DNA of 36,972 nucleotides from Candidatus Poribacteria bacterium (GTDB lineage: Bacteria > Poribacteria > WGA-4E > WGA-3G), in assembly GCA_026702755.1 (NCBI GenBank), contig JAPPBX010000121.1, forward strand, positions 1 through 36,972. The letters are read 5' to 3'. Under the pieces are notes generated by a model. That model had not been told where the DNA came from and made no database searches. It worked only from the letters and a program-made list of their open reading frames with translations. A program made the translations under genes and the position numbers. Within the stretch, counting starts at the first letter, position 1. Every line of letters begins with the position of its first letter. This document shows, piece by piece, positions 1-36,972 of this stretch.

Positions 1-33
1 CATGGAGACAAATGGACGGCATTCCATAGAAAG

Positions 34-390
34 CTAACGACATCGCCAGTCGTCTTCCTTCCACAACGTTCTATACTCAGTCTCACTTCTGTTAAGTCGC
101 CTATTCTCCATACCGTGCGGAGTATGTTCCAGAGAGATTCCACCACCCCAGGCTCGTGTGGGTTGATATGTTTTTGGTGGGTGATTAACAGTCGCTGTCC
201 AGATTTTTTCGCCCTCTTCAGAATAGACGATGTTCGCACTTTCTCCTGCACAGACATAATGGATCGTTAGCGGACGTATCCATTTAACGTTACGGGTAGC
301 CTCCGCTGGTTTCAACAGAATAAGAAGAGATGCTGTAAACCCGAAAACAAAAGCGAGGCAGATTAAACTTCCAAACCATTTTTTTACCAT
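34..390 (-). CDS. Small secreted protein, unknown function (118 aa)
   Basis: Not recognised. The N-terminus is basic (MVKK) followed by a hydrophobic segment (about residues 7-26) and a possible signal-peptidase site near AEA at 29-31, so the product is probably exported or anchored. The mature part is small and polar, with Cys47 and Cys117 that could form a disulfide. An AAGGAG-type ribosome site about 7 nt upstream of the ATG (positions 398-403) supports the start. It is the last gene in a run of minus-strand envelope genes led by the sigma factor ending at 5643, but a 214-bp gap with a perfect palindrome at 513-530 separates it from the lipoprotein upstream, so it probably has its own promoter. 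Confidence 0.6.
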   Translation of the reverse strand: MVKKWFGSLICLAFVFGFTASLLILLKPAEATRNVKWIRPLTIHYVCAGESANIVYSEEGEKIWTATVNHPPKTYQPTRAWGGGISLEHTPHGMENRRLNRSETEYRTLWKEDDWRCR

Positions 391-512
391 GATTAAATCT
401 CCTTATAGAAATGAGAAAGCAATAGATAAAGGGGTGCTTCTGCCTATCCCATCAACAAACCTTTACCCTTTAACTTTTTGCTTTCCGTTTAACTGAAATT
501 GGGATAGATGTT

Positions 513-530
513 AGGTGAACAGATTCACCT
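513..530. repeat. Perfect 18-bp palindrome (operator or hairpin candidate)
   Basis: AGGTGAA and TTCACCT are separated by CAGA. The palindrome lies about 120 bp upstream of the small secreted protein gene and 75 bp past the stop of the lipoprotein gene. A dyad this short and perfect, with no U-run after it, fits a dimeric regulator site better than a terminator. No regulator gene is adjacent. Confidence 0.35.
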
Positions 531-604
531 TTAGATCCGTTATGAAGCCAGTGTGTACTCTCAAATGTAAAACCTGAATAAGAAAGTTTCTTGTGGGACA
601 TTTC

Positions 605-1495
605 TCACTCGTCCTCCTCTTCTTCTTTAGGTGGCACGATATCATCTGTCTTTACATCCTTAAATGGGATTCCATTGGCTTTCGCTTTCCGAAATCTTTC
701 AAGGAGCCGCGGTGCTATTTCATCGTCCGGATGGAGATGGACTATTGCTTCAAGGTAGGTGAGGTAATCTTCTTCAGTGATAGGGAGACCCAATGCGTCC
801 TTTCGATGAAATTCCGCCATGATACGCGTCTGCGGAGTGTCGCCATGCTCTTCAATGAGCCGTTCAAGTTCAAGTTGCGCCCATAACTCTGGGTCTTGCT
901 CCCGCAGTTCCTCATAAGTAGGCTCCGCCGCGTCTTTCCGAGCGTTTTCGAGCGTACGTCGATTGTTTTCAGTGGGAAAAAGATGATAGAGTGCCTCAAG
1001 ATAGGCAATACGTTCCCCAGGTTTCAGCGTGAACCAAGGGATTTCCATCGTTGATGCTATCGCATCTTTTAATTGCCGATTTGCGACAGTGTGAACCTGC
1101 GGAATGTCTCCAAACTGTTTGATGAGTTGGGCACGGTAGTATTCGGCGCGTAAAACCGGATCTTCCGTATGGAACCAGTGGTCTGGAATTGCGAGTTTCC
1201 GCTTGCTGAGTAGAAAACGAGCGTATGCGGCGCGTAGAGCAGGGTCTTCTGTCTTCTCCCAATCTCGCGGAACACGCTTTTTCCGAGCGTTAAGTTCTGC
1301 ATAGATAGATTCAAGACGTAAAATGAGGGCATCCAATTCTCCTGTCCTATCGGTAGTTAGACTTGATGTATCTGTTGGGTCTAAGGGGTTAGTCGTTTCG
1401 GTTTCTACATCTTCTCCGCCTCCACAAGCGAGGAAGCAGAGAACGAAAAGACAGATGAGATAACAGAACAGCGGTAAAATACGCGGCTTTTTCAT
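605..1495 (-). CDS. Lipoprotein with two ~80-residue repeat modules
   Basis: The N-terminus is a lipoprotein signal: basic MKKPR, a hydrophobic core, and a lipobox FLAC with lipidated Cys24, followed by GGGED. After a polar linker there are two related modules. The first begins near WFHTEDPVLRAEYY, continues through KQFGD and ends YLEALYHLFP. The second runs from EEHGDTPQ to YLEAIVHLHPDDE. The same module occurs once in the next upstream protein (1492-2148). The C-terminus is very acidic (EEEEDE). The helical, Leu/Ala/Glu-rich repeats resemble helical repeat scaffolds, but I cannot assign a named family. The start codon overlaps the stop of the upstream gene as ATGA, so the two are translationally coupled. 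Confidence 0.75.
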   Translation of the reverse strand: MKKPRILPLFCYLICLFVLCFLACGGGEDVETETTNPLDPTDTSSLTTDRTGELDALILRLESIYAELNARKKRVPRDWEKTEDPALRAAYARFLLSKRKLAIPDHWFHTEDPVLRAEYYRAQLIKQFGDIPQVHTVANRQLKDAIASTMEIPWFTLKPGERIAYLEALYHLFPTENNRRTLENARKDAAEPTYEELREQDPELWAQLELERLIEEHGDTPQTRIMAEFHRKDALGLPITEEDYLTYLEAIVHLHPDDEIAPRLLERFRKAKANGIPFKDVKTDDIVPPKEEEEDE

Positions 1496-2148
1496 TCTGG
1501 GTCTCCTTCAGATACCATTTTGACTTCCACACCTTTCGCTCTTAGTTCGCGATGGTGGTTGAGCGTGTTCAGCGTCCTTTCTCTCGGAAAGAGATGATAG
1601 AGTGCCTCAAGATAAGTAATGAGTTCGTCATGTGTTGGCGTTATCCCCATCGCCTCATTTAGTTCCCAATCTGAGACAGTGCGAACCTCTGGGGTATCCC
1701 CAAACTGCTTGAGCATCTGAGCACCGTAGTATTCAGCACGCAAGACAGGGTCTTCTGTCTTGTACCAATCTTTGGGAGGATATGTATCAGCAGCGTCGGC
1801 AACTTCTGTCTTTTGCTTAGTTTGTTTCCACGGATCATTCTTTGGCGGTGGTGTCTCAAACGTGCTATCGTCTCGCCAGTCATACTTTTTCTCCTTTGTG
1901 GCGGGCACTGCTGCGTGTTCGTGAGAACCGTGATTATGGGGATGGTCATGACTGTGATCGTGAGTTATGGGAGCCTCTTTTGTAGTTGTATCTGTCTGTA
2001 GCGGACGTTGTTTGGGTGTGGGCTGCGTCGTCTTATAGATATGAACCGGTTCCGTCGGTGTCCTGCCACGCAAGAAAATGTGTGTGCCGATACCGAAGAC
2101 TATAAGTCCTGCGAGTGCGAAAAACCATATCTTTTTGAAAAAATTCAT
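1492..2148 (-). CDS. Membrane-anchored protein with His-rich run and shared repeat module
   Basis: One N-terminal transmembrane segment (about residues 7-26, after MNFFKK) places the rest outside the membrane. A linker contains eight histidines between residues 63 and 78 in a (H-x)n pattern, typical of Zn/Ni/Cu-binding loops. The C-terminal part has one copy of the module found twice in the downstream lipoprotein: WYKTEDPVLRAEYY, KQFGDTPEV, then YLEALYHLFP. Similarity is visible in the DNA as well (around 981-1003 and 1591-1613), so the duplication is fairly recent. It is coupled to the next gene by an ATGA overlap and follows the 263-aa lipoprotein after 39 bp. Function unknown; metal binding is an inference from composition. 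Confidence 0.75.
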   Translation of the reverse strand: MNFFKKIWFFALAGLIVFGIGTHIFLRGRTPTEPVHIYKTTQPTPKQRPLQTDTTTKEAPITHDHSHDHPHNHGSHEHAAVPATKEKKYDWRDDSTFETPPPKNDPWKQTKQKTEVADAADTYPPKDWYKTEDPVLRAEYYGAQMLKQFGDTPEVRTVSDWELNEAMGITPTHDELITYLEALYHLFPRERTLNTLNHHRELRAKGVEVKMVSEGDPE

Positions 2149-2187
2149 GTGTTCACCTCTCAGTGTGGGAGTTTCCGATTCAATCTC

Positions 2188-2979
2188 CTACTTATTGGAG
2201 TTCACCCAGAACAGGAAATGATTCGTGGTTAAAGGATCAACAAAAGTATTCAAGATGAATCCAAACGTTCTCGGTTCTTCAATAGCGAGCCATAAGAACC
2301 CATCGTCTTGGCCATATTTATGAAAGCGTTCTTGGACTTCCTTCCTCGCTGCTTCGGAACGTTCCTTCGCTAAATTTTGATAAGCATCCTCAAATGCGTC
2401 GAATTCTTTTCGATTCCCCCTAACCAAATCAATCACATTGTGGAAAATAGGACTGGTATACAAGCGATCAAATTTTTCTTCAAGGTGCTGGACCCGAAGT
2501 AACGTGGGTTCAGTTATTTCAAAGCTTTGGAAGAGTACAACGATTTGATAAAAGTGGGCTATCGTCTGATCATCAGGGCGATGTCTAAAGTGTTTCTTAA
2601 AAAGTGGAAGGAGAAGTGAATCAGCACTTGGAGGTGTTGTGTCAAGAAACTCGTTAAAAGTCTTAAAAGGTTTTGTTTTGAAGGATTTTGCTTGTTGTTC
2701 GGTGCGTTTCACATACGCTAAATAAAGTGCTGAGTTTGCAAGCTCCCTAAGTGTTTTGAAATCTTTATCTAAAAGTGAGCCGGGAAACTTGGCACGCAGC
2801 AGCGCGAACGTTTTCTTCTCTCCGTCTGCCACAGGTATGGAAGACTGTGAAGAAACGGATTCCACTTCTTCAGACGGTATAGAAGGGTTGTCGGACTTTT
2901 CCGCGCATCCGAAAAACAAAACCGTGCTAAGACACAGAAGTATAGCGAAGCATTTGAAAATGTAGGGTGTTTGGATCAT
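2188..2979 (-). CDS. Lipoprotein, unknown function (263 aa)
   Basis: A lipoprotein signal is clear: hydrophobic stretch from about residue 8 and lipobox LFFGC with Cys25, then AEKSDN and a Ser-rich linker. The mature domain (about 50-263) is predicted helical, rich in Phe, Lys and Glu, with a KHFRHRPDDQT segment reminiscent of the LHPDDE element in the neighbouring repeat proteins. No enzyme motif is visible. It sits 11 bp downstream of the 426-aa protein and 39 bp upstream of the His-rich protein, so it is likely part of one operon with them. Probably an outer-surface or periplasmic protein. Confidence 0.7.
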   Translation of the reverse strand: MIQTPYIFKCFAILLCLSTVLFFGCAEKSDNPSIPSEEVESVSSQSSIPVADGEKKTFALLRAKFPGSLLDKDFKTLRELANSALYLAYVKRTEQQAKSFKTKPFKTFNEFLDTTPPSADSLLLPLFKKHFRHRPDDQTIAHFYQIVVLFQSFEITEPTLLRVQHLEEKFDRLYTSPIFHNVIDLVRGNRKEFDAFEDAYQNLAKERSEAARKEVQERFHKYGQDDGFLWLAIEEPRTFGFILNTFVDPLTTNHFLFWVNSNK

Positions 2980-2990
2980 AAGAATTTCCT

Positions 2991-4271
2991 CTAATCTTGT
3001 TGCATTGAGTCTTTACGTTGACGCGTTTTTCTAATCTGTTCGGCAATTTCTGGATCTGATTCTTTGAGTCTGCGGAGTCCCTCTTCGGGTCCATAGCGAT
3101 TGAGGGTTTCTATAGCACGTGCCAAGCGTTGGGGTTGAAACTGTTTGTGAAGTGCTGCTTCCATGCGTTCTTCGGTTGGCAGTTCAGGCATATCCGGTAT
3201 AAACTGCTTTTCGAGTTCTGCATCACCTGTTATATGAATTAGGAGCTTTTCGAGTTCTGCGGGTTCTAACGTCTTGTTACTGTCCGATGCCGGTTGTAAA
3301 TGCGCACTCGCTTCGGGGTGAGTGTGTGTCATTTGTGCGGTTTCGTCTTGGATGTGTGAGGATCCAACTGACACGGAATATTCCTCCGCAGTAGAGGAGA
3401 GCTGCCGAGTTGTATCTTCTTGCGGGAAGAAGGTGCCCGTCCACCCTTTTGCCCTGAGTGCGGGTTCCATCCAAGGTGGAGGTGTCCATCCTTCTGGCGG
3501 CATCCATCCATCTGGGGGTAGCGTCAATCTTTCTATTAAAACTTCGCGCGAGATAGGCGGTGGTGCCTCAGCGAGGTGTTCTCCGTTTTCATCAATATAG
3601 ATGACTTCATACCCTTGGGGTTCAATGCCCTTATGTAGGAGGTCGAACTCTTGCGTCTTATCAAGGGACTCGCCAAAGAACATAGCACCCGTTTCTTGCA
3701 CTCTTTTAACATAGACGCGTCCAGGCTTAGCAGGGAGAAAGATTTCCATGTCGGGTCCTGTAAAAAGGCCTCCGTTCACATCCGGATCGATCTGTTTTGC
3801 GGCACGGAGTTGATCATACTCCCAAATCTTTCTTTCAATATACGCGGCTTTAAACGTCTCCCAATCGGTAGTAGGCGGGATTCCGAAAACATCGGATGTC
3901 CACATTTCGGGTTGGGTTTCAAGTTGAACCAATGCGTTGCGCGCTACCATATATCCAGAATAATCGTTGTAATCTTCTATTACAATACCTTTGTCAAGGA
4001 GCATTTCAAGCCACTCAACTTGAGGGTACTTCTCATCCACCACGGAATTACCCGCCATGTCTTCAAACGATTTAAGGAGTGCTTCAACGGTTTGAGGACC
4101 ATCGTGTTTCTTAGATGGAAGGTGTCGAGAAAAAGATGCCCTCAGTTTTGGCGATACCACATTGGAATTATTTTCAAACTGCGGTTGCCTGTGCGTCCGG
4201 ATAACAAAACAGGTAACAAGTCCAATAATCACCGAAAGGACGAACATGTAGATAACAGTTCTGCGTATCAT
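2991..4271 (-). CDS. Membrane-anchored extracytoplasmic protein (426 aa)
   Basis: One N-terminal transmembrane helix (about residues 7-24, after MIRR) is followed by a long hydrophilic extracytoplasmic part. Features seen are a Trp/Pro-rich repeat near residues 250-275 (DGWMPPEGWTPPPW), a His/Thr/Glu-rich stretch, and a charged C-terminal helical region ending in DPEIAEQI, which echoes the DPELWAQ element of the lipoprotein at 605-1495. No catalytic motif is recognisable. AAAGGA about 8 nt upstream supports the ATG. It is the first gene of the likely operon 4271 to 605. Function unknown. Confidence 0.7.
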   Translation of the reverse strand: MIRRTVIYMFVLSVIIGLVTCFVIRTHRQPQFENNSNVVSPKLRASFSRHLPSKKHDGPQTVEALLKSFEDMAGNSVVDEKYPQVEWLEMLLDKGIVIEDYNDYSGYMVARNALVQLETQPEMWTSDVFGIPPTTDWETFKAAYIERKIWEYDQLRAAKQIDPDVNGGLFTGPDMEIFLPAKPGRVYVKRVQETGAMFFGESLDKTQEFDLLHKGIEPQGYEVIYIDENGEHLAEAPPPISREVLIERLTLPPDGWMPPEGWTPPPWMEPALRAKGWTGTFFPQEDTTRQLSSTAEEYSVSVGSSHIQDETAQMTHTHPEASAHLQPASDSNKTLEPAELEKLLIHITGDAELEKQFIPDMPELPTEERMEAALHKQFQPQRLARAIETLNRYGPEEGLRRLKESDPEIAEQIRKTRQRKDSMQQD

Positions 4272-4290
4272 CAGAGAAATCCTTTTTGAA

Positions 4291-4313
4291 AGGGTAGATT
4301 TGAAACCTACCCT
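4291..4313 (-). terminator. Short hairpin between surface-protein genes
   Basis: AGGGTAG pairs with CTACCCT around a GTTTCAAAT-type loop. Read on the minus strand it follows the stop of the gene at 4332-4706 and is followed by TTTC, so it may act as a weak terminator or attenuator before the 426-aa gene. Its centre (GGTTTCAAA) matches the palindrome family seen at 9461, 10524 and 25436. Confidence 0.35.
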
Positions 4314-4331
4314 CTCGTAACTTTAGCGGTT

Positions 4332-4706
4332 TCAACGGGTAAAGCTATTCATAGAACCTTGGGCACTTACGTACTTCATATCCCACGGGTTACAGGATGT
4401 GCGAACTTTGAGCTCACCGGTACTACAAGTACCATTTACGTAGACTTCAGCCCAAATAGTACCCGCATCCCGGACAGCTGGTTCCGAATTGACCTGAACC
4501 TTCACGCTACCTCTCCCTTCATAATACCCTGCCGAGGCAAAGGCACCAACTCTAACATCTGTGGCAGCAACCAATTCATAGTCTCCCTCATGCTCCCATG
4601 CATAAACATAAACATCATGCAAATAAAAAGCTGTCGCGATGCTAATTCCGAAAATCATGGCGAACAGGCACACGACAACGACCACTTTGTATGAAAGTAA
4701 TTTCAT
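4332..4706 (-). CDS. Small secreted protein, unknown function (124 aa)
   Basis: The N-terminus (MKLLSYK plus a hydrophobic stretch to about residue 27) is a signal peptide or anchor. The mature part is rich in Val, Gly, Ser and aromatic residues with alternating patterning (for example GSVKVQV, IWAEVYV), suggesting a small beta-sandwich, with Cys93 and Cys105 placed for a disulfide. GAAGGAG lies about 7 nt upstream of the ATG. It lies between the structured RNA candidate (read in the opposite direction from about 4849) and the 426-aa gene. No family assigned. Confidence 0.65.
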   Translation of the reverse strand: MKLLSYKVVVVVCLFAMIFGISIATAFYLHDVYVYAWEHEGDYELVAATDVRVGAFASAGYYEGRGSVKVQVNSEPAVRDAGTIWAEVYVNGTCSTGELKVRTSCNPWDMKYVSAQGSMNSFTR

Positions 4707-4834
4707 CAGTTTTCTCCTTCATTTATGGGGATTGCTTTGGGAATAGGAAGGCAAACGGTAAGGTGTTGCGTTCTTGGCAATCCCTTGTTATATAAGGTGC
4801 TAACCTAAAAATTTCACAAAACAAGGCGTTTTAT

Positions 4835-4842
4835 GCTACAAT
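4835..4842 (+). promoter_or_regulatory. Extended -10 promoter box for RNA candidate 1
   Basis: TGCTACAAT (4834-4842 with its leading T) is an extended -10 element. The same TGCTACAAT stands 11-12 nt before an identical TGTCATA in the second copy (6660-6668). No good -35 is seen, as is usual for extended -10 promoters. Predicted RNA start about 4849. Confidence 0.5.
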
Positions 4843-4848
4843 TAGGCT

Positions 4849-4988
4849 AACGCTGTCATAGACCAGTTATGGCAGGGTTCTCCGCGCCGACCGGTGTCAC
4901 TTCCACCCTCGGCGCACCTTTCAAAAAAAGAAGAGACTGCCACATACAAAACTATTTCGTCACATTATACGGAAAAAGACGAAAATAG
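4849..4988 (+). ncRNA. Structured RNA candidate, copy 1
   Basis: Unknown family. Seen in the sequence: hairpin TGTCATA/TATGGCA (4854-4860 with 4868-4874, 7-nt loop); a long-range pair GGCAG/CTGCC (4871-4875 with 4937-4941) that shares bases with the first hairpin, so the two exclude each other; an internal GC-rich stem (4884-4890 with 4909-4915) topped by GGTG/CACC; and a 3' stem (4952-4961 with 4978-4987). The copy at 6673-6816 has the same order of elements with different sequence in the internal stem. G-U pairs present on the plus strand become A-C mismatches on the minus strand, which favours plus-strand transcription. It reads towards the 3' end of the sigma gene, so an antisense or shared-terminator effect is possible. 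Confidence 0.45.
4946..4988 (-). terminator. Probable terminator of the sigma-factor gene
   Basis: On the minus strand, about 20 nt past the sigma stop codon, CTATTTTCGTC pairs with GACGAAATAG (one bulged base) and is followed by TTTTGTAT. This looks like an intrinsic terminator and would separate the sigma transcript from the surface-protein genes. The same stem may close the plus-strand RNA candidate. Confidence 0.5.
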
Positions 4989-5007
4989 CCAATAACTCTT
5001 TATTCGA

Positions 5008-5643
5008 TTACTCACCCCCTCCACTTAAGAAATAATAGATATCAGGATAACGCTTTTTTAACCACGTCTTAAATGCCACTAACGCCCGATGATATCGAGA
5101 CTTGGCAGTTCCTGTTCTGATGCCCAGTGTTTGCCTAATCTCCTCAAACGTCATATCGCTGTTGTGCCTTAATTGAAAGACTTCTAATTCTTTGGGACGC
5201 AGCGTGCACTCAAAACGGCGGCGGATCTCTGCAAGTTCGTTATCAAGAACGCCGTGTTCCGGTTGAAACGTCACGGGTGCGGAAAGCAATTCTGTGAGAG
5301 CCATTTGCCCCGATTCATCTTCTGGATCGGCATCCAATACGACCAGCACACCTTGCTTCTGTTTCTCCTTAATCCATTTTACGAGGACACGTGTTGCGAT
5401 TGTGGATAGCCACGCCCCAAAACGTTCCGGAGACTGAATCCCTTCTAAGTTTTGCAGTGCCTCAAGGAATGTTTCTTGAACGAGATCTTCTGCATCTTCA
5501 CGATTTCCGCTGATTCTCCTTTTGAAAAACGTGTGAAGGGGAGCCCTATATCGTTGAAAAAGGACATTCCCTGCGACTTCATCGCCTTCCTGATAGCGTT
5601 GCAAAAGTTGTACATCACTATATTTTTTATAATCGGTTAGCAT
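5008..5643 (-). CDS. ECF-type RNA polymerase sigma factor (211 aa)
   Basis: Sigma-70 family, extracytoplasmic-function type: only regions 2 and 4 are present. Region 2 spans about residues 20-95, with the core-binding DLVQETFLEAL motif (53-63) and a FGAWLSTIATR segment. Region 4 spans about 147-195, with a helix-turn-helix MTFEEIRQTLGIRTGTAKSRY that would read the -35 element. Length is normal for the class. AGGAAAGGG lies about 9 nt upstream of the ATG. No anti-sigma gene is adjacent, which is unusual for classical ECF pairs; control may be transcriptional or through a C-terminal tail. The downstream same-strand array of exported proteins is the natural regulon candidate, but this is inferred from position only. 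Confidence 0.92.
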   Translation of the reverse strand: MLTDYKKYSDVQLLQRYQEGDEVAGNVLFQRYRAPLHTFFKRRISGNREDAEDLVQETFLEALQNLEGIQSPERFGAWLSTIATRVLVKWIKEKQKQGVLVVLDADPEDESGQMALTELLSAPVTFQPEHGVLDNELAEIRRRFECTLRPKELEVFQLRHNSDMTFEEIRQTLGIRTGTAKSRYHRALVAFKTWLKKRYPDIYYFLSGGGE

Positions 5644-5666
5644 TTAACGCTACCCTTTCCTAATTA

Positions 5667-5695
5667 AGTGTAAAAATTGGGTAAAAAGGTTGCAA
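5667..5695 (-). promoter_or_regulatory. Sigma-70-like promoter of the ECF sigma gene
   Basis: On the minus strand, TTGCAA (5690-5695) and TACACT (5667-5672) are 17 bp apart and lie about 24 bp upstream of the start codon. This fits a housekeeping promoter rather than an autoregulated ECF promoter. Confidence 0.5.
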
Positions 5696-5780
5696 AAAAA
5701 TAATTCCGTCTTCCCAATTCGGTCATTAAGACTTACGCAGATTAGGGAAGTCACTTTGACCTGAAAATCCTTGAATCCTG

Positions 5781-5798
5781 CCCCCCTGATAAGGGGGG
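5781..5798. repeat. CCCCCCT-GATA-AGGGGGG hairpin repeat
   Basis: A perfect 7-bp stem with GATA loop followed by ATACAGGGGGG. A close relative (CCCCCT-GATA-AGGGGG, then ATTTAAGGGG) is at 12225-12240. It belongs to a dispersed intergenic hairpin family. It is 33 bp downstream of the stop of the gene at 5831, on its 3' side, and may help terminate it. Confidence 0.6.
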
Positions 5799-5830
5799 AT
5801 ACAGGGGGGTTATTCCGCTTCAGACAATCA

Positions 5831-6181
5831 TCAAATCACATGTCCATCTTTAATGATGCCCTTCTCCTCCAAAGCAGCAAGCGCATTCTCAGCAAAGCCG
5901 GACGGGATACGCAGTTTCCGGCTGAGATGCTTCGGATCCAGCAACCCACCATAAGAGAGGTGAAGCCAGACGAGAATCTCCTCGCGGGTTAAGTTCGCCT
6001 GCTTGGCGACAGGCACAAACTGCCACATCTTCTCGGTTGCGTCGAGTGTGTTGGTGATGATCTGGAGGTAAATCAAGACTTCTTCTTTGTTGAGGTCGTT
6101 TCGCACGGCTGCGCGGACGAAGGCAGGGATGTCAAGATCATACCGGAGTTGTATGATTTCTTTGGTAGGTAAAGCTGGCAT
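5831..6181 (-). CDS. Small winged-helix-like protein, unknown (116 aa)
   Basis: Not firmly recognised. The last ~45 residues (LSRKLRIPSGFAENALAALEEKGIIKDG) read like a winged-helix DNA-binding domain: recognition helix, then a turn and a KGIIKDGHVI wing. The rest is helical and Leu-rich. I chose ATG 6181 because AAAGGA lies upstream and the extra N-terminus of the longer form (from 6292) is encoded by a low-complexity direct repeat (CTCACTGCGAGG / CTCACTACGAGG) and an AACTGATAACC intergenic motif. The longer form does overlap the upstream micro-ORF as ATGA, so 6292 remains possible. It could be a small transcription regulator. Confidence 0.55.
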   Translation of the reverse strand: MPALPTKEIIQLRYDLDIPAFVRAAVRNDLNKEEVLIYLQIITNTLDATEKMWQFVPVAKQANLTREEILVWLHLSYGGLLDPKHLSRKLRIPSGFAENALAALEEKGIIKDGHVI

Positions 6182-6288
6182 AAAAAAATAAAATCCTTTG
6201 AATTGGTTATCAGTTGGTTCTCCTCGTAGTGAGAGTTTGCCTCGCAGTGAGAGTTGCCGGTTCAGATACGGCACAACTGGAGCTACAC

Positions 6289-6381
6289 TCATTTGAAAAG
6301 GGAAGTTATCTTCAAGAAAGCAAATGTAATGCAGATGATGACAGCGAGGGCGAGAGGTATCGGTTTAAACAAACTTCTCAT
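6289..6381 (-). CDS. Micro-ORF, 30-aa hydrophobic peptide
   Basis: Reading ATG at 6381 to TGA at 6289 gives a 30-residue peptide with a basic N-terminus (MRSLFK), one hydrophobic stretch of about 18 residues (IPLALAVIICITFAFL) and a basic end. AAAGGGG lies about 6 nt before the ATG. Its stop overlaps the alternative ATG at 6292 of the next gene (ATGA). It could be a single-span membrane peptide or a leader. Below the usual annotation size, so uncertain. Confidence 0.4.
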   Translation of the reverse strand: MRSLFKPIPLALAVIICITFAFLKITSLFK

Positions 6382-6465
6382 CGTCGGCCCCTTTCGGTTG
6401 TTCACCGAGCGTGTTTATCTCCTATCCGTGTTGGGACAAGTGACCGGTTGACACGGCGGTTGTAT

Positions 6466-6597
6466 TCAAGGGTGACAGGTTTCGGGGAACGGACGACAAG
6501 GATCATGCGCGGCACGTGTAAGGTACAGCGCGACGTTTAGTATCGTCACGAGGAAGAAAAGCGCGATGGGGACCCACCGCAAGAGGCGTGTTTTCAT
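6466..6597 (-). CDS. Micro-ORF, 43-aa membrane or secreted peptide
   Basis: ATG at 6597 to TGA at 6466 encodes a 43-residue peptide: MKTRLLRW, a hydrophobic core of about 17 residues (VPIALFFLVTILNVALY), then a polar tail with two cysteines (positions 34 and 41) and several prolines. AAAAGGAG lies about 8 nt upstream, a good ribosome site. It starts about 70 bp from the structured RNA copy 2 and faces away from it, the same arrangement as the secreted protein at 4706 and RNA copy 1. Function unknown. Confidence 0.45.
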   Translation of the reverse strand: MKTRLLRWVPIALFFLVTILNVALYLTRAAHDPCRPFPETCHP

Positions 6598-6659
6598 GTT
6601 AGGCACTCCTTTTTTAGGGGCTGGTCCCCATAAATAACACACAACGAAAACCCGTTATC

Positions 6660-6668
6660 TGCTACAAT
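6660..6668 (+). promoter_or_regulatory. Extended -10 promoter box for RNA candidate 2
   Basis: TGCTACAAT, identical to the box in front of copy 1 (4834-4842) and at nearly the same distance (12 versus 11 nt) from the shared TGTCATA. Predicted RNA start about 6673-6675. Confidence 0.5.
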
Positions 6669-6672
6669 AGAA

Positions 6673-6816
6673 ACCAGCGTTGTCATACTCATACTATGGC
6701 AGTGCTACGCGTGGCAGGTGCTTGATACACCTGCTGCGCACCCCGAAAACGGGGAGCTGCCCCTGACGCGATTCACACGGTGTTAGCAAGTGTGCTTCAG
6801 CATGAAATCAGCGTCA
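6673..6816 (+). ncRNA. Structured RNA candidate, copy 2
   Basis: Same plan as copy 1: TGTCATA/TATGGCA hairpin (6681-6687 with 6695-6701), overlapping long-range GGCAG/CTGCC (6698-6702 with 6757-6761), an internal 12-bp stem (6709-6720 with 6728-6739, two G-U pairs), an extra CCCCG/CGGGG hairpin (6741-6754) and a 3' stem (6764-6773 with 6806-6816, one bulge). The sequence of the internal stem is unrelated to copy 1 but the pairing is kept, which is the mark of a selected RNA fold. No protein gene starts within 600 bp downstream, so it is more likely a stand-alone RNA than a leader. Family unknown. Confidence 0.45.
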
Positions 6817-7017
6817 ATATAAAGTATACCATAAAATACAAAAATTGTCAATTTTTTTATAGAACCTTTAAAACCTTAAAATTTGACTCACTATAACTTA
6901 CCGCACGGTAGGCGAAAGACTTTCCAAATCCTGCCGAATTTTGCCACTTTTTCAGGGGTCCCTAATGAAGTTTGCGAAAGTAAATCAGTCTTGCAGTGAA
7001 CCCCAACGCTTTTCTGA

Positions 7018-7290
7018 GTGCTTTCTTGAGATGTAACCATAACTGTCAATTTTAGAAAAATGAACCGTCTCGAATCCAGGCCCGGTAGGTTCGGTTTGCA
7101 ACCGAACCGGATTTACGCGGAAACTTTGAAGACTTCAAGCACCTCTTGAATCCCGTAGGGATGGTATCTCTGTAGAAAAACGTGTGCCCCACAAATCAAG
7201 CCCCGTAGGGGCGGCATTTGAAGAGATACCCTATAAAATGCCGTGCAAAATCCCTAAATTGACACCTATGGTGCTTTCTTGAGATGTAAC
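7018..7290. repeat. 20-bp direct repeats flanking a 233-bp segment
   Basis: GTGCTTTCTTGAGATGTAAC occurs at 7018-7037 and again, identical, at 7271-7290. The segment between carries a 22-bp motif (7039-7060) shared with 33133-33154, a strong palindrome (7088-7108) and CCCGTAGGG-type motifs. It could be an insertion with a long target duplication or the remains of recombination. Confidence 0.6.
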
Positions 7291-7365
7291 AGATTCCGTG
7301 GATCCATTGATAACCGATAACTGAAAACTAAAAAGGAAGGTCTCTGGTATTGTCTTGATTGCTTC

Positions 7366-7394
7366 TTGATTCTTCCCGTCGAATATGCTATGAT
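7366..7394 (+). promoter_or_regulatory. Promoter of the M24 peptidase gene
   Basis: TTGATT (7366-7371) and TATGAT (7389-7394) are 17 bp apart, about 88 bp upstream of the start codon at 7483. A good sigma-70-type match. Confidence 0.5.
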
Positions 7395-7482
7395 TTTGTT
7401 AAGGTTATAGAATGGACACATTTCCTCTTAAAGTCCCTTGATAAATTAAAAGTTGTATCAAAAAAGGTAAATTTTAACCAAC

Positions 7483-8664
7483 ATGAAAATAACAGAGATT
7501 CAACGTGAGTTAGCAGCGTTAGAATTAGATGCGTGGCTCCTATACGATTTCCGTGGAATAAACCCCATCGCGCAAAACGTGGCTGGCTTGACAGGCATAA
7601 ATATAACACGCCGGTGGTTCTGTCTTATTCCTAAACAGGGTGAACCGCGATGGCTTGTCCACCGGATTGAAACATCAAATTTTGTCAACGTACAAGGACA
7701 CGTCGCACTTTACGCTGGCTGGGAAGAACTTAACGGCGCAATACAGACCCTGCTTGCTGATGTCAAAACAGTTGCAATGGAATATTCACCAAACGCCGAG
7801 ATTCCCTATATTTCGCGGGTAGATGCTGGCACATTGGAGTGGATCCGTTCATTCGGGATTGAAGTGCGGACATCTGCGGAACTGGCGCAGCGCATCGAAG
7901 CACGTCTGAATGAAGCACAAGCCGCGGGGCATCAAGCCTCCGCGCGCTTGGTATTGCAAGCGAAAGATTACGCCTTCGCGTGGATCGGCTCGCAGCTGCG
8001 TGATGGGAAAACGATTACGGAATATAACGTTCAACAGGAGATTCTCGGACAATTTGAGGCAATGGACTTGGTCACAGACCATCCACCTATCGTTGCTGCG
8101 AATGCCAAAAGCAGCGACCCGCATTACGCGCCTTCCGAAACCGATACCCAAGAAATTAAAGCAGGCGACTTCATCTTAATCGATTTGTGGGCAAAGCAGA
8201 AAGCACCGGATGCGGTTTTTGCCGATACGACATGGGTGGCGTATGCGGGGGAAACTGTTCCCACACAGTATATTCAGATTTTCGATATTGTCAAGGAAGC
8301 GAGGGATAGAGCCGTCCGGTTCATTCGTGAGAAATGGGCTGTTGATGAACCGATTTACGGTTATGAGGTAGACGACTGTGTTCGCGGATATATCACTGAA
8401 AAAGGATATGGCGAATTCTTTATCCACCGCACTGGACACAACATCGGCACTGTTATCCACGGCAACGGCGTAAATTTAGATAACTTAGAGACACGCGACG
8501 CACGCGCGCTGATTTCTGGCGTCTGTTTTTCGATTGAACCGGGTATTTATCTTAGCGATTTCGGCGTTCGGACAGAGATCGACGTTTTCTTAGCCGGTCC
8601 AGGGAGAGACGGCGTAAAAGTGACAACCGCTCCCGTTCAAAATCAGATATTACGGTTGCTGTGA
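7483..8664 (+). CDS. M24 family metallopeptidase (Xaa-Pro aminopeptidase-like)
   Basis: A pita-bread fold peptidase that removes N-terminal residues, usually before proline, with two metal ions. The N-terminal ~150 residues form the creatinase-like domain and the C-terminal ~230 the catalytic domain. All five expected metal ligands are visible: Asp234 (ILIDLW), Asp248 (FADTTW), His319 (HRTGHNIG), Glu352 (FSIEPGIY) and Glu365 (RTEIDVF). HYAP at 214-217 is the substrate-side His motif. Length (393 aa) is normal. Alone on the plus strand, it probably acts in the cytoplasm in peptide turnover; a prolidase or creatinase-like specificity cannot be excluded. Its 3' end overlaps a convergent gene by 113 bp. 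Confidence 0.93.
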   Translation: MKITEIQRELAALELDAWLLYDFRGINPIAQNVAGLTGINITRRWFCLIPKQGEPRWLVHRIETSNFVNVQGHVALYAGWEELNGAIQTLLADVKTVAMEYSPNAEIPYISRVDAGTLEWIRSFGIEVRTSAELAQRIEARLNEAQAAGHQASARLVLQAKDYAFAWIGSQLRDGKTITEYNVQQEILGQFEAMDLVTDHPPIVAANAKSSDPHYAPSETDTQEIKAGDFILIDLWAKQKAPDAVFADTTWVAYAGETVPTQYIQIFDIVKEARDRAVRFIREKWAVDEPIYGYEVDDCVRGYITEKGYGEFFIHRTGHNIGTVIHGNGVNLDNLETRDARALISGVCFSIEPGIYLSDFGVRTEIDVFLAGPGRDGVKVTTAPVQNQILRLL

Positions 8665-9403
8665 CCTGATAGTTCCGTTTTCTCAAATCTGTGAGGATGT
8701 GTGAGAGGTAGATGCGGGCATTAAGGATCCACTGTTCCGCATACGCAGCGGCAAGTAAGGGGAGTGCTATTGTTAAACGCGGGGAGTCGAGGAGCCACTG
8801 TTCGGCGTACTCGGCGTAATCTGTATCAACGAGTCCAGTACTACCCAGCGAATAGACCACATAGCGTTTATCGTCTCGTATTTCCAACCTTGCGGCAAGC
8901 GGCGTGTTGAGGCTGAGACGTTTTGTCCCATCAATCTCAAGAACCCAAAAAAAATAATCTTCATTGTATCCGAGGTAGCCAATCTCTACATCAAGCCGAT
9001 GCTCGGCTCCCGTCAAAATTGGGATGACCTCCATGTCGCGTTTAATTAAGACCGGATAAATTGCCGCGAAAAAGATTTGTTCATACCCAAGCGGATGCTG
9101 TGTGTGTTTAAGAATGTCCAAAAGGATCTGCGCTTCTTCGATACGTTGCAGCTCTAAACAACTTTTTAAGAAAACTTCATCACGCAATGATCGCATTTCA
9201 GGGGCGGCGTTTGGATCAAGGGGTTGGAGTTCGTGAATGAGTTGGAGAATGCGTCTGCGTTTCGGAACAATCCGCCAGAGGGTCCAATGCCATAAGGTCT
9301 GCCACGTCTCCTTTTGCCACATTTGGCTAAAAAATGCCTGAGCACTTAGAAGAAAGCGTTGAAATATGTTTTCAGATGCAGGGTTTTGTTGTTGATTTGC
9401 CAT
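8552..9403 (-). CDS. Hypothetical protein converging on the peptidase (283 aa)
   Basis: Not recognised. The N-terminal ~55 residues are Trp/Gln-rich (FFSQMWQKETWQTLWHWTLW) and may sit at a membrane surface. The middle is mixed alpha/beta (EIGYLGYNEDYFFWVLEIDG). The last ~38 residues, encoded opposite the peptidase's catalytic end, are an Arg/Leu/Ser-rich low-complexity tail (LSLLRRLSLDRLRKRRSL). That tail probably arose by loss of an earlier stop codon, because the peptidase frame there is constrained by Glu365. No Shine-Dalgarno sequence is obvious before the ATG. Confidence 0.6.
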   Translation of the reverse strand: MANQQQNPASENIFQRFLLSAQAFFSQMWQKETWQTLWHWTLWRIVPKRRRILQLIHELQPLDPNAAPEMRSLRDEVFLKSCLELQRIEEAQILLDILKHTQHPLGYEQIFFAAIYPVLIKRDMEVIPILTGAEHRLDVEIGYLGYNEDYFFWVLEIDGTKRLSLNTPLAARLEIRDDKRYVVYSLGSTGLVDTDYAEYAEQWLLDSPRLTIALPLLAAAYAEQWILNARIYLSHILTDLRKRNYQVTATVISDFERERLSLLRRLSLDRLRKRRSLSERRNR

Positions 9404-9460
9404 GGTTTTTAGTTGTAAGATTTACGCAGTTTTCTGATAACTACGGACATCCCGCACCCC

Positions 9461-9487
9461 GCTGGCGAGGTTTAAAACCTCGCCAGC
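9461..9487. repeat. 27-bp palindrome, GGTTTNAAACC family
   Basis: A 13-bp stem, GCTGGCGAGGTTT and its complement, around one central base. The same 27-bp format with other outer bases occurs at 10524-10550 and 25436-25462, and related shorter copies at 4291, 30833 and 30868. It lies between the hypothetical gene and the tRNA promoter. Confidence 0.7.
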
Positions 9488-9526
9488 AAAAGGTGCTGCC
9501 TATATCCTAAATTGTTTGGTGCAAAT

Positions 9527-9555
9527 TTGACTTTTCGTACGGAATATAGTATAAT
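9527..9555 (+). promoter_or_regulatory. Promoter of tRNA-Leu
   Basis: TTGACT (9527-9532) and TATAAT (9550-9555), spacing 17, the best sigma-70 promoter in the window. Expected start near 9562, giving a short 5' leader before the tRNA at 9579. Confidence 0.75.
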
Positions 9556-9578
9556 ATATGTTGCCAATGATAGCGATA

Positions 9579-9663
9579 GCCGGAGTGGTGAAATTGGTAG
9601 ACGCACGGGACTCAAAATCCCGCGGGCCCTAGGTCCATGTCGGTTCGAGTCCGACCTCCGGCA
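9579..9663 (+). tRNA. tRNA-Leu (anticodon CAA)
   Basis: A class II tRNA of 85 nt. The acceptor arm GCCGGAG pairs with CTCCGGC; the D arm has TGGTGAAATTGGTAGACGC, the usual Leu form; the anticodon loop CTCAAAA within stem CGGGA/TCCCG gives anticodon CAA; the variable arm is long and the T arm GTCGGTTCGAGTCCGAC is intact. The discriminator is A, as expected for leucine. CCA is not encoded and must be added by the CCA enzyme. It decodes UUG. Confidence 0.97.
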
Positions 9664-9666
9664 TGA

Positions 9667-9704
9667 GGCGATGGTTTCTCATAGAACCATCGCCCTTTCT
9701 ATTT
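9667..9704 (+). terminator. Intrinsic terminator of tRNA-Leu
   Basis: A perfect 10-bp stem GGCGATGGTT/AACCATCGCC with an 8-nt loop, followed by CTTTCTATTT, starting 4 nt after the tRNA. It also marks the 3' boundary of the convergent gene that ends at 9708. Confidence 0.85.
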
Positions 9705-9707
9705 CGG

Positions 9708-10499
9708 TTACATCGCAACGATTTCACGCATCCGTTTCGCCAAGTCGATTTGTGCTTCCCTGTCACCACCGACTTCGTGGATGACATAGCCATCGTAACC
9801 AATGCTACGGAACGCTTCCATGACTGCTTGCCAATCTGTATCACCATCTAAGAGGTTAACGAACTGATGCGCGCCGCGGGAGAAATCCTTGAAATGCACC
9901 CGCTTGATGCGGTGTCCTAATTCTCGGATCCAATGTTCTGGATAGCCATAAGCCATCATATTTGCGGTGTCAAGATAGGTGCCTACCCAGTCGCTATTCA
10001 CTTCATCTACAATATCGCGCATCTCTTTTGGACTCAGCAGGAATTTATTCCAGACATTTTCCAGTCCAATTGCGACTTGGTGTGTTTCTGCGGAAGGCGC
10101 GAGGTCCTTCAGCACGCCCACAAGGTTATCCCAGACCTGTTGATAAGTTCCTTCGACGGTGAGTTGTCCGGGATGTAGTAGAATCCCGCCGACACCGAGT
10201 GCCCCCGCGACTTCTAAACCGCGAGCGAGCGAGACTGCGCCTTTTTCGCGCTGTGTTGCATCAAGGCTGAGTAGATTGCCACGGTCAGCATAGCCCGCTG
10301 TGATACTACTGATTTCGATATCTGCGTCCGCACACTTCGTAGCAATGCCGCGGAGTTCTGTATCGCTCATATTAATGTCGGTGTCTTGTCCCTCACCGAA
10401 AGTGAGTTCAACGGCATCATAGCCGGCATCCTGACAGAGCGAAAGCGTGTCGTCTAACGACATACCGCCAAGAATAATTTGGGTAACACCTATCTTCAT
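9708..10499 (-). CDS. Sugar phosphate isomerase/epimerase-like TIM-barrel protein
   Basis: AP-endonuclease-2/xylose-isomerase-like fold, the family of sugar and inositol isomerases and epimerases that use a divalent metal. Candidate metal ligands in the right order are Glu147 (GLENVW), Asp177 (TYLDTANM), His202 (VHFKDF) and Glu242 (IHEVGGD). I chose the ATG at 10499 (263 aa) over 10520 because AAAGGAG lies 5 nt before it and homology begins at MKIGVTQ. The substrate cannot be read from the sequence. Its 3' end abuts the tRNA terminator. A partial relative is at the right end of the window. Confidence 0.85.
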   Translation of the reverse strand: MKIGVTQIILGGMSLDDTLSLCQDAGYDAVELTFGEGQDTDINMSDTELRGIATKCADADIEISSITAGYADRGNLLSLDATQREKGAVSLARGLEVAGALGVGGILLHPGQLTVEGTYQQVWDNLVGVLKDLAPSAETHQVAIGLENVWNKFLLSPKEMRDIVDEVNSDWVGTYLDTANMMAYGYPEHWIRELGHRIKRVHFKDFSRGAHQFVNLLDGDTDWQAVMEAFRSIGYDGYVIHEVGGDREAQIDLAKRMREIVAM

Positions 10500-10523
10500 T
10501 TCTGCTCCTTTGGCACGCACGTT

Positions 10524-10550
10524 GTTGGCGAGGTTTCAAACCTCGCCAAC
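10524..10550. repeat. 27-bp palindrome, GGTTTNAAACC family
   Basis: GTTGGCGAGGTTT and its complement around one central base. It differs from the copy at 9461 only in compensating outer positions (GTTGG/CCAAC instead of GCTGG/CCAGC). It lies between the isomerase start and the zinc-ribbon gene. Confidence 0.7.
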
Positions 10551-10566
10551 AAAGGCTGCTGCCGCT

Positions 10567-10818
10567 TCATTGCTGTTCCTTTTCGATGTGAAACTGAGTG
10601 GCTGTTAGAGATTGTATACAGAGGTGACGGGTCTCAAGGCATTGTGGACACCGAATAGCGACATAGTAAGCGTCGTTGAACACGACATCAATCAAGGTGT
10701 CGTCGGATCGATCCGTCGATGGATTCCCCAAGAACTGGTCAAGCACTTCGTATTCTCTGTCACAATCCGGACAGATTTGCAAGTCGTGTCCGATGTCAGT
10801 CTGGTCCAGCCATCGCAT
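10567..10818 (-). CDS. Small zinc-ribbon-like protein (83 aa)
   Basis: Two CxxC knuckles, CPDC (residues 16-19) and CPQC (57-60), about 37 residues apart, indicate one four-cysteine zinc site. The region between is acidic (DRSDDTLIDVVFND). No catalytic motif. It starts 5 bp after the hflX stop on the same strand, so it is probably co-transcribed with hflX. Could be a nucleic-acid or protein adaptor; function unknown. Confidence 0.6.
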   Translation of the reverse strand: MRWLDQTDIGHDLQICPDCDREYEVLDQFLGNPSTDRSDDTLIDVVFNDAYYVAIRCPQCLETRHLCIQSLTATQFHIEKEQQ

Positions 10819-10823
10819 CGTTA

Positions 10824-12122
10824 TTACCTTTCTTCCGAAGAAACCAAAAACCGCTCGACCGCTTTGAGATAGCGGTTCGGCAAGCGTGCCTTAACGTGAA
10901 CCGCTTCATCTGTATATTCGGTGTCCAGCACAGTTCCATGCTTATGCAGCAAATCAAGTGCTTTCCCTTCTGTATACGGAAGCCTGAGAGAAAGGTTCAT
11001 GCCGCGTTCAGCGAAACGCTCGGTCAGCGCATCTATTAAAGCCGGGATCCCGTCGCCGCGTTGTGCTGAAATAGACAGTGCCTCCGGATATTGGCACTGT
11101 AGAATTTGAAGTTCGTCCTCGTTCTTGAGTCTATCAATTTTATTGAAAACCATGAGCATCGGAATTTCGGTAGCCTCTAATTCTTTAAGGACGACATTCA
11201 CAGCCGCGATCTGTGCTTCTGCCTCCGGGTGGCTTACATCAACGACATGCAGTAAAAGATCTGCTTCCGAGACCTCTTCGAGTGTTGCCTTGAATGCGGC
11301 AACTAATTGGTGTGGTAACTTCTTGATGAATCCAACCGTATCGCTCAGCAAAATTTGCTGCTTCTGTGGCAAATCCACCTTTCGTGTGGTAGAATCTAAG
11401 GTTGCGAACAATTTATCTTCCGCTAAAACGCTTTCACCCGTCAATACGTTGAAAAGCGTTGATTTTCCCGCATTGGTGTATCCAACGAAAGACACTTTGA
11501 CTTTTTCAGATCGCCTTTTCCGTTGAACATGGCGTTGTTTTTCAACCGCATCAAGTGCTTTTCTGACCTGTGCGATGTTCCTACGGACCCAGCGTCTATC
11601 CATTTCAAGTTGTGTTTCACCGGGACCCCTGAGGTGTCTACCACCACCGCCACCCGTCGCGAGCCGTGAGAGGTGTGTCCACATCCGAGTGAGCCGTGGA
11701 AGCGCATATTCGAGTTGTGCCAATGCTACCTGCAACCGCGCCTCCTTAGTGAGGGCGCGTTGTGCGAAGACTTGCAGTATAAGTCCCGTCCGATCAAGTG
11801 TAGCGACATCAAGTGCCTTCTCAAGGTTTCGATTCTGTGCTGGTGCCAGTTCTTCATCGAAAATAATTGCGTCGGCATTGAGTTCTTCAACGAGCGGTTT
11901 GAGTTCTTCAACCTTTCCTTCGCCAATGAAATATGTTGGATTAGGTACGTTACGCGGTTGAATTGTCTCACAGACGACTTCAATACCAGCGGTCTCTGCG
12001 AGTTGCTGGAGTTCTTGTAGCGATTCCTCAGTTTCGTCCATTGAACTGTCTCGGAGTTTTATGCCCACCAAAATTGCCCGTGAAGGTGGATTCGGTGAGC
12101 GTGTGTCATAAAGCTGTTGCAT
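10824..12122 (-). CDS. hflX: GTPase HflX, ribosome-splitting factor
   Basis: HflX binds the 50S subunit and splits or rescues stalled or heat-stressed ribosomes. Seen here: the HflX N-terminal domain, the glycine-rich family signature GGGGGRHLRGPGETQLE (157-173), a coiled coil, and the G domain with Walker A GYTNAGKST (214-222), G3 DTVG (261-264), G4 NKID (327-330) and G5 SAQ (352-354). Length of 432 aa is usual. I chose ATG 12122 (MQQLYDTR) over 12158 because AAGGAG stands about 8 nt upstream. The nearby smpB and ssrA, although divergent, make this a ribosome-rescue neighbourhood. Confidence 0.95.
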   Translation of the reverse strand: MQQLYDTRSPNPPSRAILVGIKLRDSSMDETEESLQELQQLAETAGIEVVCETIQPRNVPNPTYFIGEGKVEELKPLVEELNADAIIFDEELAPAQNRNLEKALDVATLDRTGLILQVFAQRALTKEARLQVALAQLEYALPRLTRMWTHLSRLATGGGGGRHLRGPGETQLEMDRRWVRRNIAQVRKALDAVEKQRHVQRKRRSEKVKVSFVGYTNAGKSTLFNVLTGESVLAEDKLFATLDSTTRKVDLPQKQQILLSDTVGFIKKLPHQLVAAFKATLEEVSEADLLLHVVDVSHPEAEAQIAAVNVVLKELEATEIPMLMVFNKIDRLKNEDELQILQCQYPEALSISAQRGDGIPALIDALTERFAERGMNLSLRLPYTEGKALDLLHKHGTVLDTEYTDEAVHVKARLPNRYLKAVERFLVSSEER

Positions 12123-12224
12123 CAAGAAAACTCCTTTTTTCTTTTGAAGGGAGCCCAAGCACGGTGACTTCGTTGTCCCAACACTACGATATTTATAATA
12201 GAACTTACCATTTCCTCTTAAAGT

Positions 12225-12240
12225 CCCCCTGATAAGGGGG
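12225..12240. repeat. CCCCCT-GATA-AGGGGG hairpin repeat
   Basis: Second copy of the family seen at 5781-5798, here followed by ATTTAAGGGG. It is preceded by TTTCCTCTTAAAGTCC, also found before a decayed copy at 7421-7436 in front of the peptidase gene. Confidence 0.6.
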
Positions 12241-12414
12241 ATTTAAGGGGTTAAATACTAATGAAATAACGACTTTTCGGTAAAATGTACCTCAATTTGC
12301 GTAAGTCCTATATAATATAGTTTATCAAATCTGCGTCCTGTTTTCCACTAAAATCCTATTTTGCGAAAAAACTTCACATTTTCTGAACTTTTCTCACCCT
12401 GATAATTTCTAAAG

Positions 12415-12536
12415 TAGGACTTACGCAGTCTGCTCATTTGTAGCACAAACTTTCCAGTTTGTGTCAGAAGAACGTGTGTTTCTGGAAAAGTTTCCATCTC
12501 ACAGGATATGCTACGGCTACAATTGCGTAAGTCCTA
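12415..12536. mobile_element. 122-bp MITE-like element
   Basis: Perfect 13-bp terminal inverted repeats TAGGACTTACGCA and TGCGTAAGTCCTA enclose 96 bp without an ORF. The outermost TA could be the duplicated target, as in IS630/Tc1-mariner-type elements. Inside is a second inverted repeat CACAAACT/AGTTTGTG. Single ends of the same type occur at 5731, 9419 (one mismatch) and 12298-12310. No transposase lies in the window. Confidence 0.65.
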
Positions 12537-12547
12537 TAAAGTTTTCC

Positions 12548-12576
12548 TTGCGTGCAGGTTAATTCTGTGCTATACT
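12548..12576 (+). promoter_or_regulatory. Promoter of smpB, giving a nearly leaderless mRNA
   Basis: TTGCGT (12548-12553) and TATACT (12571-12576), spacing 17. The -10 box ends only 10 nt before the ATG at 12587, so the leader would be about 4 nt and carry no Shine-Dalgarno sequence. Confidence 0.5.
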
Positions 12577-12586
12577 TAACTTCACT

Positions 12587-13045
12587 ATGAAAGCTGCTAA
12601 GAATTCTACAACTCCAGTAATTACCGTAAATCGAAAGGCGAGGTATGATTATCACCTACGCGATCGGTATGAAGCAGGTATCGTCTTGCAAGGGACTGAA
12701 GTGAAGTCAATTCGTGCGGGGCGGTTTAACCTGACAGATAGTTACGCACAGATCACAGATGGGGAAATCTTCCTCATTGATGCGCACATTGGACCGTACG
12801 AACATGGAAATATCGCCAATCACGAGCCGAAACGGAAACGGAAACTCCTATTGCATCGACGCGAAATCATTAAACTTGAACGCTTAATCCGTTCAAAGGG
12901 AATGACTATTGTTCCGACCCGAGCATATTTTAGCAACGGGAAAGTGAAACTGGAGTTGGCTGTCGCAATGGGCAAACAGGTTTACGATAAACGCGATAAG
13001 ATTGAACGTGAAGCGACTGCGAATGAGATCCGAGCATACAATTAA
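12587..13045 (+). CDS. smpB: SsrA-binding protein SmpB
   Basis: SmpB binds the tRNA-like part of tmRNA, mimics the missing anticodon arm and takes Ala-tmRNA into stalled ribosomes. The beta-barrel is intact: YHLRDRYEAGIVLQGTEVKSIR, then AYF.NGKVKLELAVA.GK, and the basic C-terminal tail (DKRDKIEREATANEIR) that enters the mRNA channel. At 152 aa it is of normal length. The tmRNA gene follows 172 bp downstream on the same strand, the classical pairing. The start is placed at ATG 12587 because of the family N-terminus and the promoter just upstream. Confidence 0.97.
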   Translation: MKAAKNSTTPVITVNRKARYDYHLRDRYEAGIVLQGTEVKSIRAGRFNLTDSYAQITDGEIFLIDAHIGPYEHGNIANHEPKRKRKLLLHRREIIKLERLIRSKGMTIVPTRAYFSNGKVKLELAVAMGKQVYDKRDKIEREATANEIRAYN

Positions 13046-13126
13046 CAACGTTTTGAAAAGCCACCAATCGCAGAACGACTATTGACTTTCAGCATATTGG
13101 CTATCGGTTGTCGGCTGTCGAAGGAA

Positions 13127-13211
13127 TAGTTTTCAGTTTTCAGTGACAAGAGGTGCTGTGGCTGCCACAAGTTCCCTCTTAACTGATAACTGATGACTGA
13201 TGACTGACAAC
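13127..13211. repeat. Hairpin-forming TCAGTTTTCAG / ACTGATAACTG element
   Basis: Left arm with TTTTCAGT units and AAGAGG, centre TGTGGC-T-GCCACA, right arm CCTCTTAACTGATAACTGA. The whole folds into one long imperfect hairpin. It ends 6 nt before the tmRNA 5' end. Related elements lie at 14787-14923, 22687-22812, 29684-29769 and 36381-36485. Confidence 0.65.
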
Positions 13212-13217
13212 TACTCT

Positions 13218-13570
13218 GGGGGTGTAAAGGTTTCGACGAAGGTAAATGAGATATAGGTTGCATGTCGAGGTCTCCGCAGGCCTCGTTAAATAGGCGGAAC
13301 ACTTATAAATGCTGATGAAGAATTAGCATTAGCTGCTTAATACGCAGCTACGCTTTGCCGACCTGTTGCCCGTCAGGGAAGCAAAAGCGCCGCAATACGG
13401 GCTAGCCGCTCGCTCTTTCTCAAGGGGCGTGCCGCGAACCACCTTTTGAGATAGCCTGTTATGAATCCCGCACAGGGGAGTCTGATAGGCGAATCTTAAA
13501 ACCTGTGATAAGCATGTAGTAGCCTCTGTTGAAATACCTTCGGACGCGGGTTCGATTCCCGCCACCTCCA
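13218..13570 (+). ncRNA. ssrA: tmRNA (ssrA), 353 nt
   Basis: Transfer-messenger RNA rescues ribosomes on broken mRNAs and tags the product for proteolysis. The 5' end GGGGGTG pairs with 3' CACCTCC, with the G3-U pair that makes it an alanine acceptor. It also has TTCGACGAAGG near the 5' end and a T arm CGGGTTCGATTCCCG, followed by discriminator A. CCA is not encoded. The tag frame 13311-13340 reads ADEELALAA then TAA (or NADEELALAA if translation resumes one codon earlier). The LALAA end matches the degradation signal recognised by ClpXP-type proteases. Internal pseudoknot regions follow. smpB is immediately upstream. Confidence 0.96.
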
Positions 13571-13634
13571 TTTTTACAACGTCATTCCGTGCTTACCAGC
13601 AATACATCGCTTGCCCCATTGCTTGCAAAGTGAC

Positions 13635-14015
13635 ATGGCTGAATTTGCGAACATGCCACCTCGTATTCAAAAGATTGTGCAATCGCATCTATGTGAGGAT
13701 GAACATATTTACTTGTGCGTCCTCGGTCGCTCCAATTTGCTACGTCCAGATTTCGTTTTTATCACGTCTCGCAGAGTCCTCGTTTTGGATGAACGATATA
13801 TAGGAAGCCTTGCTGTTTCTTACGCGAATGTCCGATGTAATCTATTATTCACGGAAATCCGCGGGGTCAAGTTGGTCCGACATCTCAAACATCGACTTCT
13901 CCGCCAAGCAAGACTTGAAATTAGCGTTGTACGTGCTGTCCATTGGATCGATAATATCAACTTCCGTTCAGCTCGGGCCGCCTATGTCTGCATCACTGAA
14001 CAGCTCACAAAGTAG
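13635..14015 (+). CDS. Bacterial PH-like domain protein (126 aa)
   Basis: Resembles the YokE-type bacterial PH domain: a helical start (PPRIQKIVQSHL), then beta strands with the family-like turn DFVFITSRRVLVLDERYIG and a terminal helix. Such domains usually mediate protein contacts at the membrane. I chose ATG 13635 over the in-frame TTG at 13611, which would give a longer N-terminus. It ends 11 bp before the YqiJ-like gene, so it probably belongs to the flotillin operon. Role unknown. Confidence 0.65.
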   Translation: MAEFANMPPRIQKIVQSHLCEDEHIYLCVLGRSNLLRPDFVFITSRRVLVLDERYIGSLAVSYANVRCNLLFTEIRGVKLVRHLKHRLLRQARLEISVVRAVHWIDNINFRSARAAYVCITEQLTK

Positions 14016-14026
14016 AGAAGAACGCC

Positions 14027-14758
14027 ATGATAGAATTCCTGAATTACCTTATGGTCTCATACAACGCTTGGTTCACGGCACCACTAACGATCGTCTTCCT
14101 ACTCGCGATCTTTCGACTCGCGATGGGGGCAATCGACTTCGGTGACGCAGACGCTGATGTCGATGCTGATATGGATGTAGATGCTGATATAGATATAGAT
14201 GCCGACATAGATGCTGATATGGACATAGATGCTGATGTAGATGCTGATATGGACGTAGATGCTGATGTCGCTGGAGATGCAGGCGGTCTGACTCCCTCTT
14301 TCGGCGACGTATTTGGATTTTTGAATGTTGGCAAGGTCCCCTTGATGGTTGTGCTGATGTCCCTATTTGCAACATGGGGAATCACAGGGCTGATAGCGAA
14401 CACACTCCTTGATGTCGCTACGAATCAGCAGTGGGTTTGGATATCGTGTCTTATCGCCCTGTTCTGTTGCGTATTAGGAACGCGTTACATCTCGATGGGA
14501 CTCTCAAAACTGTTTCCTGAAAGTGAAAAAGCGATCAGTGATGTCCATCTCCTCGGTTTAAGTGGGCGGGTTATTAGTGGACAGATTACAACGACCTTTG
14601 GGACCGCTCGCGTCCAAGTTCCCGATGGACCAGAATTGACCGTCAGCTGCCGTGTCAAATCCGATGAAGTCACACCTGTCAAGGGGGATACTGTTGTGCT
14701 CATAAACTATGATCGCGCGAAACGCATCTTTGATGTAAGAAAAAGTGAAATGGAGTAA
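14027..14758 (+). CDS. YqiJ-like membrane protein with Asp-rich linker
   Basis: Partner of flotillin in the YqiJ-YqiK arrangement (NfeD-like role). Transmembrane segments lie at about residues 15-35, 103-128 and 136-156. The C-terminal ~70 residues (GLSGRVISGQITTTFGTARVQVPDG) form an OB-fold domain. Between the first two membrane segments is an almost pure D-A/V/I/M-D repeat, residues 38-84 (14138-14278), encoded by an 18-bp degenerate DNA repeat of the GATGCTGATATGGATGTA type. This acidic loop could bind cations such as Ca2+, but that is inference. Flotillin follows after a 188-bp repeat-bearing gap. Confidence 0.8.
   Translation: MIEFLNYLMVSYNAWFTAPLTIVFLLAIFRLAMGAIDFGDADADVDADMDVDADIDIDADIDADMDIDADVDADMDVDADVAGDAGGLTPSFGDVFGFLNVGKVPLMVVLMSLFATWGITGLIANTLLDVATNQQWVWISCLIALFCCVLGTRYISMGLSKLFPESEKAISDVHLLGLSGRVISGQITTTFGTARVQVPDGPELTVSCRVKSDEVTPVKGDTVVLINYDRAKRIFDVRKSEME
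14138..14278 (+). repeat. Intragenic Asp-codon tandem repeat
   Basis: GAT/GAC alternates with GCT, GTA, ATA or ATG in units of about 18 bp, coding for the acidic loop of the YqiJ-like protein. Degenerate copies suggest slippage growth followed by drift. Length may vary between strains. Confidence 0.75.
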
Positions 14759-14786
14759 CGTTTTAACAATTCTCTATCGGGGGAAT

Positions 14787-14923
14787 GGTTCTCGGTTCTC
14801 GGTTCTCAGTTGTCAGTTAAAGAGATTGACTGTGGGGGTAACAATAAAGTAACCGACACAAGTTCTTAACCGAAAACCGAAAACTGATAACTGACTACCA
14901 TTTCTCCGAAAACTGATAACCGT
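14787..14923. repeat. Hairpin-forming TCAGTTTTCAG / ACTGATAACTG element
   Basis: Left arm TTCTCGGTTCTCAGTTGTCAG, right arm with CGAAAACTGATAACTGA, between yqiJ-like and flotillin genes. It has an additional right-arm copy at 14907-14923. It ends about 15 bp before the flotillin ribosome site. Confidence 0.6.
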
Positions 14924-14946
14924 TAAAGTATAGAGGAGAATTAGAC

Positions 14947-16806
14947 ATGTTCGGCGCAAATGCTAATTTATTTTTTACTGTCGTCGGTAGTATTATCGCT
15001 TTGCTCGTTGTTTTCTTGTTAATCTACCGTTCCTTTTACAAAAAAGCCCCAGCAGATTCGGCGTTAGTTATCGCTGGCGGGCGAAAAAAGCGCGTCGTCT
15101 TTGGCGGAAGCCTCATCAATCCTATTACCAACACAACACAACTCATTTCCTTGAATACACTCCAACTACCCGTTGAACGAACAGGGCAAGCCGCACTTAT
15201 CACCAAAGACAGTTTGCGGGTTGATCTTGAAGCACAATTCTATGTCAAAATCGAACCCAATGAACAGGATGTACTCAAAGCCGTTGCAAGCCTTGGGAAT
15301 AAAACATTAACGCCCGCCGAAGTCAATAAACTTCTTGAAGGCAAACTTGTCGGTGTTCTGCGGAGCGTCGCCGCAACCATGGATTTACAAGAATTGCACG
15401 AAAAACGACAGCAATTTTCCGACCAGGTCCAGGAAGCTTGCCGCGACGACCTTGAACAGAACGGCTTTAAATTGGAAAGTGTCGCCGTCACCAACCTCGA
15501 CCAGACACCGCTTGAGGAACTTAACGAGAACAACCGCTTTGACGTTGTTGCCATTCAAACTATCAAGGAGGAAGTTGAAGACCGGCAGACCAAAACCGCT
15601 CGCATCGAACACGAAAACCAAGTGAAACGCGAAGAAGACCGGCTCAAAGCCCAACTTGAGATTAAACAACGTGAAGAGGAAACCGAGACAGAGGGCTTAG
15701 AAGTAGAGAAACGCCTCGACTTCGCACAGGAACAACAGCGCAAGGCGATCGCTACCAACAAAGCCGAGCAAGAACGCGAAATTGAGGCACATAAATTTGA
15801 ACAGCAACAAGCTGTTGAGGAAGCGCGAATCAAGCAAGAAGAAGTAGTCAAGTCTACAGAGATCCTCCAGAAACAACGGCTTGATACTGCCCGGATTGAA
15901 CAGGAACGTCAAGTCCAAGAAACCGAGATCGCACAGAAGCAGGCGGTTGAAGTCGCTCGTGTCCAGCAAGAACAGATGATTGAGGAGGCACAAATTCAGC
16001 GCGAACTCACCGTCGAAAAAGCCAAGGTTGAGCAGCAACGCGCTGTTGAGGAAGCCGGTATCTCCAGCAGAATCGTTCTTATTGAGAAAGACCGCGAGGA
16101 AAAAGAGGCGCAGGCTGAGAACGCCATTCAGGTCTCAATCAAGGAAAAGGAGCGCGAAGCAGCACTCATTGAACTTTTGGACGTTAGCGCACAAAAGGCG
16201 AAAGCCGAAGCGGCTGTTTTAACGGCTGAGGCTGTTGAAGAAGCGGAACGCCAAAGTCAGGTCGCTCTTATACGCGCTGAACAGGAAGCGGATGAGGAGC
16301 GCATCGCTAAGGAACGCGCCGCCGATGCCGAAGCTTACGCTGTTGTCGAGGCTGCTAAGGCGGAACTTGGGGCGGCTGAGGTCAAGGCGCAGGCACAAAC
16401 AATTCTCGCGGAGGCACTCCTGGTTGAGGCGAAAGCGAAAGCCGATGGCGAAGAAGCCTCAATTGCTGCGAAAAATCAGGCGGATTCCAAAGTACTCGTT
16501 AGCGACGCAATATTGGCATTGGTAGACTCCCTACCCGGGGTGACCAACGAGTTAATGAAACCCGCAGAGCGTATTGAAAGCATTCGTGTGCTTGACCTTG
16601 GCGGTGGCAATGGTAATGGCAGCGGTAGTATGAACCGCATCCTTAGTTCGATTGTCAACGCTGGTGCGGCGGTGCCGTTACTTAAAGAGATCGTCGGGTT
16701 CAGCGGTTTAGATACCGAAAAGATCGCACAGACCGTTCGCGATTACGCCTCGGGGATCGTAGTTGATGCGCAGGTAGATTCATCAGAATCGACAGATGAC
16801 GATTAG
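14947..16806 (+). CDS. Flotillin family protein (YqiK-like, 619 aa)
   Basis: Flotillins scaffold ordered membrane domains. One N-terminal transmembrane helix (about 9-28), then an SPFH/band-7 domain (about 35-210; ITKDSLRVDLEAQFYVKI and VAVTNLDQTPLEELNENNRFD are typical), then a very long charged coiled coil (about 215-500, rich in E-x-R/K-A-E-x-E heptads), and a Gly-rich C-terminal part (GGGNGNGSGS near 555-565) used for oligomer contacts. GAGGAG about 9 nt upstream supports the start. Its place after a YqiJ-like gene matches the known two-gene flotillin module. Expected to form large oligomers at the cytoplasmic membrane. Confidence 0.93.
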   Translation: MFGANANLFFTVVGSIIALLVVFLLIYRSFYKKAPADSALVIAGGRKKRVVFGGSLINPITNTTQLISLNTLQLPVERTGQAALITKDSLRVDLEAQFYVKIEPNEQDVLKAVASLGNKTLTPAEVNKLLEGKLVGVLRSVAATMDLQELHEKRQQFSDQVQEACRDDLEQNGFKLESVAVTNLDQTPLEELNENNRFDVVAIQTIKEEVEDRQTKTARIEHENQVKREEDRLKAQLEIKQREEETETEGLEVEKRLDFAQEQQRKAIATNKAEQEREIEAHKFEQQQAVEEARIKQEEVVKSTEILQKQRLDTARIEQERQVQETEIAQKQAVEVARVQQEQMIEEAQIQRELTVEKAKVEQQRAVEEAGISSRIVLIEKDREEKEAQAENAIQVSIKEKEREAALIELLDVSAQKAKAEAAVLTAEAVEEAERQSQVALIRAEQEADEERIAKERAADAEAYAVVEAAKAELGAAEVKAQAQTILAEALLVEAKAKADGEEASIAAKNQADSKVLVSDAILALVDSLPGVTNELMKPAERIESIRVLDLGGGNGNGSGSMNRILSSIVNAGAAVPLLKEIVGFSGLDTEKIAQTVRDYASGIVVDAQVDSSESTDDD

Positions 16807-16831
16807 TTGACATTTTTGCGTGTTTCGGGCG

Positions 16832-16861
16832 TGGGTACGGTTACGTTTACCCCCACTTTTA
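16832..16861 (+). terminator. Possible terminator after flotillin
   Basis: GTGGGTA pairs imperfectly with TACCCCCAC across a short loop and is followed by TTTTAAAC. It lies about 25 nt after the flotillin stop. A second inverted pair CACTGGC/GCCAGTG (16869-16905) follows in the leader of the next gene. Weak evidence. Confidence 0.3.
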
Positions 16862-16922
16862 AACAAACACTGGCAAGGATAGACTGTGCTTTAAACGCCA
16901 GTGCCTATGAAAGGATGCACAG

Positions 16923-17432
16923 ATGGAAAAAGAGAAACAACCAGACATTGAGGTTAAAGTTAACTTTCTCTCAATTGATCGGAGCACAGGTGCACCGATA
17001 GTTGTCCTTAGAGAGAAAGACGGCGAGTTGAATCGGATACTGCCCATCCTGATCGGCGAATCAGAAGCGGCGGCTATTCAGAAGCATTTAGAAAACGTGG
17101 AACTCCCACGTCCATTGACACACGATTTGCTCAAGATTATGATTGAAACCCTTGAGGCAAAAGTTGTCGCTGTGTGTGTACACACCTTTGAAAAACACAC
17201 TTTCTATGCATACGTTACATTGCAGGTCAAAGATGGTAACATTGAAGTAGACTGTCGCCCAAGTGATGGCATCGCACTCGCCCTTCGCTGCGAAGCTCCT
17301 ATCTATGTTGCCGAGAACGTTATTGCCGAGCATGGATTTGCTGAACAGGAGATTGAAAAAGGACAGAAACACGATACCAAAGATGTGCTGGAGAATTTAG
17401 ATGACGACACACTAAAGCAGTATACGGTCTAA
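16923..17432 (+). CDS. Bifunctional nuclease (BFN/DUF151) domain protein
   Basis: DUF151 family, related to the plant BBD nucleases with RNase and DNase activity; its bacterial role is unsettled. Family hallmarks are present: VVLREKDGELNRILPILIGESEAAAI (about 27-52), RPLTHDLL (62-69) and DCRPSDGIALALR (109-121). The C-terminal ~40 residues are acidic and variable. Length (169 aa) is normal. AAAGGA about 8 nt upstream supports the start. The methyltransferase gene begins only 4 bp after its stop, which probably reflects later insertion of the restriction-modification genes. Confidence 0.9.
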   Translation: MEKEKQPDIEVKVNFLSIDRSTGAPIVVLREKDGELNRILPILIGESEAAAIQKHLENVELPRPLTHDLLKIMIETLEAKVVAVCVHTFEKHTFYAYVTLQVKDGNIEVDCRPSDGIALALRCEAPIYVAENVIAEHGFAEQEIEKGQKHDTKDVLENLDDDTLKQYTV

Positions 17433-17436
17433 CATA

Positions 17437-18354
17437 ATGGGCAATTCGTTTGGAACAAACTGCACTGTCCTTCATGAAAGTTGCGCAACTGCGTTGGATA
17501 GGGATGACTTTGCCTCAAAAATAGACCTCTCCTTTCTCGATCCTCCCTTTAATCAGGATAAGGCTTACAATGCATGGGATGATAATTTGCCGCCAGAGGA
17601 ATATTGGGGGTGGATGCGTGAGATCTGTGCAAAGGTGTATGCCCTAACTTCTGATGGCGGTGCGATTTATTTTATGCAACGTGAGAAAAATACAGAATTC
17701 GTGTTGCAATGTTTGCGAGATGCTGGGTGGACCTTTCAAAACCTGATTATCTGGAAAAAGAAAACCTCAGCGGTACCGGGGACAAAGCGTTTCGGCAAGC
17801 ACTACCAGATCATCGCGTTTGCAACGAAAGGGAAAACGCCGCGTGTTTTCAATCGTCTCCGCATTGATCCTCCACTACCGGTAGGTTACAAGCATGAACG
17901 TGAAAATGGAATGTTTGTAACCGATGTATGGGACGATATCCGCGAATTGACTTCTGGCTATTTCGCAGGTGATGAAGCGTTGCGAGATGCAGAAGGCAAT
18001 CGTCTACATAAGCAGCAAACACCTATCCAACTTCTCCTTCGGATTATTCTCTCCTCTACAAATCCCGATGATGTTGTCCTTGATCCGTTCGCGGGTTCAG
18101 GGACAACGCTGGTTGTAGCGGAACAATTGGGGCGAAAATCGGTAGGGATTGAGCTTGATTGGCATAATGTTACGCTCATTGAAAATAGACTTGCCGAGCA
18201 GCGGGAATCAGATGATGTCTTGCGCTTTTTCAAGGATTACACGTGTACCCCAAATTTAGAAGCAATTTGGGGGGAAACTGCGTTGGACAAAAAATCTGTA
18301 TCTTCTGAGGCAGCTGTTTCTAAGCAGATAACACTTTTTGAATCGAAAAAATAA
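17437..18354 (+). CDS. DNA methyltransferase (N6-A or N4-C, beta-type), putative type II
   Basis: Transfers a methyl group from S-adenosylmethionine to an exocyclic amino group in DNA. The catalytic motif IV DPPF (35-38) precedes motif I DPFAGSGTT (216-224), the order of the beta class. GIEL (237-240) continues the SAM site. The region between (RIDPP, VWDDIREL, HKQQTPIQLLLRI) is typical. DPPF rather than SPPY favours adenine, but this is not certain. The PD-ExK gene begins directly after its stop, so the two form a restriction-modification pair with this enzyme protecting host DNA. The recognition sequence cannot be read off. Confidence 0.9.
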   Translation: MGNSFGTNCTVLHESCATALDRDDFASKIDLSFLDPPFNQDKAYNAWDDNLPPEEYWGWMREICAKVYALTSDGGAIYFMQREKNTEFVLQCLRDAGWTFQNLIIWKKKTSAVPGTKRFGKHYQIIAFATKGKTPRVFNRLRIDPPLPVGYKHERENGMFVTDVWDDIRELTSGYFAGDEALRDAEGNRLHKQQTPIQLLLRIILSSTNPDDVVLDPFAGSGTTLVVAEQLGRKSVGIELDWHNVTLIENRLAEQRESDDVLRFFKDYTCTPNLEAIWGETALDKKSVSSEAAVSKQITLFESKK

Positions 18355-19200
18355 ATGGCTCACTCAATTTATCATTTTTTCGCTGATTTGTGCCGAAAAA
18401 AAGAGGAATTCCTCTCAGAAAATGAACTTGAAAGTTTTTCATTTGATGAGCAAATGCTTTCTTGTACTAACAAGGGTATATTTCCAGATTTAGCCATTAA
18501 ACTCAATGATGACGATAAACAGTTTACTGGCGGTGAATTGATTGAACTCAAGGATAGCAAAACCTATTCGGTCGCTTCATTTAACTCAACAATTCCAACA
18601 GGTGAAAAAGATATTAGGAAGTTGACTGAAGGCGCGGAAAATACTATCCGAACACAGATGGAAGAAGCAGGTAACAATATACTTTCCGTCCCCATTCGCC
18701 AAGTTTTCTATCTAATTCGTGGTAGAAAACAATCAAATGTCAAAGCCTGTTTAACTCACGGAAAGTTTTTTGAGACTGTCCCAGTTTCAACCTTAATCTC
18801 GAAGTCATTTGGTCAAGCCCTTGAAGAACGCCTGAATGAGCTGGGGGAATCCTTATCGGTATCAATGAAGCAGAAATTACTAAATCTATTCAGTGAACAA
18901 CAGACCTTTAGTAGAACGAGAAATGTGGATGATGCCTCAGTAAGGTTACGTTTTCGTGTAATGACAGAAGTTAAAGCTGGCGCGAATATTTTGAACCCGA
19001 ATCAATATCCTCAAATTGGTGACAGGACACTGAACTTCGCCGTACCGTGTCATGGTGAAACCGAGCGGAACCAACAGCACGATAAAATGAAGATTGCCTT
19101 TCAGGAAATGGAATGTAAAGAATTATTTTCACAAATGGAAGTTTTTAGCCTCCAGCACCATTTTAATGGAAAATTTCTTATTTTTCAGACGCATCTATAG
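18355..19200 (+). CDS. Putative type II restriction endonuclease (PD-ExK)
   Basis: The call rests on two things: the immediate position behind a stand-alone DNA methyltransferase (ATG follows the TAA without a gap) and a plausible nuclease core, PD (44-45, IFPDLAI) then ELK (64-66, LIELKDSKT). That is the PD-(D/E)xK arrangement with an 18-residue gap, in a beta-strand context. No membrane segment or other domain is visible. Codon use looks more A/T-rich than the neighbours, in line with horizontal transfer. No named endonuclease family recognised. Appears full length with no frameshift. Confidence 0.75.
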   Translation: MAHSIYHFFADLCRKKEEFLSENELESFSFDEQMLSCTNKGIFPDLAIKLNDDDKQFTGGELIELKDSKTYSVASFNSTIPTGEKDIRKLTEGAENTIRTQMEEAGNNILSVPIRQVFYLIRGRKQSNVKACLTHGKFFETVPVSTLISKSFGQALEERLNELGESLSVSMKQKLLNLFSEQQTFSRTRNVDDASVRLRFRVMTEVKAGANILNPNQYPQIGDRTLNFAVPCHGETERNQQHDKMKIAFQEMECKELFSQMEVFSLQHHFNGKFLIFQTHL

Positions 19201-19380
19201 CTTAGGCTCGTTTAACAGTCCTAACTTAATCTCATAGGTGATCGTAACGTTTTGTATAAGGGAAATAAAAAATTCGGTAATTTGGTAAACTCGGTTTTCA
19301 CTCGCGCGAACGTCTCTTATCCGTGTTAATCCACGTAATCCGTGTAATCCGCGATTCAAACAACGATGGGGTAGAATGTT
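19201..19380. other. Intergenic region with AATCCGTG-type repeats
   Basis: Contains a run of related units (AATCCACGT, AATCCGTGT, AATCCGCGA at about 19328-19355) in front of the acetylation locus. No ORF or clear promoter seen. Confidence 0.4.
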
Positions 19381-21117
19381 TTGAAGCACCGATATTGGAT
19401 ACAGTCCTTTATTATTTGTATCGTAGCATGTTTTGTTGTAAGTGTTGATGGGTTTTCTAAGGACATATCGTTTGATGAAGTCCCTGAAGCCATCCAGAAA
19501 ATTGCCCTCCGTGAAATTGGAGATGTGCCAATTCGTGATGTCGATCGGGAAAGAGAAGATGGCGAAACTGTCTACGACATAGAAGCGAAGAACAACAGAA
19601 TTGACATTGAGCTGGAGATCGCAGCCGATGGCACACTGCGGGAGAAGGATGTTACGGAGAAGATCACTTTTTCGGAACTCCCTGTATCCGTCCAAGATAC
19701 GGTTCATCGGCATGCTGGGACGCTGAAAATTAATGACGTGGAACGGAGAACCGGGCTTGGTATGAGGGTCGTAGGAAGTCGTTTGCAAACCGACACAATT
19801 TATTACGACGTTGAAGCCGAAGAATTCGGTGTAGAAATCGACTTGGAGATCGCTCCGGACGGTAGATTGTTAGATATAGATGTAAGTGATCCTATCCGGC
19901 TTAAAGTAAAGCTGCTCGCGAAATCCAAGATTCCGACGCTCTCCGACATCGCCCCCTATCGAGAGGCACTCGTGTTTTACGAGTACAGCGTCCAGAAACG
20001 TCTGAAAGGCAAATTCACCGATAAAAGACTCCGCGTTGCACATTGGGCAATCCACGACAACCAACCGCAGACAATCCGAAAGGCAAAAGTAGGCAGTTCA
20101 CACACGCTCCACCTTTATCCGTACCAACGATTTAGTGAGTTTGAGAGTCTTTACACCAGTGATACACTTGCGTTAGACGCTGAAATTCCGCTCTATCACG
20201 ATGTCGGTCAGAAAATTCTTGAGAACCGTTCTGTTGAGGAGCGTTACGATTACGACAGCATTTTTTCAGAGAAGATGCCGATCTTTTGGCGGATAAAAGA
20301 TCAACTTAAACTCGTCGCTTTGGGAGACTCAAGGGGTGCGGCTGGTATTCGAGCAGAAATGTTTTATGGTGAAGAAAATCGCAAAACGCCGATGGCGTAT
20401 AACCTTGCAATTTCAGGCGGTCCGTTGGAGTTCCAAGAGATTGTTGTTGATGAATATCTTTTGAAAATGCCGAAGTTAGAATGGGTAGTTTATCAGATGT
20501 CACCCCGCGCAGTAAATCGGTACTTCGACCATTCGGCGGACCGGCGATTGTTAAAGAGTCACGGTTTCGCCTTTGATCGTAAGCACGCCGAGACCCTCTG
20601 GGAGAGGTCTAATGAGGGTGAAAATAAAAAGACAGTTGCTGAAATTATTTCGGTACCGCACGTCTCAGAGTACTGGAATGAGCGTCCATGGGGCTGGAAG
20701 TTTAAGGCGGAGGTATGGCATAATCCAAAGCCAAAAAAATCCAAACAGAGATGGGAAATTTCTAAGAAGCGGTGGAACCGCCTTACGTCAATGATTGCCT
20801 CATTGGGCAAGCGAAATGTTAAGGTTTTGTTATACTTGTCGCCCTTTCACCCGGTTATGCGGGACCAACCCGTCGTGGACGATGACGGTACAACCCAGAA
20901 AGGGTATCGGGAATTAGTGGATCGGTTGAAACAACTGGAGGTTGAATTTCCAAACCTCGTCTTCCTTGATTTACTACAAGGTGGGAATCACGACTTTGCT
21001 CCGGTGATGTTCAAAGACCTTGACCATCTCAACGCACTTGGCGCAGCGAAATTGACGCAGGAGTTAGAAGAGATTCGGTTTTTTAACGATTCGCAAAGCG
21101 TTAGATCAAGCGATTAA
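19381..21117 (+). CDS. Secreted PepSY-SGNH fusion protein (acyltransferase-like)
   Basis: The start is TTG; only this start keeps the signal peptide (basic MKHRYW, hydrophobic 8-22). Two PepSY-like domains follow (about 28-90 and 95-168), each with a helix FxExPxxxQ and a strand pair ending EIAxDGxLxxxD. The rest (about 190-570) resembles the SGNH-hydrolase fold used by polysaccharide O-acetyltransferases: nucleophile motif LGDSRG with Ser317 and a C-terminal DLDH (Asp546, His549). It heads the cluster with the MBOAT and two AlgJ-like genes, so it probably takes part in periplasmic transfer of acetyl groups. PepSY domains may bind a protein or inhibit. This domain pairing is unfamiliar to me. 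Confidence 0.7.
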   Translation: MKHRYWIQSFIICIVACFVVSVDGFSKDISFDEVPEAIQKIALREIGDVPIRDVDREREDGETVYDIEAKNNRIDIELEIAADGTLREKDVTEKITFSELPVSVQDTVHRHAGTLKINDVERRTGLGMRVVGSRLQTDTIYYDVEAEEFGVEIDLEIAPDGRLLDIDVSDPIRLKVKLLAKSKIPTLSDIAPYREALVFYEYSVQKRLKGKFTDKRLRVAHWAIHDNQPQTIRKAKVGSSHTLHLYPYQRFSEFESLYTSDTLALDAEIPLYHDVGQKILENRSVEERYDYDSIFSEKMPIFWRIKDQLKLVALGDSRGAAGIRAEMFYGEENRKTPMAYNLAISGGPLEFQEIVVDEYLLKMPKLEWVVYQMSPRAVNRYFDHSADRRLLKSHGFAFDRKHAETLWERSNEGENKKTVAEIISVPHVSEYWNERPWGWKFKAEVWHNPKPKKSKQRWEISKKRWNRLTSMIASLGKRNVKVLLYLSPFHPVMRDQPVVDDDGTTQKGYRELVDRLKQLEVEFPNLVFLDLLQGGNHDFAPVMFKDLDHLNALGAAKLTQELEEIRFFNDSQSVRSSD

Positions 21118-21273
21118 ATGCCATAACCGATTTCGTTGAACGGGTGCCTGCGCCGGTGTTGCAGTCAACCATCACTTAATACCAACGTCTGCAGGAGCCC
21201 AAAGGGTACTGACTTCAACAGAAACCATCGTGAAGCAAAGTGGAACGGTGCCCAAGAGCCAATAGTTAAAAAT

Positions 21274-22683
21274 ATGGTTTTCAGTTCGCATATCTTTGTC
21301 TACTACTTTCTCCCTATCGTTCTGCTAAGTTACTACCTCCTCCCGCACCGGGCAAAACACTTTGGGCTAACGCTTTTTAGTTATATCTTTTACGGTTGGG
21401 CAAACCCACTGTTTGCTCCGCTAATGTTTGCTTCAACACTGATTGATTATACGTGTGGTAGAGTTATCTCAGGAAGTGAACATCATCACAATCGCAAATT
21501 GGCAGTGACGGTTTCAATCTGTTCAAATTTGTCCCTTTTAGGGTTTTTCAAATACTTCAACTTCGGCATCGCTAATGTAAATGCTGTCATGGATTGGATT
21601 GGGCTGCCAATATGGGAGGGAGTTCTTCACGTAACGCTTCCGCTCGGTATCAGTTTCTACACCTTCCAGTCGATGAGTTATACAATAGATGTTTACCGCG
21701 GCGACGCGAAGGCGATTCGGAATTTTATTGACTTCGCGTGTTACGTGTCAATGTTTCCGCAACTCGTCGCGGGTCCCATCGTTCGGTTTTCAGAGATTGC
21801 CGATCAGCTGCAATATCGCGTACACACATTGCAGAAATTCGCGCGCGGGATCGCCTTTTTTTCGCTCGGTATGGCGAAGAAGGTTTTGATTGCCAATCCT
21901 TGTGGAAAGTGTGCCGACACTGTATTCGATGCCGGGGTCATTGGGACGCTTGAGGCATGGTATGGCGTAATTGCTTATGCGTTTCAAATCTATTTCGATT
22001 TTAGCGGTTATTCCGACATGGCGATCGGTTTGGGATTGATGCTGGGGTTTACTTTCGCCAAAAACTTTGATTCACCCTACCGTGCAGAATCTATTACAGA
22101 ATTCTGGCGGCGGTGGCATATTTCACTTTCCAGTTGGTTGCGCGATTATCTCTACATTCCGCTGGGTGGAAACCGCCGAAGTGCTGCTCGCACCTACGTC
22201 AACTTGGCACTTGTAATGCTGCTCGGTGGCTTATGGCACGGGGCATCGTGGAATTTTGTTATCTGGGGTGGGATTCACGGCAGCATGCTCGCGCTGGAAA
22301 GAAAACAAGGAAAGGCGAGTTTTTACGAATGGCTCTGGAAACCCCTGCGGGTCATAGCGACGTTCCTACTCGTGTTGGTCGCGTGGGTTTTCTTTAGACT
22401 CAGTGCGTTACCGGACGCAATTACCTATCTGCGATGCATGTTCACCAGCGACTTCGTCCGTGTTCCCCCCAGTGCCGATTTAATCACGGGCATTCTCTAT
22501 CAGCCTTACTATCTACTGATTATGTGCATAGCAGGTATCGTCATCTGGTATTTTCCACAGACATGGGAGTGGACACAACGATTAACACTTCTCAAAATGG
22601 GAATATGTCTATGTTTGTTCTGGTTGTCTCTCGCTGTTCTGGCAACGCAGGCGTACAATCCGTTCATTTATTTTATTTTTTAA
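21274..22683 (+). CDS. MBOAT O-acyltransferase, AlgI-like
   Basis: Membrane-bound acyltransferase that passes acetyl groups across the cytoplasmic membrane to periplasmic SGNH partners, as AlgI does in alginate O-acetylation. About ten hydrophobic segments. Family motifs are PLGISFYTFQSMSYTID, FPQLVAGPI, WRRWHISLSSWLRDYLYIPLGG and the catalytic-His motif GGLWHGASWNFVIWGG. With the start at ATG 21274 (469 aa) that histidine is residue 322. The longer frame from 21136 adds 46 non-conserved residues and was rejected; typical proteins begin MVFSSHIFVYYFLP. It is followed by a repeat element and two AlgJ/AlgX-like genes. Confidence 0.93.
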   Translation: MVFSSHIFVYYFLPIVLLSYYLLPHRAKHFGLTLFSYIFYGWANPLFAPLMFASTLIDYTCGRVISGSEHHHNRKLAVTVSICSNLSLLGFFKYFNFGIANVNAVMDWIGLPIWEGVLHVTLPLGISFYTFQSMSYTIDVYRGDAKAIRNFIDFACYVSMFPQLVAGPIVRFSEIADQLQYRVHTLQKFARGIAFFSLGMAKKVLIANPCGKCADTVFDAGVIGTLEAWYGVIAYAFQIYFDFSGYSDMAIGLGLMLGFTFAKNFDSPYRAESITEFWRRWHISLSSWLRDYLYIPLGGNRRSAARTYVNLALVMLLGGLWHGASWNFVIWGGIHGSMLALERKQGKASFYEWLWKPLRVIATFLLVLVAWVFFRLSALPDAITYLRCMFTSDFVRVPPSADLITGILYQPYYLLIMCIAGIVIWYFPQTWEWTQRLTLLKMGICLCLFWLSLAVLATQAYNPFIYFIF

Positions 22684-22686
22684 TTA

Positions 22687-22812
22687 GTAGTCAGTCGTCA
22701 GTCCGGTTTTTCTGCGAAAAACCTTTCAGTTTTCAGTTAAGAGGGGTGTTGTGGCAGTTACCAAAAACGTTACCGCCACAAGTGGGTAACTGATAACTGA
22801 TAACCGATAACC
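22687..22812. repeat. Hairpin-forming TCAGTTTTCAG / ACTGATAACTG element
   Basis: Left arm TTTCAGTTTTCAGTTAAGAG, centre TGTGGCAG ... CCGCCACA, right arm GGGTAACTGATAACTGATAA. At its left edge GGTTTTT/AAAAACC (22704-22722) forms a small stem. Located between the MBOAT gene and the first AlgJ-like gene. Confidence 0.65.
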
Positions 22813-22818
22813 ATTCAC

Positions 22819-24381
22819 ATGCGAAACTTAGCTGAACACCGCCGGGAAATGGCTTTGAAAGAACTCGGCGGTACACTTATCAAACGGAATTTGAGCATCG
22901 TCAGTTTTGTCATCTTCAGTGTGACGCTTCTGTCCGTGCCGAGTTACCAATTGATTTACGACCTTCAGCATGGTGAGTCGCCTCACGTTTTTCAAGCGGT
23001 TAATTTGTTACCTGTACCCAATCTTAAAGAGATTGAGCAGTACGAGGACACGTTAGAGGAAGAATCTGTACTCACCAATGGGTTGTTGCCCGTCGTTCAG
23101 CTGATTCTGACAGGTGTGTTCCGGACCGGCAACGAACAAGCCTATCTCGGACGCGATGGGTGGTTGTTCTACCGTGCTGACATGGACTCGCTGACCCGTG
23201 CCGATTCGCAAAAAACGGTAAGTGCGGCACTTGCAGCCATTGTTGATTTCAATCGTCAGTTGAATGCCCGTGGTATTACCCTTATCGTTGTGCCAACGCC
23301 TGTTAAACCGACGATTCACCCTGAGAAGTTTTCGACGCGCTATCGGAACGCTAACGCACCGATACAGAATTATATCTATGCGATGTTTGTTGAGATACTT
23401 ATATCGCAGGGGATTTTGGTATACGATCCATCGCCACTCCTCTTTGATGCTGCTCGCCAAGAAACGCAGTATCTCAAGACAGATACGCACTGGAAACCAG
23501 AAGCAATGGAACAGGTCGCTAAAGGTTTGGCGGCATTCATTGCGGAGCAGGTAAAATTATCTGCCAATCAATCATTTACCTACGTCAAAGCTGCCCATGA
23601 TATTACGAACATCGGGGACATTGCCAAAATGCTAAAACTGCCCGAAGGTCAGACGCTGTTTCCACCAGAACGCGTCACACGCCACGTTGTCCAAACCGTT
23701 TCAAGTGAATTATGGCAACCGGTACAGAAATCGGAGATTCTATTTTTAGGGGATAGTTTCAGCAATATCTACTCACTCGCTGGCATGGGATGGGGTAATT
23801 CCGCAGGTTTCGTTGAGCACCTCAGTGCGGAACTCGGACGACCGATTGATAAGATTGTCATCAATGCTGGCGGTGCCGATGCGACGCGTCAGGCTCTTGT
23901 GCAGGAGCTCAACCGCGGGCATGACCGTCTCACTGGTAAACGCGTCCTTGTCTATCAGTTCGCGACACGGGAACTCTTTTCTGGTGACTGGAAATCGCTA
24001 TCAATCCCACAGGTTCAACCCGATCCAATTGATGATTTAGTGAAGTCAGACGATCAGGGCGAAAACACTGTTGTCACCGCAACTATCAAAGCGAAAACAG
24101 AACCACCAGCACCAAGAAGTGTCCCTTATGCCGAATGCATCATCGCGTTGCACCTCGAAAATCTCGAAACACCGGATCTTCCAGAAGAGCTCGTTGTGTT
24201 TCTGTGGGGCATGCGTGAGAATCGATGGACAGAGGCTGCTACCTTCAAAGTAGGACAGGAAATTAACTTACGACTCCGCCCGTGGAATTCCGTAGAAGCG
24301 GACTACGGCAGTTACAACCGCAAAGAATTTAAAAATGAGGATGCTTGGTTGTTAGATGTTTATTGGGGAGAAATACCGTAA
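22819..24381 (+). CDS. AlgJ/AlgX-like O-acetyltransferase 1 (520 aa)
   Basis: SGNH-fold acetyltransferase of the AlgX/AlgJ family, acting in the periplasm behind an N-terminal membrane anchor (about 26-46, preceded by basic residues). Motifs: GRDGWLFYR (111-119), the Asp-His pair in KTDTHW (D222, H224), and the nucleophile block FLGDSFSN with Ser313. The family's usual size is about 390-480 residues. Here the last ~120 residues form an extra beta-rich domain (ECIIALHLENLETPDLPEE) that may bind carbohydrate. It is coupled to the next gene by a TAATG overlap. Probably O-acetylates an exported polysaccharide. Confidence 0.85.
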   Translation: MRNLAEHRREMALKELGGTLIKRNLSIVSFVIFSVTLLSVPSYQLIYDLQHGESPHVFQAVNLLPVPNLKEIEQYEDTLEEESVLTNGLLPVVQLILTGVFRTGNEQAYLGRDGWLFYRADMDSLTRADSQKTVSAALAAIVDFNRQLNARGITLIVVPTPVKPTIHPEKFSTRYRNANAPIQNYIYAMFVEILISQGILVYDPSPLLFDAARQETQYLKTDTHWKPEAMEQVAKGLAAFIAEQVKLSANQSFTYVKAAHDITNIGDIAKMLKLPEGQTLFPPERVTRHVVQTVSSELWQPVQKSEILFLGDSFSNIYSLAGMGWGNSAGFVEHLSAELGRPIDKIVINAGGADATRQALVQELNRGHDRLTGKRVLVYQFATRELFSGDWKSLSIPQVQPDPIDDLVKSDDQGENTVVTATIKAKTEPPAPRSVPYAECIIALHLENLETPDLPEELVVFLWGMRENRWTEAATFKVGQEINLRLRPWNSVEADYGSYNRKEFKNEDAWLLDVYWGEIP

Positions 24382-25433
24382 TGACCTTACAAAATCTAAA
24401 TCCTTTGAAGATGGGCTTGCAAGTTACACCCTACATACTATTATCTGTTTTACTACTGGTCGGATTTTCTAACTTCGCTGATGCTTCAACAGAACTTTTC
24501 ATTCAGTCATTGGCTGAAAAGGCTACTGAGGCAGAGGCACAAAAGACGACAGTCGTTTCTGGAAAAGAAGGGTGGTTGTTCTTTGGCCCTGAATTGCGTC
24601 ATCTGAGTGCGGGGCAATTTTGGGGAGATGCAGCGAGGCAAGTTAGTCGAGCGTCAAATCCTGAGTTTGCCGACCCACTTCCTGCCATTCTTGATTTCAA
24701 AGCACAATTGGACAGCGCAGGGATTTTACTCATTTTTGTGCCGATACCGGCAAAAGCCGCGATCTACCCAGAAATGATTTCCGAGCATGGTCCCGTAACG
24801 ACACGGACTGATGAATACCATCAGAAATTCTACGACATTTTGCGGGGACACGGAGTAAATGTCCTGGATCTAACGCCTCTTTTTCTCCAAAATCGGTTTA
24901 CCGATAGTGGTCCTGTTTATTGTAAACAGGATACACACTGGTCTGGACAGGGATGTGTATTGGCAGCAGAGGCGATTGCCAAGACCATCGGCACTCCTTC
25001 ATGGGCAGCGGAGATACCTAAACGCAACACAAAAATCGAAGCGCGCACCGTTGAAATCACGGGTGATCTCTGGGAGGCACTTGGCGACCAGAATCTACAG
25101 AAGGAGCAATTAAAGCTTACTTATGTCGGAGAAAATATCGGTACGTCATGGCGGGCGAGTCCGGTTGTTCTGTTAGGGGATAGCCACAACCTTGTTTTTC
25201 ACACGGGTGGTGGTATGCATGCGCAGGGAGCAGGTCTGCCAGATCATCTCGCGCGTCAACTCGGCTTCCGTGTAGATGTGGTCGCGGTTCGGGGTTCCGG
25301 TGCAACACCATCGCGTCTGAACCTTTTCCGACGACGCGATAATATGAAGGGAAAACGGGTTGTTGTCTGGTGTCTTAGTGTCCGAGAGTTCACAGAGGGA
25401 CAGGGGTGGCGCAAAGTCCCTGTTATTAAATAA
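24381..25433 (+). CDS. AlgJ/AlgX-like O-acetyltransferase 2 (350 aa)
   Basis: A second, shorter SGNH acetyltransferase. Signal or anchor segment about 15-35 (ends FADAS). Motifs: GKEGWLFFGPEL (61-72), Asp184/His186 in KQDTHWSGQG, and Ser268 in LLGDSHN. The start ATG 24381 overlaps the previous stop (TAATG), which I prefer to the longer frame from 24345. It lacks the C-terminal extra domain of its neighbour. Two AlgJ-like enzymes with one MBOAT suggest either two acetylation positions or a donor-relay arrangement as with AlgJ and AlgX. Confidence 0.85.
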   Translation: MTLQNLNPLKMGLQVTPYILLSVLLLVGFSNFADASTELFIQSLAEKATEAEAQKTTVVSGKEGWLFFGPELRHLSAGQFWGDAARQVSRASNPEFADPLPAILDFKAQLDSAGILLIFVPIPAKAAIYPEMISEHGPVTTRTDEYHQKFYDILRGHGVNVLDLTPLFLQNRFTDSGPVYCKQDTHWSGQGCVLAAEAIAKTIGTPSWAAEIPKRNTKIEARTVEITGDLWEALGDQNLQKEQLKLTYVGENIGTSWRASPVVLLGDSHNLVFHTGGGMHAQGAGLPDHLARQLGFRVDVVAVRGSGATPSRLNLFRRRDNMKGKRVVVWCLSVREFTEGQGWRKVPVIK

Positions 25434-25435
25434 GA

Positions 25436-25462
25436 TAGGGGCAGGCTTTAAACCTGTCCCTA
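25436..25462. terminator. 27-bp palindrome between convergent genes
   Basis: TAGGGGCAGG and CCTGTCCCTA (one G-U pair) around CTTTAAA. It stands 2 bp after the second AlgJ-like gene and 19 bp from the end of the convergent SIMPL gene, so it may stop transcription from both sides, though no U-run follows. Its length and GGxTTTAAACC core match the palindromes at 9461 and 10524. Confidence 0.5.
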
Positions 25463-25481
25463 CAGTAGTGTTGAGAGAACA

Positions 25482-26219
25482 TTACTCAATCTCATAGACC
25501 ACAGTGATATTCACGGTAACAGTAAGTTCACCAGCTTCAATGGGGGTTGCGCTGCGCGCGCTGTCATCCGAGAAGGCTGCTTCTGCAGCATAGGCAACCG
25601 GAGGCGGCACCGTGTAAGATGTCTCAGTAATCGTGATAGGTTTTCCAAGGGTAACACCGCTGGCATCCGCTAAGGTTTTTGCTTTTGCCTCCGCATCTTT
25701 TACTGCCAAACTACGCGCTTGCATCTGTAACGCTGTAGCATCTTCAATCATGAATTGGATAGAATTTACAACGACAGTATCCCCGCCAGCTTCGGCAGCG
25801 TCATCAATGATAGCGCTGAGACTTTCCAGTTTTCGCACCTTTGCGCGAACAGTGTTGTTCACGCTATAACCCCGCAGCTCGCGTCCGTTATCCGTGTAGT
25901 TGTACTGTGGATAGATGCTGAATCTTTCCGTTTGAATGTCATTTTCAGCGATGTCGTTGGTTTTCAGAGAATCAATCACCGCTGTCATCGCGATCGCGGC
26001 TTCCTCACGTGCCTCCGCAACTGTCTCTTTCTCAACAGATACACCTAAATAGATCGTTGCTATATCCGGTTCACCGGTGACTAAACCGCTTCCTGTCACG
26101 TGGATGCTTCTGCTCTCCTGTGATTGTAACAGCGGTGCCACGATTTGTGGTTCGCATCCGGTGATTGTTATAGCCATTAATGCACTCAGCCCTAAACACA
26201 AAGACTTTAATCTCTTCAC
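25482..26219 (-). CDS. SIMPL domain (DUF541) lipoprotein
   Basis: Lipoprotein signal with lipobox ITGC (Cys22), followed by the SIMPL/DUF541 fold: ISVxGSGxVxxxPDxA-type start (SIHVTGSGLVTGEPDIATIYLG), helix KTNDIAENDIQT, YPQYNY, then the DAxAKAKTLADASGVTLGKP block and a final strand TVTVNITVVYEI. Members of this family form periplasmic or outer-membrane oligomers with poorly known roles. It is the last gene of the ABC transporter group, 59 bp after the DUF4340 gene, with a small GCGGTA/TACCGC hairpin in the gap. Confidence 0.9.
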   Translation of the reverse strand: MKRLKSLCLGLSALMAITITGCEPQIVAPLLQSQESRSIHVTGSGLVTGEPDIATIYLGVSVEKETVAEAREEAAIAMTAVIDSLKTNDIAENDIQTERFSIYPQYNYTDNGRELRGYSVNNTVRAKVRKLESLSAIIDDAAEAGGDTVVVNSIQFMIEDATALQMQARSLAVKDAEAKAKTLADASGVTLGKPITITETSYTVPPPVAYAAEAAFSDDSARSATPIEAGELTVTVNITVVYEIE

Positions 26220-26278
26220 GGTAAATTTCCTTTTGGTGCGGTAGTCGTACCGCGATATTGTGTACGTTAAAGGGTTGC

Positions 26279-27250
26279 CTACTCTGTCGCTGCTTCTGCT
26301 GGTGATTCCTCCGCCTTAAGCGTCTCGGACTTCTTTATTAACCCATCTACATTTGATTTAAAGAGTCTGAAGACGGTATCCTTATCGTCGCGTTTGACAT
26401 AAAGTTTGCCTTCTTCCTCATTTCCGATGTGCAGTGTTGCCGTTGTACCGTCATTTAGCACGGCAGATATGGTGGATTGTGGCGTATCTAACCCATACTC
26501 AGCAAGTGGAGTGTCCGTCGCTTCCGCGAAATCGTCGGTATCCAATTCACTGAATGTTGTAAGGAGGGTATCAACCTCGGTTGTTTTAACGGCAGCGGTC
26601 ACAGGCTTAATCATCTCCCACGCCCCCTCTGCAGTGAGGCGTAGTTCGATTATCTCTTCCGGTGAAACGATGTTGAGTTGTGTGACGATCCCCTTGTTAA
26701 AACTGAAGATAGTCCGATCTTTCCAAGTACGCGTGCCTTTATTAAAGACAGATTGGAGGTAGCCTTTTGCGACATAGACATCATTGGAATCAGCAGGACG
26801 CACGTAACTACTCAGAAAGCCGGGTGTCGTCTTTCCAACGAATAGATGCGCCAACACTTTATCGTTCGCATCCATCAACTTTGCTTCGACACCGGTGCTG
26901 TCCACCTCAAATTCTGACTGCTTTTCTGGGTTATTGGAGACGCGCTGTGTGTTTTTGAATTCGGCTACCTTGGACAGCAATTCTGTGACACCTTCGCTAT
27001 CGGCAGGGTAGTTGTCCATAGAGGCTACAACCCAGTCGCTTTCGTCCTGTTTTGAAAGCGTTGTGGCTTCACCGGTGGCGGTGATTTCCATTTTTACAAC
27101 CTGTTCTTTATTGAAGTTTGGAAACAGCGGGGTTGCTGTCTCAACCTTCTTTTCGTACGCGCTCTGCTCGAACGGGTTCTCAAAGAGCAGGACGATGACT
27201 GCCAAAACCACAAAAATAGCACCTAAAATAAGAAGTTGTTTCGTTTTCAT
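26279..27250 (-). CDS. DUF4340 protein of a Gld-type ABC system
   Basis: One N-terminal transmembrane helix (about 5-23) and a large extracytoplasmic part of repeated DUF4340-like beta units (EVVKMEITATGEATTLSKQDESDWVV, then QLNIVSPEEIIELRLTAEGAWEMI). DUF4340 proteins regularly follow GldG-like genes. Starts 4 bp after the GldG-like stop, so the two are co-translated. The C-terminus is Ala/Glu-rich. Likely a structural or substrate-contact subunit; no enzymatic motif. Confidence 0.85.
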   Translation of the reverse strand: MKTKQLLILGAIFVVLAVIVLLFENPFEQSAYEKKVETATPLFPNFNKEQVVKMEITATGEATTLSKQDESDWVVASMDNYPADSEGVTELLSKVAEFKNTQRVSNNPEKQSEFEVDSTGVEAKLMDANDKVLAHLFVGKTTPGFLSSYVRPADSNDVYVAKGYLQSVFNKGTRTWKDRTIFSFNKGIVTQLNIVSPEEIIELRLTAEGAWEMIKPVTAAVKTTEVDTLLTTFSELDTDDFAEATDTPLAEYGLDTPQSTISAVLNDGTTATLHIGNEEEGKLYVKRDDKDTVFRLFKSNVDGLIKKSETLKAEESPAEAATE

Positions 27251-27254
27251 TTTT

Positions 27255-28889
27255 TTACACAGTCCCGTAAGTTTCTACCAACCTTTTTGCCCGCCTTTTC
27301 AAGAAATATCGGAGGAGTCCGAAGACAATAACTATCAGTGGAACACCCACAATGCATAGGTACTTAATAAAATTTTTCTCAATCTCAGAAACTTCACGCA
27401 AGGGTCGATCCGTGATCGTGTGTGAACGGATACCGATAAGCGCATCACCGAGGGTCAACCAATCCACAGTGTTTAAGAAGAAGTTAACGCCATCCGGACG
27501 CAGCTGCGTCAAGAATTGCGCCGTGCCAACTACAACAATTTGCGTCTGTTCACTTTCGGTCTTCGTTGTCCGTGCATCTGCATCTTGTGCAGGGGTAAGT
27601 GCCTGGTCGTCTGATGCGTTAGCCTCGTCAGCAGCGGTTGGTACAGGCGGAATCTCTTTATCGGTATAGAAACTCTTGAACTTTCCTTCCAAAGCGACAG
27701 CGACAGTATAGGCTTTTGACTCGGCACTCGGAAGTGGCGCGTTCGGCATCAGGTTATAGTAGCCTTGAACGCTCTGCCCGGATTCCCCAGTTTTTGCCAA
27801 CGACGTTGCAGTGATACCTTCCTTTGACACGATCTCTAAGGAACTCGTCCACGGTAGCGTCAACACTTCCAATTGGTTCGTGATGCTGTGTTCCTTTGAG
27901 AAATTCGGTTTAACAATTTTAACGAAATAGGGATAGGGTTGAATAACGGTCATAAACCCTTGTTGGAAGCGTGCGGTATCGTGGAATCTGGTGTCGAGCA
28001 GGAGATTGTTACCGAGTTTTACACCGTAGTGCTCCAAGAGGTCATTCAAACCGGTAATCAGCGGTGTGGCTTGCAATGTACCCGGTTGCATTTGAATAGG
28101 ATCGACTAAAAAGATTGTTCTGCCGCCGCGCATGATAAACTGATCGAGTTCATATTTATCGCGTTCCGTCAAGGGTTGCTGGACACCTGCGACAACCAAG
28201 GTCGCTACAGTGTTGTCAACGGCTTTTCCGTCTTGGAAACTGACAGGTGTTAGATTATATTGCCCTTGCCCGTTTTTATCCAAAAGTTGGCGGAACTGTT
28301 GATAGTTTTGCGCATTGATATCGAATTCGCCGTGACCTGTCAAAAACCCGACCGTCTTAGCCTCTTTGGTGGTAACTTTGAGAATCGTAGAGGTGAGTTC
28401 ATACTCCAAATTAGCAGTTGATCGCACAACGGGTAGGATCTCCTCTTTACCGCTGTAACCGATAGAGATCCCCATATAGACGTTTGCAATTTCTGCTTTA
28501 TCTTTTCTCACGACATTGATTTGGACTTCAGGAATACCTTTAAAACGAAGTTCCTGTTTCTGAGCGTCATCGAATTCAGCGGGATTCACAAAATCGATCT
28601 GCAGTTTTTTAGAGAATGCGTTGTACTCCTCCAATACATCCCTAACATCACGCCGGATTTGCGCGACTTCCGCGGGGTTTGTCGAGAAGTAGGCGGTGAT
28701 TGTGACAATATCATCTAACGTGTCTAACACATTTCTGGTGGCTTTTGAGATTGTATAACGCTTGTCCTCGGTGAGGTCCGCTCGAATAAAACGACGCGTT
28801 GACAGGAAATTGATCAGCGCGAGGATGCCGAGAATGATCGCTACAAAAGCGAGAGTGTTTCCACCGTATTTGATTCGTTTATTAACCAA
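27255..28889 (-). CDS. GldG-like ABC transporter auxiliary protein
   Basis: Membrane helix near the N-terminus (about 13-29), a large periplasmic domain of the GldG/ABC-type auxiliary family (LTEDKRYTIS, ITAYFSTNPAEV, VGFLTGHGEFD, GGRTIFLVDP), and a C-terminal helix (about 512-533) followed by a basic tail. A gap-rich region near 400-435 is low-complexity. With the ATPase and GldF-like permease upstream it forms the GldA-F-G set. In Bacteroidetes such genes are linked to gliding; outside that group their substrate is unknown. No gliding genes are visible here. Confidence 0.88.
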   Translation of the reverse strand: MVNKRIKYGGNTLAFVAIILGILALINFLSTRRFIRADLTEDKRYTISKATRNVLDTLDDIVTITAYFSTNPAEVAQIRRDVRDVLEEYNAFSKKLQIDFVNPAEFDDAQKQELRFKGIPEVQINVVRKDKAEIANVYMGISIGYSGKEEILPVVRSTANLEYELTSTILKVTTKEAKTVGFLTGHGEFDINAQNYQQFRQLLDKNGQGQYNLTPVSFQDGKAVDNTVATLVVAGVQQPLTERDKYELDQFIMRGGRTIFLVDPIQMQPGTLQATPLITGLNDLLEHYGVKLGNNLLLDTRFHDTARFQQGFMTVIQPYPYFVKIVKPNFSKEHSITNQLEVLTLPWTSSLEIVSKEGITATSLAKTGESGQSVQGYYNLMPNAPLPSAESKAYTVAVALEGKFKSFYTDKEIPPVPTAADEANASDDQALTPAQDADARTTKTESEQTQIVVVGTAQFLTQLRPDGVNFFLNTVDWLTLGDALIGIRSHTITDRPLREVSEIEKNFIKYLCIVGVPLIVIVFGLLRYFLKRRAKRLVETYGTV

Positions 28890-28946
28890 AACAGGTTAGC
28901 TCCTTTATCCATCAGGTCACGGCACAACGGCGTGTGCCTACTACTT

Positions 28947-29663
28947 TTAACGCCATTTGCGGCTTTCAACCGACAAGGTACTTAGATAGAGAAAAAAACC
29001 GATGAGCGACAGATAATAGATGATGTCGCGAGAATCAAGGACACCCCGAAGAATGCTACTATAATGTGCTCCGAGACCCAGGTAACTGAAAATCGGATAC
29101 AACCAATTCGGCGCATTGAAAAGCACGATGTCCTCACCGATGATGAGTAACACAAAACAGACAGTAATCCCAAAAATAAAGGCGATAATCTGATTTTCGG
29201 TCAATGTTGAGGTGAAAAGTCCAATTGATATATATGCCGCACCCATCAATAGGAGCCCGAGATAACCCGTGATGAGTGTCCCACCATCTGGATCCCCAAG
29301 ATACATAACTGAAAGCGGGAGAACAAGTGAGAGTAGCACTGTTACGGTAAGGAGTGCGAGACTCGCCAAGAATTTTCCGATGACCACTTCGTAATCTTGA
29401 ATGGGGAGTGTCATCAGAATTTCTACCGTACCGAGTTTCTTTTCTTCTGCCCAGAGCTTCATCGTAACAGCAGGGATGAAAAAGAGGAAAATCCACGGCA
29501 TTAACCCGAAGAAACCGCGCATTTCAGCTTGGTTACTAAAAAAAAAGCTCCGAAAAAAGAGCCATGCAGAAATGCCGAGAAAGAATGTGATGAAAATATA
29601 CGCAATAGGCGAATTGAAGTAACTTCTAAATTCCTTTTTGAAGATGGCTGTAATGTTCGTCAT
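28947..29663 (-). CDS. ABC-2 type permease (GldF-like)
   Basis: Six hydrophobic segments in 238 residues, opening with KKEFRSYFNSPIAYIF and carrying the family signature FFIPAVTMKLWAEEKKLGTVEILMTLP, usual for GldF-type permeases. It pairs with the ATPase encoded 112 bp upstream and with the GldG-like protein 57 bp downstream. Expected in the cytoplasmic membrane as the channel half of an exporter or membrane-remodelling transporter. Confidence 0.9.
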   Translation of the reverse strand: MTNITAIFKKEFRSYFNSPIAYIFITFFLGISAWLFFRSFFFSNQAEMRGFFGLMPWIFLFFIPAVTMKLWAEEKKLGTVEILMTLPIQDYEVVIGKFLASLALLTVTVLLSLVLPLSVMYLGDPDGGTLITGYLGLLLMGAAYISIGLFTSTLTENQIIAFIFGITVCFVLLIIGEDIVLFNAPNWLYPIFSYLGLGAHYSSILRGVLDSRDIIYYLSLIGFFLYLSTLSVESRKWR

Positions 29664-29683
29664 GATCTTTCGTAGCAGGGCGA

Positions 29684-29769
29684 TCGGTTATCAGTTTTCA
29701 GTAGGATGTGGAGGCTATAAATATTGTCACCCACCACAACGCGCTGCTGACCGCTGACGACTGATGGCT
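29684..29769. repeat. Degenerate TCAGTTTTCAG-type element
   Basis: Left arm CGGTTATCAGTTTTCAGTAGG, right arm GCTGACCGCTGACGACTGATG, between the ATPase and permease genes of one operon. The element can thus sit inside a transcription unit. Confidence 0.55.
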
Positions 29770-29775
29770 ATTTTG

Positions 29776-30732
29776 CTATGCTTGTTCCTTGTCTGTTAAA
29801 TTGAGGAAAACATCTTCTAAATCTATTGATTCTTGACGGAGTTCTGTGAGACTCCACCCGTTCTTCACAACGACGTGAAAAAGAGCTTCCGCAGCGTCGC
29901 TATCCTGAGCAGCGTGGATTTGATACCCCACGATACCGTCATCTGTATCAACATGGCTCCATTGCGAAACAAACTCTAACTCGTTGAGTTCAGCTTCAAT
30001 CGCTTCTTGTGAACCTCGAATGGCGATATGCACAATTTCTTCGCCTTTTGCCTGACTGGAGAGTTCCTCCGGTGTGCCGTTTGCGACAATCTTCCCGTTG
30101 TGGATAATCAGGATTCGGCTACAAGTGGCAGAAACTTCAGGCAAGATGTGCGTACTAAAGAGTACCAGTTTTTCCTGTCCGATGTTTTTGATGAGGTTAC
30201 GGATCTCAATAATTTGGCTTGGGTCTAACCCGGAGGTAGGTTCATCTAAAATCAGGATAGGCGGATCGTGGATGAGGCTTTGTGCCAGACCGAGACGTTG
30301 CCGGTAACCTTTTGAGAGTTCTCCGATGTCTTTTTGAATAACATCCTCAAGCCCGCAGATATCTATAACCGCTCGGGTCCGTTCCTTCCGCTGACTTTTT
30401 GGGAGGTGTCGCACCTGCGTCATGAAGTTCAGGTATTCGATGACACCCATGTCGGCATAGAGTGGCGCGCTTTCAGGCAGATAACCGATCTGTTTCCTAA
30501 CTTCAACGGATTCCTCAAATACATCGTATCCCGCGACGGTGGCACTCCCAGCATCAGCGGAGAGATAGCACGTAAGGATTCGCATCGTCGTGGTTTTCCC
30601 AGCACCGTTGGGACCGAGGAATCCCAGTACTTCGCCTGCGTGTGCATCAAACGAAACCTGATCGACAGCAACCGTCGTACCGTAAGATTTTGTAAGTTCT
30701 CTAACTTCGATCATTTTTTTAATTACGGGCAC
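29776..30732 (-). CDS. ABC transporter ATP-binding protein (GldA-like)
   Basis: Complete nucleotide-binding domain: Walker A GPNGAGKTT (40-48), Q-loop near YLPESAPLY, signature LSKGYRQ (139-145), Walker B ILILDEP (159-165), and switch His195 (STHIL). The C-terminal ~100 residues are the GldA-type extension. The frame opens at a GTG at 30732; ATG 30714 (MIEVRELTKSYG) is the likelier start by family alignment, although neither has a clear ribosome site. It energises the permease encoded next. Confidence 0.92.
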   Translation of the reverse strand: MPVIKKMIEVRELTKSYGTTVAVDQVSFDAHAGEVLGFLGPNGAGKTTTMRILTCYLSADAGSATVAGYDVFEESVEVRKQIGYLPESAPLYADMGVIEYLNFMTQVRHLPKSQRKERTRAVIDICGLEDVIQKDIGELSKGYRQRLGLAQSLIHDPPILILDEPTSGLDPSQIIEIRNLIKNIGQEKLVLFSTHILPEVSATCSRILIIHNGKIVANGTPEELSSQAKGEEIVHIAIRGSQEAIEAELNELEFVSQWSHVDTDDGIVGYQIHAAQDSDAAEALFHVVVKNGWSLTELRQESIDLEDVFLNLTDKEQA

Positions 30733-30822
30733 GTTATTCGTTTTTCTCCGTTGTCGGAAAATCGGTTCCTTTTATAGTAAAATCCGAAAATATGTTTACA
30801 GTTCGTCAGGAAACAAGAACCC

Positions 30823-30892
30823 CACCACCGCTGGCGAGGTTTGTAACCTCGCCCTTACACCACCGCTGGCGAGGTTTGTAACCTCGCCCTTA
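30823..30892. repeat. Perfect 35-bp tandem duplication of a palindrome unit
   Basis: Two identical 35-bp units (30823-30857 and 30858-30892), each containing GGCGAGGTTTGTAACCTCGCC bounded by CACCACCGCT and CTTA. The GGCGAGGTT/AACCTCGCC core belongs to the palindrome family at 9461 and 10524. Identity between units shows a recent duplication. Confidence 0.75.
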
Positions 30893-31084
30893 CGTTAGTG
30901 TATAGATAATTACGGGTTTTACCATAAAGTTAGTTCCCGTGTTTTTTACGGGAGAGTCGAGGGGCATAGACCTTCCAACGTGCCTCAAAAAAGTAAGATT
31001 GTATATTAAAATAATAGCATAGAATTCGCCGAATGTCAAGAAAAAATGAATATTAAAGTCGGCGTGATTCAAGTAGAGCAAAAC
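30893..31084. other. AT-rich gap downstream of the DUF6785 gene
   Basis: No ORF with support. CCCGT/ACGGG (about 30943-30959) encloses a T6 run and could be a small hairpin. Near 31008-31080 the sequence is A/T-rich and may include the promoter region of the ABC operon on the minus strand, but no confident boxes were found. Confidence 0.35.
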
Positions 31085-33016
31085 TTAAATCCAACTATAC
31101 ACCGCCGACCTCAGCACAAGGCTCAGTAGAGGCCAGAAACACCCCATCAACGCTTCACCTAATACCAATCCGATGAAAAACGGCACCGCTTTCCGATATG
31201 CATTGATACCGCCATGTTTCAAAATGAGCCACTTTGTTACCATCGCAAGAAACAGCGGAAACCAGATGACATCTGTTGTTCCTGGGGCAACACCGATGAC
31301 ATACCCTGCTGGATGCAACGGACACCACACAAAACGTGAGCGCAGAAATATGATACCTAAATTCGCTGCAAAGGCGAATCCTAACACCGAAGTCGCGAGC
31401 CAATCTGTCGGTTTTGGACTCACTAACCACGACGAAAGGAAATTGTATGTATCCGCGCCACCAGCATGGATCTGTTCGGAACCTGCAGCCACACCTTCAC
31501 TATAGATTGCATACGGGTAGAGAATTAGGCTTGATAGGATACCCACAAGGCTCGCGATGACTAATACCCCAAACATCGTTCGGTTTCGGATGCCAGTGCG
31601 CTCTGCGAGTTTAAACGCTTCGAGTTGATCCGGCATCGGATGCGTACGAAAGGAGGCATAACTTGCACCACTCAACCAATTCATCAATGAGAGCATTGTC
31701 AGATTTCCCGCACGCAAACGTCGAGTGCCAAGCAGTGAAATTATCATATATTGCGGTGTGAGATAACCGATCGCATGAATTGGTGGACCTAATTCCGCGC
31801 GCATTCGCGTTAAACCAACCACAATCATGAGATAGACACTGATGAAAATTGCAAACGCCCAGAGCGTCATTCCGTTGTGAATACAGAAAGCTGCTAATAG
31901 AATCAGACATATACCTAACGTAATAATGGCACTACGGTGTGAAAGTGCCTCTGTTTGGGACTCTGTGCGATTTGGATGAACGACTTGTCTCAGCACGGAT
32001 GCAAAATGTTTTCGTCCGTGCCAACACGCAATCGCAAGCAGCGCAAGTAATGCCCCTGCACCTTGTTCCCCTAAAAACGGGTAACCCGGCAATGATGAAA
32101 CACCCACAGCACTTCCAGCGAGTAGCTGGACTTTCTTGAATAAATAGAAGAAGGTACATGAAAACGCTAAATCCAAAGGTAAAATAAACGAGAAGCCTAT
32201 GAGGTACGGATGAAACCTGAGCGGTGTGCTACCCATTGCACTCCACGGTTTCTGCGTGAAGTAGATATTGAGGTTGTATTTTCGGACTGGGATCTCTGGA
32301 AGAATAGGATAGAAGAACTGGAGTCCGTTAAGTAGGTTGATGCCCATGGCTATCCCGAAGCCGATCCAGAGCAAGCGATTACTGAAGATGCGCCGGTTGG
32401 TCGTAATTTCAAGCGGGATCTGAATAATTGGATACGCCAGTTTTTCATTCTCAATCCACTGTTTGCGAATGATGGAGGTCAAACATAAAAAAATCAGCAT
32501 TAGTAGGAAAATAACCACCGACCAAGAGAGGATCGGCATAATCCAATGCTGAACATAACCCTCTGTAAAAAAGTTGACCTCGCCTTCATAGAAATCGTTG
32601 ACCGCTTTCGGGTCCTTGACCACAAGCCATTCCGGGAGATAGTGAAACAGCAGTGCTTCCCAATCGTTTTCAGGCGTAGCAAAGCGGAAGGCATAAGGGA
32701 TGAGTCCCATTAAACGTGGAATGCAATCGTGTCCTGAAAAAGCACTCCCCACAGCAAGCATGCTGTAAACCACAAGTAGGTCGCGCGGTTGTAAAGCCAC
32801 GCGTGGAAAGATACACCGCACACCCATGTTCAGCAGCGTCATCGCTAAGATGCCGAACATGACATTGACAGACATTGCAACCGTTGTCAGGTGTGCAGTA
32901 TGCCAAATCATCTCTACATAAGCTATCCAGTAGCTGTTGGCGATAATCAAGACGGTGCCAATCAGCACTGCGCGTTTCGCGATTGCCTGTGAGGATTGCG
33001 TGTCTGTAGTTTGCAT
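31085..33016 (-). CDS. DUF6785-type OPT-like membrane protein (643 aa)
   Basis: A large polytopic protein with about 14 hydrophobic segments. It resembles the DUF6784/DUF6785 proteins common in Poribacteria, Planctomycetes and Lentisphaerae, which are distantly like oligopeptide transporters. Recognisable stretches are QPRDLLVVYSMLAVGSAFSGHD, KLAYPIIQIPLE and the late RMRAELGPPIHAIGY motif. It stands alone on the minus strand between repeat-filled gaps. Transport of a small organic substrate is inferred from its topology only. No obvious Shine-Dalgarno sequence before the ATG. Confidence 0.8.
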   Translation of the reverse strand: MQTTDTQSSQAIAKRAVLIGTVLIIANSYWIAYVEMIWHTAHLTTVAMSVNVMFGILAMTLLNMGVRCIFPRVALQPRDLLVVYSMLAVGSAFSGHDCIPRLMGLIPYAFRFATPENDWEALLFHYLPEWLVVKDPKAVNDFYEGEVNFFTEGYVQHWIMPILSWSVVIFLLMLIFLCLTSIIRKQWIENEKLAYPIIQIPLEITTNRRIFSNRLLWIGFGIAMGINLLNGLQFFYPILPEIPVRKYNLNIYFTQKPWSAMGSTPLRFHPYLIGFSFILPLDLAFSCTFFYLFKKVQLLAGSAVGVSSLPGYPFLGEQGAGALLALLAIACWHGRKHFASVLRQVVHPNRTESQTEALSHRSAIITLGICLILLAAFCIHNGMTLWAFAIFISVYLMIVVGLTRMRAELGPPIHAIGYLTPQYMIISLLGTRRLRAGNLTMLSLMNWLSGASYASFRTHPMPDQLEAFKLAERTGIRNRTMFGVLVIASLVGILSSLILYPYAIYSEGVAAGSEQIHAGGADTYNFLSSWLVSPKPTDWLATSVLGFAFAANLGIIFLRSRFVWCPLHPAGYVIGVAPGTTDVIWFPLFLAMVTKWLILKHGGINAYRKAVPFFIGLVLGEALMGCFWPLLSLVLRSAVYSWI

Positions 33017-33381
33017 ATCTTTAGGAGAAGAACGGTAGCAATTTTATTTTCACTATGAGGGATGTGGTTTCTAATCCGTTTGGGGAGCTTTGTTTGTACT
33101 TTGTGCGTTGGTGGTGAGGTTTCAAACCACACCCATAACTGTCAATTTTAGAAAAAATAACCGTTGTAGTCCCAGGTCCGGTAAGGTTTTTGCTTGGGTG
33201 TTTCTTTACTGTTTCCCAACCGCACCGGACCTGACCCACAAATAGTGTATGCCCAAAAACCCCTCTTTAGTCCCATAGGGTTTATTTGCTTGGGTGTTTC
33301 TGCGGATTTCTTCAGCATCTCTATAGCAGCATGTCTGAGCAAAGATCCAGATTTTCCTGTAAGGGTGACATAGTTATTACG
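33017..33381. repeat. Dispersed-repeat gap
   Basis: No gene. Contains a degenerate GAGGTTTCAAACC copy (33116-33128), a 22-bp motif identical to 7039-7060 (33133-33154), the inverted pair AGGTCCGGT/ACCGGACCT (33174-33182 with 33224-33232), and a 17-bp direct repeat TTTGCTTGGGTGTTTCT (33188-33204 and 33286-33302 areas). Confidence 0.55.
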
Positions 33382-34299
33382 CTAATTAACTTCTGCCCCT
33401 GACATCTGCTCCAATGCCAACATCAGTGCTTGCGTGCCGAGTCTGCCGTGTCCTTGTGCTTGCACTGCCGTGTAAAGTTGATGCACTAAAGCGAGTCCGG
33501 GCAGACTTAAATTCATCTTACGCGCTTCGTCTAAAGCGATGCTCATGTCTTTGATAAAATGCTCTACAAAGAAGCCTGGATCGAAGTTACGCTGGAGGAG
33601 TCGGGGTGCTAAATTATCTAAAGACCAGCAAGCGGCAGCACCACCACTAATTGATGATAACATCGTTTCCAAATCCAATCCGGCTTTATAACCGTAGAGC
33701 AATCCTTCACAGACCCCGATCATTGTCCCGGAAATCGTGATTTGGTTACACATTTTGGTGTGTTGTCCCGCGCCCGCACCACCTTGATGGACGATGTTTT
33801 TGCCCATCGCTTCAAAAAGTGGCATAACGGCTTGAACGGCAGCTTCATCACCTCCGACCATAATAGAGAGGCGTGCCTCTCGTGCGCCAACATCGCCACC
33901 TGAGACCGGCGCATCTATCGATGAGACATCCTGCGCTTGTGCTGCGGCGTAAATCTCTTGGGCAAGGGAAGGTTCCGTCGTCGTCATATCAACGATGATA
34001 CTTCCGGCTTTCGCTCCCTTTAAGATACCGTTGTCGCCGAGGTAGACCTCACGCACATCGGGTGGAAACCCGACAATCGTGAAGATGACATCGGATGCCG
34101 CCGCAACTTCGCTCGGCGAATCTGCCCACGCTGCCCCTGCCTCCAATAACGGATCAGCCTTGGCTTTCGTACGGTTGTAGACCGTCATCCCGTATCCAAG
34201 GTCCATTAGATGTTGGCACATCCAGCGTCCCATTACACCGGTGCCAACCCAACCCAGTTTCGTCGTTGTAGGTTCTATTTTCTCAAATGTAGTTCCCAT
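33382..34299 (-). CDS. NAD(P)-dependent oxidoreductase, 3-hydroxyisobutyrate dehydrogenase family
   Basis: Beta-hydroxyacid dehydrogenase that oxidises or reduces a small 3-hydroxy acid. N-terminal Rossmann domain with GTGVMG (19-24), here in the form [17 protein letters not shown] (42-48) suggests NADP rather than NAD because of the Arg-Thr-Lys after the second strand. Substrate motif [14 protein letters not shown] (129-142) and catalytic Lys182 (GQHTKMCNQ). All-helical C-terminal domain follows. Length (305 aa) is normal. It stands alone; the true substrate (tartronate semialdehyde, hydroxyisobutyrate or succinic semialdehyde) cannot be told. Confidence 0.92.
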
Positions 34300-34377
34300 A
34301 ATTTCCCTTCTTTTGAATGATTAGGTTTTCAGGAAGTTTTGAAAGCAGGCAGACAGCGAAAACCGCTGTAGTGCTAT

Positions 34378-34415
34378 CTTCCAACTTCCAAACTTCCAAC
34401 TTTCCAACTTTCCAA
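34378..34415. repeat. CTTCCAA microsatellite
   Basis: Five near-identical units of 7-8 bp, CTTCCAA, CTTCCAAA, CTTCCAA, CTTTCCAA, CTTTCCAA, in the gap between the oxidoreductase and the UPF0104 gene. Slippage-prone; probably variable. Confidence 0.7.
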
Positions 34416-34449
34416 CCCACTTGGGAATGCAAAGTTTCAATGTTAATAC

Positions 34450-35493
34450 TTAAACTTGCTTAGGTCCTTTTTTCGCTCTAAAATCCTTCGCTAATTGTAA
34501 ACTAATAACAACACCACCAACAACGACCGCACAATAGATGGCAAAGAATCGCGTTAGCAGCACGAAGAGAGGTATCAAGTCTTTGAGAATCAAATTTTCC
34601 ATCAATCCAGCAGTCACAACCTCTGCCACCCCACTTGCGCCGGGGCTTGGCGCGAACAGCACAACAAAATTGAGTAGCAACCCGATGACACTGAGTTCCC
34701 ACAGCGTTGCCTCCCCATTAAGTGCTTGGACAACGATGTAACTGCCGACGATCCGCGCCCCTAAAAAACCGCAGGTTAACAGGACACTTAGCACGCAAGT
34801 CGCTTTATGGTGGCGAAGAAACATCGTCGCAAACGCTTTATGTTCAGTCGTGAGTTCCTCCAATTTTGATATCGTGCGTTCTAAGGCAGGGGCGAGGCGG
34901 GTGAACCGCCGCTTCGCTGCATTACAGAGCCAATTGAAAAAACGGAAAACGATTTCCGGCTTGAAAAGCAGTAGCAGAAACGAAGTAAATGCCAAGCTGA
35001 ACGCCAAAAAACTAAATAGACTTACCCATGTAGCCGTCTTCGGTAAAAAAGGCGGATCTAACCAAGTAATACCGCCTGCGAAGACAATCAGTGTGATTAA
35101 AGTGGAGAGAAAACAGATAATCCCCGATGTTATCGCTCCTGACAACGGCACGCCTGCTCGCGTGTAGATATAGAGATGACCAACTCCACCTGTTTGAAAG
35201 GGTGTAATACAGGACACGCAGAGGGTTCCTAAGTTGGCGCGAAGGCTATCCCTGAATCGAATCTCTGGATTCACTTTCCGAATGAAAATATGGAAGCGAA
35301 GCGCACCAAATATCCAATCCACGAACATACACAAGCACGCGCCGAACAGCATCTCGACCTGCATCTCGCGAAAAACTTGCTTTATATCTTGAGTCCCACT
35401 CCACAGAAAACTTATGAATAAACCAGCGAATGTACACAGCACAAAGAAAAGCGCGCCACGAGCCACGTTTTCGCGGCTCAAGAATTCCTGCAT
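34450..35493 (-). CDS. UPF0104 / LPG-synthase-TM membrane protein
   Basis: Membrane protein of the lysylphosphatidylglycerol synthase transmembrane-region family (flippase-like). About eight hydrophobic segments and the family landmarks TPFQTGGVG and PSPGASGVAE. The cytosolic transferase domain of MprF is absent, so it would act only on lipid movement or an unknown step. I chose ATG 35493 (MQEFLSREN, 347 aa) with AAGGAG 12 nt upstream over the frame start at 35544 (TTG), which lies inside nadC. It follows nadC by 37 bp and is likely co-transcribed. Confidence 0.85.
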   Translation of the reverse strand: MQEFLSRENVARGALFFVLCTFAGLFISFLWSGTQDIKQVFREMQVEMLFGACLCMFVDWIFGALRFHIFIRKVNPEIRFRDSLRANLGTLCVSCITPFQTGGVGHLYIYTRAGVPLSGAITSGIICFLSTLITLIVFAGGITWLDPPFLPKTATWVSLFSFLAFSLAFTSFLLLLFKPEIVFRFFNWLCNAAKRRFTRLAPALERTISKLEELTTEHKAFATMFLRHHKATCVLSVLLTCGFLGARIVGSYIVVQALNGEATLWELSVIGLLLNFVVLFAPSPGASGVAEVVTAGLMENLILKDLIPLFVLLTRFFAIYCAVVVGGVVISLQLAKDFRAKKGPKQV

Positions 35494-35530
35494 TAGTAGA
35501 GAAATCTCCTTCGTAAGGGATGAATGCTCC

Positions 35531-36376
35531 CTATTCAGCGACAAGCGTCAGCGTCAGACTAATATCCATGGGCATTGCTGAGTGCGTCAATGCCCCGACA
35601 GAGATGAGATCTACACCGGTTGCTGCCACGGTTTTTACTTTGTCAAGTGTAATCCCACCGGACGCTTCTGTCACTGCGAGATCTCCCACTTCATGAACAA
35701 CACTTTTCATAATGCTGGGAGACATGTTATCAAGAAGTAAGATGTCCGCGCCTGCTTTTAGTGCCTCGTCAACCTGATCGAGGGTCTCAACTTCAACCTC
35801 GATCTTTGCTGTGTGTGGGACAGTCTGTCGTGCGCGCTGCACGGCGTTGCCAATGCCCCCAGCGGCGACGATGTGATTATCCTTGATAAGTACACCGTCG
35901 TAAAGCCCAAAACGGTGGTTTTGCCCGCCACCGACACGCACAGCGTATTTCTGCACCGCTCGCCACCCCGCTGCCGTCTTTCGAGTGTCCACGATTTTAC
36001 TCTCGTAGTCAGCGACTGCCGCCACGAATTGTGCGGTGAGCGTTGCTATCCCGGAAAGTCGCTGCAGGAAGTTAAGTGCTGTCCGTTCTCCGATTAGAAT
36101 GGTTTTGGCACTCCCTTGTACTTCCGCAATTGGCGTTCCTGCGATGACTGCATCGCCATCCTTGACAAGTGTCCGAAATGTCAACGTCTCGTCTAACTTC
36201 GCGAAGGCTCGTTCAGCTACCGGCAATCCTGCGACAATACCTTCACTCTTGGCAAGAAGTGTTCCTACACCCATTTGTGTAGGCGGCACTGTTGCATCTG
36301 TCGTTATATCACCGATGCCAATGTCCTCTTCAAAGGCAAGTTCGATTAAGGGATCTAATGAGCGCAGATTCAGCAT
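35531..36376 (-). CDS. nadC: Nicotinate-nucleotide pyrophosphorylase (carboxylating), NadC
   Basis: Converts quinolinate and PRPP to nicotinate mononucleotide, CO2 and pyrophosphate in de novo NAD synthesis. Motifs present: EDIGIGDITTDA (17-28), GERTALNFLQRLSGIAT (96-112), DTRKTAAGWR (130-139), the VGGGQNHRFGLYDGVLIKDNHI active-site block (148-169), EVEVETLDQ, LLLDNM, EASGGI and SVGALTHSA. All are in the usual order, and the 281-aa length fits. The nadA and nadB genes are not in the window. It precedes the UPF0104 gene on the same strand. Confidence 0.96.
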   Translation of the reverse strand: MLNLRSLDPLIELAFEEDIGIGDITTDATVPPTQMGVGTLLAKSEGIVAGLPVAERAFAKLDETLTFRTLVKDGDAVIAGTPIAEVQGSAKTILIGERTALNFLQRLSGIATLTAQFVAAVADYESKIVDTRKTAAGWRAVQKYAVRVGGGQNHRFGLYDGVLIKDNHIVAAGGIGNAVQRARQTVPHTAKIEVEVETLDQVDEALKAGADILLLDNMSPSIMKSVVHEVGDLAVTEASGGITLDKVKTVAATGVDLISVGALTHSAMPMDISLTLTLVAE

Positions 36377-36380
36377 ATTT

Positions 36381-36485
36381 GATGGTTATCAGTTCTCGGT
36401 TATCAGTTTTCAGACAGGAGACGCTTGTGGCAGATGAGAATGGGCCCCAACTCCTACAACGAAATTAACCGATAACTGATAACTT
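36381..36485. repeat. TCAGTTTTCAG / ACTGATAACTG element
   Basis: Left arm GGTTATCAGTTCTCGGTTAT, centre GGGCCC, right arm AACCGATAACTGATAAC. Lies just upstream of nadC, 5 bp from its start codon, so it replaces the place where a nadC ribosome site would be expected. Confidence 0.65.
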
Positions 36486-36538
36486 TAACCATCAACTCGT
36501 GCTTTAACACTTATAACGGAGGCGAGTTGATGGTTAAA
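36484..36538 (-). terminator. 16-bp perfect inverted repeat after the partial isomerase gene
   Basis: TTTAACCATCAACTCG (36484-36499) and its complement (36523-36538) with a 23-nt loop. Read on the minus strand it follows the isomerase stop by about 10 nt. No strong U-run, so it may be a factor-assisted terminator or an mRNA 3'-end stabiliser. Confidence 0.5.
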
Positions 36539-36547
36539 ACTATGGTA

Positions 36548-36972
36548 CTAATATCTTTCCAGATAGGGTGTTAGGAACTTCTTCGCGTCTTCTGTGACAT
36601 CCCACGCATCGGGCCAGAAACAGAGATCTATGGAGAACCAATCGCCATCGTATCCCGTCTCCTCCATGATAACAGGAATAATCGCGTCGAAGTCCAGAAC
36701 ACCATCCCCGAAAGGTGCGTGTGTGCTTGTTTCGTCGCCATGGAGCGTGTTGTCGGAATCAATGAGATGGAAGTGACCGATCTGTCCTTTTAACTGACGT
36801 GCAAGGTCAATGACCCCATTATCGCCGAGAGTCTCCTGCTCTCCGGGCTGCCGGGCACCGACAACTGCACACATCTGTGCATGGCACGTATCAAACATCA
36901 CCTTGAAATTCGGGTGATCGACTGCTTTCGGCATATCAATAATCTCGCTGGGTTTGTTGAACATAAATCCAG
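36548..36972 (-). CDS. Sugar phosphate isomerase/epimerase-like protein, partial
   Basis: C-terminal part of a TIM-barrel isomerase/epimerase. The frame is open to the window edge; the N-terminus is missing. Visible are FMFNKPSEI, MFDTCHAQM (likely metal-ligand Asp and His), GHFHLIDSDN (His ligand on the next strand) and the closing FSIDLCFWPDAWDV. An ATG at 36964 is internal to the family pattern and not the true start. It is a different subfamily from the protein at 9708-10499. Its stop is followed by a 16-bp inverted repeat. Confidence 0.8.
   Translation of the reverse strand, partial: GFMFNKPSEIIDMPKAVDHPNFKVMFDTCHAQMCAVVGARQPGEQETLGDNGVIDLARQLKGQIGHFHLIDSDNTLHGDETSTHAPFGDGVLDFDAIIPVIMEETGYDGDWFSIDLCFWPDAWDVTEDAKKFLTPYLERY

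Follow-up and report, generated by a model that had tools for sequence, protein, structure and literature searches.

In the divergent type I toxin-antitoxin (TA) systems tisB/istR-1, shoB/ohsC, zor/orz, dinQ/agrB and timP/timR, the small RNA (sRNA) lies next to, and diverges from, a gene whose leader is structured and which often encodes a membrane protein (PMC4147584; PMC7667032), and in tisB/IstR-1 the sRNA shares about 20 nt of extended complementarity with the leader of its target (PMC4147584). In the present study we analysed 36,972 nt of DNA from a Candidatus Poribacteria bacterium (the whole stretch, hereafter the window), in which two stretches can securely be assigned to a new family of structured, stand-alone small RNAs that is found in one family of Poribacteria only; the two copies represent different lineages of it. 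The reality of this RNA family we regard as practically certain. A divergent gene adjoins this sRNA as well, and we propose a gene-control unit in which, probably, the RNA stays constant and the target genes are swapped.

The RNA is predicted to be about 100-170 nt long and to comprise the hairpins H1, H2 and H3, a conserved single-stranded AGCUGCC and a variable 3' hairpin (Table 1). A first-pass annotation had already placed an unrecognised structured RNA at 4849-4988 and 6673-6816, and the order of elements that it gave (H1 as TGTCATA-N7-TATGGCAG, then the internal GC stem, CTGCC and the 3' stem) is present in both copies. The coordinates given there are off by some 13-15 nt, in that TGCTACAAT lies at 4834-4842 and 6660-6668, ahead of the stated starts; it had been counted as part of the RNA and is, judged by its sequence, an extended -10 promoter outside it. 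The intervening sequence, described as unrelated, is indeed so for these two copies, which belong to different lineages with the start arms TTAGGCTAAC and AGAAACCAGC. A structured plus-strand RNA with homologues has been retained from that interpretation and its two-state switch has been given up; it mentioned no promoter, no inverted repeat, no divergent operon and no dispersal in many copies. A promoter and terminator scan showed neither window copy to have an intrinsic terminator at its 3' end. The TGACG/CGTCA ends of the copy 2 3' hairpin recur in most type A copies, namely those with the arm AGAAACCAGC.

Table 1. Positions of the features at the two RNA copies, numbered along the window.
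Feature	Position	Strand	Details
Copy 1, divergent probable six-gene operon	34-4706	-	N-terminally hydrophobic proteins without Pfam match; genes 4332-4706, 2991-4271, 2188-2979, 1492-2148, 605-1495, 34-390
Copy 1, inverted repeat	4799-4851	.	GCTAACCTAA (4799-4808) / TTAGGCTAAC (4842-4851); encloses the putative back-to-back promoters; left arm also serves as start region of the divergent leader
Copy 1, predicted RNA promoter (extended -10)	4834-4842	+	TGCTACAAT, with TTCACA at 4813, spacer 18; sequence and promoter scan
Copy 1, H1	4849-4879	+	arms 4849-4860 and 4868-4879; 7-nt loop GACCAGT
Copy 1, H2	4884-4915	+	arms 4884-4896 and 4904-4915; covariation
Copy 1, H3 and conserved segment	4917-4941	+	weak H3 (about 4917-4935); single-stranded CTGCC (4937-4941)
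Copy 1, 3' hairpin	4952-4988	+	CTATTTCGTC / GACGAAAATAG; sequence and fold; sequence not kept across lineages
Copy 2, repeated unit	6390-7035	.	peptide gene, leader, divergent promoters (putative), RNA, conserved non-coding 3' block
Copy 2, divergent 43-aa hydrophobic peptide	6466-6597	-	MKTRLLRWVPIALFFLV...; first gene past the divergent leader
Copy 2, inverted repeat	6620-6678	.	GCTGGTCCCC (6620-6629) / AGAAACCAGC (6669-6678); encloses the putative back-to-back promoters
Copy 2, mirrored -10-like box	6630-6635		ATAAAT; minus strand ATTTAT
Copy 2, predicted RNA promoter (extended -10)	6660-6668	+	TGCTACAAT; sequence
Copy 2, H1	6676-6706	+	arms 6676-6687 and 6695-6706; 7-nt loop CTCATAC
Copy 2, H2	6709-6739	+	arms 6709-6720 and 6728-6739
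Copy 2, H3 and conserved segment	6741-6761	+	CCCCG/CGGGG (6741-6745, 6750-6754); AGCTGCC (6755-6761)
Copy 2, 3' hairpin (H4)	6764-6816	+	TGACGC ... GCGTCA; fold

Both window copies fold much more stably than their dinucleotide shuffles (z -3.70 and -4.17). The covariation claimed earlier from two copies holds in an alignment of 101 distinct copies which, being fitted to the covariance model, favours the structure: two-sided compensatory change occurs at 18 of 29 base pairs as against 9.6 in shuffles, with none of 500 shuffles as high, and in 235 pair cells as against 84.6, standard pairs making up 93.8% of all pair cells. Covariation over H1, H2 and H3 amounts to 0.264 (0.126 when shuffled), a value that none of 500 shuffles reaches, and it is abolished by sliding the alignment by one to three columns. 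The same picture is obtained from a MAFFT alignment of 11 members, and RNAalifold recovers H1 and H2 unaided. Most of the covariation sits in H2, where 9 of 12 pairs show two-sided change in the 101 copies. The sequence of the H1 stem is almost invariant and includes U·G pairs; since these would be A-C mismatches on the opposite strand, the RNA belongs to the plus strand, as had been concluded before. Among 17 close relatives the apical loops are hypervariable: differences per site number 0.50 in the H1 loop and 0.45 in the H2 loop, but 0.01-0.02 in the stem of H1.

Homologues are numerous within a narrow clade. A covariance model built from 11 members found 14 copies in this genome (E <= 2.5e-10), where a pattern search recognised 8 copies and its reversed control none; applied to relatives, the pattern search gave matches in 31 of 60, every one of them in the genus of the window. 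By the covariance model the RNA is present in 56 of 85 Poribacteria genomes, in three of the four genera of the window's family, and at E 0.001 in 54 of the 58 genomes of that family, at 1-16 copies per genome. None of 26 Poribacteria genomes of other families carries it by the same model, and absence there refers to this model only, the large searches having used stricter filters, which can drop weak matches. The exact H1 pattern, searched in 84,980 species, occurs in Poribacteria and in seven records without that label (six from other phyla and one MAG); the latter were rejected as weak, partial matches, and four of them have in common one conserved stretch that reads as protein-coding, which from reading it we take to be probably a phosphotransacetylase. 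The RNA has no Rfam family, in line with the first-pass annotation, which had left it unrecognised: Rfam gave nothing for either copy at gathering score and only chance matches at relaxed E (up to 10), and elsewhere in the window it matched a tmRNA and one tRNA and nothing else. Our literature search returned no paper on this RNA; an entry in a 2017 survey of 224 candidate RNAs, never deposited in Rfam, is possible. A predicted promoter of its own together with a covarying secondary structure makes it a stand-alone structured small RNA. What is gained is a well-supported structured RNA family, missing from Rfam 15, in an uncultured phylum.

The predicted promoter recurs throughout the family. 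Upstream of the RNA, TGNTANAAT reads as an extended -10 element with at least 5 of the 6 bases of TATAAT in 105 of 108 copies and the TG in 102, and by the usual spacing of 6-7 nt transcription of the RNA would begin on or beside the first H1 base. This start sequence is repeated about 37 nt away, mirrored and inverted, after a weaker -10-like box, which is present (at least 4 of 6 bases) in 69 of 104 copies against a background of 18%. The leader-side -10 is weak above all in type B, the copies with the arm TTAGGTTAGC. The two arms agree at 8.4 and 9.1 of 10 positions within the lineages and at 5.8-5.9 between lineages or after shuffling, and they change together from one lineage to the other. 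The distance between the two -10 boxes is mostly 19-30 nt, about 25 nt, and therefore polymerases at both promoters would be expected to exclude each other. Two further ideas about this region were discarded: an invertible promoter, because the strong -10 is on the RNA side in nearly all copies, and a wider regulon of the promoter-plus-arm motif, because all 10 exact matches to promoter and type A arm in the genome are RNA copies.

The upstream ORF is divergent in 99 of 103 loci and otherwise oriented in 4, by simple ORF calling and with loci that are partly non-independent. Downstream genes are oriented at random (45 plus, 53 minus), and a riboswitch or cis leader of the downstream gene is ruled out by this position. 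The arm forms the opening of the divergent leader, and in many cases a short complementary stretch and UUGCC come next; this beginning is common to unrelated cargo. Among the cargo we find type II or III and type I methyltransferases, an Hma-type ATPase, small-molecule methyltransferases, beta-propellers, TonB-like and cadherin-like proteins and many unknown membrane-anchored proteins. Under a hydrophobicity rule, used in place of a signal-peptide predictor, an N-terminal membrane segment or signal is present in 29 of 32 type B cargo proteins against 5 of 31 downstream genes, and an N-terminal hydrophobic segment in 19 of 57 type A cargo proteins against 11 of 57. The 43-aa peptide at copy 2 has its start and leader conserved in paralogous units.

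We consider that the best explanation for these observations, at a probability of about 0.45, is a control unit formed by the stand-alone sRNA and the divergent operon, with mutually exclusive promoters. The RNA would be transcribed from the extended -10 promoter, back-to-back with the weaker promoter of the divergent operon, and the leader of the operon would open with the same start sequence as the RNA. With -10 boxes about 25 nt apart, one RNA polymerase would exclude the other, firing of the strong RNA promoter would keep the operon promoter low, and the inverted repeat made by the shared start sequence would be the expected site of a common regulator. Long antisense pairing of the RNA with its own neighbour is not the route that we propose; the sequences lend no support to an effect of the RNA on the operon, as complementarity between RNA and leader does not exceed controls. 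If the RNA does act, and so may add a further control, binding of a protein partner or of trans targets through the invariant H1 stem and AGCUGCC is the more likely way. Some form of regulation of the divergent operon by the unit appears rather likely to us, and that promoter exclusion is the main route has slightly less than an even chance.

An RNA that acts as antisense repressor of a divergent membrane-protein mRNA by pairing with its leader, in a divergent type I TA-like system, would account for the identical layout (adjacent, divergent, with a structured leader), for the 43-aa membrane peptide next to copy 2 and for the membrane segment that opens most type B cargo; furthermore a short split match exists, in which GCAC...UUGCC of the leader could pair with the H1 3' arm GGCAGUGC. 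This match is however poor in paralogues with the leader AGCCCC, and extended complementarity between an RNA and its own leader does not rise above controls, the ungapped score being 23.2 against 22.2 (sd 3.0) for shuffled sequences and 22.5 for other leaders. Duplex energies of RNA and leader show no enrichment over controls either, and the H1 loop is no more complementary to the divergent region of its own locus than to that of other loci. Since large methyltransferases and ATPases among the cargo are also unlike toxins, we hold antisense repression to be improbable. The two-state switch of the first-pass annotation, with GGCAG alternating between H1 and a helix with CTGCC, is very improbable indeed: the complementarity of GGCAG and CTGCC is intact in 66 of 101 copies, but covariation of this alternative helix is 0.014, the same as in shuffles (0.014), 99 of 101 copies keep GGCAG, and in about a third CTGCC varies uncompensated (CAGCC, GTGCC, CTACC, AAGCC and others). 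Its 5-bp helix would moreover have to displace the 12-bp H1 stem, and cis action would lack a downstream gene of fixed orientation. In the copies that keep the complementarity the exclusive pairing retains a small chance.

The near invariance of the H1 stem and AGCUGCC, as for a protein or a common target site, the lack of pairing with the own leader and the unrelated functions of the cargo would suit a general trans-acting regulator or a protein-binding RNA to which the divergent gene is a passenger neighbour when the unit spreads; a link to the neighbour is nevertheless indicated by the 99:4 divergent bias, the matched arms and the leader start common to unrelated cargo, and we find this explanation unlikely. 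The dispersal of the RNA bears on a further alternative, that it belongs to a non-autonomous mobile element as its non-coding portion, structured for mobility (as a guide or for recombination) and not for regulation. Copies are multiple and dispersed, copy 2 sits in a 640-bp unit of which this genome has several occurrences, differing in their flanks, and is found beside its downstream neighbour gene in just 2 of the 30 genomes examined, and the 7-nt loop of H1 is hypervariable. An empty-site analysis of the copy 2 locus in these 30 genomes did not define the ends of the unit, the intergenic DNA of genomes that lack the RNA being too diverged. Against mobility, recurrent neighbours share no transposase or recombinase, terminal repeats and target duplications were not found, different species keep copies at orthologous sites and the viral collection gave no match to the exact H1 pattern; a mobile element is thus, in our estimate, quite improbable.

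Exchange of cargo can be followed at individual sites. Between G000 (C69) and G005 synteny holds in the far flanks (81-82%) and the RNA unit is retained (87%), with different genes on both sides, and 307 bp still present in G005 correspond to the end of the methyltransferase region of G000; at this syntenic site the cargo has been replaced beside a retained RNA. For the copies on C117 and C87 the methyltransferase region is 95% identical and the RNA units 89%, a difference that suggests recombination between cargo and RNA unit. We put forward, as a tentative reading with the odds rather against it, a clade-specific expression platform equipped with an RNA, in which a constant bidirectional promoter, a structured sRNA and a structured leader would be duplicated across the genome as one unit, and accessory operons (surface proteins, DNA-modification or defence genes) would be exchanged with the RNA-linked control retained. 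If the proposed control unit does govern the adjoining operon, one RNA-linked promoter would serve a cargo that can be interchanged, with restriction-modification and envelope proteins among it, and it would become testable how accessory genes come under common control in Poribacteria.

Among the described systems, transposon-encoded guide RNAs (omegaRNA, IS110 bridge RNA) are structured and multi-copy with variable loops, and so is the window RNA; clustering of the neighbours up to 6 kb from the copies, with clusters judged from their sequences and some of them scanned with Pfam, gave no recurrent nuclease or recombinase family of the kind that accompanies them. No Rfam tmRNA match falls on the copies, and the RNA is not tmRNA. 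It resembles 6S RNA in being small and structured, whereas 6S RNA is a rod with an open central bubble and the window RNA consists of serial hairpins, is multi-copy and has no Rfam match; RF00013 (6S) matches nothing anywhere in this genome, with control genomes positive. In the MicF/ompC type an sRNA is divergent from an envelope-protein gene and regulates envelope proteins. The window family likewise has an sRNA divergent from an envelope-type gene, and regulation of the envelope is plausible for type B cargo; it differs in the RNA itself, which is multi-copy and for which no target was found, and in some cargo that is non-envelope. With the divergent type I TA systems it shares an sRNA that adjoins and diverges from a gene (99 of 103 loci). 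A hydrophobic 43-aa peptide, at most a candidate toxin, is encoded at copy 2 and its paralogues; other cargo is large. The window family departs from these systems in that the RNA has no complementarity to the leader above controls, the predicted promoters stand back-to-back in an inverted repeat, and the cargo is varied and often large. By analogy the window RNA may work in a type I TA-like setting; we do not class it as type I TA because the defining antisense complementarity was looked for and did not appear. The window RNA is a new RNA family within divergent sRNA-operon units.

Copies of the RNA occur in close pairs, in the window and at other places. On contig C68 of the window's genome, a degenerate copy that scores weakly, at 23 bits (L094:8030-8122), has a strong copy at a distance of about 1 kb. 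On a 288 kb contig of a second genome (G017 C2), three near-identical copies of type B, the lineages being told apart by the start-arm sequence of the inverted repeat, share the same cargo, and these loci (L102, L103 and L104) probably arose by amplification not long ago; the contig may belong to a second replicon.

Some of the RNA copies are also found near sigma factor genes, as in the window itself (see table). Contig C39 carries a near-duplicate of the window arrangement, with a type B RNA and a sigma gene, in which the distal operon genes are related to those of the window whereas the first operon gene is different. At several type B loci, among them L112, L154, L180, L210, L105, L109 and L149, the downstream neighbours are, from a reading of their sequences, putative genes for sigma54 activators or ECF sigma factors.

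Coordinates of the features in the window
Feature	Window position	Counterpart	Remark
ECF sigma factor gene	5008-5643	L095:411-1043	between the window's two RNA copies
Direct repeat GTGCTTTCTTGAGATGTAAC, exact, 20 bp	7018-7037 and 7271-7290		from sequence
Terminal inverted repeats, 17-bp, imperfect	7036-7052 / 7256-7272

The window segment 7018-7290, in which the two GTGCTTTCTTGAGATGTAAC repeats enclose about 233 bp that carry the inverted repeats, is absent from the paralogous units of copy 2 and is probably a MITE-like insertion. The non-coding block 3' of the RNA, at about 6870-7035, is strongly conserved wherever this genome has a unit like that of copy 2.

The search for 6S RNA found no match in the whole genome of the window (96% complete), although control genomes do give matches.

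In loci L029 and L084 and their orthologues, AUAGUCCU can be read in the leader, the 5' region of the divergent operon transcript, ahead of the methyltransferase start. This element could pair with AGGACUAU across the start codon, a possible pairing that suggests translational self-control of the methyltransferase.
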